From Paracoccus hibiscisoli (GTDB taxonomy: Bacteria > Pseudomonadota > Alphaproteobacteria > Rhodobacterales > Rhodobacteraceae): 64,000 nucleotides of DNA. Positions 1-64,000 of the stretch are shown here, piece by piece. Made by a program: the position numbers and the translations under genes. The stretch is taken from contig NZ_SUNH01000019.1 in assembly GCF_005048265.1 (NCBI RefSeq), positions 1 through 64,000 of the forward strand. The letters are read 5' to 3'. The notes below the pieces were generated by a model. It saw nothing but the letters and a program-made list of their open reading frames with translations. It had not been told where the DNA came from and did no database searches. Position 1 is the first letter of the stretch, and every line of letters starts with the position of its first letter.

Positions 1-1
1 A

Positions 2-73
2 ATCCAAATCCGCATCGCACTCATGAACCGCTTCTCGGCCATCGGAACGGCCGAGATAGTCCGCGTGGACTGA
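2..73 (+). CDS. C-terminal end of an unidentified protein (partial)
   Basis: An open frame enters from the left edge and ends at two tandem TGA codons (71-73 and 74-76). Only 23 residues are visible, ending in VRVD, which is too few to name a family. The stop overlaps the ATG at 73 in a TGATG arrangement, typical of translationally coupled genes and common in phage-like modules. It could also be a chance open frame. Confidence 0.3.
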   Translation: MQIRIALMNRFSAIGTAEIVRVD

Positions 74-274
74 TGACAACGGGGAAAGGGGGCATCACGT
101 CTCACGCGTGAGTTACGCAACAACGCCGAGTTGAAGAAAGCCAAGGCTGACGCAAAGGCAGCAGCACTTGAACTTCGGCTGTTGAATGCTGAGCAGGCGG
201 AACGCGATCTTCGCGAGGAGATCGCCTATACCGAATGGCAGCGTGATCAGGAAGGCAAAGAAAAAGCTGCCTGA
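73..274 (+). pseudogene. small charged helical protein, frame interrupted at G runs
   Basis: ATG at 73 starts a frame that stops after 12 codons at 109-111. The neighbouring frame stays open to TGA 272-274 and reads as a convincing helical, Ala/Glu/Lys-rich protein (ELKKAKADAK, then EQAERDLREEIAY, ending KEKAA). Removing one G from either G run (81-84 or 88-92) joins the two parts into one protein of about 66 residues starting MTTGKG. Explanations are a homopolymer sequencing error, a real frameshift mutation or ribosomal slippage. Alternatively translation starts at TTG 131. I do not recognise the family; the composition suggests a short coiled coil. The stretch is less GC-rich than the rest of the window. 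Confidence 0.4.
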
Positions 275-586
275 TCGCATGCGACACGCAGCCTGATCAG
301 CCGTAATGCTAAGTAGTCTAGGGCGAACCGAGAACCGCCCTGGACTGCGATCAGTCGGATCACTGCGCGGGTGGCATCCCAAAAACCCCGACATGGCACG
401 GTGGCAATCTCCTATCCGCCGCGCGGTGCCTGCCTATTGCCCCGAACGCCCCCATAGCGTTCGGGGCTTTTCTTATTGGCATGAGTCGATGCAACCAAAA
501 TAGCCCACGTGCTACACAAACAGAGTTGTAACACATACGCTCGACAGCGCCACGTTAAGCTGTTGATTTTACTACTAAATATGAAT
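275..586. other. non-coding, less GC-rich end of a possible island
   Basis: No convincing gene was found here. An imperfect inverted repeat lies near 315-349 (GTCTAGGGCG paired with CGCCCTGGAC). A clear intrinsic terminator lies at 439-474. The last 110 bases before the tRNA are visibly AT-rich against the surrounding chromosome. The segment abuts the 3' end of the tRNA-Gln gene, the usual insertion point for tRNA-targeting integrases, so it may be the end of an integrated element. No second copy of the tRNA end is visible to prove this. Confidence 0.4.
439..474 (+). terminator. intrinsic terminator
   Basis: A perfect 11-bp stem (GCCCCGAACGC with GCGTTCGGGGC) encloses a 7-base loop and is followed by TTTTCTT. 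It would end rightward transcription leaving the left-edge genes. Confidence 0.8.
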
Positions 587-661
587 TGGCTGGGGCGGTA
601 GGATTCGAACCTACGGTACACGGTACCAAAAACCGATGCCTTACCACTTGGCCACGCCCCA
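587..661 (-). tRNA. tRNA-Gln (anticodon TTG)
   Basis: Read on the minus strand, the gene starts TGGGGCG and ends CGCCCCAGCCA, giving a perfect 7-bp acceptor stem with an encoded CCA. The D arm is present. The anticodon arm has loop TTTTGGT with anticodon TTG at the standard place, and the T arm carries GGTTCGAATCC. Sequence and structure match bacterial tRNA-Gln. The 3' end faces the AT-richer segment on the left. Confidence 0.95.
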
Positions 662-755
662 ACTGTGCAGGGTGATTACCCAAGCGCGTCGGGGGGTGCA
701 AGACGGAAAATGCAGAAATCTTGCCCCCATGCGAAAGCCCCGCTATCGACGCGGC

Positions 756-1931
756 ATGGAACATGCGGATCTTGTCATATTGGGGGCCGGCGCGGCCGGA
801 TTGTTCTGCGCCGGATCGGCGCTGGCGCAGGGGCGGCGGGTCATCGTGCTGGATCATGCCGCCACCCCGGCGGAAAAGATCCGCATCTCGGGCGGGGGGC
901 GGTGCAATTTTACGAACCTTGCGACCGCGCCCGATCGGTTCCTGTCGGACAATCCGCGATTCGCGGCCAGTGCTCTGGCGCGGTATCGGCCTCAGGCCTT
1001 TGTCGATCTGGTCGAGACGGCGGGAATCGCCTGGCATGAGAAGACCCAGGGCCAGTTGTTCTGCGATGGCAAGGCCACCCAGATCACCGCGATGCTGCTG
1101 GACCGCATGGCCGGGGCCGAGTTGCGGCTGGAGACCCGCATCGCCGGGGTGGAGCGTCAGGGCGACCGCTTTGTGCTGGAGACCTCAGGCGGGGCGATCA
1201 CGGCGGCGCGCGTGGTCGTGGCCACGGGCGGCAAGTCGATCCCCAAGATCGGGGCGACCGGCATGGCCTATGACCTGGCGCGCCAGTTCGGGTTGCGTCT
1301 GGTTGAGACGCGTCCGGCGCTGGTGCCGCTGACCTTTGCCGAGCAGGATCTGGCGCTCTGCCGCCCTCTGGCGGGCCTGTCCGTCGAGGCGCGGATCGCC
1401 CATGGGGGCGGGGCGTTTCGCGACGCGCTGCTGTTCACGCATCGGGGCCTCAGCGGGCCGGTAATTCTGCAGATCTCCAGCTTTTGGCAGGCCGGAGAGA
1501 CGCTGACCATCGACCTGTCGCCCGACCGCGATATCGCGGCCGCGCTGAAGGCCGCGCGGGCGGGGGCGGGCCGTGCGCAGGTCGCCACCGTGCTGGGGCA
1601 GATGCTGCCCGATCGCCTGGCGCAGGCCATCGTCGCCGAGACGGGGCTTGTGCAGGCGCGGCTGGCCGATCAGCCGAACGCCCGCCTGGACGCCCTGGGC
1701 GCGCGGGTCAACCGCTGGCAGGTGCGCCCCGTGGGCACCGAAGGCTATCGCACCGCCGAGGTCACATTGGGCGGGGTCGATACACGCGATCTGGATGCGC
1801 GGACCATGCAGGCGCGGCAGGTGCCGGGGCTGGCCTTCATCGGCGAATGCGTCGACGTGACCGGCTGGCTGGGCGGCTATAACTTTCAATGGGCCTGGGC
1901 ATCGGCCGATGCGGCCGGTCGCGCGGCCTAA
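756..1931 (+). CDS. NAD(P)/FAD-dependent oxidoreductase, HI0933/BaiN-like family
   Basis: A 391-residue flavoprotein. The FAD-binding Rossmann motif GAGAAG is at residues 10-15, the family hallmark GGGRCN at 46-51, and the C-terminal GGYNFQWAW motif is near 375-383. The length is normal for the HI0933 group. These cytoplasmic proteins bind FAD, but their physiological substrates are mostly unknown; BaiN of gut clostridia acts on bile-acid intermediates, a role not expected here. The second in-frame ATG (756) is chosen over ATG 729 because it places the nucleotide-binding strand at the usual distance from the N-terminus. The stop overlaps the stop of the convergent channel gene. Confidence 0.85.
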   Translation: MEHADLVILGAGAAGLFCAGSALAQGRRVIVLDHAATPAEKIRISGGGRCNFTNLATAPDRFLSDNPRFAASALARYRPQAFVDLVETAGIAWHEKTQGQLFCDGKATQITAMLLDRMAGAELRLETRIAGVERQGDRFVLETSGGAITAARVVVATGGKSIPKIGATGMAYDLARQFGLRLVETRPALVPLTFAEQDLALCRPLAGLSVEARIAHGGGAFRDALLFTHRGLSGPVILQISSFWQAGETLTIDLSPDRDIAAALKAARAGAGRAQVATVLGQMLPDRLAQAIVAETGLVQARLADQPNARLDALGARVNRWQVRPVGTEGYRTAEVTLGGVDTRDLDARTMQARQVPGLAFIGECVDVTGWLGGYNFQWAWASADAAGRAA

Positions 1932-3235
1932 CCGCGCGGGGTGGGGTTCAGCAGGTCGCGGCCGTCATCGATGCGCTCGCGCTCGACCATCTCCTCGAAG
2001 GCGGCGTCGGGGCCCAGATCCGACAGGCGGCGGTCGGCGGGGCGCGAGGGCCGCGTGGCGGCAGGCGCTTCGGACGCGTCGGTCTGTTCCAGGCGAATAC
2101 GGTGGATGGGCTCGGGGATCAGATAGCCCTTGGCGTCCAGCGCGTGGCGCAGCAGGCGGAACGCCTCGCCCCGCGCCAGGTCGAAATCGGTGCCGTCCTG
2201 CGACACCCAGCCCCCCGCGCGGATCACCACATGTTCGGGGCCCTGCGCATCCAGCCAGGCCACCGGTTCGGGGCGTTTCAGCACGAAATCCATGCCCGCC
2301 AGCGTCTTCAGCACGACGTCGCGCGCGCGGCCCAGATCGGCGCCCGGATCGATCGCCAGATCGACCATGAAGCGCCGTTCCGGATTGCGCGTGTAATTCG
2401 TCAGGACCGCCTTGTAGATGATCTGGTTCGGGATGCGGATGTGGTTGCCGTCCAGCGTCAGCAGGGTGGTGCCCCGGCTGGTCAGGCGGATCACCCGGCC
2501 GCGCAGGCCGTTCACCTCGATCAGATCGTTCGGGTTGAAGGGCTGGCGCAGCGACAGCAGCATCGTGGCCACGAACCCCTCGATCGTGTCGCGCGCGGCA
2601 AAGGACAGCGACAGGCCAAAGATGCCCGCAGCACCCAACAGCGTGCCCAGCAGCGCCCGCGCCCCCATCAGGTCCAGCGCGACCACCAGTGCCACGATCC
2701 AGGCGGTCAGCCGAATCGTCTGCGCCAGAAACCCCGCGATGAAGGGATTGGGCGCAATTCCCGCCAGCGCGCGTTCGCGCCGCGACAGCCAGCCGCCCGC
2801 CAGCACGATCACTGCCCCCACGGCCAGGCCAAGCGCCATGAAGGGCAGCCCCGCCACCACCGCCGTCAGCCGCGTCTGGAACCGGTCGCGGACCGAGACC
2901 AGCCGCGTGCCCAGATCGGTGGACAGGGTCACCCGGTCCTCGATCGCGACGACGCCCTCGACCCGCGCCAGCAGGGTCTCCAGCCGGGCGACGGTCTGCT
3001 GTTCGGTGACCTCTCCGGTCAGGGTGACGATGCCGGCATCGACCCGCGCGCTGACCCCGTCGAATTCGGGCACCTGCGCCAGGATGCTGCTGATACGCGC
3101 CAGGATCGCCAGATCGGTCGCCTGATTGTCCTGGGTCGAGATCGCGCCGCTTGGCACCTGCGGCACGGCGGGGTCGGGGGCCTGCGCCGCGACGGGCGCG
3201 GCCAGCGCCAGCAGGATCAGCAGCGCACGGATCAT
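1928..3235 (-). CDS. small-conductance mechanosensitive channel (MscS family) with BON domain
   Basis: The 435-residue protein starts with a signal peptide (AAPVAAQ cleavage region near residue 18). A periplasmic BON-like domain follows at about 60-105 (VSARVDAGIVTLTGEV). Hydrophobic segments lie near 125-150 and 170-195, and the MscS pore and beta domain begin near 200 (pore-helix motif GLSLSFAARDT, then NPNDLIEV and HIRIPN). Such channels release solutes on osmotic downshock; BON domains are thought to contact membranes or the cell envelope. The ATG overlaps the kdsA stop by 4 bases, so it is probably the last gene of the capsule-export operon read from 6489. Confidence 0.85.
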   Translation of the reverse strand: MIRALLILLALAAPVAAQAPDPAVPQVPSGAISTQDNQATDLAILARISSILAQVPEFDGVSARVDAGIVTLTGEVTEQQTVARLETLLARVEGVVAIEDRVTLSTDLGTRLVSVRDRFQTRLTAVVAGLPFMALGLAVGAVIVLAGGWLSRRERALAGIAPNPFIAGFLAQTIRLTAWIVALVVALDLMGARALLGTLLGAAGIFGLSLSFAARDTIEGFVATMLLSLRQPFNPNDLIEVNGLRGRVIRLTSRGTTLLTLDGNHIRIPNQIIYKAVLTNYTRNPERRFMVDLAIDPGADLGRARDVVLKTLAGMDFVLKRPEPVAWLDAQGPEHVVIRAGGWVSQDGTDFDLARGEAFRLLRHALDAKGYLIPEPIHRIRLEQTDASEAPAATRPSRPADRRLSDLGPDAAFEEMVERERIDDGRDLLNPTPRG

Positions 3236-4074
3236 GCCGGCAGCGGGTCGGCCTTTGCCAGTCGGTCGAAGGCCATCAGAGAGGCGATCAGCGCGGGCAT
3301 CCGGTCCAGCGGGATCATGTTCGGCCCGTCCGAGGGCGCGGTGTCGGGCGCCTCATGCGTCTCGATGAAGACCCCGGCCACGCCAAGCGCCACCGCCGCC
3401 CGCGCCATCACCGGCGCGAATTCGCGCTGCCCGCCCGAGCTGCCGCCCTGGCCGCCGGGCTGCTGGACGGAATGGGTCGCGTCCATGATCACCGGATAGC
3501 CGGTGCGCGCCATGATCGGCAGCGACCGCATGTCCGCCACCAGCGTGTTATAGCCAAAGCTGGCCCCGCGTTCGGTCAGCAGGATGTTGCCATTGCCGGT
3601 CGAGGCGACCTTGTCGGCCACGTTCGGCATGTCCCACGGCGCCAGGAACTGACCCTTCTTGATGTTCACGACCGCCCCTGTCCGGCCCGCCGTCAGCAGC
3701 AGGTCGGTCTGGCGGCACAGGAAGGCCGGGATCTGGATCACGTCCACGACCTCGGCCGCGCGGATCGCCTGGCCGGCGTCATGCACGTCGGTCAGGACCG
3801 GACAGCCGAAACGGTCACGCACGGCGGCCAGGATCGCCAGCCCCTCGTCGATGCCCAGGCCGCGGCGCCCCGACAGGGACGTGCGATTGGCCTTGTCATA
3901 GCTGGCCTTGAACACGAAGGACGCGCCCGCATCGGCGCAGGCCGCGGCCATCGTCTCGGCGATCATCAGCGCGTGGTCCAGGCTTTCCAGCTGGCAGGGT
4001 CCGGCGATCACCGTCAGCGGCAGGTCGTTGCCGCAGGTGATCGGGCCGATGGGGATATGCTTGGGCGTGGTCAT
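3232..4074 (-). CDS. kdsA: 3-deoxy-8-phosphooctulonate synthase (Kdo-8-phosphate synthase)
   Basis: This 280-residue enzyme condenses phosphoenolpyruvate with D-arabinose 5-phosphate to make Kdo-8-phosphate, precursor of Kdo for lipid A core and for the poly-Kdo linker of ABC-exported capsules. Visible signatures are AGPCQLES (24-31), FKASYDKANRTS (about 55-66), LTDVHDAG and MDATHSVQQPGG. Length is as expected for the family. It overlaps the upstream export gene by 4 bases (ATGA) and the downstream channel gene by 4. Its place inside a KpsT/KpsE operon suggests that it supplies Kdo for capsule export, possibly besides another copy elsewhere. Confidence 0.93.
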   Translation of the reverse strand: MTTPKHIPIGPITCGNDLPLTVIAGPCQLESLDHALMIAETMAAACADAGASFVFKASYDKANRTSLSGRRGLGIDEGLAILAAVRDRFGCPVLTDVHDAGQAIRAAEVVDVIQIPAFLCRQTDLLLTAGRTGAVVNIKKGQFLAPWDMPNVADKVASTGNGNILLTERGASFGYNTLVADMRSLPIMARTGYPVIMDATHSVQQPGGQGGSSGGQREFAPVMARAAVALGVAGVFIETHEAPDTAPSDGPNMIPLDRMPALIASLMAFDRLAKADPLPA

Positions 4075-5852
4075 GTCGATACCTGTTCGCGAAGGATGGA
4101 GGCCGTCAGCGACAGCATCAGATAGATACCCGAAAAGATCAGGAAAGCCACCAGGGTGTTCTGGAACGCCTTGGGATATGTCGCCTCGTCCGGCGGGATC
4201 GGCGCGATGGACAGCGACAGATAGCGGACCTGCTTGTTGGCCTCGATGCGCGCGGCCTCCATCTGGGCGGCGGCGGCGCCCAGCATCTCCTGGCGGGTGA
4301 CCATCTCGGCCTCGGCCACGCGCAGCTCTCCCGCGATCGCGGCCAGAGAGCCGCGGGTGTCGCTGTCCTGCGTCAGTTGCAGGCGCGTCTCGGCGATCAG
4401 CTCGCGCAGGCGGGTGATGTCGCCGCGCACCGCATCCACGCGGCTCTGCAGCGGGCGCGGATTGGCCAGCAGCTGCCCCAGCTCCAGCTGTTTTTCCGTC
4501 AGCTGGCTTTCCAGGCCGCTGACCTGGCCCATCACGACGCTGCTTTCGGCGACCGGGTCCAGCACGCCCAGCCTGACCTGCAGCTCCTGCACACGCATCT
4601 GGGCGGCCAGCATCTTGGCCTCGGCATCCTCATAGGTCTCGCGGGCGCCCTCCATCTGGTCGGCGCGCATCCGCGAGGTCAGCGCATCGACCAGCTCCTC
4701 GGCATAGGTGATCAGCGCGCGCGAGAACTGCTCGCTTAATTCGGGATTGGGGGCAATCACCTCCATGTTCAGCACGCCCTCGGTCGGGTCATAGCCGATC
4801 TTGACCGAATCCTGATACAGGCTGAACGTCGCCTCGTTCGTGGCATCGGGGGGCAGGCGCTTGATCGCGTCCACCGAGGGGTCCTGATACGCGCGCCGGA
4901 ACCCCAGCTCCGCGTCCAGCCGCAGCATGGCGTCGCGCGATGTCAGATAGCTCTGGACCGCGACGGCGTCCTGGTTCGTGCCCAGGCCCGTGCCGCCCAG
5001 CATCGCCCCCAGACCGCCGCCCGACCCGCCGCCTTCGGCCGACTGGATCTGGAACTGCGACACGGTCGCATAAAGCGGCGAGGCGATGCGGTGGTAATAC
5101 CAGCCGACCAGGACTGTCGGCAGCATGACGAACAGCATCAGGCGAAAGGCCAGCATCGCCATCCGGCGGCGGCGGCGGCGGGCCAGGTCGCGCTGGATGC
5201 GATAAATCTCGGCGGCGCGCTTTTCCTCGGTCAGTTCCTCCCGCGAGGGCAGGGCGGGGCGCTTTCCCGGCGCCCGGTCCGGCAGGATCGAGGGGACGGG
5301 CGCGGGCCGCAGCGCCGGGGCGTTGGGCGCGGGGGCCGCCTGCGCGCGGCTGCCTTCGGAGGACAGGATGCTGCCGACCGCAGTGCGATGCGACGGGTCG
5401 ATCCCCCGCTCGCGCAGGCGCAGGACGGCCTCCTCGGGGGATGCGGCCTCGATTTGGTGCAGGGCGGCGATGCGGCGGGCGATGCGCATCTGCCGCTCGG
5501 TCAGCTTTTCCGCGCGGATCGCGGCCAGTTTGGCCTCCAGATCGGGGTCGTCGGCGGGGGCGGGGGCCGCAGGCGCCGCGGCCGGGGGCTTGGTCAGGCT
5601 GAAATCGCCGAAACCGTCATCGACTGGACCGGTGGCCAGGAACTTGTCCAGCCGTGCCTGGCGGTCCTTGGGGGGCTCGGTGTTCCCTGCGGCACGGGGC
5701 GCACGGCGCGTCACTTCGACCCGGATGGCCCCGTCAGGGGCGCGCGGCGCGGCGCCGGTGTGGTCCGCGGGCACGGCGCCGGGGCTGCCGCCCTGCGTGA
5801 CCGATTCCGAGGCAGAGAGGTGATACCGGCGCGCTCTAGGAGGTGTAGTCAT
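4071..5852 (-). CDS. capsule polysaccharide export inner-membrane protein (KpsE/Wzz-like polysaccharide co-polymerase)
   Basis: 593 residues. A Pro/Ala-rich charged cytoplasmic N-terminus (about 1-225) is followed by a transmembrane helix near 230-252 (LMLFVMLPTVLVGWYY). Next comes a large periplasmic region with long coiled coil (about 360-530) and a second transmembrane helix near 565-588 (FLIFSGIYLMLSLTASIL). This two-helix, coiled-coil layout is that of KpsE/RkpR-type proteins, which bridge the ABC exporter to the outer-membrane channel. The start overlaps the kpsT-like gene by 17 bases. The long N-terminal extension is larger than in E. coli KpsE. Confidence 0.82.
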   Translation of the reverse strand: MTTPPRARRYHLSASESVTQGGSPGAVPADHTGAAPRAPDGAIRVEVTRRAPRAAGNTEPPKDRQARLDKFLATGPVDDGFGDFSLTKPPAAAPAAPAPADDPDLEAKLAAIRAEKLTERQMRIARRIAALHQIEAASPEEAVLRLRERGIDPSHRTAVGSILSSEGSRAQAAPAPNAPALRPAPVPSILPDRAPGKRPALPSREELTEEKRAAEIYRIQRDLARRRRRRMAMLAFRLMLFVMLPTVLVGWYYHRIASPLYATVSQFQIQSAEGGGSGGGLGAMLGGTGLGTNQDAVAVQSYLTSRDAMLRLDAELGFRRAYQDPSVDAIKRLPPDATNEATFSLYQDSVKIGYDPTEGVLNMEVIAPNPELSEQFSRALITYAEELVDALTSRMRADQMEGARETYEDAEAKMLAAQMRVQELQVRLGVLDPVAESSVVMGQVSGLESQLTEKQLELGQLLANPRPLQSRVDAVRGDITRLRELIAETRLQLTQDSDTRGSLAAIAGELRVAEAEMVTRQEMLGAAAAQMEAARIEANKQVRYLSLSIAPIPPDEATYPKAFQNTLVAFLIFSGIYLMLSLTASILREQVST

Positions 5853-6489
5853 AATATTGCTTTGCCTCGTCGAGGGTCTCGAACAGGTAAAGCCTGCCGT
5901 CGCGCAGGATCGCCGCCCGGTTGCAGAACTTTTCGATGGTGCTGGGCTGGTGCGACACGATCACCGTGGTGGCGGTCTGCAAACGTTCGAACAGGACGCG
6001 GCCTGCCTTGCGGTTGAATTCGACATCGGTGGTCTGGGGCATGCCCTCATCAATCAGGTAGATGTCGAAATCCAGCGCCAGCAGCAGCGAAAAGTTGAAT
6101 CGCTGCCGCATGCCGCTGGAATAGGTGCCTACGGGCATGTCGAAATATTCGTGGATGTCGCACAGCCAGCGGGTGAAGGCCGAGACGTAATCCGGGTCCA
6201 GCCCGTAGATCCGGGCGATATAGCGCGCGTTTTCGTTGCCGGTATGGCGGCTGACCAGACCGCCCATGAAGCCCAGGGGAAACGAGATCCGGCATTCGCG
6301 CCTGATCCGCCCCTCATCGGCCTTCTCCAGGCCGCACATCATGTTCACAAGCGTCGTCTTGCCGGTGCCGTTGGGGGCCAGGATGCCCAGGGACTGGCCC
6401 AGTTCCACCCGGAACGAGGCCTGGTCCAGGATGATCTTATGCTGCTTGCCGGTCCAGAACGACTTGGACACATCGTCAAATTCTAGCAT
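5836..6489 (-). CDS. ABC transporter ATP-binding protein for capsular polysaccharide export (KpsT-like)
   Basis: A 217-residue ATPase. The P-loop NGTGKTT is at residues 40-46, the degenerate signature YSSGMRQRF near 137-145, Walker B DIYLIDEG near 155-162, and the switch His in IVSHQ near 189. The small size and signature match KpsT/Wzt-type ATPases energising export of lipid-linked polysaccharide. AAGG lies a few bases before the ATG. It is the first gene of the four-gene operon, but its usual permease partner KpsM is not in the window, so that subunit must be encoded elsewhere. Confidence 0.85.
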   Translation of the reverse strand: MLEFDDVSKSFWTGKQHKIILDQASFRVELGQSLGILAPNGTGKTTLVNMMCGLEKADEGRIRRECRISFPLGFMGGLVSRHTGNENARYIARIYGLDPDYVSAFTRWLCDIHEYFDMPVGTYSSGMRQRFNFSLLLALDFDIYLIDEGMPQTTDVEFNRKAGRVLFERLQTATTVIVSHQPSTIEKFCNRAAILRDGRLYLFETLDEAKQYYDYTS

Positions 6490-6506
6490 GGCCTTGCTTT
6501 ACCAAC

Positions 6507-6528
6507 AAAAAACGGCACGAGGCGTGCC
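6507..6528 (-). terminator. terminator-like hairpin in the leader of the capsule operon
   Basis: On the minus strand a 6-bp stem (GGCACG with CGTGCC) with a 3-base loop is followed by G and six T. It ends only 17 bases before the kpsT-like start codon and has no gene behind it on that strand, so it would act in the operon's own leader, perhaps as an attenuator. The short stem leaves chance possible. Confidence 0.35.
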
Positions 6529-6649
6529 ATGCCGGGTGCCTCGACTGCCGGGGCGACCTTAGGGCGGGCCGGACGGGCTGTCCAGCCTTGCCATCCGGCC
6601 CCAGAAATTGTGATCTGACCAGCCTTATTTCTTGATCATTTCGTCATAA

Positions 6650-7252
6650 ATGCCGCAGATGATGGCGCCTGAACCTCCGCTGGACGACCGCATCCGGGCC
6701 TGCCGGATCTGCCGCGACCGCTTTGCGGCGACGGCGACCGGCCATCGGCCGCGCCCGGTCGTGTGGTTCAGCCGCACGGCGCGGGTTCTGATCGCGGGGC
6801 AGGCACCCGGCGCACGGGTCCACGCCAGCGGTCTACCCTTTGACGACCGGTCGGGCGACCGGCTGCGCGACTGGATGGGGATCGACCGACCGACCTTCTA
6901 TGACCGCGACCGGATCGCCATCGTGCCGATGGCCTTCTGCTTTCCGGGCTATGATGCGCGTGGGGCCGACCTGCCGCCGCCGCCGATCTGCGCGGCGACC
7001 TGGCGCGCGCCCGTGATGGCGCTGCTGCAGCCGCGGCTGACGCTGCTGGTAGGCGGGCATGCGATGCGCTGGCACCTGGGCGCGCGGTCGGTCACGCCCA
7101 CGGTGCGCGACTGGCGCGCCCATGCGCCGGACGTGATCCCGCTGCCCCATCCCAGCTGGCGCAACACCGGCTGGCTGCGCGCGAACCCGTGGTTTCAGGC
7201 CGATCTGCTGCCCGCGCTGCGCGACCATGTGGCGGCTGCGCTGGCGGGCTGA
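6650..7252 (+). CDS. uracil-DNA glycosylase superfamily protein
   Basis: 200 residues. A Cys pair near the N-terminus (CRICRDRF) is followed by a motif resembling the UDG water-activating loop (GQAPGARVHASGLPF) and a late HPSWRN motif like the HPSP/HPA motif of UDG families. This arrangement is seen in a little-studied branch of the superfamily; only two Cys are visible near the N-terminus, so a four-Cys Fe-S cluster like that of families 4 and 5 is not obvious. The likely role is removal of uracil or another damaged base from DNA, but activity is not proven. In-frame ATGs at 6659 and 6662 are alternative starts. It stands alone between two operons. Confidence 0.75.
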   Translation: MPQMMAPEPPLDDRIRACRICRDRFAATATGHRPRPVVWFSRTARVLIAGQAPGARVHASGLPFDDRSGDRLRDWMGIDRPTFYDRDRIAIVPMAFCFPGYDARGADLPPPPICAATWRAPVMALLQPRLTLLVGGHAMRWHLGARSVTPTVRDWRAHAPDVIPLPHPSWRNTGWLRANPWFQADLLPALRDHVAAALAG

Positions 7253-7430
7253 GGGCAGGCGGCGCGAAAAACCGCGATCGGTCTGGAGCCCGGCCGGAAC
7301 CGAGGGTAAGGCACGGCGGTTCAGCGACGGGGTTGTGTTTCGCGCACAGTTCCCTGACGATGACGTGATCCTGCGGGTCCGGGCGCCAGGCGCGCCCCGA
7401 CCGGCCAAAACAGACCAAGGGAGACGCCGC

Positions 7431-8396
7431 ATGAGCCACCTGAAACCCGTCCTGCTGAGCACCGCCTTCGCGCTCTGCGCCACGCCGCTGATGGCGCAAC
7501 AGGAACAGTTCATCACGATCGGCACCGGCGGCCAGACCGGCGTCTATTACGTCGTGGGCCAGTCGATCTGCCGCCTGGTGAACCGCGACACCGCCACCAC
7601 CGGCCTGCGCTGCACCGCGCCCGCGACCGGCGGGTCCATCGACAACATCAACCAGATCAAGTCCGGCGGCATGACCATGGGCGTGGCCCAGTCCGACTGG
7701 CAGTTCCACGCCTATAACGGCAGCTCTGACTATGAGGGCGACGCGTTCGAGGACCTGCGCGCGGTCTTTGCCGTCCACCCCGAGCCCTTCACCGTCGTGG
7801 CCCGCGCCGATAGCGGCGTCGAGACCTTTACTGATCTGTCGGGCAAGCGCGTGAACGTGGGCAACCCCGGGTCGGGCTCGCGCGGGACCTTCGAGGTCGT
7901 GCTGGAGGCGATGGGCATGAGCATGTCCGACTTTGCCCTGTCGTCCGAGCTGCGCCCGGCCGAACAGTCAGCGGCGCTGGGCGACAACCAGGTCGACGCG
8001 ATCAGCTATACCGTGGGCCATCCCAACGGCTCGATCCAGGAGGCGACCTCGACCGTGGACGCCCGCTTGGTCGACGTGTCCGGCCCCGAGATCGACGCGC
8101 TGGTCGAGGCCAATCCCTTCTACTCCAAGGTCACGATCCCCGGCGGCATGTATGCCGGCAATGACGAGGATACCGAGACCTTTGGCGTCAAGGCGACCTT
8201 CGTGACCTCGGCCGCAATCCCCGAGGAGACCGTCTATCAGGTGGTCAAGGCGGTGTTCGACAACTTTGACCGCTTCAAGGGCCTGCACCCCGCCTTCGCG
8301 ACCCTGACGCCCGAGGAGATGATCGCCGACGGCAACAGCGCCCCCCTGCATCCGGGCGCCGAGCGGTATTACCGCGAACAGGGCTGGATCGAGTGA
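7431..8396 (+). CDS. TAXI-family TRAP transporter solute-binding protein
   Basis: 321 residues with a Sec signal peptide (cleavage after PLMA, about residue 22). The mature protein starts with a strand resembling the TAXI hallmark (ITIGTGGQTGVYYVVG) and contains GGSIDNINQI and GNPGSGSRGTFE, typical of this periplasmic receptor family. TAXI receptors serve TRAP permeases; known or proposed ligands include glutamate and other organic acids, but none can be assigned here. AAGGGAG lies 7 bases before the chosen ATG. A hairpin separates it from its permease gene. Confidence 0.9.
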   Translation: MSHLKPVLLSTAFALCATPLMAQQEQFITIGTGGQTGVYYVVGQSICRLVNRDTATTGLRCTAPATGGSIDNINQIKSGGMTMGVAQSDWQFHAYNGSSDYEGDAFEDLRAVFAVHPEPFTVVARADSGVETFTDLSGKRVNVGNPGSGSRGTFEVVLEAMGMSMSDFALSSELRPAEQSAALGDNQVDAISYTVGHPNGSIQEATSTVDARLVDVSGPEIDALVEANPFYSKVTIPGGMYAGNDEDTETFGVKATFVTSAAIPEETVYQVVKAVFDNFDRFKGLHPAFATLTPEEMIADGNSAPLHPGAERYYREQGWIE

Positions 8397-8409
8397 TCCA
8401 CGCCTGACC

Positions 8410-8434
8410 GGGGCGGCCCTGATGGGGCCGCCCC
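8410..8434 (+). terminator. intercistronic hairpin between receptor and permease genes
   Basis: A perfect 10-bp GC stem (GGGGCGGCCC with GGGCCGCCCC) has a 5-base loop and is followed only by TTCATCAT. The lack of a U run suggests mRNA stabilisation or partial termination, which would raise binding protein over permease, rather than a full stop. Confidence 0.5.
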
Positions 8435-8481
8435 TTCATCATGCCTGAACAAGAACAAGATGGATCGCAGGGGGTGCCGTG

Positions 8482-11286
8482 ATGAGCCGGAACGACGGGA
8501 CAAAGGAGCGCCAGCAACAGGCCAGCGCGGTCGAGATGCAGGCTTCGGGGCGCGGGGCGCTGACGCAGGAGGAGCTGGACGAGCTGGTCGCCTCCTCGGA
8601 CACGGGCGCGCGCACGCCGCCGGGGCTGGTGGGCAAGCTGATCCTGGCGGTGGCGTTGTGCTGGTCGCTGTTCCAGCTGTGGATCGCCTCGCCGCTGCCC
8701 TTCATGCTGAATTTCGGCATCATCAGCGCGACCGATGCCCGCGCGGTGCATCTGGCCTTCGCGCTGTTTCTGGCTTTCATGGCCTATCCCGCTGAAAGAT
8801 CACCGTTTCAGCTGGCCTTGGGGGTCGCGGTTCCGCTGATCCTGTCGGGCCTGTTCATCTATGGCGCCCCCGCCGCCATGCCGATCTGGTGGATCGCGCT
8901 GGCCGGGGCGGGCGTGATCGCCGCCGTCCTGCTGGGCAGCCCCAAGACCCGCGTGCCGCCGTGGGAATGGGCGCTGGCGCTGGTGGGCGTGGGCGTCACG
9001 ATGTACGTGTTCCTCAACAGCGACGCCCTGGGCCGCCGGGTCGGCGCGCCGATCACCACCGACGTGCTGATGGCCGTGATCGGCATCCTGCTGCTGCTGG
9101 AGGCCACGCGCCGCAGCCTGGGCCCGGCGCTGATGATCGTGGCGACGGTGTTCCTGGTCTATACGTTCCTGGGGCCCTACATGCCCTCGATCATCGCCCA
9201 TCGCGGCAATTCGCTGGCCGAGGTCGCCAACCACCAATGGGTCACGACCGAGGGCATCTTCGGCATCGCCCTGGGCGTCTCGACCAGCTTCGTGTTCCTG
9301 TTCGTGCTGTTCGGCGCGCTGTTGGACAAGGCGGGGGCGGGCAACTACTTCATCCAGGTGGCGTTCTCGCTGATGGGGCACCTGCGGGGCGGGCCGGCCA
9401 AGGCCGCCGTGGTCAGCAGCGCCATGACCGGCCTGATCTCGGGGTCATCCATCGCCAACGTGGTCACCACCGGCACCTTCACCATCCCGCTGATGAAGAA
9501 GGTGGGCTTTTCCAGCGAAAAGGCCGGCGCGGTCGAGGTCGCATCCTCGGTCAACGGCCAGATCATGCCGCCCGTGATGGGGGCCGCGGCCTTCCTGATG
9601 GTCGAATATGTGGGCATCCCCTATTTCGACGTGGTCAAGCACGCCTTCCTGCCCGCCACGATCAGCTATATCGCGCTGGTCTACATCGTCCATCTGGAGG
9701 CGATGAAGGCCGGCATGCAGGGCCTGCCCCGCGCCTATGAGCCGCCCCCGATCCTGCAGCGCCTGATGTTCATCGCCTTCATGGTGGCGGGGATCTGCGC
9801 GCTGTCGCTGGCGGTCTATTACCTGATGGGATGGATCCGGCCCGCCTTCGGCTCCAGCGCGCCCTATGTGGTCTTTGGCCTGCTGACGGCGGCCTATGTC
9901 GGCCTGATGTGGGTCGCCTCGCGCGAGGAGCCGCTGCAGATCGACGACCCCAACGCCCCGGTGACGGCGCTGCCGCTGCCGGGACCGACGGTGCGGTCGG
10001 GCCTGCACTATATCCTGCCGGTGGTGGTGCTGGTCTGGGCGCTGATGGTGGACCGGCTGTCGCCGGGCCTGTCGGCCTTCTGGGCCACGGCATATATGAT
10101 CTTCATCCTGCTGACGCAGCGCCCGCTGATGGTGTGGCTGCGCGGCGCGGACCGCACCGGCATCAGCACCACGGCCCGCGCGCTGCGGGTGGGCGTGGAC
10201 GATCTGGTCGACGGTCTGATCTCGGGCGCACGCAACATGATCGGCATCGGCATCGCCACGGCGACGGCGGGCATCATCGTGGGCGCGGTCAGCCAGACCG
10301 GCGTGGGCTCGGCCCTGGCCGATGTGGTCGAGGTGCTGTCGGGCGGCAACCTGCTGGCCATCCTGGGCCTGACGGCGGTGCTGTCGCTGATCCTGGGGAT
10401 GGGGCTGCCGACCACGGCGAACTATATCGTCGTCTCTGCGCTGCTGGCGCCGGTCATCGTCACCCTGGGCCAGCAGAACGGGCTGATCGTGCCGCTGATC
10501 GCGGTCCATCTGTTCGTCTTCTATTTCGGCATCATGGCCGATGTGACGCCGCCCGTGGGGCTTGCCTCCTTTGCGGCGGCGGCGGTGTCGGGGGGCGATC
10601 CGATCCGCACCGGTGTCGTGGCGTTCTTCTACAGCCTGCGGACGGCGGCGCTGCCGTTCCTGTTCATCTTCAATACCGACCTGCTGCTGATCGACGTGGG
10701 GTGGATGCAGGGCATCTTTGTCTTTGTCACCGCGACCATCGCGATGCTGCTGTTCGCGGCGGCGACGCAGGGCTGGTTCCTGGTGCGCAACAAGATCTGG
10801 GAGACGGTCCTGCTGCTGCTGATCGCCTTCACCATCTTCCGGCCGGGCTTCTTCTGGGACTATGTCTTCCCGCCCTTCGAGGAGCGTCCGGGGACCGAGT
10901 TCGTCCAGGCGCTGGAGGACAGCGACCCGGGCGAGGGCCTGCGCCTGCAGATCGCGGGGCTGAACGACATCGGCAACCCGGTTGAATTCACCGCCCTGCT
11001 GGCCGTCCCGCCCGGCGCCACCGGAGAGGAGCGTCTGGCCGCCGCCGGGATCGAACTGGCCCAGGATGGCGACCGGATGCTGATCGACAACGTGGCCTTT
11101 GACAGCCCTGCACAGGCCGCCGGTCTGGATTGGGACCAGACGATCCTGACGGTGAACGCGCCCGTTCCGGCACCGTCGCGGTACTGGATCTATATCCCGG
11201 CCTTCCTGCTGATGGGGCTGGTCGTCTGGCTGCAGCGCCGCCGCGAACCCCGCGCCGAACCCGTGAAAGGAGCGCGTCATGCATGA
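8482..11286 (+). CDS. TRAP transporter permease, fused small and large subunits (TAXI type)
   Basis: 934 residues from ATG 8482 (GTG 8479 lies directly before it); AGGGGG sits 7 bases upstream. The cytoplasmic N-terminus is followed by helices corresponding to DctQ (from about 55) and then the DctM module with repeated hydrophobic segments and motifs such as GLISGSSIANVVTTGTF and LGMGLPTTANYIV. After the last DctM helix there is a C-terminal extension (about 800-910) containing a PDZ-like stretch (FDSPAQAAGLDWDQTI), then a final helix and a charged tail. The extension resembles the DUF3394 region of other fused TRAP permeases. It uses an ion gradient to drive uptake. The stop overlaps the next gene by 8 bases. 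Confidence 0.92.
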   Translation: MSRNDGTKERQQQASAVEMQASGRGALTQEELDELVASSDTGARTPPGLVGKLILAVALCWSLFQLWIASPLPFMLNFGIISATDARAVHLAFALFLAFMAYPAERSPFQLALGVAVPLILSGLFIYGAPAAMPIWWIALAGAGVIAAVLLGSPKTRVPPWEWALALVGVGVTMYVFLNSDALGRRVGAPITTDVLMAVIGILLLLEATRRSLGPALMIVATVFLVYTFLGPYMPSIIAHRGNSLAEVANHQWVTTEGIFGIALGVSTSFVFLFVLFGALLDKAGAGNYFIQVAFSLMGHLRGGPAKAAVVSSAMTGLISGSSIANVVTTGTFTIPLMKKVGFSSEKAGAVEVASSVNGQIMPPVMGAAAFLMVEYVGIPYFDVVKHAFLPATISYIALVYIVHLEAMKAGMQGLPRAYEPPPILQRLMFIAFMVAGICALSLAVYYLMGWIRPAFGSSAPYVVFGLLTAAYVGLMWVASREEPLQIDDPNAPVTALPLPGPTVRSGLHYILPVVVLVWALMVDRLSPGLSAFWATAYMIFILLTQRPLMVWLRGADRTGISTTARALRVGVDDLVDGLISGARNMIGIGIATATAGIIVGAVSQTGVGSALADVVEVLSGGNLLAILGLTAVLSLILGMGLPTTANYIVVSALLAPVIVTLGQQNGLIVPLIAVHLFVFYFGIMADVTPPVGLASFAAAAVSGGDPIRTGVVAFFYSLRTAALPFLFIFNTDLLLIDVGWMQGIFVFVTATIAMLLFAAATQGWFLVRNKIWETVLLLLIAFTIFRPGFFWDYVFPPFEERPGTEFVQALEDSDPGEGLRLQIAGLNDIGNPVEFTALLAVPPGATGEERLAAAGIELAQDGDRMLIDNVAFDSPAQAAGLDWDQTILTVNAPVPAPSRYWIYIPAFLLMGLVVWLQRRREPRAEPVKGARHA

Positions 11287-11704
11287 CACCGTGTTGTTGC
11301 CCATCGACCTGCAGCATCCCGAAAGCTGGGAAAAGGCCCTGCCTGCCGCCAAGCGGCTGGCGGGAGAGCAGGGGGTGATCCACCTGCTGGGGATCGTGCA
11401 TGATTTCGGCAGCTCGATGGTCGCGACCTTCCTGCCCAAGGGCTATGAGCAGAAGATCCTGCAGAAGATGAAGGAGGCGTTGGACGATTTCGCCAGTCAG
11501 CACTTCCCCGACGAATCCCGGGTCCGCATCCACGTGGGGCACGGCCATGTGGCCGAGACGATCCTCAAGGCCGCGGCGAAGTACAAGGCCGACCTGATCG
11601 TCATGGCCAGCGACAAGCCGGATGAGCTGCGCAGCATCCTGGTCAGCCGGGACGCCAATGCGGTGGTGCGCCATTCGCCCGTCTCCGTGATGGTGGTGCG
11701 CTAG
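11279..11704 (+). CDS. universal stress protein family, TRAP-associated
   Basis: 141 residues with the UspA fold pattern (TVLLPIDLQHPESWEKAL at the start, ADLIVMASD before the last helix, SPVSVMVVR at the end). It overlaps the permease gene and has AAAGGAG upstream, so it is translated with the transporter. In Halomonas the USP TeaD is encoded beside a TRAP transporter and modulates uptake, so a regulatory role is the best inference. The glycine motif that binds ATP in classical USPs (GxxG with GS) is replaced by DKPDELRSIL, so nucleotide binding may be altered or lost. Confidence 0.85.
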   Translation: MHDTVLLPIDLQHPESWEKALPAAKRLAGEQGVIHLLGIVHDFGSSMVATFLPKGYEQKILQKMKEALDDFASQHFPDESRVRIHVGHGHVAETILKAAAKYKADLIVMASDKPDELRSILVSRDANAVVRHSPVSVMVVR

Positions 11705-11707
11705 ATC

Positions 11708-13375
11708 ATGCAGACCGATCTTCAGATCGCGCGGGCCGCGTCCAAGCGGCCCATTGCGGATATCGCCGCCCGGCTTGGCCTGACGCCCGACCAGATCCTG
11801 CCCTATGGCCATGACAAGGCCAAGATCACCCATGACGCGCTGGCCGGCCTCAGCGGTCCCCAGGGCCGCCTGATCCTGGTCACCGCCATCAACCCGACCC
11901 CTGCGGGCGAGGGCAAGACCACCACCACCGTGGGTCTGGGCGACGCGCTGAACCTGCTGGGCCACCGCGCGACCATCTGCATCCGCGAGGCGAGCCTGGG
12001 GCCGAATTTCGGCATGAAGGGCGGCGCGGCAGGCGGTGGGCGCGCGCAGATCGTGCCCATGGAGGAGATGAACCTCCATTTCACCGGCGATTTCCACGCC
12101 ATCACCTCGGCCCACAACCTGCTGGCCGCGATGATCGACAACCACATTCACTGGGGCAACGCGCTGGACATCGACACACGCCGCATCACCTGGCGGCGGG
12201 TGATGGACATGAACGACCGGGCGCTGCGCGATACGGTCGTGGGTCTGGGCGGTCCGGCCAACGGGTTCTCGCGCCAGACCGGCTTCGACATCACCGTGGC
12301 CTCCGAGGTCATGGCGATCTTGTGCTTGGCGCGCGACCTGGCCGACCTGCAGGACCGTCTGGGCCGCATCGTCGTGGCCGAGACGCGCGACCGACGCCCC
12401 GTCACCGCGCGCGATTTGCAGGCGGATGGGGCGATGACGGTCCTGCTCAAGGACGCGCTGCAGCCCAATCTGGTCCAGACGGTGGAGAACAACCCGGCGC
12501 TGGTCCATGGCGGGCCCTTTGCCAATATCGCCCATGGCTGCAACAGCGTGATCGCCACCCGCGCGGCGCTGCGCCTGTCCGATTACGTCGTGACCGAGGC
12601 GGGCTTCGGCGCCGATCTGGGCGCCGAGAAGTTCCTGAACATCAAGTGCCGTCTGGCGGGGCTGTCGCCCGCCGCCGTGGTGCTGGTGGCCACGGTCCGC
12701 GCGCTCAAGATGAACGGCGGCGTCGCCAAGGCTGATCTGGGGTCTGAGGATGTCGCCGCCGTCACCGCGGGCTGCGCCAATCTGGGCCGCCATATCGAGA
12801 ATATCCGCAGCTTTGGCCTGCCCGTGGTCGTCGCGCTGAACCATTTCGCGGGCGATATCGAGGCCGAGATCGACGCCCTGCGCGCCTATTGCGCCCAGCA
12901 GGGGGTGCAGGCGATTCTGGCGCGGCATTGGGCCGAGGGTGGCGCGGGCGCCACCGATCTGGCCCGCGCGGTGGTGGGTCTGGCCGAGGGCGGCAAGGCG
13001 CAGTTCGCGCCGCTCTATCCCGACGCCATGCCCCTGTGGGACAAGATCGAGACCATCTGCACCCGCATCCACCGCGCCGCCCATGTCGAGGCCGCGCCGG
13101 GCGTCCGCGCCCAGCTGGAGGCTTGGCAGGCGGCGGGGCATGGCCACATGCCGGTCTGCATCGCCAAGACGCAATACAGCTTTTCGACCGATCCCGACCT
13201 GCGGGGCGCGCCCACCGGCCACACGATCCCGGTGCGCGAGGTGCGCCTGAACGCGGGCGCGGGCTTTGTCGTGGCGATCTGCGGGCAGATCATGACCATG
13301 CCCGGCCTGCCGCGACACCCGGCGGCCGAAGTGATCCGCCTGGACGATCAGGGCCAGGTCGAAGGGCTGTTCTGA
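11708..13375 (+). CDS. fhs: formate--tetrahydrofolate ligase
   Basis: 555 residues, full length for the family. The enzyme makes 10-formyl-tetrahydrofolate from formate, ATP and tetrahydrofolate in the cytoplasm, feeding C1 units to purine synthesis or linking formate to serine metabolism. The nucleotide-binding loop [13 protein letters not shown] is at about 62-75, and [14 protein letters not shown] and the [18 protein letters not shown] region are intact. It starts 4 bases after the USP gene, so it may be part of the TRAP operon, which would suggest a C1- or formate-yielding substrate; that link is speculative. Confidence 0.95.
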
Positions 13376-13379
13376 CCGG

Positions 13380-14795
13380 TCAGGCGGCGGCGGCTGCGGC
13401 CGGTTCAGGCTCCAACAGCTGCGCCAGCAGGGACAGGCGGTCCAGGCTGACCAGCATGTCGGGCACCGAATCCTGTGCCGTCAGCGCGCGCGCGGCCAGC
13501 CGTCGGGCGCGGTCGCGGATCACGGGGGCAGGCACCCCGTCGCCGTGATGCAGCGCGATGCGGGCGCAGTCCATGAACAGGACGTCATCGCCGGTGCGGG
13601 CGGCACGCTCCCACAATGCACTCAGGGCAGGGGGTAGGGGACTGGCGATCAAGACCGGCGCCCCCGAAAGCCACGCGGCCTCGACGCGGTCCAGGGTCGC
13701 GGGACCTGCGGGCAGGCGCGGCAGGTCCAGCCAGCGGCGCAGATGCCGCGCCGAGATGGGGTCGCGGAAACAGACCCGCGCCAGGTCCGCCAGCAGCGCC
13801 GGTTCCGCTCCGCGCGGGGCCGACAGTCGCCGCAGCCAGTCCTGCCCCGTTGCACGCGTCAGGCTGGTCGCGGCATGCAGCGCCAGCGTGTCGGGGATGG
13901 GCGCGCGCGCCAGGCGGTCGGCCAGCAGCCGCGTCGCCGTGCGCAGCGGATGCGGTTGCAGCCAGACGGGCGCCGCGCCCCGCCAGCGCCGCCACGCGGC
14001 CATATGCAGCGCCATGGCCACCAGAACCGTGGGTCCCGCCGCCTGCGCCAGCTCCTGATCGGCGGTCCCGAACCCGAGGCGGGCCGGGAACGACCCGTCG
14101 GGCCGCTGCACCTGGATCAGGTCGGACACCATCTCGGCCAGCGGATAATCCTCGTCCAGAAGGCGCAGGCAAAAGGCCACCTGCGCGACCGAGGCGGTGC
14201 AGCCTGCCGCCTGCGCCCAATCCGCCAGCCTGCGCAGATGGTCGAATATCTGCGTGAAGGCACGCGCCTGCGACAGGCGCGGTCGCCGCGCGCCATAGTG
14301 AAACAGCTGCATCAGCAGCTGCGCGACCGTCGTGACATGGTCGGGCGTGATCCGGCGCGGCGAGGTGGTCAGCACCCGTTCGGCCTGGGCCAGCAAGGCG
14401 GGGTCATCGGACAGGGCCAGCCGTTGCGGCAGGGGCAGGGCGGCATCCTCGGCCAGCGTCTCGCAGGCCATCTGCCACAGCGGGTCGTCGCAGGCGACGA
14501 GGCCCCCCGCCAGCATCAGGCGGACCAGATCGGGCGTGCGTGCGCCCTCCAGCACCCGGATCGCGCCTGCGCGCACCAGATCGGGCGTCAGGCGGCGCAT
14601 CACGATCACCTCCATCGGAGAGATGCGCCCGCGCAAGCCCGACAGAACCGGTGCCGCCTGGCCCACCATCGCCAGCGCGCCCAGGTCAGGGTGGTCGACC
14701 GACATCGCCTCGGGCAGGGCCATGATGCGCTGCCGCAGCCATTCCAGGCCCCGGTTCGACAACAATCGCATCAGCTGATCCAGCGAGCCGTCCAT
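13380..14795 (-). CDS. hypothetical protein, helical repeat-like
   Basis: 471 residues, no recognised family. Starting at ATG 14795 (GGAGAGG upstream), it is rich in Leu, Ala and Arg with repeated amphipathic helices. A central stretch (VQRPDGSFPARLGFG, near residue 230) resembles the Q-x-x-DGSF element of alpha/alpha-barrel folds such as terpene cyclases and prenyltransferases, but the acidic catalytic motifs of those enzymes are not obvious. There is no signal peptide or membrane segment. It ends 4 bases from the convergent fhs stop. Longer open frame upstream of 14795 overlaps the divergent prfC promoter region and is not favoured. Confidence 0.7.
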   Translation of the reverse strand: MDGSLDQLMRLLSNRGLEWLRQRIMALPEAMSVDHPDLGALAMVGQAAPVLSGLRGRISPMEVIVMRRLTPDLVRAGAIRVLEGARTPDLVRLMLAGGLVACDDPLWQMACETLAEDAALPLPQRLALSDDPALLAQAERVLTTSPRRITPDHVTTVAQLLMQLFHYGARRPRLSQARAFTQIFDHLRRLADWAQAAGCTASVAQVAFCLRLLDEDYPLAEMVSDLIQVQRPDGSFPARLGFGTADQELAQAAGPTVLVAMALHMAAWRRWRGAAPVWLQPHPLRTATRLLADRLARAPIPDTLALHAATSLTRATGQDWLRRLSAPRGAEPALLADLARVCFRDPISARHLRRWLDLPRLPAGPATLDRVEAAWLSGAPVLIASPLPPALSALWERAARTGDDVLFMDCARIALHHGDGVPAPVIRDRARRLAARALTAQDSVPDMLVSLDRLSLLAQLLEPEPAAAAAA

Positions 14796-14931
14796 CCGCC
14801 TCTCCGTTTTCGTTCCGGCCAGTTTCCCCGGCGGGCGCCGCAGTTCAAGGAAACGATGCAGACAATTCAAGCCAAACCCGCCGCAACACCGGGAATTGCG
14901 CCGGACGCGCGGGCGCGCTAAAGCGCGAGGC

Positions 14932-16527
14932 ATGAGCAACCGCCCCGATCTTCCGCCCGAAATCGCCCGCCGCCGGACTTTTGCGATCATCTCGCATCCC
15001 GACGCCGGCAAGACCACGCTGACCGAGAAGTTCCTGCTGTATGGTGGCGCCATCCAGATGGCCGGTCAGGTGCGGGCCAAGGGCGAGGCCCGGCGCACGC
15101 GGTCGGATTTCATGCAGATGGAGAAGGATCGCGGCATCTCGGTCTCGGCCTCGGCCATGTCCTTCGATTTCGACGGGCACCGCTTCAACCTGGTGGACAC
15201 GCCGGGGCACAGCGATTTTTCCGAGGATACCTATCGCACGCTAACGGCGGTCGATGCGGCGGTGATGGTCATCGACGGGGCCAAGGGCGTCGAATCGCAG
15301 ACCCGCAAGCTGTTCGAGGTCTGCCGCCTGCGCGACCTGCCGATCCTGACCTTCTGCAACAAGATGGACCGCGAAAGCCGCGACACCTTCGAGATCATCG
15401 ACGAGATCCAGGAGAATCTGGCCATCGACGTGGCCCCGGCATCCTGGCCCATCGGGGTGGGGCGCGAATTCATCGGCTGCTATGACATGCTGCATGACCG
15501 GCTGGAGCTGATGGACCGCGCCGACCGCAACAAGGTCGCCGAGAGCATCAAGATCGACGGGCTGGACGACCCGCGGCTGGCCGATCACGTGCCCGCCGAC
15601 CTGCTGGCCAAGCTGCGCGAGGAGGTCGAGATGGCGCGCGAGCTGCTGCCCGCCTTTGACCGGCAGTCGTTCCTGGAGGGGCACATGACGCCCATTTGGT
15701 TCGGCAGCGCGATCAACAGCTTTGGCGTGCAGGAGCTGATGTCGGGGATCAGCGAATACGGCCCTCCGCCCCAGCCCCAGAACACGGACGGCCGCCAGAT
15801 TTCGCCGGACGAGGCGCCGGTCACCGGCTTTGTCTTCAAGGTCCAGGCGAACATGGACCCCAAACATCGCGACCGGGTGGCCTTTGTGCGGCTGGCCTCG
15901 GGGCATTTCGAACGCGGCATGAAGATGGTGCATGTGCGCTCCAAGAAGCCCATGGCCGTGTCGAACCCGGTGCTGTTCCTGGCCGCCGACCGCGAACTGG
16001 CTGAGGAGGCCTGGGCCGGCGACATCATCGGCATCCCGAACCATGGCCAGCTGCGCATCGGCGACGCGCTGACTGAGGGCGAGGCGCTGCGCTTCACCGG
16101 CATTCCGTCCTTTGCCCCCGAACTGCTGCAGACGGTGCGTGCGACCGATCCGATGAAGGCCAAGCACCTGGAAAAGGCGCTGATGCAATTCGCGGAAGAA
16201 GGCGCGGCCAAGGTCTTCAAGCCGTCGATCGGCTCGGGCTTCATCGTGGGTGTCGTGGGCGCGCTGCAATTCGAGGTGCTGGCCAGCCGGATCGAGCTGG
16301 AATACGGCATCCCCGTCCGGTTCGAGGGCAGCCAGTTCACCAGCGCCCGCTGGGTCAGCGGCCCCAAGGCCAAGGTCGATGCCTTTGCCGAGGCGAACAA
16401 GCAGCATCTGGCCCATGACCATGACGGCGATCTGGTGTTCCTGACCCGTCTGCAATGGGACATCGACCGCATCGGCCGCGACCACCCGGAGATCCGGCTG
16501 ACCGCGACCAAGGAGATGATGGTCTGA
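14932..16527 (+). CDS. prfC: peptide chain release factor 3
   Basis: 531 residues, normal for RF3. This translational GTPase removes RF1/RF2 from the ribosome after termination. G1 is SHPDAGKTT (residues 22-30), G3 is DTPGHSDFSED, G4 is NKMDRE, and the protein runs through the beta-barrel domains to a normal C-terminus. The chosen ATG gives the family N-terminus MSNRPDLPPEIARRRTF. The stop codon overlaps the CTG proposed as start of the next gene. Confidence 0.96.
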   Translation: MSNRPDLPPEIARRRTFAIISHPDAGKTTLTEKFLLYGGAIQMAGQVRAKGEARRTRSDFMQMEKDRGISVSASAMSFDFDGHRFNLVDTPGHSDFSEDTYRTLTAVDAAVMVIDGAKGVESQTRKLFEVCRLRDLPILTFCNKMDRESRDTFEIIDEIQENLAIDVAPASWPIGVGREFIGCYDMLHDRLELMDRADRNKVAESIKIDGLDDPRLADHVPADLLAKLREEVEMARELLPAFDRQSFLEGHMTPIWFGSAINSFGVQELMSGISEYGPPPQPQNTDGRQISPDEAPVTGFVFKVQANMDPKHRDRVAFVRLASGHFERGMKMVHVRSKKPMAVSNPVLFLAADRELAEEAWAGDIIGIPNHGQLRIGDALTEGEALRFTGIPSFAPELLQTVRATDPMKAKHLEKALMQFAEEGAAKVFKPSIGSGFIVGVVGALQFEVLASRIELEYGIPVRFEGSQFTSARWVSGPKAKVDAFAEANKQHLAHDHDGDLVFLTRLQWDIDRIGRDHPEIRLTATKEMMV

Positions 16528-17213
16528 AGACTGAGTGGGAGATACGCACGCCTGGGGAGTTTGAAGCAGTTCTTGAGGAACTGTGTCAGCCCATCCTTGG
16601 GCGGGGACTTGGCCAGGACGCGCAGGCAAGGGAGCGCTGGACGCTCGGCCACGCACTATTGGCGCGCCGGACTATTTTCGGTGGTCCGCATCCTACGAAG
16701 ATCGTGAAACAGGAATGTCCGGATTTTTGCCTCGATTTTCTGACTGGGTCAGTCGGCGTTGAGATCGTGGAAGCGATCCCTCAAATAGCAGCGCGTGCCA
16801 TCTCAATCGCCAATGAAGAGGAAATGCGTGGTCAGCCAGTGCCGACGACCTTGTCCCTTTACCATCTGACACCTGAAGACAATCTAAAAAAACGGCCTCA
16901 GGTATTGGAGAGAATCGATTCGACGAAAGCGCCGGGATGGACCGGGGTCGCATCGGACGACTTGTGGGTTTCAGAAATGTGCCGTGCAATTCTAAAAAAA
17001 TGTAAACTGGCTTCCACTTATTCTTTTAAGCCGCCGCTTCATCTGTTGATCCAAGATGAAGCGGCACAGGGTGTGTCGTTTGAGCGAGCGTGGGTATCAT
17101 TGTGGAATACTGACGGCTTGATCGAACGTTCTGCAAAAGCGTTTTCAGGCATCCACATCCTTCGTCAGGGCCGGACCCATTCCCGTTACTTTCCCCGGTC
17201 AGCCAACAGTTAA
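16524..17213 (+). CDS. orphan protein, AT-richer than neighbours, possible PD-(D/E)XK-like nuclease fold
   Basis: About 229 residues if translation starts at CTG 16524, which overlaps the prfC stop (CTGA) and lies 8 bases after AAGGAG. No ATG, GTG or TTG occurs in frame near this point. An upstream ATG at 16455 would read through prfC coding sequence and give an implausible Arg/Pro-rich leader. The segment PDFCLDFLTGSVGVEIVEA resembles the core of PD-(D/E)XK-like proteins (Asp, then E-x-V on the next strand), but the catalytic Lys is not clear. Base composition and codon use differ visibly from the flanks, with poly-A stretches, suggesting recent acquisition. The C-terminus overlaps the convergent transglutaminase-like gene by 15 bases. 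Confidence 0.65.
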   Translation: MKTEWEIRTPGEFEAVLEELCQPILGRGLGQDAQARERWTLGHALLARRTIFGGPHPTKIVKQECPDFCLDFLTGSVGVEIVEAIPQIAARAISIANEEEMRGQPVPTTLSLYHLTPEDNLKKRPQVLERIDSTKAPGWTGVASDDLWVSEMCRAILKKCKLASTYSFKPPLHLLIQDEAAQGVSFERAWVSLWNTDGLIERSAKAFSGIHILRQGRTHSRYFPRSANS

Positions 17214-18074
17214 TGCTTTGGGTGGCTGCGGACCGTAATCCATCCCCGGCAACTCGTTGCCCTCTTTGTCGACCGGGTGGCACCAGACGTCAAAGCCCGT
17301 CAGGGTGTGCGGACCAAAGCTGGACAGCATCGACACATCCGCCGCGTCATGCCCGCGTGCGACAACGACGCGGCCAAGGCGGCGTTCGTTGTTGCGGGGG
17401 TCGAAGGTCCACCAGCGGCCGGACAGGAACACCTCGATCCAGGCTGCGAAGTCCATCGGGGCATCGACCTTGGGCACGCCGATATCGCCGACATAGCCAT
17501 TGACGTAACGCGCCGGGATGTTCATCGCGCGCAGATAGGCCAGCGACAAATGCGCGAAATCGCGGCAGACGCCCGTCCCGCCCTGGCTGGCGTCATGGGC
17601 GGTGCGGAACACGGACGCCGTGCCATAGTCGAAGCGCAGGACCTTGTGGCCATGATCCAGGATGGCCTGAACGCGGCCCCATCCCGGCGTGACCTGGCCG
17701 AACAGGTCCCAGGCCTGCTGGGACAACACGTCGCTTTCGACATAGCGGGACGGCATCAGGAACATCAGCGCCTCGTCGGGCAGCTCCTCGACCGGCACCT
17801 CCTGGGCGTCGGGATCGACCTCGTCCCAGGCCTCGCTGTCGTAAAGGGTCACGTCGCCGCGCAGGATGAACTCGCCCGCAGGGGCGATCATCCGGCGGCA
17901 GATGTTGTCGAACCGGTCGCGATATTCATGGACCTCGACCTCGGGGGTGGTGGTGACCTCCTCGGGGGCCACGAAATCGGGGTGCCGTGCCGCCTCGGGG
18001 GCGACAAGGCAGATCAGGGGGGTCGGCTGCTCGACCGTGATGCGAAACTGATGACCGACCCGGACCAGCATCAT
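17199..18074 (-). CDS. transglutaminase-like protein
   Basis: 291 residues with an N-terminal beta domain (about 1-110) and a transglutaminase/protease core. The nucleophile is Cys170 in GGTGVCRDFAHL and the Asp is Asp225 in WTFDPRNN. At the place of the catalytic His (usual H-A-W) the protein has Ala210-Ala211-Trp212, as I recall from related alphaproteobacterial members, so classic triad chemistry is doubtful. The function of this group is unknown; peptide-bond hydrolysis or a scaffold role are options. ATGA overlap with the upstream osmC-like gene shows coupling. Intracellular, no signal peptide. Confidence 0.8.
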   Translation of the reverse strand: MMLVRVGHQFRITVEQPTPLICLVAPEAARHPDFVAPEEVTTTPEVEVHEYRDRFDNICRRMIAPAGEFILRGDVTLYDSEAWDEVDPDAQEVPVEELPDEALMFLMPSRYVESDVLSQQAWDLFGQVTPGWGRVQAILDHGHKVLRFDYGTASVFRTAHDASQGGTGVCRDFAHLSLAYLRAMNIPARYVNGYVGDIGVPKVDAPMDFAAWIEVFLSGRWWTFDPRNNERRLGRVVVARGHDAADVSMLSSFGPHTLTGFDVWCHPVDKEGNELPGMDYGPQPPKALTVG

Positions 18075-18502
18075 GCGACCGATGCGTCCATGGTGATCTC
18101 TGCGTTCAGCAGCTTGCTGATCGGGCAGCCGGCCTTGGCCTTTTCCGCGATCTCCAGCACCCTGGCGCGGTCGGCATCGGCGGTGATCGTGGTGGTCAGG
18201 TGGGCCTTCTTGACGGCGAAACCGTCGCCCTCCTTGTCCATCGAGATGTCCGAGGTGGTCTTGATCGACACGCCCGAGATCCCCTCCTGCTCCAGCATCA
18301 TCGCCAGCGCCATCGAGAAGCACGAGGCATGGGCCGCGCCCACCAGCTCCTCGGGGTTGGTGCCGGGCTTGTCCTCGAAGCGGGTGTTGAAGCCGTAGGG
18401 CTGGGCGGACAGCGCGCCCGACTTGGTCGAAACCTGGCCCTTGCCCTCTTTCAGGCCGCCAGTCCATTCGGCAGATCCGGTGCGGGTGATCATGACATCC
18501 AT
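18071..18502 (-). CDS. OsmC-family peroxiredoxin
   Basis: 143 residues. OsmC/Ohr proteins reduce organic and inorganic hydroperoxides through two Cys; here they are Cys61 (HASCFSMAL) and Cys126 (AGCPISKLL), both in the conserved contexts. PYGFNTRFEDKPGTNPEELVGAAH is the family's active-site entry region and supports the OsmC rather than Ohr branch. An internal Met at position 4 is an alternative start. It is the first gene of a two-gene unit with the transglutaminase-like gene. Confidence 0.9.
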   Translation of the reverse strand: MDVMITRTGSAEWTGGLKEGKGQVSTKSGALSAQPYGFNTRFEDKPGTNPEELVGAAHASCFSMALAMMLEQEGISGVSIKTTSDISMDKEGDGFAVKKAHLTTTITADADRARVLEIAEKAKAGCPISKLLNAEITMDASVA

Positions 18503-18553
18503 CCTTTGCTTGGGTCAGTGTTGCGCGCTCAACGCGGCAACACCAGCCAAGGT

Positions 18554-19750
18554 TCAGGGCGCGTCGTGAAACAGCCGTTGATGTTCAGCAATCGCATAGC
18601 GGTCAGTCATGCCTGCCACATAGTCCAGCACCAGCCGGGCGCGCTCGGTCGGATCGTTCAGCGCCACGGCCGCGGCGCGCCACTGGTCGGGCAGGCGGTC
18701 GGGGTGGTCCAGATACAGCGGGAACAGGTCATGCAGCATCTGGGTGACATGCGTGCGTTCGACCACGACCGAAGGGGCGCGGTACATGCGCTGGAACAGG
18801 AAGGACTTGATCGCCTTGATGTTCTGATAGAGCGGCTTGGAAAAGCGGATGATCGGGCCGTCCATCGCGCGGATGTCGTCGGCCGATTGCGGCTGCAGGC
18901 CCGCCAGGCGGTTCTGGGCGACCGCGATCACATCCTCGACCATGACGCCGAAGACGCGGCGCAGCGCCTCGTAGCGGCGGCGCGTGGGGTCCAGGCCGGG
19001 ATAGCGGCGGTCCACCTCGGCGAAGGCCGGGCCGATGACGGGCAACTCGGCCAGATCGGCCTCGGTGAACAGGCCCGCGCGCAGCCCGTCATGCAGGTCG
19101 TGGTGGTTATAGGCCACGTCATCGGCCACCGCGGCCACCTGCGCCTCGGCGCTGGCATTGGTGTGCAGTTCAAGGTCCCACAGCGCGTTCACATCGGCCA
19201 GCGCATAGGGCAGGGGGCCGGTGATGGGGCCCCCCGTCGGGCTTGTCCCGACAATTGGACCATTATGTTTCGCGATGCCCTCAAGGCTTTCCCAGGTCAG
19301 GTTCAGCCCGTCGAAATCGGCATAGTGCCGCTCCAACCGGGTGACGATGCGCAGGGCCTGGGCATTGTGGTCGAAGCCACCATAGGGGGCCATCAGGGCT
19401 GCCAGCGCGTCCTCTCCGGTATGGCCGAAGGGCGGGTGGCCCAGGTCATGGGCCAGGGCCACGGTCTCGGCCAGGTCGGTGTTCAGGCCCAGGGCACCGG
19501 CGATGGTGCGGGCGACCTGTGCAACCTCGATCGTGTGGGTCAGGCGGGTGCGGAAATAGTCGCCGCGATACCCCTCTCCGTCATGCTCGACAAAAACCTG
19601 GGTCTTGTGCTTGAGCCGCCGGAAGGCGCTGGAATGGATGATCCGGTCGCGGTCGCGCTGCCAGGGCGAGCGAAAGGTCGACAGGCTTTCGTCATGCAGC
19701 CGCCCGCGGCTGTCGGCAGGCTGGCAGGCATAGGGGGCAAGTGCGGTCAC
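18554..19750 (-). CDS. dgt: deoxyguanosinetriphosphate triphosphohydrolase-like protein
   Basis: 398 residues from a GTG start at 19750 with AAGGA 7 bases upstream; no ATG fits. The HD-domain metal site is visible in RLTHTIEVAQ and LAHDLGHPPFGHTGED, with the later Asp in VAAVADDVAYNHHD. The enzyme hydrolyses dNTPs, releasing the nucleoside and tripolyphosphate, and so affects dNTP pools. Size and motifs match the dGTPase-like group common in alphaproteobacteria. It is transcribed divergently from the IscA-type gene, with 70 bases between starts. Confidence 0.92.
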   Translation of the reverse strand: MTALAPYACQPADSRGRLHDESLSTFRSPWQRDRDRIIHSSAFRRLKHKTQVFVEHDGEGYRGDYFRTRLTHTIEVAQVARTIAGALGLNTDLAETVALAHDLGHPPFGHTGEDALAALMAPYGGFDHNAQALRIVTRLERHYADFDGLNLTWESLEGIAKHNGPIVGTSPTGGPITGPLPYALADVNALWDLELHTNASAEAQVAAVADDVAYNHHDLHDGLRAGLFTEADLAELPVIGPAFAEVDRRYPGLDPTRRRYEALRRVFGVMVEDVIAVAQNRLAGLQPQSADDIRAMDGPIIRFSKPLYQNIKAIKSFLFQRMYRAPSVVVERTHVTQMLHDLFPLYLDHPDRLPDQWRAAAVALNDPTERARLVLDYVAGMTDRYAIAEHQRLFHDAP

Positions 19751-19820
19751 GGGGCATTCCTTGCGGCTGGTGCCCGGCGACCCTATATTTGATGGCATCA
19801 GACGAAAACGGGAACGCCCC

Positions 19821-20144
19821 ATGAACCTGCCGCCCAAAGTGACCGACCGCGCCTTTGACCGCCTGTCCCAGATCAATGCGGGCAAGGAGCCGGCCTCCCT
19901 GCGCGTCGCCGTGCTGGGCGGGGGCTGTTCGGGGTTCCAGTATGACATCCGCCTGGACGCGCCCGAGCCCGACGACCTGATCCTGGAGAAATCCGGCCAG
20001 CGCGTCGTGGTGGACCCGGTGTCGCTGCCCTATCTGGCGGGGGCGGTGATCGATTTCACCGATGAGCTGATCGGCGCGCGTTTCGTGATCGAGAACCCGA
20101 ACGCCACCGCCAGCTGTGGCTGCGGCACATCGTTCTCGATCTGA
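19821..20144 (+). CDS. A-type iron-sulfur cluster carrier (IscA/ErpA/HesB family)
   Basis: 107 residues. The three conserved cysteines are Cys36 (GGGCSGFQY), Cys99 and Cys101 (SCGCGTSF), which hold an Fe-S cluster for transfer to apo-enzymes. The family normally has the same size. ErpA is the most likely ortholog because the gene stands alone rather than in an isc or suf operon, but IscA cannot be excluded. It lies 46 bases before the exonuclease gene on the same strand. Confidence 0.92.
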   Translation: MNLPPKVTDRAFDRLSQINAGKEPASLRVAVLGGGCSGFQYDIRLDAPEPDDLILEKSGQRVVVDPVSLPYLAGAVIDFTDELIGARFVIENPNATASCGCGTSFSI

Positions 20145-20190
20145 CCGGAGCCGGTTGCCAATCGCTGTGGGGCCGCTAAAGATGCGGCCC

Positions 20191-20976
20191 ATGAAAATCG
20201 CAAGCTTCAACATCAACGGCGTCAAGGCCCGCATCCAGGCGCTGACCGACTGGCTGGGCGCGACCGATGCCGATCTGGTCGTCCTGCAGGAAATCAAGTC
20301 GGTGGACGAGGGTTTCCCGCGCGAGCATTTCCAGGATCTGGGCTGGCAGGTCGAGACGCATGGCCAGAAGGGCTTCAACGGCGTCGCCATCCTGTCGCGC
20401 CTGCCGCTGGAGGACGTGACGCGCGGCCTGCCCGGCGACGATACGGATGAGCAGGCCCGCTATATCGAGGCGACAGTGGTGGGCACCCGCGCGGTGCGTA
20501 TCGCCGGCCTCTATCTGCCCAACGGCAACCCGGCGCCTGGCCCCAAATACGACTACAAGCTGGCTTGGATGGAGCGGTTGCGCCACCGCGCCGCGGAATT
20601 GCTGGCGACCGAGATGCCGGTGGTGATGCTGGGCGATTACAACATCATCCCGCAGGCCCGTGACGCCGCCAACCCGCAGAACTGGACCGAGGATGCGCTG
20701 TTCCTGCCGCAAAGCCGGGCCGCGTTCCAGGCCATCGTCAACCAGGGCTGGACCGATGCGGTGCGCATCCGCGACCCTTGGGCCACGCGGGGACCGTTCA
20801 CCTTCTGGGACTATCAGGCGGGGGCGTGGGACCGCGACAACGGCATCCGCATCGACCACCTGCTGCTGTCGCCGCAGGCGGCCGACCTGATGGTCGAGAC
20901 CGGCGTCGACCGCGACGCCCGCGCCGGCGAAAAGCCAAGCGACCACGTCCCGGTCTGGGTGCGTCTGGCGGCCTGA
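20191..20976 (+). CDS. xth: exodeoxyribonuclease III
   Basis: 261 residues of the exonuclease III/AP endonuclease family, which cleaves at abasic sites and trims 3' ends during base-excision repair. Metal and catalytic motifs are Asn7 (FNINGVKAR), Glu34 (LQEIK), GDYNI and the C-terminal SDHVPVW. ATG 20191 (MKIASFN) is the family-like start; ATG 20182 adds three residues. It ends 6 bases from the convergent CDF exporter gene. Confidence 0.94.
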   Translation: MKIASFNINGVKARIQALTDWLGATDADLVVLQEIKSVDEGFPREHFQDLGWQVETHGQKGFNGVAILSRLPLEDVTRGLPGDDTDEQARYIEATVVGTRAVRIAGLYLPNGNPAPGPKYDYKLAWMERLRHRAAELLATEMPVVMLGDYNIIPQARDAANPQNWTEDALFLPQSRAAFQAIVNQGWTDAVRIRDPWATRGPFTFWDYQAGAWDRDNGIRIDHLLLSPQAADLMVETGVDRDARAGEKPSDHVPVWVRLAA

Positions 20977-20982
20977 GCGGCC

Positions 20983-21870
20983 TCAGATCACCAGCACGCC
21001 GGAATGCTTGGCCTTGTGCTCCGGTTCGACATGGATGGTGATCTGCGCGTCGGGCAGGCGGGCCTTGAGGCTGGCCTCGACCCGGTCGCAGATGTCATGG
21101 GCGTCCGACACGGTGGTCTGCCCGTCCACGACCAGGTGAAAATCGATGAAGGTGACCGCGCCCGCGTGACGCGTGCGCAGGTCATGCGCCTCCAGCGCGC
21201 CGCTGGCCTTGTCCGAGATGATCTCGCGGATGACGGCCAGGGTCTTTTCGGGCACCGCCTCGTCCAGCAGGCCGGACAGGGACGCCGTCATCACCTTCCA
21301 CCCCGACCACAGGATGTTGACCCCGACCAGCATCGCCAGCGCCGGGTCCAGCACCGCCCAGCCCGTCGCCACCGCCAGCCCCACGCCCAGCAGCACCCCC
21401 GCGGACGAGATCACATCCGACAGCAGATGCTTGCCATCCGCCACCAGCGCGGGTGACCGCAGCCGCCGCCCCTGGCGGATCAGCACCCAGCACCAGACGG
21501 CGTTCAGCGCGCCCGCGCCCGCGTTGATCGCCATGCCCAGGCCCGCATCCTGAATCAGGCGGGGGTTCTGGAACGCATGCCAGGCCTCGCGCAGGATCAG
21601 CAGGGCCGCGACGATGATCAGCACCCCCTCCAGCACCGCGCTGAGGAATTCGGCCTTGTGATGGCCATAGGGATGGCCCTGATCGGCGGGCCGCTGCGCG
21701 ACCTTGATCGCCACCAGCGCGGCCAGCGCGGTCGCCACGTTGACGATGCTTTCCAGCGCGTCCGACAGCAGGGCCACCGACCCGGTCAGCCGCCAGGCCA
21801 GCGTCTTGAGGCCCAGCACGACAAGGCCGACCACGATGCTTCCCAGGGCGATCTTCAGGCTGTTGGACAT
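20983..21870 (-). CDS. cation diffusion facilitator family metal exporter
   Basis: 295 residues with about six transmembrane helices and a cytoplasmic C-terminal metallochaperone-like domain ending in a His/Lys-rich tail. Metal-site residues are visible in LLSDALESIVN (Asp in helix 2) and DGKHLLSDV (HxxxD in helix 5). HPYGHHKAEF marks the first loop. CDF proteins export Zn, Co, Fe or Cd by proton exchange; the metal cannot be assigned from sequence alone. The start at 21870 is chosen because GGAG lies 9 bases upstream. Confidence 0.92.
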   Translation of the reverse strand: MSNSLKIALGSIVVGLVVLGLKTLAWRLTGSVALLSDALESIVNVATALAALVAIKVAQRPADQGHPYGHHKAEFLSAVLEGVLIIVAALLILREAWHAFQNPRLIQDAGLGMAINAGAGALNAVWCWVLIRQGRRLRSPALVADGKHLLSDVISSAGVLLGVGLAVATGWAVLDPALAMLVGVNILWSGWKVMTASLSGLLDEAVPEKTLAVIREIISDKASGALEAHDLRTRHAGAVTFIDFHLVVDGQTTVSDAHDICDRVEASLKARLPDAQITIHVEPEHKAKHSGVLVI

Positions 21871-22111
21871 CACATGGGTCTCCGCTGCGTGTCCGGGCAG
21901 CATGTCGCAGATGCGCCCCCCGATCTCAAGCGGATGATGAACCGAAACGGCCCGCATGGGCGTTGCCGTGGCAGGACGGCGCGGATGGGGCGGTTTTTGA
22001 TTGACCCGTCACTCAAGTTGGATCACACTTAGGCTATCAAAGCGAAATACTGGCCCCTGCGCCAATTAAAGCCGTCCCATCCGCCCTTTGCGGAGGGATC
22101 GCCTACGAATT

Positions 22112-22132
22112 ACCTGAACCGATCGTTCAGGT
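22112..22132. promoter_or_regulatory. 21-bp palindrome, candidate repressor operator
   Basis: ACCTGAAC and GTTCAGGT form perfect 8-bp arms around CGATC, 18 bases before the start of the BCCT-like gene. A weak promoter (TTGCGG at 22088, 17-base spacer, TACCTG at 22111) would overlap it. Size and symmetry fit a TetR-family operator such as those of choline/betaine regulators. No regulator gene is adjacent. Confidence 0.55.
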
Positions 22133-22150
22133 TCCAAAGAAGGATTGCGC

Positions 22151-23308
22151 ATGACGCCGATCATCACCGTCGCCTATCTCAGCGTGCTGGCCTGCGCGCT
22201 GTTCGTCCTGATCCGCTGGCCCCGCCTGCGGCTGCAGGGCGAAGAGCCCGTCGGCCTGTTCACCCTTATCGCCCTGCTGTTCACCGCCGGCCTGGACATG
22301 GGCCTGGTCATGCTGCCGCTGGCGGAGTTCCCCCTGTATGAGGAGGACCCGGCCTTCGGCTTCACCAACGCCCTGGCGGTCGAGTTCGGCATGTGGGGGC
22401 CCTTGGTCTGGCTGATGTATTTCGTCGCCACCTTCTATTTCATCGCGATCGAGCCGCGCCTGCAGCTGTTCCAGATTCCGGTCGTGAAATGGGTCTATAA
22501 CCTGACCGTCATCGCGACCTGTTCGTTTACCTGCTATCTGTTCATGTCGAACCTGCCGACCTATGCGCCCGACCTGTCGCAGGGGGCGGTCTGGGGGCTG
22601 GTGGTGGTGGTGATCGCCACGGCGGTGATCTCCAGCGGGAACATGGCGGTGATGAAATGGCTGGCGATCCTGTCCAGCTATGGGTTCGGGATGCTGGCCT
22701 TTACCGCGCTGGCGATGATCGCCTTTGTCTATAGCCGGGTGGGGCTGCCGGATTTCTTTGCCAATCTGGGGCTGCTGGCCGATTACTTCCGCCACCTGCC
22801 GCGCTTTGCGACGCCGATCTCCGATTATCACGAATTCTACCTGTTCTGGTGGTTCGCCTGGTCGATCATGATCGGACAGTTCGTCGCGCGCTTCGTCGGC
22901 GGCATGCGGGTCTGGCAGCTGGCGGTGGCGATGGTGGCGCTGCCCGCCGTGCCCCTGGGTCTGTGGTTCAGCGTGCTGTTCGTCTATCATCAGGGGGGCG
23001 TGGTCATCCCCGATTGGCTGAACTGGTTCATGATCGGGGTGGGGGTGGTCTTTGTGATCAATTCACTGGACAGCTTGATCCGGCTCTATTCCGCCAATCT
23101 GGGCTGGTCCCGGGAGACATTGGGCGACCGTCGCTATTACCCGCTGCATTTCCTGCTGCAGCTGGCGCTAGTGGGGGCCTATGTCTTCACCCCCTTCGAG
23201 ATCCAGTGGGTCGGGCTGGTCGTCGCGGCGCTGTACGGGGCGATCTATCTGTTGATGGCCCGCCATATCGCCAAGCTGGACCGCATCGGCGCGCCGGGCG
23301 CGGCCTGA
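22151..23308 (+). CDS. short BCCT-like membrane transporter
   Basis: 385 residues and roughly ten hydrophobic helices. The stretch EFYLFWWFAWSIMIGQFVAR, followed by PLGLWFSVLF, resembles the conserved core of betaine/choline/carnitine transporters (BCCT), but the protein is well short of the usual 500-600 residues and lacks the typical Trp-rich GMGxW loop. It may be a reduced or divergent BCCT relative; transport of a quaternary amine is therefore only an inference. GAAGGA precedes the ATG. The palindrome directly upstream suggests repression by a ligand-responsive regulator. A strong hairpin follows the stop. Confidence 0.65.
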   Translation: MTPIITVAYLSVLACALFVLIRWPRLRLQGEEPVGLFTLIALLFTAGLDMGLVMLPLAEFPLYEEDPAFGFTNALAVEFGMWGPLVWLMYFVATFYFIAIEPRLQLFQIPVVKWVYNLTVIATCSFTCYLFMSNLPTYAPDLSQGAVWGLVVVVIATAVISSGNMAVMKWLAILSSYGFGMLAFTALAMIAFVYSRVGLPDFFANLGLLADYFRHLPRFATPISDYHEFYLFWWFAWSIMIGQFVARFVGGMRVWQLAVAMVALPAVPLGLWFSVLFVYHQGGVVIPDWLNWFMIGVGVVFVINSLDSLIRLYSANLGWSRETLGDRRYYPLHFLLQLALVGAYVFTPFEIQWVGLVVAALYGAIYLLMARHIAKLDRIGAPGAA

Positions 23309-23313
23309 CGGAC

Positions 23314-23345
23314 CCGCAGTCGCCCCGACCTTGGGGCGACTGCGG
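23314..23345. terminator. hairpin between convergent genes
   Basis: A perfect 13-bp stem (CCGCAGTCGCCCC with its complement) has a 6-base loop and lies between the stops at 23308 and 23352. No U run on either side, but position and strength suggest bidirectional termination. Confidence 0.65.
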
Positions 23346-23351
23346 ATCGGG

Positions 23352-23681
23352 TCACTCGTCCTTGTCGCTGTCGTCGCCGAAACGGGCGTCGTCGGAAAAT
23401 TCGTCCTCGCCCTCGTTCACGAACTTGGACGACAGCGCGATCGAGTGGTTGTCATGAACCGGGTCCATGACGACATCCGACGGGATCTCTCCGACCAGCC
23501 ACTCGCGCAGCTCCTCGCGGATCTCCTCGGGCTCCTGGCCGGTCACGTCGACCAGATAGGCCAGGAAGGCGCGCTGGTCGCCGTCGATCTCGTCCAGCTC
23601 CGACTCATCGGCCTCGGGCCATTTGTCCATGATCGCCTCGTAGAAGGCGGCCCAGTTGGCCTGCACATGGTGCCACTTCAT
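23352..23681 (-). CDS. CsbD-like acidic protein
   Basis: 109 residues. The N-terminal half (MKWHHVQANWAAFYEAI, later LDEIDGDQRAFLAYLVDVTG) follows the CsbD pattern of W-x-x-I/V-x-x-N-W, an acidic turn, then I-x-G-x-R. The C-terminus is an acidic low-complexity tail (DDSDKDE). CsbD proteins are small stress-linked proteins of unknown mechanism. The start overlaps the entericidin-like stop by one base (TGATG), so the three genes from 25668 to 23352 are coupled. Confidence 0.65.
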   Translation of the reverse strand: MKWHHVQANWAAFYEAIMDKWPEADESELDEIDGDQRAFLAYLVDVTGQEPEEIREELREWLVGEIPSDVVMDPVHDNHSIALSSKFVNEGEDEFSDDARFGDDSDKDE

Positions 23682-23812
23682 CAATACCCTCCTGCCGGGA
23701 TGGCACCCTGGAACCAGCGTGCCGCCCCTGAAATATCCTCGCCGACACCGGCGACGGTGTTGCATCCTGCCAAAAGTCCCATGGCCACCACTGTAACCCA
23801 AAAGATCCGCAT
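23681..23812 (-). CDS. entericidin-like small lipoprotein
   Basis: 43 residues. A lipoprotein signal peptide with lipobox LLAGC (Cys17) is followed by the entericidin motif CNTVAGVGEDI. Entericidins are small membrane lipoproteins whose E. coli pair acts as a toxin/antidote-like stress system; here only one member is visible. The start overlaps the stop of the YejA-like gene and the stop overlaps the start of the CsbD-like gene, both as TGATG. Co-translation of an entericidin with a peptide-binding protein is unusual. Confidence 0.8.
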   Translation of the reverse strand: MRIFWVTVVAMGLLAGCNTVAGVGEDISGAARWFQGAIPAGGY

Positions 23813-25668
23813 CAGTTCGCCTCCTGCCACCAGGTTTCGGGCATAAAGCCCGGCCAGTCCCCGTAGATCGGGATCTGCGGGGGGTATGTCAAATCGGCCG
23901 CATGGGCCAGCCGTGAGATCGGCGAAAAACTGACCGGGATCACATGCCGCCCCGCCGTCAACACGCGGTCCAGCGCCTGGACGGCGGCGGTGAACGCCTC
24001 GGCGCTGTCGGCCTCGACCATCGCGTCGATCATCGCCTCGGCGGCGGGGCTGTCGATGCCCATCCAGTTGCGGCTGCCGGGGGTGGTCACCCCGTCGCGG
24101 CCCCAATACAGGCGCTGTTCGCTGCCCGGCGACAGCGACAACCCGCGTTCGTACCAGGTCATGTCGAACTGATAGTTGTTGGTGCGTTCGACATATTGCG
24201 CGGCATCCAGCAGCGTCACGCGCGGCGTGATCCCCAAGGGGCGCAGCGCCTCGACATAGATGTTCACGATCTGCTGGGTCTCGGAGCCGCTGCGCATCGC
24301 GGTGCCGTTCTGGTTCAGCAGGATCTCGAATGCGAAGGGCTGGCCGTCGGCATTGCGCAGCTGGCCCTCCTGGACCGTCCAGCCCGCCTGCGCCATCAGG
24401 TCCAGCGCCCGGCGTACGCCCGCGCGGTCCATCGACCGGTCCGACCCCTCGGGCAGGGCATAGCCCTCCAGCGCACCGGGGGGCAACTCGGCGGCAAAGG
24501 GCGCCAGCAGGTCTGCCACCGCGCCGGTGGCCGGGCCGTCGCCCATGCCCAGCACGGAATTGGAGAAATAGGACGTGATGCGCGGATCGGCCCCGCCATT
24601 CAGCGTCTGGTTGATGAAGGGAAAGTTGAACATCTCGATCATGGCCTGCCGCACCCGCCAGTCGGCAAAGATCGGGTTGCGGCTGTTCATCACCAGACCC
24701 ATGATCCCCGAAGGGCGCTCGTTGGGGATCTCGGCCTTGACGACGCGGCCGCTTGTCACGGCGGGAAAATCGTATTCGCCCGCCCATCGCTGCGCCGACA
24801 GCTCGCGCCAGACGGTGACCTCTCCGGCCTTGAACGCCTCGAACATGGCGTTGGAATCGGCAAAGTAATCATAGCGGATCGTGTCGAAATTGTTCAGCCC
24901 GCGCATGACCGGCAGGTCGCGCGCCCAATGGTCGGGGTTGCGCCGAAAGCTGATCGAGCGTCCCGGATCGACCCGGTCCACCACATAGGGGCCGCTGCCG
25001 ATGGGCGCCTCCAGGGTCGAATCGGTGAAATCCTGCCCCTCCCATTGCGCCTTCTTCAGGATCGGGCGCAGCGCCATCAGCAAGGGCAGCTCCCGGTCGG
25101 GCGCGACGAAGGTCAGGCGCAGGCTGTGCGGGCCTGTGGCCTCGATCCGCTCGACCCGCGACCAGGCGGTCAGAAAGCGCGGATGCCCCTGCGTGCCAAG
25201 CGTCTCATAGGACCAGATCACGTCCTCGACCGTGACCGGGCTGCCATCCGAGAACCGCGCCTCGGGGCGCAGGGTGAACGCGACCCAACTGCGGTCGGGC
25301 GCGATCTCGATCGACTCGGCCAGCAGGCCATAGAGGGTGAAGGGCTCGTCGATGGAGCGCGTCATCAGCGATTCGGTGACATGGACGCCCACCCCCCAGG
25401 CCGCGTTGCCCTTGAGCACCCAAGGCTTCAGGCTGTCGAATCCGCCCGGCTCGGCCAGCCGAATCGTGCCGCCCTTGGGCGCGTCGGGATTGGCATAGGG
25501 CAGGTGCGCGAACCCCTCAGGCAGGGCAGGTTCTCCATAGATTGCAATGCCATGGGCCGGTTCGGCAAGGGTTGCCAGCGGCATTGCTGCAACACCGCCC
25601 GACAGCGCCAGCAAGCCCGCGGCCATGGTCCTGATCGCGCATTTGTTAAGGTTTTCGAAGATTCGCAT
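23812..25668 (-). CDS. extracellular solute-binding protein, peptide/microcin C type (YejA-like)
   Basis: 618 residues from ATG 25668: signal peptide (AAGLLALSGGVAAMPLATLA), then a family 5 binding protein. The first mature segment (LPYANPDAPKGGTIRLAEPGGFDSL in the protein) is characteristic of YejA relatives, which deliver oligopeptides or microcin C-like compounds to an ABC permease. The ATG at 25701 is rejected because the likely -10 element (25702-25707) places the transcript start downstream of it. No permease or ATPase gene is adjacent; instead an entericidin-like lipoprotein and a CsbD-like protein follow. Confidence 0.88.
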   Translation of the reverse strand: MRIFENLNKCAIRTMAAGLLALSGGVAAMPLATLAEPAHGIAIYGEPALPEGFAHLPYANPDAPKGGTIRLAEPGGFDSLKPWVLKGNAAWGVGVHVTESLMTRSIDEPFTLYGLLAESIEIAPDRSWVAFTLRPEARFSDGSPVTVEDVIWSYETLGTQGHPRFLTAWSRVERIEATGPHSLRLTFVAPDRELPLLMALRPILKKAQWEGQDFTDSTLEAPIGSGPYVVDRVDPGRSISFRRNPDHWARDLPVMRGLNNFDTIRYDYFADSNAMFEAFKAGEVTVWRELSAQRWAGEYDFPAVTSGRVVKAEIPNERPSGIMGLVMNSRNPIFADWRVRQAMIEMFNFPFINQTLNGGADPRITSYFSNSVLGMGDGPATGAVADLLAPFAAELPPGALEGYALPEGSDRSMDRAGVRRALDLMAQAGWTVQEGQLRNADGQPFAFEILLNQNGTAMRSGSETQQIVNIYVEALRPLGITPRVTLLDAAQYVERTNNYQFDMTWYERGLSLSPGSEQRLYWGRDGVTTPGSRNWMGIDSPAAEAMIDAMVEADSAEAFTAAVQALDRVLTAGRHVIPVSFSPISRLAHAADLTYPPQIPIYGDWPGFMPETWWQEAN

Positions 25669-25701
25669 TGCCCGCCGCCCGATCGTTTCTTGTTTGCGCA
25701 C

Positions 25702-25732
25702 ATTATCAACAGGCTTGGCCGGGGTGCGTCAA
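25702..25732 (-). promoter_or_regulatory. candidate promoter of the YejA-like operon
   Basis: On the minus strand TTGACG (25732-25727) and GATAAT (25707-25702) are separated by 19 bases. Spacing is long, but both boxes are close to consensus. The implied start near 25695 fixes translation at 25668. Confidence 0.45.
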
Positions 25733-25752
25733 CCAAGCTGGCAGGATTGCTG

Positions 25753-25781
25753 TTGGACTCGGGCGGTTCCTCGCGTATAAA
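25753..25781 (+). promoter_or_regulatory. sigma-70-type promoter of a small RNA or leader
   Basis: TTGGAC (25753-25758) and TATAAA (25776-25781) are separated by an ideal 17 bases. Transcription would begin near 25789, about 75 bases before a strong terminator. Confidence 0.6.
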
Positions 25782-25788
25782 TGACCTT

Positions 25789-25863
25789 ACTGCTCGATAG
25801 GTTTCTTGCCTGTATGAAACCTGCCTCATAACTTGCGCCCGCCTTGTGCGGGCGTTTTTTTTT
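25789..25863 (+). ncRNA. candidate small RNA (about 75 nt) or terminated leader of bdhA
   Basis: The stretch lies between a good promoter and a strong intrinsic terminator and has no open frame of note. It would fold into a 5' hairpin (AGGTTTC 25799-25805 with GAAACCT 25816-25822, 10-base loop), a 13-base single strand and the terminator hairpin. The pentamer TGCCT occurs in the loop and again just after the stem, as expected for an exposed pairing seed. It may act in trans, or it may be an attenuator leader for the dehydrogenase gene starting at 25916. No known family is recognised. Confidence 0.55.
25836..25863 (+). terminator. intrinsic terminator
   Basis: A 7-bp stem (CGCCCGC with GCGGGCG) with a 5-base loop is followed by nine T. 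It is the strongest terminator in the window. Confidence 0.85.
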
Positions 25864-25915
25864 GCCCATGCTGCGCCTGCAAAAGCCGGTGCGCCGGCCA
25901 GTGAGGGAGCAGCCG

Positions 25916-26698
25916 ATGTTCGAGAAATTCCTGAAGGGCAAGACCGCCGTGGTGACCGGGTCCAATTCCGGCATCGGGCTGGGCGTGGCCGAACGGCTGG
26001 CCCGCGCGGGTGCCGACGTGGTGCTGAACAGCTTTACCGACCGCGACGAGGATCACGCCCTGGCTGAAAAAATGGCGGCCGATCACGGCACCCGCGTCCG
26101 CTACATCGCCGCCGACATGTCCAAGGGCGATGCCTGCCGCGCGCTGATCGAACAGGCGGGGGCCTGCGATATTCTGGTGAATAACGCGGGCATCCAGCAT
26201 GTCGCGGCCATCCCCGATTTCCCGGCCGAGAAATGGGACGCGATCATCGCGATCAACATGTCCTCGGCCTTTCACACCACGGCGGCGGCGCTGCCCCTGA
26301 TGCGCAAGGCGGGATGGGGGCGGGTGATCAACATCGCCAGCGCCCACGGGCTGACGGCCAGCCCCTACAAATCCGCCTATGTCGCGGCCAAGCACGGCGT
26401 CGTCGGCCTGACCAAGGTCACCGGCCTGGAGACCGCGCGCGAGCCCATCACCGCCAATGCGATCTGCCCCGGCTATGTGCTGACCCCCCTGGTCGAGAGC
26501 CAGATCCCCGACACCATGGCGAAATACGACATGGGCCGCGATGAGGTGATCGAAAAGGTCCTGCTGGAACGCCAGCCCTCCAAGGAATTCGCCACCACCG
26601 ACCAGCTGGGCGACACGGCCGTCTTTCTGTGCAGCGATGCGGCGGCGCAGATCACCGGCACCACCATCAGTGTCGATGGCGGCTGGACGGCACTTTGA
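25916..26698 (+). CDS. bdhA: 3-hydroxybutyrate dehydrogenase (short-chain dehydrogenase)
   Basis: 260 residues, SDR fold. TGSNSGIG is at 14-21, NNAG follows, the catalytic Ser is in NIASAHG and Tyr-x3-Lys in YVAAKHG. The substrate-loop sequence PLVESQIPD and the C-terminal VDGGWTAL agree with NAD-dependent D-3-hydroxybutyrate dehydrogenases, which oxidise 3-hydroxybutyrate to acetoacetate during turnover of the storage polymer PHB. GAGGGAG precedes the ATG. The gene starts 53 bases after the terminator of the candidate small RNA. Confidence 0.9.
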   Translation: MFEKFLKGKTAVVTGSNSGIGLGVAERLARAGADVVLNSFTDRDEDHALAEKMAADHGTRVRYIAADMSKGDACRALIEQAGACDILVNNAGIQHVAAIPDFPAEKWDAIIAINMSSAFHTTAAALPLMRKAGWGRVINIASAHGLTASPYKSAYVAAKHGVVGLTKVTGLETAREPITANAICPGYVLTPLVESQIPDTMAKYDMGRDEVIEKVLLERQPSKEFATTDQLGDTAVFLCSDAAAQITGTTISVDGGWTAL

Positions 26699-26754
26699 CG
26701 GGAACCCCCGGGCGCCCGGACCGTTGGCCCTCAACATAACGTGAGGAGATGACG

Positions 26755-26832
26755 ATGAAGGGACTGATTGCCTGGTTCATGGGCGTTCCGGTGGTGGTGA
26801 TCATCATTCTGTATCTGATCGGCATCTTTTGA
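26755..26832 (+). CDS. 25-residue single-helix membrane peptide
   Basis: ATG 26755 is preceded by GAGGAG at a 7-base distance. The product is a short Lys-containing N-terminus followed by one hydrophobic helix (VPVVVIIILYLIGIF) and nothing more. ATG 26749 is an in-frame alternative but sits directly on the ribosome-binding site. A perfect terminator follows 3 bases after the stop, which supports a real unit of expression. Function is unknown; such peptides often modulate membrane complexes. It may be co-transcribed with bdhA. Confidence 0.65.
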   Translation: MKGLIAWFMGVPVVVIIILYLIGIF

Positions 26833-26835
26833 TGC

Positions 26836-26867
26836 AAAAAGACGCCCCGCGATCGCGGGGCGTCTTT
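26836..26867. terminator. bidirectional intrinsic terminator
   Basis: A perfect palindrome, GACGCCCCGC then GATC then its complement, is flanked by five A on the left and TTT on the right. It can serve the micropeptide gene and the convergent host-attachment gene. Confidence 0.85.
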
Positions 26868-26895
26868 CATTGTGGCTGACGCCAATTCGGCGCGG

Positions 26896-27276
26896 TCAGG
26901 ACAGGCTGTTCTGGATCGCGGAAATGTCGGAATTGGTCAGGGTCTTGGCGACCTCCTTGCGCAGCCGCAGCTGCAGCTCCTTGTGGTAATGCTTGCGCAT
27001 CACGCCAAGGGTCGAGGGGTCGGCGATGATCGCGATGTCATCGACCTTGTTCTTGAGGACCAGCGCATTCAGATGCTTGGCCAGCTGCACGGCAAAGCCT
27101 GCCTCCTCCTCGTCGCGGGGCGAGATCTCGTCCAGCTGGGCCACGGGGCCGGGCGTCAGGCTGTCGGGGGTCACCGTCTCGGTCTGGGACAGTTCCAGCC
27201 CCTGCTTGGCCGTGTTGCGGAAGAGGGTGGCGGAATGGCCGTCTGCGACGACGACCACGGTGTTGTGCGGCAGCAT
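26896..27276 (-). CDS. host attachment protein family
   Basis: 126 residues. The start (VVVVADGHSATLFRNT) and the C-terminal half (ADPSTLGVMRKHYHKEL, then LRKEVAKTLTN) match the family described for attachment of plant-associated bacteria to host cells, related to eRF1-like folds. There is no signal peptide, so the protein is probably cytoplasmic, and the attachment role may be indirect. It is the single gene between the aminotransferase and the bidirectional terminator. Confidence 0.85.
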   Translation of the reverse strand: MLPHNTVVVVADGHSATLFRNTAKQGLELSQTETVTPDSLTPGPVAQLDEISPRDEEEAGFAVQLAKHLNALVLKNKVDDIAIIADPSTLGVMRKHYHKELQLRLRKEVAKTLTNSDISAIQNSLS

Positions 27277-27330
27277 TGTCAGCTCCTTCTTGCGGTTGCT
27301 CGATAGGGGCTCAACGCAAGGTGGACGGGG

Positions 27331-29263
<1,933 letters not shown>

Positions 29264-29338
29264 AACTTTCGGAAATTACGGCGCGGAATGTCGCGTGAAT
29301 TAACTGACGATTGTCTTTTGTCTGTCATCCATGGGGTC

Positions 29339-29896
29339 ATGACGAACAGGACAGGACAACCCAAACCCATGCTTGCCCCTGCACCCCGCGATCAGCGCCC
29401 GATCCTTGATGCCTCGTCGCTTGACACCGGTCTGTCGGACATGACCGACGCCTACCTGGAATCCCTGCAACTGCTGGAGCGGATGCACCGGCTGATGCTG
29501 GACTTGGTCAAGGATGAGTTCGAACGCCTGCACCGCGGCGACCTGACGCCCGTGCAGGCGATGATCCTCTATAATCTGGGAGAGGCGGAGGTCTCGGCCG
29601 GAGAGCTGCGCTCGCGCGGCATGTATCAGGGCTCGAATGTCAGCTATAATCTGAAGAAGCTGGTCGCAATGGGCTATGTCCATCACGAACGCTGCGACAT
29701 GGACCGCCGCTCGGTCCGGGTGCGTCTGACCGCCGAGGGACAGGCGGTGCGCGGCATGGTCCGGCAGCTGTTCATGCGCCACGCCGAAGGTCTGGCCATG
29801 TCCGGTGTCCTGGAGGACCCGCCGCTGGACCAGGTGAACCTGCAGTGCCGCCGGATCGAGCGGTTCTGGACCGAGCAGATCCGTTACATCTACTGA
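29339..29896 (+). CDS. MarR-family regulator, LdtR-like
   Basis: 185 residues from ATG 29339; ATG 29288 and ATG 29369 are alternatives. The winged-helix core reads ELRSRGMYQGSNVSYNLKKL, then DRRSVRVRLT, very close to what I recall of LdtR of Rhizobiales and Liberibacter, which controls an L,D-transpeptidase gene and envelope stress tolerance. The C-terminal RIERFWTEQI also matches. In Rhodobacter a related gene is named petP. A GC hairpin follows the stop. Confidence 0.85.
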   Translation: MTNRTGQPKPMLAPAPRDQRPILDASSLDTGLSDMTDAYLESLQLLERMHRLMLDLVKDEFERLHRGDLTPVQAMILYNLGEAEVSAGELRSRGMYQGSNVSYNLKKLVAMGYVHHERCDMDRRSVRVRLTAEGQAVRGMVRQLFMRHAEGLAMSGVLEDPPLDQVNLQCRRIERFWTEQIRYIY

Positions 29897-29901
29897 ATTG
29901 A

Positions 29902-29923
29902 ACCCGGCCCTGCGGGGCCGGGT
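29902..29923. terminator. hairpin between convergent genes
   Basis: ACCCGGCCC and GGGCCGGGT form a perfect 9-bp stem with a 4-base loop directly after the MarR stop and before the gloA stop. No U run, so termination efficiency is uncertain. Confidence 0.55.
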
Positions 29924-29941
29924 GTGCCTGTTCCCGGCGCC

Positions 29942-30370
29942 TTACCAGCTGCCCGTATTCTCCATGCTGGCCCAGGGCTCCTGCGGGGGCAGGTGGTCGC
30001 CCTCCTGCAACAGTTCGATGGAGATGTTGTCGGGGCTGCGCACGAAGGCCATGTGACCGTCGCGCGGGGGGCGGTTGATCGTCACGCCGGCGTCCTGCAG
30101 CCGCTGGCACATCTCGTAGATGTTGCCGACGCGGTAGGCCAAGTGGCCGAAGTGGCGGCTGTCCGAGGGCAGGCCGTCGTCGCCGTCCCAGTTGTAGGTC
30201 AACTCGACCGGGCATTCCGGCTGGCCCGGAGGGGCCATGAAGACCAGGCTGAAGCGGCCCTTGTCATTGTCGATGCGGCGCGTCTCCTCCAGGCCCAGCA
30301 GGCGGAAGAAGGCCATCGTCTTGTCCAGGTCCTTTACGCGGACCATCGTGTGCAGATAGCGGATGTTCAT
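29942..30370 (-). CDS. gloA: lactoylglutathione lyase (glyoxalase I)
   Basis: 142 residues, VOC fold. Metal ligands are visible in the standard places: His in YLHTMVRV, Glu in PVELTYNW, His in HFGHLAYRV and Glu in SIELLQEG. The enzyme converts the methylglyoxal-glutathione hemithioacetal to S-lactoylglutathione. DKTMAFFRLLGLEETRR is the family N-terminal helix. It faces thyX across a divergent 136-base promoter region. Confidence 0.93.
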   Translation of the reverse strand: MNIRYLHTMVRVKDLDKTMAFFRLLGLEETRRIDNDKGRFSLVFMAPPGQPECPVELTYNWDGDDGLPSDSRHFGHLAYRVGNIYEMCQRLQDAGVTINRPPRDGHMAFVRSPDNISIELLQEGDHLPPQEPWASMENTGSW

Positions 30371-30506
30371 GGGATCTCCTGTTCTTGCGGGCAGAGGCTG
30401 GCATGTCTGCGCGCAGGCTTCAACGCGGTCCTGTCTGAGTGGTTGCCGCAGCCCCCGTCTTGACTTAGGACGAGGGCCACCGCGACCGCCCAAGAGGACC
30501 TCCGCC

Positions 30507-31412
30507 ATGCCCATCACGCCCGACCAGCAGGCCGAGATCGACAGCCTGCGCGCGACGCCCCGTCAGACCCTGCGCGCCGTGTCCGAGGGCATGGAGAACC
30601 ACCTGTATGTCGCGCATCCGGTGCTGGATCACGGGCTGGTGCGGGTCGTCGACTATATGGGCGACGATGCCGCGATCTGCCAGGCGGCGCGGGTCAGCTA
30701 CGGCACCGGCACCAAGTCGGTTCAGAATGACGAGGGCCTGATCCGCTATCTGATGCGGCACTGGCACTCGACCCCATTCGAGATGTGCGAGGTCAAGTTC
30801 CACATCAAGCTGCCGGTCTTTGTCGCGCGCCAGTGGATCCGCCACCGCACGGCCAACGTGAACGAATATTCGGCCCGCTATTCCATCCTGGACCGCGAGT
30901 TCTACATCCCGGCGCCCGAGCATCTGGCCGCGCAGTCGCAGCAGAACAACCAGGGCCGAGGCGCGGTGCTGCAGGGCGAGGAGGCGCAGCGCGTGCTGGA
31001 CCTGCTGCGCGAGGACGCGATGCGCAGCTATGACAATTACGAGGCGATGCTGTCCCAGGACGGCCAGCAGGGCCTGGCGCGGGAGCTGGCGCGGATGAAC
31101 CTGCCCGCCAACATCTATACCCAGTGGTACTGGAAGGTCGACCTGCACAACCTGCTGCATTTCCTGCGCCTGCGCGCCGACAGCCACGCCCAGTTCGAGA
31201 TCCGCGCCTATGCCGACATCATGTGCGATATCACCCGCGACTGGGTGCCGGCGGCCTTTGGCGCCTTCAGCGACTATCGGATGAATGCCGTCAGCCTGTC
31301 CGCACAGGGGGCCGCTGCCCTGAAGCGCCGCCTTGCCGGCGAGGTGGTCACACAGGAGAATTCAGGAATGGGCGCACGGGAATGGCGCGAATTCGAACAG
31401 GTCTGGGGCTAG
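30507..31412 (+). CDS. thyX: FAD-dependent thymidylate synthase
   Basis: 301 residues. The ThyX motif RHRTANVNEYS (112-122) is intact. The enzyme methylates dUMP to dTMP with FAD/NADPH and methylene-tetrahydrofolate. AAGAGGA precedes the ATG. A possible promoter (TTGCCG at 30443, 17 bases, TAGGAC at 30466) lies upstream. A hairpin with a T run follows the stop. Confidence 0.95.
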   Translation: MPITPDQQAEIDSLRATPRQTLRAVSEGMENHLYVAHPVLDHGLVRVVDYMGDDAAICQAARVSYGTGTKSVQNDEGLIRYLMRHWHSTPFEMCEVKFHIKLPVFVARQWIRHRTANVNEYSARYSILDREFYIPAPEHLAAQSQQNNQGRGAVLQGEEAQRVLDLLREDAMRSYDNYEAMLSQDGQQGLARELARMNLPANIYTQWYWKVDLHNLLHFLRLRADSHAQFEIRAYADIMCDITRDWVPAAFGAFSDYRMNAVSLSAQGAAALKRRLAGEVVTQENSGMGAREWREFEQVWG

Positions 31413-31503
31413 GGTCCGCGCCCGGCCGACCCTCCCACAGGAATTCGTGACCGGTTCTGCAACCGGCAGTGGCGAATCGATCCATGCCTCGGCAGGATCG
31501 CCG

Positions 31504-31535
31504 GACGCGTCCCGATGCGGGCCGCGTCTTTTCTT
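31504..31535 (+). terminator. intrinsic terminator after thyX
   Basis: GACGCG and CCCG pair with CGGG and CGCGTC around loop ATG, with one mismatched pair, followed by TTTTCTT. It lies just before the start of the frameshifted outer-membrane protein gene, leaving almost no room for a separate promoter. Confidence 0.7.
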
Positions 31536-31544
31536 GTCACAAGG

Positions 31545-32121
31545 ATGCCTGCTTTGCCCCTGATCCGCCCCTGTCTGCTTGCTGCCGTGATGACCGTCCT
31601 CGCCGCCGGGGGTCCGCTGTCCGCGCAGCAGATCGGGTTGCCCGATGGCGACTGGAGCGGGCTTCGTCTGGGCGCGCAGGTCGGGCGGGGCGATCTGGGC
31701 GCGCAGGTCTTTGGCCGGGATATCGATCTGGGCCGAATCGACGGTCTGGGCCTGCATGCGGGCTATGGCCGCGACCTGGGGCGGCCCGTCCTGGGGGGCT
31801 GAACTGGCGGTCGATCGCATCACGGTGGACGATCTGGACGACAGTGGTGTTCTGGTCCGGCTGCGGGCCCGTCTGGGCGCCGATCTGGGGCGGGTGCAGC
31901 ACTATCTGTCGGCAGGCATGGCGCGGCTGACGGCGGATGCGCTGTCGGAAACGGTGCCGGTCTTTGGGGCAGGGCTGGATGTTGCGGTGACCCCGCGCGT
32001 GACCGTCGGGCTGGATTACAGCCGCATGGATATCGACGAGGCGCTGGAGGATCGGCTGGGCGGGCGCGGCGTGCCGGTGGACGCGGACCTGATGCAGATC
32101 CGCGCCGCCTGGCGGTTCTAG
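31545..32121 (+). pseudogene. outer-membrane beta-barrel-like protein, frameshifted at a G6 run
   Basis: The first frame encodes a signal peptide (LLAAVMTVLAAGGPLSAQQ) and beta-barrel-like strands (WSGLRLGAQVGRGDLGAQVF, then GLHAGYGRDLG) and stops at 31800-31802. The neighbouring frame continues with strands typical of OmpA/porin-like barrels (GVLVRLRARLGADLG, then VTVGLDYSRMD) and ends RAAWRF with a terminal Phe, as barrels do. Removing one G from GGGGGG at 31793-31798 restores a single protein of about 191 residues. This may be an assembly error, a real null allele or phase variation. An ATG at 31515 lies in the loop of the preceding terminator and is not favoured. Confidence 0.7.
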
Positions 32122-32801
32122 GTGATGCGCGTGCGGATGGGGGTCAGGCCCTCGATCCGCACGGTCACGATGTCGCCGCGTTGCAGGGCGCCGACGCCTG
32201 CCGGGGTGCCGGTATAGATCAGGTCGCCCGCCTCCAGCCGGACCAGCCGCGACAGATGCGCGATGATGTCGGCCACGGGCCAGATCATCTGCGACAGGTC
32301 GCTGTCCTGGCGGGGGGTGCCGTTGACCTCGACCAGCAGGCGGCCCTGCGTCAGGGGGCCGTCGGCGCGGTGGATCGGGCCGCAGACCGCCGAGCCGTCG
32401 AACCCCTTGGCCATGTCCCAGGGGCGGCCCATGCGCTTGGCCTCGGCCTGCAGGTCGCGGCGGGTCAGGTCATTGCCGACCGCATGACCCCAGATCAGCG
32501 CACCCGCATCGGCGGCCTGCAGGTCGCGGCCGCCTGCGCCCAGGGCCACGACCAGCTCTCCCTCGAAATGCAGATCCTGGGTGGCAGGGGGGTAGGGCAG
32601 GTCGGCATCGCCCGTCAGCACGGCATCGGCGGGTTTGGTGAAGAAGAACGGCGGTTCCCGGTCGGGGTCGTGGCCCATCTCTCGGGCGTGGTCGGCATAG
32701 TTGCGCCCCACGCAAAAGATGCGCCGGACCGCGAATCGATCGTCCGATCCGTGGACGGGCGCGGTGGGCAGGGGCGGGGCGGGCAGGACCAGGCCGCTCA
32801 T
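32118..32801 (-). CDS. fumarylacetoacetate hydrolase family protein
   Basis: 227 residues. Family signatures are CVGRNYADHAREMG, metal-binding Glu residues in LHFEGELVVALG and Asp in GHAVGNDLTRRD. Members hydrolyse or decarboxylate fumarylpyruvate, acylpyruvates or oxaloacetate; the exact substrate cannot be read. It overlaps the upstream VOC gene by 4 bases and converges with the outer-membrane gene with a 4-base overlap. Confidence 0.87.
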   Translation of the reverse strand: MSGLVLPAPPLPTAPVHGSDDRFAVRRIFCVGRNYADHAREMGHDPDREPPFFFTKPADAVLTGDADLPYPPATQDLHFEGELVVALGAGGRDLQAADAGALIWGHAVGNDLTRRDLQAEAKRMGRPWDMAKGFDGSAVCGPIHRADGPLTQGRLLVEVNGTPRQDSDLSQMIWPVADIIAHLSRLVRLEAGDLIYTGTPAGVGALQRGDIVTVRIEGLTPIRTRIT

Positions 32802-33211
32802 GCCGCGAACAGCCCGTCGAAATCGGCGAATCCCTTGACCTCGATCGGGTTGCCCGACGGGTCGAAGAAGAACATCGTCCGCTGCTCTCCGGGCTGGCCC
32901 TCAAAACGGATCTGCGGCGGGATGTCGAAGGCCACGCCATGCGCGGCCAGCCGCTCCGCCAGCGCGCGCCAGTCGGCCAGCGGCAGCACCACGCCCAGAT
33001 GCGGCATCATCACCATGTGATCGCCGACCTTGCCGGTCCGCGTGGTGGAAAAGGGTGTGCCCAGATGCAGGGACAGCTGATGGCCGAAAAAGTCGAAATC
33101 GACCCAGGTCGGGGCTGACCGGCCCTCGGTACAGCCTAGGACATCGCCGTAAAAGCGACGCGCCGCGTCCAGATCGGTGACGTGGATGGCAAGGTGGAAC
33201 AGGGATCGCAT
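32798..33211 (-). CDS. VOC-family protein (glyoxalase/dioxygenase fold)
   Basis: 137 residues with two beta-alpha-beta modules. Putative metal ligands are His in FHLAIHVTD, and Glu in the final strand GNPIEVKGF. Such proteins are often dioxygenases, isomerases or resistance proteins; none can be chosen here. The start at 33211 is the family-like one; an upstream in-frame ATG would add an unstructured leader. It forms a two-gene unit with the FAH-family gene and is divergent from the ABC transporter operon. Confidence 0.8.
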   Translation of the reverse strand: MRSLFHLAIHVTDLDAARRFYGDVLGCTEGRSAPTWVDFDFFGHQLSLHLGTPFSTTRTGKVGDHMVMMPHLGVVLPLADWRALAERLAAHGVAFDIPPQIRFEGQPGEQRTMFFFDPSGNPIEVKGFADFDGLFAA

Positions 33212-33273
33212 GGGGTTCTCCGGTCTGGCTGCGGGGGCAGTCATGCACATCCTGCAATCGCGCCGCAAGGTGG

Positions 33274-33301
33274 TTGCGGTCCTATTCGTGTAATGTAATA
33301 G
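33274..33301 (+). promoter_or_regulatory. promoter of the peptide/nickel-type ABC operon
   Basis: TTGCGG (33274-33279), a 16-base spacer and TAATAG (33296-33301) lie 26 bases upstream of the binding-protein start. The -10 box falls inside the palindrome at 33289-33308, consistent with repression. Confidence 0.5.
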
Positions 33302-33308
33302 CATTACA
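33289..33308. promoter_or_regulatory. operator-like palindrome over the -10 region
   Basis: TGTAATG and CATTACA are perfect 7-bp arms around TAATAG. AT-rich dyads of this kind resemble sites of metal regulators of the Fur/Zur type, whose alphaproteobacterial operators are TGTTAT/ATAACA-like, but NikR or another repressor is possible. Location over the -10 box argues for repression of the ABC operon and perhaps of the divergent VOC gene. Confidence 0.6.
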
Positions 33309-33327
33309 AAAATCTGTGAGGACCGCG

Positions 33328-34827
33328 ATGCGCCCCTTTCTGACCCTGACCCTCGCCACCCTGTTCGCCAGCCCCGCTTTGGCCACCGAAGGCGTGCTGG
33401 ATGTCGTCGCCCCGTTCGAGATCAAGGGCGCCGACCCCTCGACCTCGGGCAACATCATGATCAAGATGGAGCTTGCCGAGACGCTGGTGAATGCCGACCC
33501 CGACGGTCGCCTGACGTCCGGCCTCGCGACGGAATGGCAGGTGGCCGATGACGGGCTGTCTTGGCTGTTCCGCCTGCGACCGGGCGTCACCTTTCACGAC
33601 GGCACGCCGCTGACCGCCCAGGCCGTGGCCGATGCGCTGGCCCATGCGCGGGCCAAGCCCGGCCTGCTGGACACCGCCCCCATCACCGCCATCGCCCCCG
33701 AAGGCGAGGATCTGCGCATCACGCTGTCGCAGCCCTTCGCGCCGCTGCCCGCGTTCCTGTCGGAATACCGCGCGCTGATCTATGCGCCCGCCGCTTATGA
33801 CGCCCAGGGCAACGCCACGCAGGTGATCGGCACCGGCCCCTATCGCCTGACCCGCATGCAGGAGCCGCTGCGCTTGGAGGCCGAACGCTTTGACGGCTAT
33901 TGGGGCCAGCCCGCGCGCATCGCCCAGGTCACCTATCAGGCCGTGGGCCGGGCCGAGACCCGCGCCCTGCTGGCCGAAAGCGGGGATGCCGATTACGTCT
34001 TCAACCTGGACCCGGCATCGGTCGCGCGCCTGTCGGGCGTGGCGGGGGTCGAGGTGCTGTCGGTGCCGGTGCCCCGCTCTCTGCTGGTCAAGGTGAATGC
34101 GGGCCACCCGGCGCTGTCGGACCCGCAGGCGCGCCGCGCGCTGTCGCTGGCCATCGACCGGCAGGGGCTGGCGCAGGCGATCCTGCGCTATCCGACGGGG
34201 GCGGATCAGCTGTTCCCGCCCTCGGTCGCCGATTGGCATGTGGAGGGGTTGGAGCCCCTGGCCCATGACCCCGAGGCCGCGCGCGCGATCCTGGCCGATC
34301 TGGGCTGGCAGCCCGGCCCGGACGGCATCCTGACGCGCGACGGGGAACGGTTCGCGCTGACCCTGACCACCTATCCCGACCGCCCCGAACTGCCGCTGTC
34401 GGCGGCGGTGATCCAGCAGATGCTGGCCCAGATCGGGGTCGAGGTGACCATCGATTCCACCAATTCCAGCGAGATCCCCGTCCGCCATGCCGACGGCACG
34501 CTGGATCTGGCGCTGCTGGCGCGCAATTTCGCGCTGGTGCCTGACCCGATCGGCACGATCCTGACCGATTACGCGCCGGGCGGCGATTGGGGCGCGATGG
34601 GTTGGCAGAATGACGCCTTCACCGCCCTGATCCGCGATCTGGCGGCGGGGCAGGGCGGGCAGGATCAGCGCGATCAGGCCATGGCGATGCTGCAGGCCGA
34701 TCTGCCGGTCATTCCCGTCGCCTGGTATCAGCAGACCGCCGCGGTCAGCACTGGCGTCAGCGGTGCGGTCATCGACCCGTTCGAACGGACCATCGGCCTG
34801 TCGCAGATGGATTGGGTGCAGCCGTGA
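33328..34827 (+). CDS. ABC transporter substrate-binding protein, peptide/nickel family
   Basis: 499 residues with signal peptide (LTLATLFASPALA). It is a family 5 solute-binding protein (EPs such as DppA, OppA and NikA): GLATEWQVADDGLSWLFRLR, VTFHDGTPLTAQAV, GTGPYRL and RRALSLAIDRQGLA are in the expected order. The ligand may be a peptide, nickel chelate or other metallophore; the operator hints at a metal. GAGG precedes the ATG at 33328. It overlaps the permease gene by 4 bases. Confidence 0.9.
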   Translation: MRPFLTLTLATLFASPALATEGVLDVVAPFEIKGADPSTSGNIMIKMELAETLVNADPDGRLTSGLATEWQVADDGLSWLFRLRPGVTFHDGTPLTAQAVADALAHARAKPGLLDTAPITAIAPEGEDLRITLSQPFAPLPAFLSEYRALIYAPAAYDAQGNATQVIGTGPYRLTRMQEPLRLEAERFDGYWGQPARIAQVTYQAVGRAETRALLAESGDADYVFNLDPASVARLSGVAGVEVLSVPVPRSLLVKVNAGHPALSDPQARRALSLAIDRQGLAQAILRYPTGADQLFPPSVADWHVEGLEPLAHDPEAARAILADLGWQPGPDGILTRDGERFALTLTTYPDRPELPLSAAVIQQMLAQIGVEVTIDSTNSSEIPVRHADGTLDLALLARNFALVPDPIGTILTDYAPGGDWGAMGWQNDAFTALIRDLAAGQGGQDQRDQAMAMLQADLPVIPVAWYQQTAAVSTGVSGAVIDPFERTIGLSQMDWVQP

Positions 34828-35762
34828 TCTGGCGCGCGCTTGGATACCGGGCCGCGCAGGCGGGGGTGGTGGCGTTCCTGGTGGGGGTGCTGACCTTTCT
34901 GATGATGCAGGCGCTGCCGGGCGATATGGCGTTCCGCATCGCGGCGGGGCGATACGGCTATGACATGGTGACGGCCGATGCCGCCGCCGCCGTCCGGGCC
35001 GAGCTGGGGCTGGACCGTCCTGCCTGGGCGGCCTTCATGGTCTGGCTGGGCGATCTGGGGCGGCTGGATCTGGGCGTCTCGGTCATCTCGGGGCGGCCGG
35101 TCTGGGACGAGATCCGCCACCAGATGGGCGCCAGCCTGCATCTGGCGGGGGCGGCGCTGCTGCTGTCGGCGCTGATCGGGCCGCCTCTGGGCATCCTGGC
35201 CGGGCTGCGCGCCGGGGGCTGGCTGGACCGGGGGCTGCTGGTCCTGTCATCGGGGCTGCGGGCGGTGCCGCAATTCCTGATGGGGCTGATCCTGATCGTG
35301 CTGGTCTCAATCCAGCTGAGCTGGTTGCCTGCGGCGGGGCACGGGCGGGCGGAACACATCATCCTGCCCGCGCTGACCCTGGCCCTGGGGCTGGCGGCGG
35401 TGTCGGCGCGCATGGCGCGGGACGCCATGGCGGGGGTGGCCGCGCGGCCCTTCTATGCCTTCGGCCGCTGGAAGGGCCTGTCCGAGGGCCAGATGCTGCG
35501 CCGCCACGGGCTGCGCAACATCGGCGTGGCCATGGTGACCTTTCTGTCGCTGCAATTCGTGATGCTGGTCGAGGGGGTCGTGGTCGTCGAATCGATCTTT
35601 GGCTGGCCCGGCATCGGGCACGCGCTGGTCCATGCGATCTTCGGGCGCGACGTGCCGATGGTGCAGGGCACGGCGCTGCTGCTGGGGCTGGGCTTTGTCG
35701 CGCTGAACGCGCTGACCGACCTGCTGACCCGCCTGATCGACCCGAGGGAGATCCGCGCATGA
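34824..35762 (+). CDS. ABC transporter permease (DppB/NikB-like)
   Basis: 312 residues from GTG 34824, which overlaps the stop of the binding-protein gene as GTGA. An N-terminal helix, the long periplasmic loop and five more helices are visible. The EAA-type motif region (RRHGLRNIGVAMVTFLSLQF) and the conserved VVVESIFGWPGIG stretch define the DppB branch. It pairs with the next gene to form the translocation channel. Confidence 0.92.
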   Translation: MIWRALGYRAAQAGVVAFLVGVLTFLMMQALPGDMAFRIAAGRYGYDMVTADAAAAVRAELGLDRPAWAAFMVWLGDLGRLDLGVSVISGRPVWDEIRHQMGASLHLAGAALLLSALIGPPLGILAGLRAGGWLDRGLLVLSSGLRAVPQFLMGLILIVLVSIQLSWLPAAGHGRAEHIILPALTLALGLAAVSARMARDAMAGVAARPFYAFGRWKGLSEGQMLRRHGLRNIGVAMVTFLSLQFVMLVEGVVVVESIFGWPGIGHALVHAIFGRDVPMVQGTALLLGLGFVALNALTDLLTRLIDPREIRA

Positions 35763-36583
35763 GCCTGTCCGACGCCACCCTGACGCCCCCCGCCGCCCGC
35801 GGGCCCACCCCCGCGCAATGGGCCGGGGGCGCGATCCTGCTGCTGGTGCTGGGCTTTGCCTGGGGCGCGCCGCTGCTGGTGCCTGCCGATCCGCTGCGCC
35901 AGGACCTGATGCGGGGGCTGGCCGGGCCGGATGCGGCGGCGCCCCTGGGCTATGACCATCTGGGCCGGTCGCTGATGGCGCGGCTGGCGGCGGCGCTGCG
36001 GCTGTCGCTGTCCATCGCGGGGGTCGCGGTGCTGCTGGCGGGGGTGCTGGGCACCGGGCTGGGGGTTCTGGCCGCCTGGCGCGGGGGGTGGGTTGACCGG
36101 GCGCTGGTCCTGCTGGCCGACAGCGTGCTGGCGCTGCCCGGCCTGCTGATGGTGCTGATCATCGGCGTGATCATCTCGAACACGCCCCTGGCCTTTGCCA
36201 TCGGCCTGACCCTGGTCCTGTGGATCGAGTTCTTTCGCCTGACCCGCGCCACCGCCGCCCGCCTGCTGGCCGCGCCCGGGGTCCAGGCCAGCCGCCTGCT
36301 GGGCTTTGGTCCGGGCTATGTCTTCCGTCGCCATCTGTGGCCCGATCTGGCGCCGATGCTGCTGACCGTGGCGGCCTTTGGCGCGGCGACGGCGATCATG
36401 CTGATCGCGGCCCTGGGCTTCGTTAGCGTGGGCATCCGCGCCCCGCGCCCCGAGCTGGGCCAGATGATGGTCGAGCTGCTGCCCTATTACCGCGAGGCGC
36501 CCATGGCGCTGTTCCTGCCGGTGATCGCCATCTTTCTGACCATCCTGGCCCTGAACCTGCTTGCCCAAGGACGCCGCCCATGA
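35759..36583 (+). CDS. ABC transporter permease (DppC/NikC-like)
   Basis: 274 residues, six helices. LGYDHLGRSLMARLAAALRLSL is the conserved entrance to the membrane domain of DppC proteins, and the EAA region (ASRLLGFGPGYVFRRHLWPD) contacts the ATPase. It overlaps both neighbours by 4 bases (ATGA), so all four genes are translated in series. Confidence 0.92.
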   Translation: MSLSDATLTPPAARGPTPAQWAGGAILLLVLGFAWGAPLLVPADPLRQDLMRGLAGPDAAAPLGYDHLGRSLMARLAAALRLSLSIAGVAVLLAGVLGTGLGVLAAWRGGWVDRALVLLADSVLALPGLLMVLIIGVIISNTPLAFAIGLTLVLWIEFFRLTRATAARLLAAPGVQASRLLGFGPGYVFRRHLWPDLAPMLLTVAAFGAATAIMLIAALGFVSVGIRAPRPELGQMMVELLPYYREAPMALFLPVIAIFLTILALNLLAQGRRP

Positions 36584-37995
36584 CGCCATTGCTGAGTGCC
36601 ACCGACATCGTGGTCCAGGCCGCGGGCCAGATGCTGGTCCATCCCGCGACGCTGGTCCTGCATCCCGGCCGCCCCCTGACCATCCTGGGAGAGACCGGAT
36701 CGGGGAAAAGCCTGCTGGCCCAGGCCCTGATCGGCACGCTGCCGCAGGGGCTGACCGCGCGGGGCCGGGTGACCATCGGGGACCGGGTGCTGGACGCCGC
36801 GGACCCCGCGTCGTTCCGCCCGCTCTGGGGTCGGACCCTGGGCGTACTGCCGCAGGAACCCTGGCTGTCGCTGGACCCGCTGATGCCCGCCCGCGATCAG
36901 GTGGCCGAGGGGCATGCCCTGGTCCGTGGCCTGTCCCGCGTTCAGGCGCGGACGGCCGCCGTGCGCGATCTGGATGGGCTGGGTCTGGGCCGCGCGGGCG
37001 GCCTGCGCCCCGATCAGCTGTCGGGCGGCATGGCGCAGCGCGCGGCCTTTGCCGCCGCGCGGGCGGGCGGCGCGCGCATCATCATCGCGGATGAGCCGAC
37101 CAAGGGCCTGGATGCCCATCGCCGCGACGAGATCTGCGCCCTGCTGCTGAAGGGCGCGGCGGATGGCGGGGGGCTGCTGACGATCACCCATGATCTGGCG
37201 CTGGCGCGCGCGCTTGGCGGCGATCTGATGGTGGTCCGCCAGGGCCGGGTGGTCGAACAGGGGCCGACCGCGCAGGTGCTGGCCGCCCCCGACAGCGACT
37301 ATACCCGCGCGCTGATCGCCGCCGACCCGGCCAGTTGGCCGCGCCAGGCTCCGCGTCCGGCACAGGGCGCCCCGGTCCTGCGGGCCGAGGTGCTGTCCGC
37401 CGCGCGCGGCGGGCGGGTGCTGTTTCGCGACCTGGACCTCAGCGTCCATCTGGGCGAGGTTCTGGGCATCACCGGCCCAAGCGGCTGCGGCAAGTCCACG
37501 TTGGGCGACACGCTGCTGGGTCTGGCGTGGGCCGAGGCGGGCCGCGTCCAGCGGGCGCAGGGCATCGCGCCGGTCCGCTTTCAAAAGCTGTATCAGGACC
37601 CGCCAAGCGCCTTTCCGCGCGCCGTGACCCTGGGCCGCGCGCTGGACGATCTGGTGGCGCTGCACCGGCTGGACGGGGCGCGCATCGCGCCGCTGCTGGA
37701 CCGGATGCGCCTGTCGCCTGGCCTGCTGACGCGCCGCCCCGACGCCGTCTCGGGCGGAGAGCTGCAGCGTCTGGCCCTGCTGCGGGTGCTGCTGTTGGAC
37801 CCGGTGTTCCTGTTCGCGGACGAGCCGACCTCACGGCTGGACCTGATCACCCAGGCCCAGGTGACGCGCCTGATGATCGACATCGCGCATCAGGCGGGCA
37901 TGGCCCTGCTGATCGTCAGCCACGACGCGCATCTGATCGCGCGCAGCTGCGACCGCGTGATCGCGCTGGACGGTCCGCTGGCGCAGGCCGCCTGA
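36580..37995 (+). CDS. ABC transporter ATPase, fused DppD-DppF type
   Basis: 471 residues containing two complete nucleotide-binding domains. The first has GETGSGKS (37-44), LSGGMAQR and IIIADEPTKGLD; the second has GPSGCGKST (about 299-307), VSGGELQRLALLR and FLFADEPTSRLD. Dipeptide/nickel importers usually carry these as two proteins, so this is a fusion that fixes 1:1 stoichiometry. The second domain is short and lacks the C-terminal oligopeptide extension with its cysteine cluster. The stop is 3 bases from the convergent dehydrogenase stop. Confidence 0.92.
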   Translation: MTPLLSATDIVVQAAGQMLVHPATLVLHPGRPLTILGETGSGKSLLAQALIGTLPQGLTARGRVTIGDRVLDAADPASFRPLWGRTLGVLPQEPWLSLDPLMPARDQVAEGHALVRGLSRVQARTAAVRDLDGLGLGRAGGLRPDQLSGGMAQRAAFAAARAGGARIIIADEPTKGLDAHRRDEICALLLKGAADGGGLLTITHDLALARALGGDLMVVRQGRVVEQGPTAQVLAAPDSDYTRALIAADPASWPRQAPRPAQGAPVLRAEVLSAARGGRVLFRDLDLSVHLGEVLGITGPSGCGKSTLGDTLLGLAWAEAGRVQRAQGIAPVRFQKLYQDPPSAFPRAVTLGRALDDLVALHRLDGARIAPLLDRMRLSPGLLTRRPDAVSGGELQRLALLRVLLLDPVFLFADEPTSRLDLITQAQVTRLMIDIAHQAGMALLIVSHDAHLIARSCDRVIALDGPLAQAA

Positions 37996-37998
37996 CGC

Positions 37999-39036
37999 TC
38001 AGAACCGCGTGATGACCGTCGCGCCGACGGAGCGGAACCGGTCCATGGCCATCAGCGCGGCGGGCGCATCAGCCAGCGCGATCCGGTCGCCCACCAGCCG
38101 CGCGGGGTCCAGCCTGCCGCTGGCGACCATGTCCAGCATCGCGCCGTATCGATGCGCCTGCATCCCGTGCGATCCCAGGATCTCGATCTCCTGCCCGACG
38201 ATGCGGGGCATGGGGATGGCGGGGGCGGCGTGTTCGCCCAGCATCAGGCCGACCTGGATGTGCTTGCCCCGTGGCCGCAGGCACAGGATCGAATTGGTCA
38301 TCGTCACCGGATGGCCAAGCGCATCCAGAGAGACATGCGCGCCCCCGCGCGTGATGTCGCGGATCGCCCCGGGGATGTCCGCCTCGCGCCCGTCGACGAC
38401 CGCCACCGCGCCGAAATCGCGCGCCAGGGCCAGCTTGGCCGGGTCCAGATCCACGCCGATCACATTGGCCCCCGCGGCCGCCGCGATCATCACCGCCGAC
38501 AACCCCACGCCGCCGCAGCCATGCACGGCCAGCCACTGGCCCGCGCTGACGCGGCCCTGGTCGATCACCGCCCGGAACGACGTCGCAAAGCGGCAGCCCA
38601 GGCTGGCGGCGGTGGCGAAATCCATGCCATGCGGCAGGGCCACCAGGTTCAGGTCGGCCTGATGGATGGCTACATAGTCCGCGAACGACCCCCAATGGGT
38701 GAAGCCCGGCTGCTGCTGATGCAGGCAGACCTGCTGATGGCCCGCGCGGCATTCGCCGCAATCGCCGCAGCCGCAGATGAACGGCACGGTGACCGCGTCG
38801 CCGACTTTCCAACGGGTCACGTCGCGGCCCACGGCCTCGACCACGCCGGCCAGTTCATGGCCGGGCACATGGGGCAGGGTGATGTCGCCGTCATGGCCCA
38901 TCCAGCCGTGCCAGTCGCTGCGACAGACCCCCGTCGCCGCGACCCGCAGCACCACCCCATGCGGCAGCGGCGTGGGATCGGGCAGGGTCACGACCTTTGG
39001 GGTTTCGCGGAACTGTTCGAACAGCACGGCCTTCAT
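37999..39036 (-). CDS. zinc-dependent alcohol dehydrogenase
   Basis: 345 residues, MDR family. Catalytic zinc residues are in [11 protein letters not shown] and PGHELAG. The structural zinc site is the four-Cys cluster [17 protein letters not shown]. The NAD-binding glycine motif is [11 protein letters not shown]. The substrate is not evident; relatives oxidise alcohols, polyols or aldehydes. AAAGG precedes the ATG. It is transcribed divergently from the Lrp-type regulator, which may control it. Confidence 0.9.
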
Positions 39037-39097
39037 GGCGGGCACCTTTCCTTGGCATCGGGTCGCGGGCATCATGCCGTATTTCGGCGAAAGACCT

Positions 39098-39125
39098 TTG
39101 CCAATCCCGCGCAGTTGCGCATAAT
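39098..39125 (+). promoter_or_regulatory. promoter of the Lrp/AsnC regulator gene
   Basis: TTGCCA (39098-39103), 16 bases, then CATAAT (39120-39125), a close match to the -10 consensus. The expected transcript start lies about 40 bases before the TTG start codon. Confidence 0.55.
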
Positions 39126-39174
39126 CCGGGGCAGATCGCCCGCATTCACGCGGCTTTAGGAGAGGTTCCTGCCC

Positions 39175-39648
39175 TTGACCCAGATCGATGCCGTCGGCGC
39201 GCAGATCCTGACCCTGCTGCAGGAGGACGGGCGCATGAGCAACGCCAGGCTGGCCGAGCATCTGGGCATGAGCGAGACCCCCTGCTGGCGCCGCCTGAAA
39301 CGGCTGGAGGAGGCGGGGGTGATCGAGGGCTATCAGGCCGTCCTGAACCGCCGCAAGCTGGGCCTGGGGGTGATGGCCTTTGTCCAGCTGCGCTGTTCGG
39401 AGCATGACCAGGCGGCCATGGCCGAGTTCCAGCGCATCGTCCAGACGACGCCCAACATCCTGGCCTGCCACAACACCACCGGGGCGGATGATTTCCTGCT
39501 GATCGTGGTGGCGCGCGATCTGGACGATTACAGCCGTTTTGTCGACAGCACGCTGCGCCGCCTGCCGGGCGTGACCAGCATCCGGTCGAACCTGTCGCTG
39601 AAGGAGATGAAGGCCTCGAACCGGCTGCCCGTCACGCCGGGCCGGTAA
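39175..39648 (+). CDS. Lrp/AsnC family transcriptional regulator
   Basis: 157 residues. The N-terminal winged helix ([20 protein letters not shown], then [18 protein letters not shown]) and C-terminal RAM domain ([17 protein letters not shown], then [17 protein letters not shown]) are complete. Translation probably starts at TTG 39175: AGGAGAGG lies upstream, and the next ATG (39235) would cut the DNA-binding helix. The ligand is probably an amino acid. The divergent dehydrogenase is a likely target. Confidence 0.88.
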
Positions 39649-39660
39649 GGGGCCGCGCCC

Positions 39661-42600
39661 TCAGCCGACCGTCACCTCGGCCGGGGGGGCGTTGCGGCCC
39701 AGGGGGTCGGTCAGCACCACCCGATAGGTCGTGGACAGGGGCGCGAACCCGTCCGGCGCGGTTTCCGGAATGCGCAGCGGCAGGGTGACCACCGCGCCTT
39801 CGGACAGCAGCGTGGCGGGCTGACCCGGCTCGGATCGCAGCACCTGCCAGCGCCAGCGCCCCATCGCCGTGGGCGCCAGCCCCAGACGGTGGTCGATCTC
39901 CAGCATCACGCCCTGGCGCCCGCCCGGAACGGCAGTCCCGGTCAGCGTCACCATGGGCGCGTCGTCGATGCTGACCGGAACCGCGTTCAGTCCCGCGGGG
40001 TCTGACGGCGCGCTGAACATCCCCGGCACCGACGATCCCGATTCCGGCGCCCCCTGGGCCAGCGCGAACCAGCGATACCCCGCATAGGGCGACAGCCGCG
40101 CATCGGGGGCGATGGTCGCGGTGCCGATGTCGCGGAACACCACCGTGCGGCGCGGCTGGTCGGGGTCGGCGGCGGGCAGGGTCTGCATCGCCACCAGCGG
40201 CGCCGACAGCGGGTCGACCGGACCGCCCCGCGTGCGATGCAGGCGCAGCCTGTGGGGCGGGGTGACGCCCGGTTCCAGCGTCACGGTGACCTCGGCCACC
40301 AGGGCCGCGCCGCGGTCGCCCGGCCCCGGCGGCACCATGCGCACCGACACGGCGGGCCGGGGCGGCGGGTCGGAATTCGGCACGCCATAGAACACCATGT
40401 CCAGCCCCGACAGGTCGGGCCGCGCGCCGCTGTCGGGGTCCTCTGTCGCGATGCGATAGGCGTTCAGCACCCGGCTGGCCCCTGAAACCGCGTGCCGGAA
40501 CCGCCGCTGGCCCGGCGCGGGGTCGTCGATGACACCGGCCAACCGCTCGAACAGGCGGTCGGGGAACAGGTGCTGGACCCCGCGCAGCAGGCCGGCGCGG
40601 GCGGCGCGGTCGTCCTCGGCCTGGATCTGCGCGGCCAGCGCTGCATGGCCATTCGCGGCCAGCCAGCTGACCAGCCGCACCTCGTCGGTGTAGAAGACCG
40701 CGTGGCTTGTGCGCGGTGGCGCGCTCCAGCGCCGCTCGATCCAGGCCAGCCCCGTCGCATCGGGCCGCGCGCTGTAGAGCAGGACATCCGCCACCGGCAT
40801 CTGCAGTGGCGGGCGCGGATCGGTCATCGCCAGGCGCAGCGGCGCCGACCGGAGCGATTCCTGGCCGCCCATGTCGTGCCAGACCGCCTCGATGACGGCA
40901 CGCCGCCGTTCGGTCGGCGCCAGCACCGGCCCCCGGATCTGCGCGGGCAAGGCGCGCGGGCGCGGATCGCTGCCAGAAGGCGGCGGGCCGTAATCCTGCG
41001 CATTGGCCACCGGCACCACGACCGGCGGCATGTTGATGCTGTCGGTCGGATCGTCCACGCCGTGATGGCTGACATGCAGCGTCACATGCCGCAGCGGATG
41101 GGACGCAGGCGCCAGGCTGTCCGGTTCCGGCAGGGGCACGAACAGGTGCAGCACCCCGCCCATGGTGGCCGCATCAGTCCGGTCGGGCGGCACATAGCTG
41201 CCCTGGACCACCGGGACCGGCGGCAGGGGCCGCTTGCCCGGCGCGGCATCGGCCGATGCCGGTTCCGACCATCGGCCAAAGCGGTCCTGCTGCGCGACCG
41301 AGTGGCGCGCCGCGCCCGCATCGGCGCGGCGGTCGGCGATACGGCCCTGATGGGGCGGGGTGTCCGCCGGAATCAGCCCGTCATCGACGCCCGGCAGCCC
41401 CAGCACCATCGGCCTGTGCCAGTCCGATCCGGCGACCCGCGGGTTCAACAGGCGCACGGGTCCCGTCGGCGGTTGCTGGCGGTGAAAGGCCAGCGTTGCG
41501 CCGGGCAGGACGCCCCGCAGCAGGCATTCGACCTCGCGCAAGGCGGCAGTCGGCGGGGCGGGCATCCAGGCGCGGTGCAGCGGCTCCAGCATCCCGACCG
41601 GGGGCGGGGGCAGGGGCGGCGCGCCGCGATCGACCGCGGCCACGGCCTCCAGCATCAGATAGTCGCCGCCGGGTTCCAGACGCCCCTGCAGGCTGCGCCT
41701 TTCGGCCTGCAGCAGGTTGCCCGCCAGCTTGCTCAGCGTGTTGAACACGCGGTCGGGGTCCAGATCGGCGGTGCCCCGCGGCAGGTTCGGCAACACGAAT
41801 TCCAGCCCGCTGTCGCGCAGATCCTCGTCCTTCGCGCCCAGAGAGCGGGGGTGGCGAAAGAACGCCACGACCCGATAGAGGTCCAGCCCCCGCACCCCCT
41901 GGCGCGCGCCGTCCATCCCCTTGTAGCCCAGCCAGGCCGCGACCCCGGGGTCCAGCGTCGATTGCAGCACCTGCGCCAGGTGCCCCAAACTGACCGAACT
42001 GTCATCGCCCGGATCGTCGGACAGCCTGCGATCCGTGGCATCGGTCAGCGGGTGCTGGGCCGCGGCCTGCAGGGGCGGCTGCGGCCCGTCGATCAGCGCG
42101 CCCAGATCGGCCAGCAGCGGGTCACCAAGACGTCGCACGCGGTCGCGTTCGCGGGTTGCGGTGAATGGAGGGGCCGATGCGGGCGACAGGGGGGCCGGGA
42201 CCTCGTGCAGGGGGGTGCGGCGGGGGGCCTGGGCCGCGACCTTGTCGGCGGCGCGGGCCGGGGCGTCGGTGACCGACAGATAGCGCATGCCGGACAGGCG
42301 CGGCAGGTGCAACAGGTCGATCGTGTCCCACCGGAACCCGTCCAGGTCCTGGGCGGCCAGCCAGGACAGCTCGGTCACGGTGCCGTCGCCGGTCAGGGTC
42401 AGCTGCGCGATGCCCGGCGCCGCGGCGGCATAGGGTGCCGCGCGCCGTTCCGCCAGCAGGGCCGGGTCCCCGCCGATGCTGCCGCCATAGGCGCGCATGC
42501 GGATCGGGCCGCCGGTGCTGGCCGGTTCGGCCTTGGCGTCGTCGCCCTCACGCGCGCCCAGCAGCGCGGCCAGGCGGTCGCGGTCCAGCAGGGGGGCTGC

Positions 42601-43104
42601 CGGGTCGGGGCGCAGCAGCCCCCCCGCGATCGCGTCGCGCAGCCGTATCATGGGCCCGTCGCGCAGCATCGCGACGCTGCCCGGCAGGCGGTTCAGCGCG
42701 GTGGTCGCGCTGATCGGGGCGATCATCGGCTGACGGGGGGCATCGTCGCGAGGCGTGTCGCGGGGCTTTTCGGTCGCGGGGGGCAGGACGGCGATGCCGA
42801 CCCAGATGCAGGTGACCGTGCCGGTCTGCGGGATCAGCGCGCGGACGGTCTGGCCCTTGGTCAGGCGGATCGGCAGGGTCAGGACCTGATCGTCCTGGTC
42901 CAGGAACACCGCATCGCGGCGGGGGGCAAAGCCCTCGGGCAGGCGGTCCAGGTTCGCGCGCTGCAGGACCATCGGCCCGACCGGCAGGCCCAGCAGCGGG
43001 TGATGCGCCACGCGCAGGTGGTTGCCGGGGCGCAGATGCGGCTCGCCCGCATGACCCGGCATCCCGGACAGGTTCAGCAGGACGGGCGAGACGGGTTGCG
43101 TCAT
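39661..43104 (-). CDS. very large protein of unknown function, partner of the 2724-residue protein
   Basis: 1147 residues from ATG 43104, which lies 2 bases after the stop of the giant upstream gene, so they form one transcription unit. There is no signal peptide and no membrane helix. The N-terminus (LRPGNHLRVAHHPLLGLPVG) is followed by a mainly beta-rich, Pro/Asp/Arg-rich chain. A hydrophobic helical patch occurs near 430-460 (SDDPGDDSSVSLGHLAQVL). The C-terminal 110 residues have the strand pattern of an Ig/fibronectin type III-like domain, ending TTYRVVLTDPLGRNAPPAEVTVG in the protein. I recognise no family. The compositional match to the giant neighbour suggests that the two act together. 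Confidence 0.75.
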   Translation of the reverse strand: MTQPVSPVLLNLSGMPGHAGEPHLRPGNHLRVAHHPLLGLPVGPMVLQRANLDRLPEGFAPRRDAVFLDQDDQVLTLPIRLTKGQTVRALIPQTGTVTCIWVGIAVLPPATEKPRDTPRDDAPRQPMIAPISATTALNRLPGSVAMLRDGPMIRLRDAIAGGLLRPDPAAPLLDRDRLAALLGAREGDDAKAEPASTGGPIRMRAYGGSIGGDPALLAERRAAPYAAAAPGIAQLTLTGDGTVTELSWLAAQDLDGFRWDTIDLLHLPRLSGMRYLSVTDAPARAADKVAAQAPRRTPLHEVPAPLSPASAPPFTATRERDRVRRLGDPLLADLGALIDGPQPPLQAAAQHPLTDATDRRLSDDPGDDSSVSLGHLAQVLQSTLDPGVAAWLGYKGMDGARQGVRGLDLYRVVAFFRHPRSLGAKDEDLRDSGLEFVLPNLPRGTADLDPDRVFNTLSKLAGNLLQAERRSLQGRLEPGGDYLMLEAVAAVDRGAPPLPPPPVGMLEPLHRAWMPAPPTAALREVECLLRGVLPGATLAFHRQQPPTGPVRLLNPRVAGSDWHRPMVLGLPGVDDGLIPADTPPHQGRIADRRADAGAARHSVAQQDRFGRWSEPASADAAPGKRPLPPVPVVQGSYVPPDRTDAATMGGVLHLFVPLPEPDSLAPASHPLRHVTLHVSHHGVDDPTDSINMPPVVVPVANAQDYGPPPSGSDPRPRALPAQIRGPVLAPTERRRAVIEAVWHDMGGQESLRSAPLRLAMTDPRPPLQMPVADVLLYSARPDATGLAWIERRWSAPPRTSHAVFYTDEVRLVSWLAANGHAALAAQIQAEDDRAARAGLLRGVQHLFPDRLFERLAGVIDDPAPGQRRFRHAVSGASRVLNAYRIATEDPDSGARPDLSGLDMVFYGVPNSDPPPRPAVSVRMVPPGPGDRGAALVAEVTVTLEPGVTPPHRLRLHRTRGGPVDPLSAPLVAMQTLPAADPDQPRRTVVFRDIGTATIAPDARLSPYAGYRWFALAQGAPESGSSVPGMFSAPSDPAGLNAVPVSIDDAPMVTLTGTAVPGGRQGVMLEIDHRLGLAPTAMGRWRWQVLRSEPGQPATLLSEGAVVTLPLRIPETAPDGFAPLSTTYRVVLTDPLGRNAPPAEVTVG

Positions 43105-43106
43105 GA

Positions 43107-46100
43107 TCAGAACCCCTCGGTTTCCAGCAGGACGGGACGGACGCCGATGGTCCGCCGCGCGGTCAGACGCAGCCCCAGCCCGCCCCGCATCACCAGCACC
43201 AAGTCCGAGCCGGGCAGCGGCGTCACGGGGGCGGGCGCGGTGAACAGCACCCGCGTCCAGTTGCGCGTTGCGCGAACCGGGGTCAGCACGGTGGTGCCGG
43301 CGGCGCCGCGGATGGTGATCTCCTCGGGGGAGCAGCGCAGCCCCTCGATGATCTTGTTGCCCAGCCTCAGAGCCCCCTCGCGGCGCAGCGGCTCGGGGCT
43401 GTCCAGCAGCAGGCCCGCCACGCCCCATTGCCCGCCGGGCAGCGCCCGCCACAGCGCGATGACGCGCGACCGCGCCTGCGGCAGGGGCAGCGTATCGGCA
43501 CCGATGCCGCGCAGCGCCTCGGACGGGGACAGGTCGGAGACGACCAGATCGCCGGTGGGCAGCAGGGCCGTCTGCTCCAGGATCATCTCGTCGGGGGGAT
43601 AGGGGGCAGAGCCCGTGCGCGCAAAGCCTAGCTCGTCGATCAGTGCCGTCAGGTTGGCATGGCGCGAGGTGACGAACCGCGTGGCCTGCACTACCACCGG
43701 ATCGCTGCCGTCCAGCCGCGGCGCCATCAGGCGCAGGTCGTACATCGCCTGCGGGTCCAGCCGCAGGCGGGCGCCCAGGGACAGGCCGCCCGCGACATCA
43801 CCGTCGGGCAGGCAGGCCGCCGCGCGCACCGCCGCATTGACGCGCCGTTCCAGCGGCAGCAGCACGTCGTCGGGCGCCCAGGCCCGCAGCATCTCCAGCA
43901 GGGCGGCGCGGATGGGTCCGGCGGGGCCTGCGGCGGCGGGTCGGGGCGGCGGGTCGGTGCGCTGCACGTCGATGACCAGCTTGCGGCCATAGCGGGCGAC
44001 AATCTCCTCGACATGGCCGGTGGTGAAATGCACCCAGATCGGGTCATCGGTAAAGACCGTGTCGCGCCCGTCTACCGGCTCGGTCCGGCCGATATAGCGG
44101 GCCAGATCGCGGGGATCGAACAGGTATTCGTTCAGCCCGTCCTGGGGTTCGGGACCCGTCAGATCGCGCGGGGCGATGCGGAACCGATAGGTCTGGCGCA
44201 GGGGCGGCTGCCCCGAGGCCGGGGTCCAGCGATCGGGCGGCACCGCGGGCGGGCTGTCGGTGCCCCGCTCGTTCGATATCCAGGCCTGCCAGCGCCAGTC
44301 GATCTCCAGGCGGTATTCCTCGCCCGGTTCCAGCAGCACCTGACGGGCGGCGGCGACCGGCCCGGCATTGACCGTGTCGGTGACGGCCTGGGCCAGGGCT
44401 GTGCGGGCGGCGGCGTCCTGTTCGGCGGCCATCGTGGCGGCCAGGTCCGTTCCGCACAGCGACAGCAGCGTGACCCGCCGCCCCCCCGGCGCGGTGATCG
44501 CCAGATCGTCGATGTCGCGCAGCGCACGGGGCTGCGCAAACGCCATGACCGTGCAGGCCCGGCCCGCGGCATCCGTCACCCGGCCCTGGGGCGTCGCGGT
44601 CCAGCCGGTCCAGCCGCCCGGACCGCTGCTGCGCACGGTCACCGGCGGATCGTCGCGGCGCGGCACGCTGCCCTGAGCGATGGTGCAGACACGCAGCAGC
44701 AGCAGCTTGTCGCCGCCCTCGATGCGGACCGAGGCCATGCCCTCGGCCTGCAGGGACAGGGTGACGGCCCGATCCGGGTCGCCCGGCGCGCTGACCTGCT
44801 CCAGCACGGCGCCGCGCATGCCCAGGGCGGTGGCGCGAATTTCCTGACCGCCCAGGGCAACCAGATGCAGCTCTAGCCCCGCCAGGGGCCGGTCCAGGCC
44901 GATCACCAATCCTGCGGACGGGACCAGCAGTTCCGGCAGGCCGTCGGGGTCCATGCGCAGCGGGTCGGTGGCGGTGACGATATCCATCACCTCCAGCATC
45001 TGCGCGGGATCGGCGGGGACATAGGTTAGGCCGCGATGCTCCAGCCGCTTGTGGCTGCCGGGTTTCAGGTCGCGCAGGTCGTGACAGACCGGGCCGGCCT
45101 CGCGGGTTTCGCAGATGCGGAACAGCACGGCCTCGTGCCGCCCGCCGGTCAGGATCACCCGGGCGATGCCCTGGGACGCCGCCAGATGCAGCTCGACCGG
45201 GTCGCGGGCCGGGTCTGTGGCCTCGGCGATCAGGGTGCCGTCACCGGCATAGCCGCGCGCCGTGACTGGCCCGGCGCCGCTGAACACGGCCAGCGACACC
45301 GCCTGCCAGGGCGTGTCGGGGACCAGCTCGATCCCGGCATCGGGAAAGGTCAGCTCAGGCGTGCCATCCGCGCCGCGCCGGGCGGGGCTGGCGCCGCTGT
45401 CGACCCAATCGGCCAGGCCCATCCGCGTGCGGGGGTCGATCACCGACAGGCGGATGCCCGCATGGCGCAGCGTGGGCTGGTCCAGCGCGCCCTTGTCCAG
45501 GCCCCCGAAATCGACGCAGGCATCCGCCGCATGGGTGCTGAGCACGCAGACGCGATACAGGAACAGCGCCTGCGACTTGGTCTCGATCCGGATGCGGTCG
45601 ATATCGGCGGCGGCGTCGATGCGCAGGACCAGCGACCCCAAGGTCGCGCCGATGCTGGGCAACCTGCCGGTGCCGCCCTGCGTGTCGGTCCAGGTGACGT
45701 TGATGCCCTGCGTATCCCCGCGCAGCAGATGCAGCTCGACGATGCGGGCGGGACCCGAGGGGCGCAGGACCAGGCCCGGCGGGGCGATCAGGATATCGGG
45801 GCGGCCGTCCGTCCCGGCCAGGGCAGAGCCCTGCGACACGGCCACCTTGTCGGTCACCATGAAGGGTTGGTCGGGGTCGGCGGCCTCCAGGCGAAAGCCC
45901 GGGACGGATGCCTGCGCCAGCTTGCGATCCGGCGTCAGCCCGTCGAAATCAAAGCAGCGGCGCGGTTCGGGCCGGGCCGGGCGGCTGGTCCCGTCGCAGA
46001 TCAGCAGCAGCAGGCGGGCGTCGCGGATGCGCCGATCCAGACGGCCGGTCCAGGGCAGGGCGGTGCGGACCGCGCCCTGACCCGCCGCGGCCTGCGCCTC

Positions 46101-49100
46101 GGGCAGGCGATAGGCGCGCGTCAGCGGACCCGTGGGGCCTGTGACGGGGCCGGGCAGCTCCACCACCGCGCCCGGCAGGATCAGCCCGCCCGTCCCCGCG
46201 ATCATCCCGGCCAGCGCCTCGGCCGACAGGGTCATCGACCCCAGCTGCATCTCGGGGGCGCCGGTCAGCGCGAAGCGGCTGGGATAGGGGCCGGGGGCGG
46301 GGCCGTCGCGGCGCAGGCGGATGGCATGGGGGCCAATGGTGCACGCCATCTCTCCCAGCAGGCAGGCGCGGGCCGGGCGGGGGACGGGGCGGCACAGGTC
46401 TTCGACGGTCTGCGCCGGGTCGCCCGGCTGACTGGCGCCGCCATCGGTGGTGGGCAGCGCCCAGGCCCAAGGCTGCCAGTCCAAGAGCTTGAGGCTGGTC
46501 ACCTCGGCCCCGGAGGGCGCCTGCGGTCCCGCGCTGCCGGGCTGGCGGGCCGGGGACGTGGTCCAGACCGACTCCAGCGGGCGCGGCCCCGTCACCGGCG
46601 CCCCGTCGCGGGCGCGCAGCAGGCGGACATTGTCCAGGCGATAGGTGTATTGCAGCCGGTTCGACCCGAACCACACCGCGCCCGAGGGCTGCTCCAGCGG
46701 GTCGAACTGCCCGCCTGCGGGGATCGCGTCGCGGATATAGTGGCGGAAATTGACGACCGGCGCAGTGTCCGGCCAGACGGTGTGGTTGTCGCGCGGATCG
46801 GCACCGCGGTTGATCACCAGCTTAGGGTCGCGGGGGTCCGGCTCCAGCCGGAACAGGGGTTCGGCGCGCAGGGGCATGCCGTCGGGCGCGGCCTCGCCCA
46901 TGATGCGCCCGCCGCGATCGATCAGCGCGACCGAGGCCACCGGCGGCGGCGGGGCCTGGGGCGCGGCGATGGCCGGGTTGCCGATGCGGAACCGCACGCA
47001 GCCCGAGATCGAGAAGAAGAACAGGTCCACCCTGCCGCAGAACTCTCCGTCCATCCACAGCGCGCCGTCCTGATAGGTCAGCACGATCTCGCCCCGCGCG
47101 GCGATGGACACGACGACCAGGTCCAGCGCGCCGCGCACGAAGATGCCCGCCTTGATCAGCACCGGATCGGTGCCGAACCCCGCCAGCAGCAGGACCGAGG
47201 CCGACAGCCGGATCGGCCCCGCCTTCCACTCCAGCCCCGCGCCCGCGCCAAAGCCGACCGAGAACCCCTCGAAGGTGAAATCGGGATGCCCGCCCAGCTT
47301 GGTGATGCCGTCCTGCTGGATCATCAGATAGGCAAAGGCCCGCAGGTTCAGCGTGTCGGGCAGCAGCGTCAGCGTCACCGGCTCTCCGGCGCGGCCCTGC
47401 TGGCCGTCGCTGCCAAGCCGGACATAGTTGCCGCCGCCCTGATAGGGGAAACGCGCCGACATCGGCGCCACGACCGACAGGATCTTGGGGATGTCATAGC
47501 GGGCCGAGACGGCCACGCTGACCGCCTGGTCGTCGATGACGATCAGGCCGATGATCTGGCCGCTGCCGCCGCCCTTTTCCTTGGCGGTGCGGTCGGGAAT
47601 GGACAGCAGGCTGACCTCGACGGCAAAGATCACCTCGGGGTCGGGAAAGGCCACGACGATCATGCCCTGCGCCGACATGCTGAAGGACGCATCGGGCAGG
47701 GTGCCAACCACCGCGCCCAGGCCCAGGGCGTGGCGGTCCTTGCGGGGGCGGTATTTCGACTCGGGCGCGGTCGTCCACCAGCCGATCTCTCGGGCGACGA
47801 CGTCATCGGTGGCTGTGACCGCGCGTTCGCCGTTGATCGCCGTCATGCCGACAAAGCCGTGGATCGCCGCCCCCGACGGCCCCAAGGGGATGCCCACCGG
47901 GAACTGCACCTTGGCGTAGAGGCTGACGAAGGTATAGGGGTCGGCCCCGTCGATCTGGGCCATCGCAAAGGCCGCCTGCGCCTTGAGCTGCAGCGGGATC
48001 AGCTCCAGCTCCAGCCCCGCGCGGATCACCCCGCCCGGATCCTCGATGCGCAGGCGCCCCTCTCCGGTCAGGGTGGCGGGGATGTTCACCCGCGCCGTCA
48101 GCCCGCGCAGCGAGAAATCGACATCCGGGATGGGCGTCGCGTTGCGGGTGAAGGTGACGCGGATCACCGCCTCGGAGATCTCGACCACGCCGATGGTCAG
48201 CGCAAAGGCAAAGCGCGTCTCGACCCACAGCGAGCCCAGCCCCAGGGCGGTCTCGACCGCACGCAGCAGATCCTGCAGCGGGCCGTCGATCTTCCACTTG
48301 CCGGGGTCCTCGACCTGCATCGCGTCGGTCGGATATTCCAGACCGACCTGGTTCCAGAACCCCGACGCGCGGCTGTCATAGCGCACGCCGACGCCCTTGT
48401 AGCGGAACCGCACCGGGTGTTCGGGGTCTGTCGACAGGCCCAGGCTGCCAGTGTTCACGTGCAGCTTGGTGCTGTAATCGCCGGTCAGGCTGACCTTCCA
48501 GCCCTGTCCCGGATCGGCCAGGCTGTCGAATTCGGCGCGCGCCTCGATCGACTTGATCACCGCCTCCGAGCCGGGGCCGACCAGCGGACCACCCCCCAGA
48601 TCGGCCTGCGCAAAGGCCGTGCCCGCCGCCAGGGCGGCCAGCCGGCCCGCCCCCTCGACCGTGCCGGTATCGGCATCGACCTCGGACAGCAGCATCGGGC
48701 CAAGCGCCATGGCCGCGACCAGATTGGGCTGGGTGATGCGGATCAGCCCCGCCGGATCGCCGTCCGAGCGGATGCCCAGCTGAGATTGCGTGAAATCGGT
48801 CGCGTCGTCATGGGTCCAGGCGCCATAGACGGTCAGCACCTCGCGGCCCATGTCGACGGGCTGCCCGCCCAGGGGGGGCAGGGGTGTGACCGTGGGCGAC
48901 CAGGCATATTCGAATTCGGCCTTGGACGGGATCAGGTCGCGCAAGCCCTCTCCGGTCGGCTTGTCCCACGCGACCAGCAGGCGCATCCGGGTGTCGTCCT
49001 TTGGGCTCAGCGGCGGGACGGGCGCGGGCTGGGCCGCGGGGCCGGGCATCAGCATGCGGCGCCAATGCGGCTGGCGCGCAGAGGCCAGAGGCTCGGGTGT

Positions 49101-51281
49101 GGCCCCGGCGGCGGGGGTGCCGCCCACGGCATAGATGTCCACGCGGCGGAACTGGCGGCGGGTCTCCTCGCTCTCATGCGCGGTGTCGCGGCGGTCGGGC
49201 CAGCCGGTGCGGTCCACCAGCGGGCGCGTGCCGACATGCGCCCGGATCAGGCGGTCCGCGGCAGCCTCCTGCGCGGTCAGCATGTCGGTCGCGGCCCCGG
49301 AGGGCGGTCCGTCCTGTTCGCCCCAGAACGCGACACCGCCTGCCGCGACAGGGGTGCCCGCGCCCCCGGCATCGGTCAGCAGGCGGTGCGCGATCTCCAC
49401 GCGGTCGTGCGCCAGGTGGCGGTTCAACGCATCGTCGCCCAGATCGTCGCAGCGGCCGATCATCACGAAGCTGGCGCCCGGATACTGCGCGGCCCAAGCC
49501 CGCAGCTGCGCCTGGATGCCCGCATCCCCGGTCAGATCGTCGCGGGCCGGACGCGCAAGGCCCCATCCGGTCACCTCGGCCTTGGCGAACTGGAACAGCA
49601 GCTGGACATGGCGGTCGGGCCGGGCCGGGGTGGGCGGCGACGGCGGGGCAGTCCCCGTGTCGAAGGTGACCCGCGCCAGGATATTGTCGGGCAGCGCCAC
49701 GCCCCCCGGTTGCGCCGCGTCGATCCGCGCCCCGCCCGTCACGCTGCGATAGAGGCCCTGGGCGTGGAAATCGGTCAGGTCATAGCTGGCCTCGACCAGG
49801 CCCGGCTGCATCGGCACGGTGGGGTCGGTGGCGGCAAAGACCCCGCCCGTGGCCCCGATCCACAGCGGCGCATCGGTGATCTGCACCCGCAGCCGGGCCA
49901 CGCGCCTGCGGCCCTGGGCGTCGGTCTCTCGCAGCAGGACAAAGCGTTCCGTCGGGGCGTCGGGGCCGGTCAGCAGCGCGGGGTCCAGCACCAGGTCGGG
50001 CCGGGCCTGCGGCGTGCCGCCCGGCAGCAGCACCCAGTCAAAGCTGCCCGGAACGGCGGCGGTCGATTCCGCCAGCAGCCGCAATCCGGCCATGTCGGCC
50101 GCGGGGCCGGACAGATGCGCGACATTGCGGACGATCTGAGCACCGGCGGGGACCACGACCACATGGATCCGGGGAACCGACCCCGAGGCGACCATACGAA
50201 ACGTCACCTCGGGGTGGGACAGCCGCAGCCCAGAGGCCAGCTGTTCCTGCAGCGTGACGCGCAGCACTTGGCCGTGGCCGATCTGACCGGCGGTATTGAC
50301 GCCCTCGGTCACCTGCCCGTCGGGCCAGTGCCAGCGCGCGGTCCAGGACCCCGCCTCGGGCGGGGCGGAGAGGGTCAGGGCGGCGGCCAGGGTCACGCGG
50401 TCGTCCTGGTTGGCGCTGATCGCCACGGTCCAGGACGCGTCGCTGCCGGTGGCGGCCTGCGGGGTCTGGCCGTCCTGGGTGAACACGAATGTCGCGGGGT
50501 CCAACGCGGTTCGGCCCCACTGGACCTCGACCTCGCCCTGAACACCGCGCGGGGCGCCCAGCAGCAGGTTGCGCACCCCGCCCGAAAATCCGCCCCGCCC
50601 GATGGCGTTGGGGGGCGCATAGAACGTGGCCTCGGCGATGGCAAAGCCCATCCATTCCGCGCCCTGGCCCGCGCCGGTCACCAAGGGGGGCGACACGCTG
50701 TCGGACGCGTCGAACGCCAGCTGCGACAGCGTCATCGCGAATTGAGAGCGGCCCAGAAAGAAATGCGGCGGCGTGCAGGTCAGCGACACGACCCCGCCGG
50801 TGGGCGCCAGCGGGTCGGCGGCCTCGTCCGGGTCCACGAACAGCACGACCACCGCGTCATCCTGTGACGCGCGCGCCAGGCGCAGGGTGGCCCGCCCCTG
50901 GATCACCACATCCGTATCGCGCGTCCGCCGCACTAGGCGGCGCGGCACGGTGCCCTGTTCGGGCACGAAATCGGCCGCCACCAGATCGTCCAGCGTCAGG
51001 CTGAGGCCGTCCAGCACCAAATCCAGATGGAACCGCCCCTGCGGCGCGTCGAAAACGGCCAGCCGGAATGGAATGCCCGCCGTCACCCCCGGCAGGTCCA
51101 GCGTGCCGATGCCAAGGCGCAGCGGTTCGTCCGACGCCGCGCGCAGCGTGCCGCGATGCAGGGTGCCGCCCGCAAAGGGCGTCGACGTGACGCCATCGGT
51201 GGTGAACCGTCCGACGATCTCTCGGAGGGCCTGGGGCAGGATCTGGGGCAGAAGCGTGTCGAGCGTGTCCGAAAAAGGCAT
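43107..51281 (-). CDS. giant multidomain protein of unknown function with OmpA-like domain and tandem repeats
   Basis: 2724 residues with one uninterrupted frame. No signal peptide. Regions: a beta-rich N-terminus (1-560); an OmpA-like domain (about 560-720) with FQFAKAEV, MIGRCDDLGDDALNRHLAH and a final RRVDIYAV, keeping the Asp and Arg that bind peptidoglycan in OmpA; a long hydrophobic beta-rich segment (about 955-1430, with LGAVVGTLPDASFSMSAQG, LVVVSIAARGEIVLTYQDG and GCVRFRIG) that reminds me of DUF6603 proteins, unverified; three tandem repeats (about 1776-2200); and a C-terminal region with Pro-rich linkers. Function unknown. It lies 136 bases downstream of the siderophore operon on the same strand and runs into the 1147-residue partner. 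Confidence 0.8.
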   Translation of the reverse strand: MPFSDTLDTLLPQILPQALREIVGRFTTDGVTSTPFAGGTLHRGTLRAASDEPLRLGIGTLDLPGVTAGIPFRLAVFDAPQGRFHLDLVLDGLSLTLDDLVAADFVPEQGTVPRRLVRRTRDTDVVIQGRATLRLARASQDDAVVVLFVDPDEAADPLAPTGGVVSLTCTPPHFFLGRSQFAMTLSQLAFDASDSVSPPLVTGAGQGAEWMGFAIAEATFYAPPNAIGRGGFSGGVRNLLLGAPRGVQGEVEVQWGRTALDPATFVFTQDGQTPQAATGSDASWTVAISANQDDRVTLAAALTLSAPPEAGSWTARWHWPDGQVTEGVNTAGQIGHGQVLRVTLQEQLASGLRLSHPEVTFRMVASGSVPRIHVVVVPAGAQIVRNVAHLSGPAADMAGLRLLAESTAAVPGSFDWVLLPGGTPQARPDLVLDPALLTGPDAPTERFVLLRETDAQGRRRVARLRVQITDAPLWIGATGGVFAATDPTVPMQPGLVEASYDLTDFHAQGLYRSVTGGARIDAAQPGGVALPDNILARVTFDTGTAPPSPPTPARPDRHVQLLFQFAKAEVTGWGLARPARDDLTGDAGIQAQLRAWAAQYPGASFVMIGRCDDLGDDALNRHLAHDRVEIAHRLLTDAGGAGTPVAAGGVAFWGEQDGPPSGAATDMLTAQEAAADRLIRAHVGTRPLVDRTGWPDRRDTAHESEETRRQFRRVDIYAVGGTPAAGATPEPLASARQPHWRRMLMPGPAAQPAPVPPLSPKDDTRMRLLVAWDKPTGEGLRDLIPSKAEFEYAWSPTVTPLPPLGGQPVDMGREVLTVYGAWTHDDATDFTQSQLGIRSDGDPAGLIRITQPNLVAAMALGPMLLSEVDADTGTVEGAGRLAALAAGTAFAQADLGGGPLVGPGSEAVIKSIEARAEFDSLADPGQGWKVSLTGDYSTKLHVNTGSLGLSTDPEHPVRFRYKGVGVRYDSRASGFWNQVGLEYPTDAMQVEDPGKWKIDGPLQDLLRAVETALGLGSLWVETRFAFALTIGVVEISEAVIRVTFTRNATPIPDVDFSLRGLTARVNIPATLTGEGRLRIEDPGGVIRAGLELELIPLQLKAQAAFAMAQIDGADPYTFVSLYAKVQFPVGIPLGPSGAAIHGFVGMTAINGERAVTATDDVVAREIGWWTTAPESKYRPRKDRHALGLGAVVGTLPDASFSMSAQGMIVVAFPDPEVIFAVEVSLLSIPDRTAKEKGGGSGQIIGLIVIDDQAVSVAVSARYDIPKILSVVAPMSARFPYQGGGNYVRLGSDGQQGRAGEPVTLTLLPDTLNLRAFAYLMIQQDGITKLGGHPDFTFEGFSVGFGAGAGLEWKAGPIRLSASVLLLAGFGTDPVLIKAGIFVRGALDLVVVSIAARGEIVLTYQDGALWMDGEFCGRVDLFFFSISGCVRFRIGNPAIAAPQAPPPPVASVALIDRGGRIMGEAAPDGMPLRAEPLFRLEPDPRDPKLVINRGADPRDNHTVWPDTAPVVNFRHYIRDAIPAGGQFDPLEQPSGAVWFGSNRLQYTYRLDNVRLLRARDGAPVTGPRPLESVWTTSPARQPGSAGPQAPSGAEVTSLKLLDWQPWAWALPTTDGGASQPGDPAQTVEDLCRPVPRPARACLLGEMACTIGPHAIRLRRDGPAPGPYPSRFALTGAPEMQLGSMTLSAEALAGMIAGTGGLILPGAVVELPGPVTGPTGPLTRAYRLPEAQAAAGQGAVRTALPWTGRLDRRIRDARLLLLICDGTSRPARPEPRRCFDFDGLTPDRKLAQASVPGFRLEAADPDQPFMVTDKVAVSQGSALAGTDGRPDILIAPPGLVLRPSGPARIVELHLLRGDTQGINVTWTDTQGGTGRLPSIGATLGSLVLRIDAAADIDRIRIETKSQALFLYRVCVLSTHAADACVDFGGLDKGALDQPTLRHAGIRLSVIDPRTRMGLADWVDSGASPARRGADGTPELTFPDAGIELVPDTPWQAVSLAVFSGAGPVTARGYAGDGTLIAEATDPARDPVELHLAASQGIARVILTGGRHEAVLFRICETREAGPVCHDLRDLKPGSHKRLEHRGLTYVPADPAQMLEVMDIVTATDPLRMDPDGLPELLVPSAGLVIGLDRPLAGLELHLVALGGQEIRATALGMRGAVLEQVSAPGDPDRAVTLSLQAEGMASVRIEGGDKLLLLRVCTIAQGSVPRRDDPPVTVRSSGPGGWTGWTATPQGRVTDAAGRACTVMAFAQPRALRDIDDLAITAPGGRRVTLLSLCGTDLAATMAAEQDAAARTALAQAVTDTVNAGPVAAARQVLLEPGEEYRLEIDWRWQAWISNERGTDSPPAVPPDRWTPASGQPPLRQTYRFRIAPRDLTGPEPQDGLNEYLFDPRDLARYIGRTEPVDGRDTVFTDDPIWVHFTTGHVEEIVARYGRKLVIDVQRTDPPPRPAAAGPAGPIRAALLEMLRAWAPDDVLLPLERRVNAAVRAAACLPDGDVAGGLSLGARLRLDPQAMYDLRLMAPRLDGSDPVVVQATRFVTSRHANLTALIDELGFARTGSAPYPPDEMILEQTALLPTGDLVVSDLSPSEALRGIGADTLPLPQARSRVIALWRALPGGQWGVAGLLLDSPEPLRREGALRLGNKIIEGLRCSPEEITIRGAAGTTVLTPVRATRNWTRVLFTAPAPVTPLPGSDLVLVMRGGLGLRLTARRTIGVRPVLLETEGF
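44680..45956 (-). repeat. three tandem domain repeats within the giant protein
   Basis: Three units of about 135-140 residues follow one another (about 1776-1913, 1921-2059 and 2065-2200). Each opens with Cys-x-Asp-(Phe/Leu) plus an acidic or Gly-Leu turn (CFDFDGL, CVDFGGLDKG, CHDLRDLK), has a middle segment with DG-x-P-(D/E)-(I/L), and closes with a strand ending in (L/F)-x-(Y/F/L)-R-(V/I)-C (LFLYRVC, VLFRIC, LLLRVC). The paired Cys at both ends suggest a disulfide or metal site per unit. The folding pattern looks like a beta sandwich, perhaps carbohydrate-binding, but this is inference. Confidence 0.7.
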
Positions 51282-51294
51282 TGGCAGGCCCTCA

Positions 51295-51318
51295 GATAAA
51301 AATTCGACAGAATTTATC
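51295..51318. promoter_or_regulatory. AT-rich imperfect inverted repeat before the giant gene
   Basis: GATAAAAATTC and GAATTTATC are near-complementary arms around GACA, 14 bases upstream of the giant gene's ATG and inside an otherwise GC-rich 136-base gap. It may be an operator, part of the promoter, or a hairpin ending siderophore-operon transcripts. No T run supports plain termination. Confidence 0.45.
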
Positions 51319-51417
51319 CGATATTCCCGACCGGGTGCGGCAGGCTGCCCGCCTCACCCGTTAACCATACCGTCGCCCGAATCGCCCTGTCCGATCAAGC
51401 CTTTCGTGATCGGCGCG

Positions 51418-52227
51418 TCACCCCAGGGCGGGCAGGGCCTGGCGCTGGCAGGCGCGGATGCCGACCAGATCGGCGGCCATCCGCGCCGCCGGATCGGGAC
51501 CGAACCATTCCAGCGACCCCTCCAGCCCGTCGGGCAGGCCGGTCAGGAACCGGCGGTAATCCGGCGCGCCCTGCAGCAGCGGGCACATGCCCCGGCGCGT
51601 CCCCGCGGGGTCGTGGACATTCGCGGGCGCAAAGACCGACAGGGCCGCGCGGTCGGTCACGCTTTTCAGATGCAGGTGCAGGACATGGGGGCGCAGCCGG
51701 TGCAGGGCCGCCAGCGGGTCGGCGCCTGCCTCCCAGATGTGCAGGACGTCGAAGTTCAGCCCGATGGCCGGGTGATCCAGCGCGTCCAGCAGCGTCTGTG
51801 CGGTGGCGGGGCTGTCGGCCAGGGTGCCGGGATGCGTCTCTATCGCCAGGCGCAGGCCATGGGCCGCCGCCAGATCGGCCACCCGGCGCAGGTCGGCGGC
51901 GATGGCGCGGCGCTGGTCCGCATCGGCCTGGGCCGCGCCGATCGCACCTGCGAACAGCCGCAGGCACGGCGCGCGCCACTGCCCGGTCAGATCGACCAGT
52001 GCGCGGGCCTGCGCCAGGTCGAAGTCCGGCGTTCCGACCGGCAGATAGCCCGCCAGCATCGGCACGCGTGGCCGCCGGTCCAGCGCGGCCCAGGCCGCGC
52101 GCAGCGCCTGCGCATGGGGGGCCCAGATCTCCAGCCCGTCAAATCCGTGGCGCGCGACATAGCCCGCCAGCCCCGCCGCCGTCACCTGCTGATGGCGAAA
52201 GGCCACTGACGCCGCATGCACCCTCAT
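51418..52227 (-). CDS. asbF: 3-dehydroshikimate dehydratase-like TIM-barrel protein (AsbF)
   Basis: 269 residues, sugar-phosphate isomerase/epimerase fold, compared with about 280 for Bacillus AsbF. AsbF converts 3-dehydroshikimate to 3,4-dihydroxybenzoate, the catechol of petrobactin. Metal ligands fit the AsbF pattern: Glu in LAIETHPG, Asp in GLNFDVLHIW, His in LHLHLKS and Glu in EGSLEWFG. The identification relies strongly on its being coupled (ATGA overlap) to the asbDE-type gene; from sequence alone another epimerase is possible. It is the last gene of the siderophore operon. Confidence 0.85.
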   Translation of the reverse strand: MRVHAASVAFRHQQVTAAGLAGYVARHGFDGLEIWAPHAQALRAAWAALDRRPRVPMLAGYLPVGTPDFDLAQARALVDLTGQWRAPCLRLFAGAIGAAQADADQRRAIAADLRRVADLAAAHGLRLAIETHPGTLADSPATAQTLLDALDHPAIGLNFDVLHIWEAGADPLAALHRLRPHVLHLHLKSVTDRAALSVFAPANVHDPAGTRRGMCPLLQGAPDYRRFLTGLPDGLEGSLEWFGPDPAARMAADLVGIRACQRQALPALG

Positions 52228-53459
52228 GCGCGCGCGCCCAGCCAGCGCGCGAACCATTGCGCGACGGTCGCCTTGATGCCGCGTTCCAGCGCGGTCAGAT
52301 CGTCCAGATCGTGGAGGCTTTGGGCCAGATCCTCGGGGCGGCCCGTGCGGGAAAAGGCCACGGCGCGGCGATGGACGGCGTTCAGCCCGGCATGCAGCGC
52401 CGCGATGCGATCGCAGCATTCCTCGAACGCGTCATGGTCGCGGCCCTCGATGTCGCCAAAGATCGCCAGCGCATGCTCATAGGCGTATTTGCGGATCGCG
52501 ATGACCGGCAGCTCGCGCAGCGCGGGCTCCAGATCGGCGCGGGGCAGGGCGGTGGCGTGGGCCTGGACCACGCGGCGGATCGCGTCGATCAGCGGCACCG
52601 CCTGCGCGTCGAAGGTCGCGTGATGCATCGCGGCGATGGCCGCATCGCTGGCGGGGTGGGCTGCGTCCGCGTCGATGGCGAAGCCGCCCGCCACGCTGTC
52701 CCGCAGAAAGGCGCGGCGCAGGTCGGCGGCGGGCAGCGGCCCCTCCCACCGGAAATCGGGGTCGCGCATCAGCCAGGTGTCGGGATCGGCGGTGGGTTCG
52801 ATCAGCGCGTAATGCGGAAAGGGGTCCTGCGCGAATTTGTTGTCGCGTTGCGGCAGCAGGAACAGGTCGATCATCGGCATCACATGCCGCCCCGGCCGCC
52901 AATCGGCCAGCAGCGCATGCAGCCGCGCCAGGTTCGCGGATTTCGGCGCCCCGTCGTCATACCAGCGCGTGACCCGCAGCCCGAACAGGCGCTGCGCCCA
53001 ATCGGCATAGAAGCCGTGGTCGATGTCGGGCGCGTGATAGGACAGGCGCATCCGGTCGTCGACCACCACCTGCCCGTCCCACAGGCCCAGATACATCGGG
53101 CGATGGTCGATGCCGCCACGATCCTTCAGCGCCTGGCACAGGCAGCTGACGACGCAATGGACCTTGATGTCGACGGGCTCCTCGGGCGCGGCGGGGGTGG
53201 TGCCGGACAGGCCCTCGGCCAAGGCGCGGACGGTCAGGCCGGGGGCGCGGTCAAAGGTGTCCTCGGCCATGGGCAGGCCGTCCTCGTCCAGGTGCAGCAT
53301 CAGCGTCATCAGGGCCACGGAATCCAAGCCCAGGTCATGGCCCAACCGCGCATCGGGGCCAAAGCGGTCCATGCGCGGGCAGGCCATCGGCCCGGACAGG
53401 ATCTGCGCCAGGCGGGCCATGACGGCATCGGGGGTGGGCACGGGGCGGGGGTCGGTCAT
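52224..53459 (-). CDS. fused aryl-carrier protein and 3,4-dihydroxybenzoyl transferase (AsbD-AsbE)
   Basis: 411 residues. Residues 1 to about 85 form an acyl-carrier domain with the phosphopantetheine site at Ser47 (GLDSVALM). From about 95 on, the protein matches AsbE (VHCVVSCLCQALKDRGGIDH, SYHAPDIDHGFY, EPTADPDTWLMRDPDF). In Bacillus AsbD carries 3,4-dihydroxybenzoate and AsbE transfers it to spermidine; the two are separate proteins of roughly 91 and 327 residues, so the lengths here add up to a clean fusion. Loading requires a phosphopantetheinyl transferase encoded elsewhere. It overlaps both neighbours by 4 bases. Confidence 0.85.
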   Translation of the reverse strand: MTDPRPVPTPDAVMARLAQILSGPMACPRMDRFGPDARLGHDLGLDSVALMTLMLHLDEDGLPMAEDTFDRAPGLTVRALAEGLSGTTPAAPEEPVDIKVHCVVSCLCQALKDRGGIDHRPMYLGLWDGQVVVDDRMRLSYHAPDIDHGFYADWAQRLFGLRVTRWYDDGAPKSANLARLHALLADWRPGRHVMPMIDLFLLPQRDNKFAQDPFPHYALIEPTADPDTWLMRDPDFRWEGPLPAADLRRAFLRDSVAGGFAIDADAAHPASDAAIAAMHHATFDAQAVPLIDAIRRVVQAHATALPRADLEPALRELPVIAIRKYAYEHALAIFGDIEGRDHDAFEECCDRIAALHAGLNAVHRRAVAFSRTGRPEDLAQSLHDLDDLTALERGIKATVAQWFARWLGARA

Positions 53460-56170
53460 GAGGTGGGCTCCAGCAGGGTCTGCGCCAGGGCGCGGCGGGC
53501 GATCTTGCCATTCGCGCCGCGCGGCAGGGCGGTCATCGGGAACAGGCGGGCGGGACGCTGGCGGGGTGACAGGCGGGCGGCCAGATGCGCCTCCAGTGCG
53601 GCGGGGGCGATGTCGCCCGCATAGGCCAGCGCCGGGCGCTGATGGGCTGCGGGGTCGGGCATGGCAAAGGCCACGGCATCGGTGATGCCGGGCAGGGCCA
53701 GGGCCGCGGCCTCGATCTGGGCGGGATAGACGTTGAGGCCCGCGACATCGATCACCTCGGCCGCGCGGCCCGCAAAGATCACGTGCCCGCGCGCGTCGAT
53801 CACGCCCAGATCGCCGGTCTGGATGGAATCACCGCAGCCCTCGACCACGACCGGGCCGGGCGCGTCCTGGCCAGCGCTCAGCCGGACATGGGGCAGGGGC
53901 GCGCCCATGTCGTCCGGGCCGGAGGGATCGGTCGCGATGGCCAGGCACCCGGCCTCGGAACAGCCATATTGCTGGAACAGGTGGCGCGCGGACCCGCGCA
54001 GCGCGTCGAACCAGGGCTGTGGCAGCACCGTCCCCGAGGACATCACCGCATGCAGCCCCCCGCGCCCCGCCAGCCGCGCCAGAACATGCAGCAGCGGCGG
54101 CGCGGCATAGAGGATCGGGTCCCTGACCGCCGCCAGATCGCGCAGGATCGCGCGCGGGTTCGCGCTGTCCAGCACCACTGGCGCGTGCCCGCGCGCCAGC
54201 CCGACCAGCACCCCCGCGATTAGGCCATAGGAATGGGTGATGGGTGCGGCGATCACCGGGGTCATCGCGGCGGCCTGGGGGAAGGCTGCGATATAGGCGT
54301 CGATCTCGGTCTGGATGGCGGCCCAGCTGCGGGCGACGATGCGCGGCGCGCCGGTGGTGCCGGAACTGGTCTGGATCAGCACGCCGCCCGGCGTGTGGGG
54401 GGCGTCCTGACCCAGGGGGGTGACGCCGCCGTCATGGACCAGCCGGTCGCAGCCCGCCCGCCGGGCCAGATCGCGCGCCTGATCGGGCGGGGTTTCCGGG
54501 TGGATCGGGTGGCAGGACGCGCCCTGCGCCCGCAGCCGCAGGATCAGCGCCAGGCAGGCGGCCCGGTCGGTCAGGTGCAGAGCGACGCGCATCCGGTCGG
54601 GATCGCCCGGCAGGTCGGGCAGCGTGAGGCGCATGGGGTCGATGGGCCTGTCGTTCAGGAAGAAGCGGTCGGACATGGGCGGGGCTTTCAGCGGGTTCGG
54701 GACGGGATGGGGGGCGGACAGGCCCAGCAGGGCTCCGCCCAGGCGTTCGGCGGGATAGGTCGGCGCATGGGTGCCCAGAGACGGGGCGGCGGGCAGGGCC
54801 GCGCGCACCGCCGCCCAGAATTGCGGCTCGGGCAGCAGGGCGTGGCGGTGCAGCAGGTCGGCCAGATCGGCCAGCACATGGGTCACCAGGCAATCCATCA
54901 CCAGATCGCGCAGATCGCAGGCCCCGCCCATGCGGTGATAGGTGCCCGGCGGGGCGGTGGCGATATCGGGCAGCCAGGGCGTCAGGTCTGGCGCCAGGTC
55001 GGGCCGCGCCAGGCGGTCCGGCACATATTCCAGGCTTTCGCTGAAATCGCGGGCGATCAGGGCGCGGGGCCAGCCGTCGTCATGGGTCATCAGCAGGTTC
55101 TGGCCATGCGCCTCCAGCGCGATGCCGTGATGCGCCATCAGGTGCCAGACCGGGGCCAGCACCGCCAGGAAGCGCGCCAGCCAAGCCCGCGTTCCGTGCC
55201 GCGCCAGCCAATCCGCGATCAGCGGGCGACCGTCGGGTTCGCAGAGCGACAGCGCCGACAGCGGCACCGCATCGTCGGGCGGGGCGCTGCGGCGGATCGC
55301 GGCCAGCCGCCCGCCCAGCAGGTCGGGGGCCACGATCGCCGCGCCATGTTCGGGCAGGACCCTCAGCCCCGCCAGCGCCGGGTCCGACGCGACCACCGCC
55401 TGTAGCCAGCCCGAGATCGCGGGCGCCACCGGCACAGACCAGGGCACCAGATCGCGGACCGAGGAGGTCACCCCCACCCCAAGCGACAGCTTGAGGTGAT
55501 CGCCCCCCGCCACCGGCGCCAGCGTCCGCAGGGACGCGGTGGCCCGCATCAGCGGCCCGCCACCCAGCAGGCGCAGCCGCCCGGCGCGCCGCCAGCCCGC
55601 GATCACCGGATCGTCGCAGAGCCTCGCCCATTGCCAGGGATGGACCGGGATCGCGCCCGGTGCCGACAGGCCCGCCGCCACATCGCTGCCCGCACGCCGG
55701 ATCAGCGCGGGGTCCAGGCCCAGCCACAGCGGCGCGAAGGCATTGGCACCTTCGGGACCATAGGCGGCGTTGTCGGCATCGCTGAAGCCGATGCGGGCCT
55801 TGAAGCCGGGATGATAGGGGTGGCCCTCAATCAGCGCGGCCTCCAGCGCGGGGCCGGTCAGGCGCAGGCGGTCCGCGCGCAGCGGCCCCGCGGCGCGCAG
55901 GAAATGCGCGCTGCGCCGCATGGCGCGCAGCAGCGTCGCGGGGTCATGGCCCGCCTGCGCCAGCCCCCGGCTCAGGGCGGGAAGGGTCAGCGGGCGTCCG
56001 CGCGCGTCCTGCGGATCGGCCAGCAGGCGCACCCGACCGCCCGGCTGGCGGCGCCAGGGCACGTGGATCAGCAAGGCGCCCACGGTCCAGCCGCCCGGCG
56101 AGGGCTGCAGGATGCCCTCGAAGGCCAGCGCTTCCAGCGTCTGGCGCAGGGCGCGGCGCTCAGGCGACAT
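53456..56170 (-). CDS. fused siderophore synthetase and 3,4-dihydroxybenzoate-AMP ligase (AsbB-AsbC)
   Basis: 904 residues in one frame. Residues 1 to about 495 are an NRPS-independent siderophore (NIS) synthetase of the IucA/IucC family (PLLGG region, KLSLGVGVTSS near 225, EAHGQNLL near 352). Residues 499-904 start at an internal Met (SDRFFLNDRPIDP) and form an adenylating enzyme: SSGTTGAPRIV near 598, YGCSEAG near 734, TGDLGVID near 785 and the catalytic Lys in NGKIARRAL near 890. The second half equals AsbC in length and begins where AsbC would start. No good ribosome-binding site precedes Met499. AsbB joins the second spermidine-catechol arm to citrate; AsbC activates 3,4-dihydroxybenzoate. 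Confidence 0.88.
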   Translation of the reverse strand: MSPERRALRQTLEALAFEGILQPSPGGWTVGALLIHVPWRRQPGGRVRLLADPQDARGRPLTLPALSRGLAQAGHDPATLLRAMRRSAHFLRAAGPLRADRLRLTGPALEAALIEGHPYHPGFKARIGFSDADNAAYGPEGANAFAPLWLGLDPALIRRAGSDVAAGLSAPGAIPVHPWQWARLCDDPVIAGWRRAGRLRLLGGGPLMRATASLRTLAPVAGGDHLKLSLGVGVTSSVRDLVPWSVPVAPAISGWLQAVVASDPALAGLRVLPEHGAAIVAPDLLGGRLAAIRRSAPPDDAVPLSALSLCEPDGRPLIADWLARHGTRAWLARFLAVLAPVWHLMAHHGIALEAHGQNLLMTHDDGWPRALIARDFSESLEYVPDRLARPDLAPDLTPWLPDIATAPPGTYHRMGGACDLRDLVMDCLVTHVLADLADLLHRHALLPEPQFWAAVRAALPAAPSLGTHAPTYPAERLGGALLGLSAPHPVPNPLKAPPMSDRFFLNDRPIDPMRLTLPDLPGDPDRMRVALHLTDRAACLALILRLRAQGASCHPIHPETPPDQARDLARRAGCDRLVHDGGVTPLGQDAPHTPGGVLIQTSSGTTGAPRIVARSWAAIQTEIDAYIAAFPQAAAMTPVIAAPITHSYGLIAGVLVGLARGHAPVVLDSANPRAILRDLAAVRDPILYAAPPLLHVLARLAGRGGLHAVMSSGTVLPQPWFDALRGSARHLFQQYGCSEAGCLAIATDPSGPDDMGAPLPHVRLSAGQDAPGPVVVEGCGDSIQTGDLGVIDARGHVIFAGRAAEVIDVAGLNVYPAQIEAAALALPGITDAVAFAMPDPAAHQRPALAYAGDIAPAALEAHLAARLSPRQRPARLFPMTALPRGANGKIARRALAQTLLEPTS

Positions 56171-57809
56171 GGGACAGGCGCTGGCGGGCCGCCAGGGCGG
56201 GCAGGGGGTTGGCCACGCGGATCATCGGCGCGCGCTCTCCGGGGATCAGCAATTCGTCCACGCCGCCCAGCTGGGTCAGCAGATTGCCCTTGGCCGCCAG
56301 CGTCGGGCGCGTCAGCCAGGCCTGCGCCAGCGCGCCGCCGTGGCCGGGCAGGGCGGTCAGCCCCTGCAGATGCGCGGCCAGCAGGGTCAGGCCCTGCGCC
56401 TCGGGCAGCGATCCGTCCAGGTCCATGCGGTGGATCACGCCGAACACCTGGTTCACGATCAGCGCATAGGTCAGCGCATCCTCGGCCTCGGTGCGCGGAT
56501 AGACCAGCTGGGGGATGGCGCGCAGATCGGGGGTGGCGCGGTCCTCGGCCACGTAGAAGCCCTGGTTGTCGCGGATGTCGCAGCGCGTGGGCAGGCCCTG
56601 CGACAGGTCCAGCAGCGCGTTCTGCTGATGCGCCTCGACCGCGATGCCGGTCGTATCATAGAGCCGGACCACCGGCCCCACTGCGCAATCCAGATAGGCG
56701 CGCAGCCACGCCACCGGGTCCAGCCCCGCCATGACCTGCGCCAGAAGCGACAGCCGCCCCGGCAGCGGCTCAGTCACCAGCCCGCCCACCTGCATCACCT
56801 GTCCGCCGCGCGGCTGGCGCCAGGGGTTGTCGCGCAGGATCACCTCCAGACCCGATGGCCCTCCGTCCGGCAGGCGCAGGGTCATCCAATGCGGATCGGA
56901 CACCAGCCGCAGCGGCCCGAACCGCCCGGCCATTGCGGCGATGCGCGGGGCCATCGCGGCCCCGGCCAGCATCTCGTGGCGCTTGTTCACGCGCTGCGAG
57001 TTGGTGATGGTCACGGGCAGCGACATCTTCAGCTGCCAGGGGCTGTCCGCGCGCCACAGCGTCCGCACGGATGAGGTCGCCCACCAATGGGGCCCCACCG
57101 GCCCCCGGTCGCGGATCACCCCCCGTGCCAGCAGGGCCGCGATGCGCGGGTCGTGCCGCGCCCGGTCCCAGGCCAGCGGATGGACCGGCAGCAGGTGGCG
57201 CCCCTGCGCGGGGGCATCAGTCATGCCGGGCAGGGACAGCGCCAGGTCGGGGTCGGTCGCCTCGATCAGATCAGCGGGCAGGTCCAGCAGGTGCAGCCGC
57301 AGCGCGCCGCGCCAGTCGGGGGTCATCGCGCGCTCCTCGGGCAGGGTCATGCCGGACAGCGCCTTGGGGCAGGGGTGCATCCAGTGGCCAAAGACCATCG
57401 CTTGTTCGGCGGTCAGGAAATCGGCCGGGCCGTCCGGTCGCGCCAGGCGGTCCCGGACCAGCGTCCGGATCCGCTGATGGCTGGCGCGCACCCGCCGGGC
57501 CAGCGCCTGCCCCGTCGGCCCGTGCTGGCGGTCCAGCCGCTCCAGGATCAGGGCCAGCGCCTGCGCCTGGGACAGGACGCGCGCGCCCGCCGGGCCGTGA
57601 TGGATCAGCGCGTCCCACCGCGCAGGTCCGGTGGCCATGGCCGGACCCGCGACCTCGATCCAGCCGCCTGCGACCGGCACAATCCGCCCGCCGCCGCGCA
57701 ATTCGCGCAGGTCGCAGATCAGCAGCGCCCGAAGGCTGGCGGCGTCCGCGATGGCTGCGGGATCAAGAGGGGCCGTCGGATGGTGGGGACCGGGGAAGGG
57801 CATCGGCAT
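56160..57809 (-). CDS. asbA: NIS siderophore synthetase, AsbA-like
   Basis: 549 residues of the IucA/IucC family. The ATP and carboxylate-binding elements are visible: HPCPKALSGMT near 150, KMSLPVTITNSQRVNK near 260, and EAHQQNALLDL near 390. AsbA of Bacillus condenses citrate with spermidine as the first committed step of petrobactin synthesis. ATG 57803 is a second possible start. The stop overlaps the next gene by 11 bases. It is the first gene of the four-gene operon, behind an AT-rich promoter region. Confidence 0.87.
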   Translation of the reverse strand: MPMPFPGPHHPTAPLDPAAIADAASLRALLICDLRELRGGGRIVPVAGGWIEVAGPAMATGPARWDALIHHGPAGARVLSQAQALALILERLDRQHGPTGQALARRVRASHQRIRTLVRDRLARPDGPADFLTAEQAMVFGHWMHPCPKALSGMTLPEERAMTPDWRGALRLHLLDLPADLIEATDPDLALSLPGMTDAPAQGRHLLPVHPLAWDRARHDPRIAALLARGVIRDRGPVGPHWWATSSVRTLWRADSPWQLKMSLPVTITNSQRVNKRHEMLAGAAMAPRIAAMAGRFGPLRLVSDPHWMTLRLPDGGPSGLEVILRDNPWRQPRGGQVMQVGGLVTEPLPGRLSLLAQVMAGLDPVAWLRAYLDCAVGPVVRLYDTTGIAVEAHQQNALLDLSQGLPTRCDIRDNQGFYVAEDRATPDLRAIPQLVYPRTEAEDALTYALIVNQVFGVIHRMDLDGSLPEAQGLTLLAAHLQGLTALPGHGGALAQAWLTRPTLAAKGNLLTQLGGVDELLIPGERAPMIRVANPLPALAARQRLSHVA

Positions 57810-58174
57810 CTCGGACCTGGGGGCTGCGGGGGCGGCCGTGTGGTGGGTTCGAGCTTGCGGATGCTGGCCTGCGGGTCATGCTATATCCAATAAAAACTGT
57901 CAACATATACAATCGCAGGATGAAGGCGGCGCGCGGCATCCCGCCGCCCGCGTCCCCATGTCGTCATTTCGGTGGGTATTGGGGCCGAGGGGGTCTGTGG
58001 GGCAGGTCATCGCCGGGGTTCGAGGGGGTCTGCCCTGCGGGGCAGGGGCCGCGCGCGTTGTCCGCGCCCCGCGTGGGGTGCCGCAGCCCTCCGGACGGGA
58101 CCGAGCGTGAGGGCCGATGGGCGGCCGATGGAACCCCCGTCAGGCCAGCCTTCGCCCCAAGGGCGCGCGGGGCC
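57810..58174 (-). promoter_or_regulatory. upstream region of the siderophore operon
   Basis: A 365-base gap without a gene. Bases 57880-57925 are strikingly AT-rich. On the minus strand they hold a perfect TTGACA (57903-57898) and, 17 bases on, CATGAC as a weak -10. TATA-containing segments flank it (57882-57886 and 57905-57909) and could be part of an iron-regulator site (Fur, RirA or Irr), but no consensus match is clear. The rest (57930-58174) is GC-rich with a short hairpin at 58030-58045 (CTGCCC/GGGCAG), probably trailer of the upstream operon. Confidence 0.45.
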
Positions 58175-58948
58175 TTATGGCCCGATGTCGGCGAACAGCG
58201 GGCGGCAGGCCTGGACCAGCCCCGGCTTGCCGATGACAAAGCGCATCGGGCCCGAGAGCGGCATCGCCGCCCCGTCCATCGTCGAGACGGCGCCAAGCGC
58301 GGTCAGGATGGGCCAGGCCCCCATCACGTCCCACGCGCTTTCGCCAAAGCCCACATGGCCGTCGACCTCGCCCAGGGCCAGCTCGATCAGCGAGATGGTG
58401 GTGGCGTTGCAGCAGCGGATCATGATCCCGGCATCCTGGGTCAGAAAGCGCAGCATCTCCATGCGCTCGGGGGCGGGGACGGCGCGGCCCAGGCCCACGC
58501 CCACGGCGGCGCGGTCGGGCGCATGCGCGGTCAGGGGCGCCAGCAGTCGGCCGTTGATCTGCGGGGGGTGGCCCCGGCCTCCGGTCAGGGTCAGGTCCAG
58601 CGCGGGGGCATGGATGACACCCAGCATCGGCACGCCGTCCTGCCACAGCCCGATCGAGACCGCCCATTGCCGCCCGCCCCGCACGAAGTTGAACGTCCCG
58701 TCGATCGGGTCCACCACCCAGACCCGCCCCGAGGTGCCGGGGGTCAGGCCGTCCTCCTCTCCCAGGATGCCGTCCTGGGGAAAGGCCGCGCGCAGGCGGG
58801 CGGTGATCAGCGCCTCGACCGCGCGGTCGGCGATGGTCACCAGGTCCAGCGGGCCCTTGGCGCTGACGGCGCCGTCCGACAGGCGGCCGAAATGCGACAG
58901 GGCCAGCGCGCCCGCCTCGCGCGCCAGCGGGACCAGCACGTCAAGCAT
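58175..58948 (-). CDS. inositol-monophosphatase family phosphatase
   Basis: 257 residues. Metal-binding motifs are complete: GEEDG, WVVDPIDGTFNFV and ESAWDVMGAWPI. Family members dephosphorylate inositol phosphate, histidinol phosphate, or other sugar phosphates. As the last gene of an operon with a GpdQ-like phosphodiesterase and Ugp-type importer, it would fit removal of phosphate from inositol phosphate or a related polyol phosphate. Start at 58948 overlaps the phosphodiesterase gene by 8 bases; a longer open frame upstream is ignored. Confidence 0.88.
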   Translation of the reverse strand: MLDVLVPLAREAGALALSHFGRLSDGAVSAKGPLDLVTIADRAVEALITARLRAAFPQDGILGEEDGLTPGTSGRVWVVDPIDGTFNFVRGGRQWAVSIGLWQDGVPMLGVIHAPALDLTLTGGRGHPPQINGRLLAPLTAHAPDRAAVGVGLGRAVPAPERMEMLRFLTQDAGIMIRCCNATTISLIELALGEVDGHVGFGESAWDVMGAWPILTALGAVSTMDGAAMPLSGPMRFVIGKPGLVQACRPLFADIGP

Positions 58949-59726
58949 CGGCCAGCCCGTCCAGGTCGGGGAACCGCTGGTGGACGATGTGACCGCCATC
59001 CGCCTGCAGAAGATGCAGCGCGTGGTGGAACGGCTGGGTCACGGTCGGCGGTTCGTCCGGGGCATCCAGCGCCAGGGCGAACTGGAACGCCGTGCTGGTC
59101 GCGGCATGGACCGTCGAGCGCCCGAACCGCGCCGTGAAGGGCCGGTGCAGATGGCCGCACAGGATGGTCACGGGCCGGTCCTGCGCATCCAGCAGCGCGC
59201 GCAGCCGCTGGGCCCCCTGGATCAGCAGTGCGCCGTCCAGCCGCCCCATCCCCGACGCGCAGGGCGGGTGGTGCAGCGCGACCAGCGTATGCCCGGCAAA
59301 GGGTCGGGCCAGCTGTTCGGCCAGCCAGTCCAGCTGCGGGTCCAGCAGGCGGCCCGCGACCTCGGTCGGTGACACGCTGTCCAGGGCGATCACCCGGACA
59401 TCGCCGCGCTGCCAGACATGGTGCAGCAGATGCGGGTCGGCATAGGGCCGGTCGGGCACCACGGCGCGCAGCAGCGCCCGGTCGTCGTGATTGCCGGGCA
59501 CGATGACAAAGGGCACCGACAGCCCGGCCAGCAGGTCGGACAGGACGGCATATTCCTGGGGGCGGGCGTCGTTCACGGTGTCGCCGGTGATGACCACAAG
59601 GTCCAGGCCGGGCAGGGCCGACAGGTCGCGGATCAGCGCGCGGGCGCGGGCGGTGGCATCGGCGCGAACCAGTCCGGGCGCATCGCTCGCCGTCAGGTGC
59701 AGGTCCGAGATATGGGCAAGGCGCAT
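58941..59726 (-). CDS. class III phosphodiesterase, GpdQ-like
   Basis: 261 residues with the calcineurin-like binuclear metal site: ISDLHLT (Asp-x-His), ITGDTVND, PGNHDD, ALHHPP and CGHLHRPF. The layout matches GpdQ/cyclic-nucleotide phosphodiesterase class III enzymes, which hydrolyse glycerophosphodiesters such as glycerophosphoethanolamine. No signal peptide, so it acts in the cytoplasm after import. It lies 15 bases after the permease gene and overlaps the phosphatase gene by 8. Confidence 0.87.
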   Translation of the reverse strand: MRLAHISDLHLTASDAPGLVRADATARARALIRDLSALPGLDLVVITGDTVNDARPQEYAVLSDLLAGLSVPFVIVPGNHDDRALLRAVVPDRPYADPHLLHHVWQRGDVRVIALDSVSPTEVAGRLLDPQLDWLAEQLARPFAGHTLVALHHPPCASGMGRLDGALLIQGAQRLRALLDAQDRPVTILCGHLHRPFTARFGRSTVHAATSTAFQFALALDAPDEPPTVTQPFHHALHLLQADGGHIVHQRFPDLDGLADA

Positions 59727-59741
59727 GATGATGGGGGTCCC

Positions 59742-60542
59742 TTAGCGGATGCCGGCGCGCATGAAGCTTTGCACGAACTGGCGCTGGAAGATCAGAAAGG
59801 CGATCAGCAGGGGCGCGACCGACAGCAGCGTGGCCGCGGTGACGGTGGGCCAGTCGATGCCCTGCTCGACGGTGGAAAAGACCTGCAGGCCGACGGTGAT
59901 GGGGCGGGTCGCGACCGAGTTGGTGATGATCAGCGGCCAGAGGAAGTTGTTCCAGTGATAGGCGACCATCACCAGACCGTAGGCCAGATAGGTCGACCGG
60001 GCCAGCGGCACATAGACCCGCCACAGGACCGCAAGCGGGCCCGCGCCCTCCATCCGGGCGGCCTCGTCCAGCTCGCGCGGGACGCTCTTGAAGGCCTGGC
60101 GGAACAGGAAGATGCCAAAGGCCGATGCCAGATAGGGCAGCGCGATGGCCGGGATCGTGTCCAGCAGGCCCATCTGCGCGATTGTGGCATAGTTGCGCAC
60201 CAGCAGCACCTCGGGCTTGACCATCATCTGGACCAGCACCAGCATGAACAGCCAGTCGGAGCCGCGGAACGGAAAGACCACGAAGGCATAGGCCGCCAGC
60301 GTGCAGATCACGAACTGGCTGATCACCACGAACACGACCAGCATCAGCGTGTTCAGGAAATAGCGGTCGAAGGGCACCGCGTTCCAGACCCGGACAAAGT
60401 TCTCCAGCGTCAGGGGCGCGAACAGGTCAAAGCGGGCGGCATAGACCGGCGGATGGATCGCCGTCCAGATCGCGTACAGCAGCGGCAGCACCCACAGAAG
60501 GGCCAGCGACCAGGCGATCAGGTTCAGGGGAACACGGTTCAT
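59742..60542 (-). CDS. sugar/glycerol-3-phosphate-type ABC permease (UgpE-like)
   Basis: 266 residues, six helices. The EAA motif (ELDEAARMEGAGPLAVLWRV) that docks onto the ATPase is intact, and the C-terminus ending FVQSFMRAGIR is typical of MalG/UgpE permeases. It overlaps the UgpA-like gene by 4 bases. Confidence 0.92.
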   Translation of the reverse strand: MNRVPLNLIAWSLALLWVLPLLYAIWTAIHPPVYAARFDLFAPLTLENFVRVWNAVPFDRYFLNTLMLVVFVVISQFVICTLAAYAFVVFPFRGSDWLFMLVLVQMMVKPEVLLVRNYATIAQMGLLDTIPAIALPYLASAFGIFLFRQAFKSVPRELDEAARMEGAGPLAVLWRVYVPLARSTYLAYGLVMVAYHWNNFLWPLIITNSVATRPITVGLQVFSTVEQGIDWPTVTAATLLSVAPLLIAFLIFQRQFVQSFMRAGIR

Positions 60543-61411
60543 CGATAGTGGATCCTTTTGTCCAGGACGCCGAACTGGATCAGCGCGATCAGCGCCAGCA
60601 CCCCCAGCAGCACCACGCTGAGCGCCGCCGCATAGCCCGTATCCCAATAGCTGAACGCCACCTGATAGATGTAGTGCAGCAGCAGTTGCGTCGAATTGTT
60701 CGGCCCGCCCCGTGTCAGGGCGATGACGTGATCGACCAGGCGGAAGGCCTCGATCACCGCGTTGATCAGGATGAAGAGCGTGGTGGGCATCAGCAGGGGC
60801 AGGATGACGCGGCGCAGGCGTTGGGCGGGGCCGGCCCCCTCCAGCGTCGCGGCCTCCAGCAGGGCGGGCGGGATCTGCTGCAGGGCGGCCAGATAGAAGA
60901 TCATGAAAAACCCCGCCAGCTTCCACACGGTGATGACGATCAGCGCCCAGAGCGCAGTGCCGGGCATTCCCAGCAGGTTGTTGCCGCCCAGGCCCACCAG
61001 GCCCAGCACCTGGTCGATCAGCCCGTAATCGGGCGCGTAGAAGAACATCCAGATGTTGGCCACCGCGATCATCGGCAGGATAGTGGGCGTGAAGAAGGCC
61101 AGCCGCACCAGCGCGCGCCCGCCGATCCGGGCATTGACCAGCAGCGCCATCGCCAGCGCCAGCCCCATCGAGGCCGGGATGATGACCGCCGCATAGATCA
61201 GGTTGTTGACGAAGGCCTGCCGAAAGATCGGGTCGTTTGCCATGGTGGCGAAATGGCCGCCCCCCACCCATTCTGCCGGGCGGCGCCCGCGCGGGGTCGA
61301 ATGGAGGGCGTCGATCAGCGTGGCGACCGTGGGGTAGAAGGTGAAGACCACCAGCAGCACGGCGGCAGGCGCCAGCAGGGGCCAGGCGATCCGGGCGTTG
61401 CGCGATATCAT
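60539..61411 (-). CDS. sugar/glycerol-3-phosphate-type ABC permease (UgpA-like)
   Basis: 290 residues from ATG 61411, chosen because GGGAGG lies 8 bases upstream; ATG 61432 would add seven residues. Six helices and the EAA motif (LLEAATLEGAGPAQRLRRV) are clear. It forms the channel with the UgpE-like protein. Confidence 0.9.
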   Translation of the reverse strand: MISRNARIAWPLLAPAAVLLVVFTFYPTVATLIDALHSTPRGRRPAEWVGGGHFATMANDPIFRQAFVNNLIYAAVIIPASMGLALAMALLVNARIGGRALVRLAFFTPTILPMIAVANIWMFFYAPDYGLIDQVLGLVGLGGNNLLGMPGTALWALIVITVWKLAGFFMIFYLAALQQIPPALLEAATLEGAGPAQRLRRVILPLLMPTTLFILINAVIEAFRLVDHVIALTRGGPNNSTQLLLHYIYQVAFSYWDTGYAAALSVVLLGVLALIALIQFGVLDKRIHYR

Positions 61412-61438
61412 CGGTGTCCTCCCCACGGTCATGTCAGA

Positions 61439-62734
61439 TCAGTCGCGATAGACGGCCAGGATGCGCTCTGCCTCGGCCTGGGCGGCGGTCAGGGCGTCGG
61501 CGGGCGACTGCTGGCCGGTCAGGGCGGCCTGGATGGCGGCGTTCAGCACCTCGTTGACGCGCTGGCCCTCATAGGTCGAGATCTCGGGGACCGAGACCGC
61601 GATCTGGCGGCGCGCCACGTCGGCCTGGGGCACTTCGGCCACGTAATCCTGCAGGGCCTGCGTGTCCCAGGACCCGTCGCGCGGCGCGACATAGCCGGTC
61701 TGGATGCCCCAATCGGCCAGCAGATCGTCCGAGGTCATGTGCTTGATGAACCGGAACGCGGCGGCCTTTTCCTCGTCCGAGGCGTCGGCGAACAGATAGA
61801 GGTTGCCGCCCCCCAGGACCGAGGCCGGGTCGGGGTTGCCCGGATAGGCCGCGACGCCGAAATCGAAGGGCGCATTGGCGCGGATGTTGCCCAGGTTGCC
61901 GGTGGTGGTCCAGGCCATCGCCAGCCGCCCCTCCATGAAGTCGGACGGCGTGGTGCCCCATTCCAGCACGCCCGGCGGGTGGATGCCGTGTTCAGCCCCA
62001 AGCGAGACCCAGTATTCCAGCGCGCCGATCACCTCGGGGCTGTCGAAGAAGGTGTGCAGCCCGTCCTCGCTGGACAGCTGGCCGCCGTTCTGCGCGACCA
62101 GCGCGCCGAACAGCCAATGCGCCGCATTCGAGCTGCCGGGAATGCCCAGGCCCCATTGCGTGACGGTGCCCGATGCGTCGCGGAGGGTCAGGGCGCGGCC
62201 ATGCGCGACCATCTCGTCCCAGGTTGCGGGCGGGGTCTCGGGGTCAAGGCCGGCTGCGGCATAGGCCTCCTTGTTGTAATACATCACGGCGGTCGATCGC
62301 TGGAACGGCGCGCCCCAGACATGGCCGTCCAGCCGGGCCGAGGCCAGATAGGCGGGCATGAACCCGTCCAGCCAGGCCTGATCCTCGGGCGTGGTGATGT
62401 GCTCGTCCAGCGGCGCGATCACGCCGGCGTCGATCAGGGTGAAGATGTCGGTGGCCAGCATCACGGCCACGGTGGGCGGGGTGCCCGACCGCGCGGCGGT
62501 CAGGGCGCGGGTGGTCGTGTCGGTATAGCTGCCCGAATAGATCGCCTCGACGGTGATGTCGGGGTTCTGGGCCTCGAACTCGGCGACATAGCCGTCGACG
62601 ACCTCGGTCAGGGGGCCGCCGACCTGCACCGGATAAAAAAAGGTGATCTCGGTCTGCGCCAGGGCGGGCGACAGAACGGCAAGGCTGATCGCGGCGCTGC
62701 CCAGCAGGGTGCGCGTCAGGGAAATCGGGGTCAT
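61439..62734 (-). CDS. ABC transporter substrate-binding protein (UgpB-like)
   Basis: 431 residues with a Sec signal peptide (AAISLAVLSPALAQ). The mature part follows the UgpB pattern (ITFFYPVQVGGPLTEVVDGY, YNKEAYAAAGLDPETPPATW, GALVAQNGGQL). UgpB-type proteins bind glycerol 3-phosphate and glycerophosphodiesters, which agrees with the downstream phosphodiesterase. GAGGAC precedes the ATG. Confidence 0.92.
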   Translation of the reverse strand: MTPISLTRTLLGSAAISLAVLSPALAQTEITFFYPVQVGGPLTEVVDGYVAEFEAQNPDITVEAIYSGSYTDTTTRALTAARSGTPPTVAVMLATDIFTLIDAGVIAPLDEHITTPEDQAWLDGFMPAYLASARLDGHVWGAPFQRSTAVMYYNKEAYAAAGLDPETPPATWDEMVAHGRALTLRDASGTVTQWGLGIPGSSNAAHWLFGALVAQNGGQLSSEDGLHTFFDSPEVIGALEYWVSLGAEHGIHPPGVLEWGTTPSDFMEGRLAMAWTTTGNLGNIRANAPFDFGVAAYPGNPDPASVLGGGNLYLFADASDEEKAAAFRFIKHMTSDDLLADWGIQTGYVAPRDGSWDTQALQDYVAEVPQADVARRQIAVSVPEISTYEGQRVNEVLNAAIQAALTGQQSPADALTAAQAEAERILAVYRD

Positions 62735-62741
62735 GATGTCC

Positions 62742-63794
62742 TCAGGCTGTGTGAAACGATGGCTGTGCGTGGTGATGGGCCGCCGCGTCGCGCCGCAGCC
62801 CGGTGGTGGCGTCGAACAGATGCAGCGCGTCCGCGCCCCATCCCAGATGCACGGCCCGGCCCGGCCCGATGCCGGGTCGGCCCTGCAGGCGCACCGCGAC
62901 ATGCGGCCCGCCGATATCGACGGAGAGGATGCTGTCCGCTCCGAAATATTCCAGCTGCACGACCTGCCCCGGCATGCCCTGCGGGGCCAGGGCGATGTCC
63001 TCGGGGCGCAGGCCCGCCAGCACGTCCTGCGGCAGATGCGCCCCCGCCTGTCCCAGGTCGGCCACGGTCAGCACGTTCATGGGCGGCGCACCGATGAAGC
63101 GGGCGACAAAACTGCTGGCCGGGCGGGCATACAGCGCGTGCGGCGTGTCGAACTGTTCCAGGCGGCCGTCGCGCAGCAGGGCCACGCGGTCGGCCATGCT
63201 CATCGCTTCGGTCTGGTCATGGGTGACGAAGATCATCGTCAGCCCCAGACGGCGCTGCAGGGCGCGGATTTCGGCCCGCATCTCGGCGCGCAGGGATGCG
63301 TCCAGGTTCGACAGCGGCTCGTCCAGCAGGCAGATCGGCGCCTCGGCGATCAGCGCGCGCCCCAGGGCCACGCGCTGCTGCTGGCCGCCCGACAGCTGTG
63401 CGGGGCGGCGGTCCAGCAGCCGGTCCAGCCCCAGCAGCGGGGCCACGCGCGCCAGCTTGTCGGCCTGGGCGCGGCGGGACTCTCCGCGGACGGACAGGCC
63501 GAAGGTGATGTTCTGCCCGACCGTCAGATGCGGGAACAGCGCGTAGGACTGGAACACCATCGAGATGCCGCGCTGCGCGGGCGGGGTCGCAGTCACGTCG
63601 CGCCCGTCCAGCCGGATCGCGCCGGATGTGGGCGCCTCCAGCCCCGCGATCAGGCGCAGCGTGGTCGATTTCCCGCAGCCCGACGGGCCCAGCAGGGCGA
63701 CGAATTCGCCCTCGCGCACCTGCAGCGACAGATCGCGCAGGACCGGGGTGTCCCCCCAGGATTTGGTCAGCGCATCAAGGGTCAGGATGGGCAT
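62742..63794 (-). CDS. ABC transporter ATP-binding protein (UgpC/MalK-like)
   Basis: 350 residues. GPSGCGKST (P-loop, about 36-44), Q-loop FQSYALFPHL, signature LSGGQQQRVALGRAL, Walker B ICLLDEPLSNLD and switch FVTHDQTEAMSMADR are all present, followed by the regulatory OB domain (ARFIGAPPMNV, then GLRPEDIAL). It energises the UgpA/UgpE channel and lies 9 bases after the regulator gene. Confidence 0.93.
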   Translation of the reverse strand: MPILTLDALTKSWGDTPVLRDLSLQVREGEFVALLGPSGCGKSTTLRLIAGLEAPTSGAIRLDGRDVTATPPAQRGISMVFQSYALFPHLTVGQNITFGLSVRGESRRAQADKLARVAPLLGLDRLLDRRPAQLSGGQQQRVALGRALIAEAPICLLDEPLSNLDASLRAEMRAEIRALQRRLGLTMIFVTHDQTEAMSMADRVALLRDGRLEQFDTPHALYARPASSFVARFIGAPPMNVLTVADLGQAGAHLPQDVLAGLRPEDIALAPQGMPGQVVQLEYFGADSILSVDIGGPHVAVRLQGRPGIGPGRAVHLGWGADALHLFDATTGLRRDAAAHHHAQPSFHTA

Positions 63795-63803
63795 TGGCGG
63801 TCC

Positions 63804-64000
63804 TCAGGCAAAGATGATCTTGCGCGCCAGCGCATCGGGGATGGTCCCCAGGCAGTCGCGGCAGGCCGTGTCGGTGACGATCCGGTCGACCGCCTCCAGC
63901 GGCGCGATGACGGCCAGCGCGCTGCGCGTGAACTTGGAATGGTCGGCCACGACGATCACCTCCTGCGCGATCTCGATCATGGCGCGCTGCGCCTCGGCCA
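63804..64000 (-). CDS. DeoR/GlpR-family transcriptional regulator (C-terminal part)
   Basis: The last 65 residues are visible; the gene continues beyond the right edge. VVADHSKFTRSALAVIAPLE, followed by a VDRIVTDTACRD segment, is the conserved end of the DeoR sugar-phosphate sensing domain. Such regulators respond to a phosphorylated metabolite. It sits at the head of the Ugp-like operon and probably controls it. Confidence 0.85.
   Translation of the reverse strand, partial: AEAQRAMIEIAQEVIVVADHSKFTRSALAVIAPLEAVDRIVTDTACRDCLGTIPDALARKIIFA

Follow-up and report, generated by a model that had tools for sequence, protein, structure and literature searches.

Does Paracoccus encode a complete petrobactin-type siderophore pathway in only four genes, and how did the enzymes of this pathway come to be joined? 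The question is raised by positions 51418-57809 on the minus strand of a 64,000-nucleotide stretch of Paracoccus hibiscisoli DNA (here called the window), where four overlapping genes carry all six petrobactin-type functions in the order A, B-C, D-E, F. The features are as follows:

57875-57916, minus strand: AT-rich block upstream of A that includes TTGACA (57903-57898) and is possibly a promoter or a site for an iron regulator
56160-57809, minus strand: A, 549 aa, AsbA-like NIS synthetase with IucA/IucC and FhuF-like domains (ORF, domain matches)
53456-56170, minus strand: B-C, 904 aa, AsbB-AsbC fusion with an NIS synthetase (residues 1-498) and an acyl/aryl-adenylating domain (residues 499-904) (ORF, domain matches, predicted structure)
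54674-54676, minus strand: codon for Met499, which marks the B-C joint and lines up with the start of free AsbC proteins
52224-53459, minus strand: D-E, 411 aa, AsbD-AsbE fusion with a carrier domain (Ser47) and a DUF6005 transferase (97-408)
51418-52227, minus strand: F, 269 aa, AsbF-like 3-dehydroshikimate dehydratase, start matched to AsbF

According to the ORF coordinates, A and B-C overlap by 11 bases and B-C and D-E by 4 bases; D-E and F also share 4 bases (ATGA) if F starts at 52227. In the alignment, the AsbF chain begins at this same place, MRVHAASVAFRHQ, and the listed F ORF of 333 aa, which opens at 52419, is probably too long. The preliminary description of this DNA had proposed four overlapping genes in asbABCDEF order with C joined to B and E joined to D, which the ORF coordinates and the domain matches confirmed. 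It had also taken the genome to be Paracoccus-like, in agreement with the finding that the eight loci with 64-74% best-segment identity are all Paracoccus records. The main domain matches of the locus were far beyond chance, and the genome gave no IucA/IucC matches other than those of A and B-C. We conclude that the locus is very probably a complete petrobactin-type NRPS-independent siderophore operon of Paracoccus, packed into four overlapping genes.

All components of a petrobactin-type cluster were found: a pair of AsbA-type and AsbB-type NIS synthetases, the aryl-adenylating AsbC, the aryl carrier AsbD, the AsbE (DUF6005) transferase, and AsbF. The B half was closest to AsbB (PDB 3to3), which was also the top PDB match of the predicted B-C structure (mean pLDDT 86.2), and the C half matched the AMP-binding domain, together with an acyl-CoA synthetase model match under its cut-off. 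In D-E, the DUF6005 (PF19468) match reached 392 bits against a cut-off of 25. The match of the carrier domain was weaker (Pfam 18.2 bits against a cut-off of 20.8; AsbD model 31.4 bits against 100, thus also under cut-off), with an intact GLDS motif that contains the carrier serine. As this serine is Ser47 and DUF6005 starts at residue 97, the joint near residue 90 had been placed correctly. F was closest to AsbF (3dx5, E 4.8e-44) and, counted on the alignment, retains the residues aligned to AsbF E142, H144, K200, and E253, which we take to be catalytic.

Enzyme activities, product, export, regulation, and uptake can be predicted from these assignments, and the proposed route follows petrobactin biochemistry. 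F would convert 3-dehydroshikimate to 3,4-dihydroxybenzoate, which the C half of B-C would adenylate and load onto the carrier of D-E (at Ser47, after phosphopantetheinylation). The E half would then move 3,4-dihydroxybenzoate onto a polyamine, most likely spermidine, and A and the B half would attach two of these arms to citrate, the natural prediction for the product being a 3,4-catecholate/citrate siderophore. A carboxynorspermidine-type decarboxylase encoded in the genome is consistent with spermidine supply, and a spermidine synthase was matched only weakly (26 bits). The product would be secreted, and Fe(III) would be regained via a TonB-dependent receptor from elsewhere in the genome. 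Among the neighbours of the locus genes in the window, neither an exporter nor a receptor was recognised, but a TonB receptor family adjoins asbF in 7 of 16 Paracoccus-type loci, and its relative in the window genome, on contig C112, is 57-75% identical to those seven. This candidate has TonB plug and barrel domains, and its best NCBIfam models, all under cut-off, are haem/transferrin-type subfamilies. Near the start of A, TTGAC was present in every Paracoccus fused locus for which upstream sequence was available (14 of 14), and it was absent from the AT-richest block of the corresponding region in L116, L109, L043, and L047. The TTGAC block is possibly a promoter or iron-regulator site, with no regulator assigned.

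The six functions and their order are those of Bacillus petrobactin asbABCDEF, which consists of six genes; identities to the loci of Sutcliffiella and Shouchella were 31-42% by domain. Petrobactin-like clusters in Rhodobacterales are already in print, as far as the available part of the literature shows. The petrobactin-like or roseobactin-type loci of Leisingera, Roseobacter, Tateyamaria, and the 78-kb plasmids of Phaeobacter inhibens have the order A, B, C, D-E, F in common with the Paracoccus locus, but their B and C are separate; in Phaeobacter, the neighbouring genes include those for a receptor, for ABC-type uptake, and for a further ABC transporter. The rhodopetrobactin locus of Rhodopseudomonas palustris likewise shares the order and the D-E fusion, whereas its B and C are separate, and its product has an acetylated (homo)spermidine linker (available text of PMC11317620). 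The layout did not prove to be special: D-E is fused in 56 of 61 loci and thus in its ordinary state, and the four-gene layout with both fusions has been published for the methylolanthanin locus mllA-mllBC-mllDE-mllF of Methylorubrum extorquens AM1 (PMC11317620, in the part available). Compared by local alignment with nine Methylobacteriaceae-type relatives of the mll-type fusion, a set that AM1 itself stands outside, the C halves were 49-53% and the B halves 38-40% identical.

Within the genus, the catecholate siderophores known from P. denitrificans are different ones, parabactin and enterobactin (PMC13251462, in the part available), and a partial asbABEF cluster, said to be without asbC and asbD, has been described for P. 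marcusii CP157 in the available text of PMC8273931. Both fusions are present in P. marcusii CGMCC 1.8602. Judged via this strain rather than via CP157 itself, the CP157 cluster is probably the same as the fused Paracoccus one, and the two genes called missing are probably hidden in the fusions. When 125 Paracoccus genomes were searched, B-C formed one frame in 15 of the 16 that carried AsbE. After removal of nine duplicates, B and C were both present at 67 distinct loci, and 25 of these had a one-frame B-C: 15 from Paracoccus, one from another genus of the family (L116), and nine of Methylobacteriaceae type.

The B-C joint had been predicted at Met499, and indeed free C proteins begin at the matching position; a joint methionine was present in 16/16 Paracoccus-type fusions. 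We assessed a possible internal start by anti-Shine-Dalgarno pairing at the joint Met in comparison to other internal Met codons. Paracoccus-type joints paired better than other internal Mets (16 vs 249, p 0.0023) and Methylobacteriaceae-type joints more strongly still (9 vs 127, p 9e-6), in statistics whose rows share ancestry and in which L024 and L102 were entered with the better of two joint Mets. An internal start at Met499 of the window was rejected, with the joint at +0.4 kcal/mol and 12 of 13 other Mets equal or stronger; by this pairing, the window's own joint has no Shine-Dalgarno-like site.

The history of the B-C fusion was analysed with a tree of all 67 rows and with two selections from them, a tree of 33 rows with five proteins joined and a tree of 29 rows with C only under a mixture model. 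Neither selection includes L109, owing to its long branch, and L116 is in the C tree but not in the 33-row tree. The nearest group to Paracoccus in the trees is that of Leisingera, Roseobacter, and Tateyamaria, and in the 67-row tree L109, the sole unfused Paracoccus cluster, is sister to the fused Paracoccus group. A single clade of fused rows was rejected with 33 rows and five proteins (p-AU 1.98e-45) and also on C alone (p-AU 1.7e-4). The best C-only tree has four changes of fusion state, of which the starred branches force only two, and trees could be distorted by the length of the Paracoccus stem (1.03 changes per site in the 33-row tree). At L028, L029, L030, and L042, asbB and asbC lie in the same frame with AAA GGA TAA/TAG CNG ATG between them, and the Paracoccus fusions read through at the spot of that in-frame stop; of the split relatives of the Methylobacteriaceae fusion, three were looked at, and C lies in a different frame in all of them. 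A single origin followed by transfer between Paracoccus and Methylobacteriaceae could account for the identical fused layout of both groups, but it is very improbable, as one clade was rejected in two analyses and as both the joint sequences and the frame relations in these split relatives differ. Shared ancestry of the Paracoccus fusion with mllBC-type fusions was thus not found, and the comparison indicates that the Paracoccus fusion arose separately. The probable step was the loss of a single stop codon between adjacent asbB and asbC in an ancestor of the Paracoccus clusters; Tateyamaria-type relatives still have this codon.

Three other explanations of the locus had to be weighed. The preliminary description had named best matches of the NIS enzymes to aerobactin or achromobactin synthetases as an argument against petrobactin, and the locus could then be an NIS cluster of that type with chance neighbours. 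This held in so far as aerobactin IucA and achromobactin AcsD are the best solved relatives of A in a list that has no AsbA chain. However, A scored higher against the AsbA-position proteins of three Bacillaceae petrobactin-type loci (246-269 bits) than against NIS proteins from 22 loci that lack C-F matches (86-182 bits), B is closest to AsbB, and AsbB-, AsbF-, DUF6005-, and carrier-type matches occur together in asb order. We therefore give this reading practically no weight, an aerobactin or achromobactin identity being ruled out by gene content. A methylolanthanin-like lanthanide chelator with 4-hydroxybenzoate arms would fit the A, B-C, D-E, F layout, equal to that of mll as described, and the genome encodes a PQQ alcohol dehydrogenase, over its family cut-off, with the motif WDYDG, which is presumably the lanthanide-type XoxF signature. 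Yet the fusions look independent in the 33-row and C-only trees, so the shared layout says little about the product, and an AsbF-like gene is present, though mll has one too. The mll locus also lists acetyltransferase, DUF2218, and signalling genes (PMC11317620, in the part available), whereas queries taken from beside the Methylobacteriaceae clusters, acetyltransferase-like proteins (GNAT-like in the one member tested) and a DUF2218-position protein (picked by position, without a family match), gave no match at E 1e-4 in 17 Paracoccus-type loci. Moreover, M. extorquens PA1, with a highly similar cluster, makes rhodopetrobactin B, with methylolanthanin undetected according to the available text of PMC13251462. 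A lanthanide chelator is therefore an improbable product.

Decay or inactivity of the cluster in the Paracoccus lineage is similarly improbable. In its favour, A is annotated as two ORFs and F is not found beside D-E on plasmid p296221 of Paracoccus aestuarii, the frames of A and B-C are shortened at L108, and F is missing at L116. A recheck with eight F queries gave no full-length asbF match in L052, L058, L061, L065, L074, L103, L116, and L144. As the first five of these belong to the 51 other loci, absence of F is no mark of the Paracoccus lineage. The four genes of the window have open, overlapping frames that keep the carrier serine as well as the residues aligned to those of AsbF, B-C is an open single frame in 15 of the 16 loci from Paracoccus (one of them with a shortened frame), and the available text of PMC8273931 refers, as a private communication, to siderophore production by CP157. 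Conserved positions are nevertheless altered: of 396 columns with at least 95% conservation elsewhere, 67 are different in the Paracoccus enzymes. Among them are the Tyr aligned to AsbF Y217, which is His in 14/14 Paracoccus rows, and the hinge motif of C, which reads AE instead of DD in 16/16 Paracoccus-type rows, so that the chemistry may differ or weaken and the product may not be petrobactin itself. The same count for six other groups, with Paracoccus rows left out of the conservation count, gave 23/431, 11/366, 7/404, 13/408, 44/404, and 26/423; of the 44 shifts, 39 fall in gene A of the Oceanimonas group, an excess that truncation of two of the four A ORFs there (L064, L067) probably explains. 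A retuned Paracoccus branch that makes a new citrate-based aryl siderophore rather than petrobactin, and of which many members may also yield free C from the start codon kept at the joint, is a tentative and rather doubtful reading. The traits cited for such a branch are the long shared stem, the lineage-wide changes at AsbF Y217 and in the hinge of C, and shortened NIS domains.

The petrobactin-type siderophore operon preferred here extends the fused layout to Paracoccus. Two enzymes have apparently been joined twice in separate lineages, and precursors of the one-stop-codon kind persist in living relatives. The fusions offer a simple correction to the published Paracoccus petrobactin cluster that was said to miss two genes, and they are a warning that searches that assume one gene for one function miss fused steps. 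For the genus Paracoccus, the locus provides a siderophore prediction that would be easy to test.

The window locus is very likely to produce a petrobactin-type siderophore. The preliminary description had read it as four overlapping genes with the functions A, B-C, D-E, and F, and open frames and domain matches confirmed that such a locus is real. The genes lie as follows:

within 57809 to 51418, minus strand, first of four: gene A, open frame of 549 aa
second of four, minus strand, head to tail: gene B-C, open frame of 904 aa
third of four, minus strand, head to tail: gene D-E, open frame of 411 aa
start set at 52227, minus strand, last of four: gene F, where the sequence aligns with the beginning of the AsbF chain

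The open frames of A and B-C overlap by 11 bases and those of B-C and D-E by 4 bases, as do D-E and F if F begins at 52227. In Pfam searches, gene A and the first half of B-C each matched IucA_IucC plus FhuF, the second half of B-C an AMP-binding domain, D-E DUF6005 (392 bits) with a carrier match slightly under the cut-off, and F a xylose-isomerase-like barrel; the D region also matched the NCBIfam AsbD model, under cut-off. A and B-C are the sole IucA/IucC matches in the 3.96-Mb genome. The expected kinship of the individual domains to the Asb proteins held for B and F, whose best solved relatives are AsbB and AsbF, and the predicted model of B-C (mean pLDDT 86.2) likewise had AsbB as its best PDB match. 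For A, IucA and AcsD ranked best in a list without any AsbA chain; among the loci compared, A scored higher with petrobactin-type ones: 246-269 bits with three from Bacillaceae (L040, L076, L077) versus 86-182 bits with 22 loci (L079-L100) whose stretches matched none of C, D, E, and F.

To compare divergence, we counted for each group the columns in which it departs from a residue that is at least 95% conserved elsewhere. In the Paracoccus group 67/396 such columns were changed, and six other groups had 23/431, 11/366, 7/404, 13/408, 44/404, and 26/423; protein A of a group in which two rows are truncated accounts for 39 of the 44. A His replaces the Tyr aligned to AsbF Y217 in all 14 Paracoccus-group rows with F, and the hinge motif of C reads AE in place of DD in 16/16. 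In the alignments, several deletions in A and B shorten the Paracoccus NRPS-independent siderophore synthetase (NIS) parts; the NIS motifs that are catalytic in AcsD appear intact. Given the changes at conserved positions and the shorter NIS parts, the exact product may differ from petrobactin. A lanthanophore is a possible but unlikely product: the window's genome encodes a PQQ alcohol dehydrogenase (L137) with the motif WDYDG, typical of lanthanide-dependent XoxF, but relatives of the Methylobacteriaceae acetyltransferase-like or DUF2218-position genes were searched for and not found at 17 Paracoccus-type loci.

Regarding precursor supply for the petrobactin-type siderophore, a decarboxylase of the window's genome that scores slightly over the carboxynorspermidine family cut-off (414.6 vs 409.05 bits) fits spermidine provision via the carboxyspermidine route; no good match to spermidine synthase was found in this genome. 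A simple gene caller, which may miss genes, placed a TonB-dependent receptor family adjacent to asbF at seven of the 16 Paracoccus-type loci (L022, L025/L110, L026/L114, L044/L115, L104, L106, and L108), two of the 16 having no asbF. At this place, directly downstream of asbF, the window instead has a 2724-aa ORF (43107-51281, minus strand), whose sole match is a sub-threshold DUF6603. Of the four matches to the TonB-receptor barrel in the window's genome, one, a putative siderophore receptor on contig C112 (L124, 8485-10419) with plug and barrel domains, is 57-75% identical to the receptors of those seven loci and adjoins a binding-protein-dependent ABC transporter; its nearest NCBIfam models, all under cut-off, are haem/transferrin-type. 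The neighboring solute-binding protein, two-domain permease, and ATPase (L124, 2867-8272) are taken for a ferric-iron-type transporter. TTGAC occurs near the start of A in all 14 fused Paracoccus loci for which upstream sequence was available; in the first 12 inspected, it falls within an AT-rich block.

A Met is present at the B-C joint in 16/16 Paracoccus-type and 9/9 Methylobacteriaceae-type fusions. Shine-Dalgarno-like pairing upstream of it was stronger than at other internal Mets (p 0.0023 and 9e-6, respectively, with rows related by ancestry), whereas no such pairing is seen at the joint of the window locus (+0.4 kcal/mol), so that relatives may make a free C product, for which the window gives no support. 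In all nine Methylobacteriaceae-type fusions (L031-L038, L041), the joint retains its ATG along with a GGAG-like site, which makes an internal start yielding free C plausible there.

The B-C relatives with 64-74% best-segment identity, among the 80 best of 567 kept, were eight loci, all Paracoccus records. DUF6005 was found in 3 of 394 genomes sampled from the family, including the window's own, and, within the genus, in 16 of 125 genomes. B-C is a single frame in 15 of these 16; in the other (G426), the genes are separate and belong to a petrobactin-type cluster that is very divergent and includes a TonB receptor of its own (L109, 6669-15782). G222, from a different genus of the family, also has the fusion (L116, 9499-15192), but within its 20-kb stretch nothing matched asbF. 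As asbF is also missing at L052, L058, L061, L065, and L074, 3,4-dihydroxybenzoate would need another source at all these loci. On the Paracoccus aestuarii plasmid p296221 (L144, same cluster as L103), a fused cluster lies near replication/partition genes, with gene A annotated as two ORFs and asbF absent beside D-E.

We met no description of the fused set in Paracoccus among the papers listed by term searches, mostly outside subscription journals. For Paracoccus marcusii CP157, a report lists asbABEF, four genes, as found and asbCD as absent (PMC8273931). In strain CGMCC 1.8602 of this species (L023), C is fused to B and D to E, and by analogy the simplest explanation for the "missing" CP157 genes is that fusions conceal them. 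Epibacterium ulvae is reported to have a petrobactin-like cluster, which was compared with Phaeobacter, and chrome-azurol activity at low iron (PMC7989816). The methylolanthanin locus of Methylorubrum extorquens AM1, an asbABCDEF homologue with two fusion sets (mllA, mllBC, mllDE, mllF), has the same four-gene layout as the window locus, and both fusions were therefore already known; its description states that the D-E fusion is common to the mll, roseobactin, and rhodopetrobactin loci, whereas that of B and C was previously unobserved in characterized homologues (PMC11317620). As a carrier motif lies in frame ahead of DUF6005 at 56/61 loci, only the B-C fusion is unusual.

Removal of nine duplicates left 67 distinct loci that carry B as well as C, and B-C was fused in 25 of them: 15 Paracoccus, L116, and nine Methylobacteriaceae-type, one a Hyphomicrobiales MAG. 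In the 67-row tree (A, B, C, E, and F joined), the rows with a fusion fall into two distinct groups; that of Paracoccus adjoins other Rhodobacterales with the unfused L109 as long-branched sister, and the other is nested in Rhizobiales, close to Aureimonas and a Boseaceae. A single fused clade was rejected in a careful 33-row tree (p-AU 1.98e-45) and in a 29-row tree built from C alone with a mixture model (p-AU 1.7e-4); the best 29-row tree needs four changes, of which starred branches force only two. B and C share a frame in 5 of 10 split loci examined, namely Sutcliffiella L040 and L028, L029, L030, and L042 (two Tateyamaria, two uncultured Rhodobacteraceae). In the latter four, asbB ends AAA GGA TAA/TAG and asbC begins one codon on, and the Paracoccus fusions read through at this same place, whereas the examined split relatives of the Methylobacteriaceae fusion (L049, L050, L052) have C in a different frame. 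L052 (Methylobacterium tarhaniae) is nevertheless placed inside the fused group, its split being either a reversal or a frameshift. The joint sequences support two origins of the B-C fusion, and we infer that the layout of the window locus is of a known kind that was reached via a separate route.
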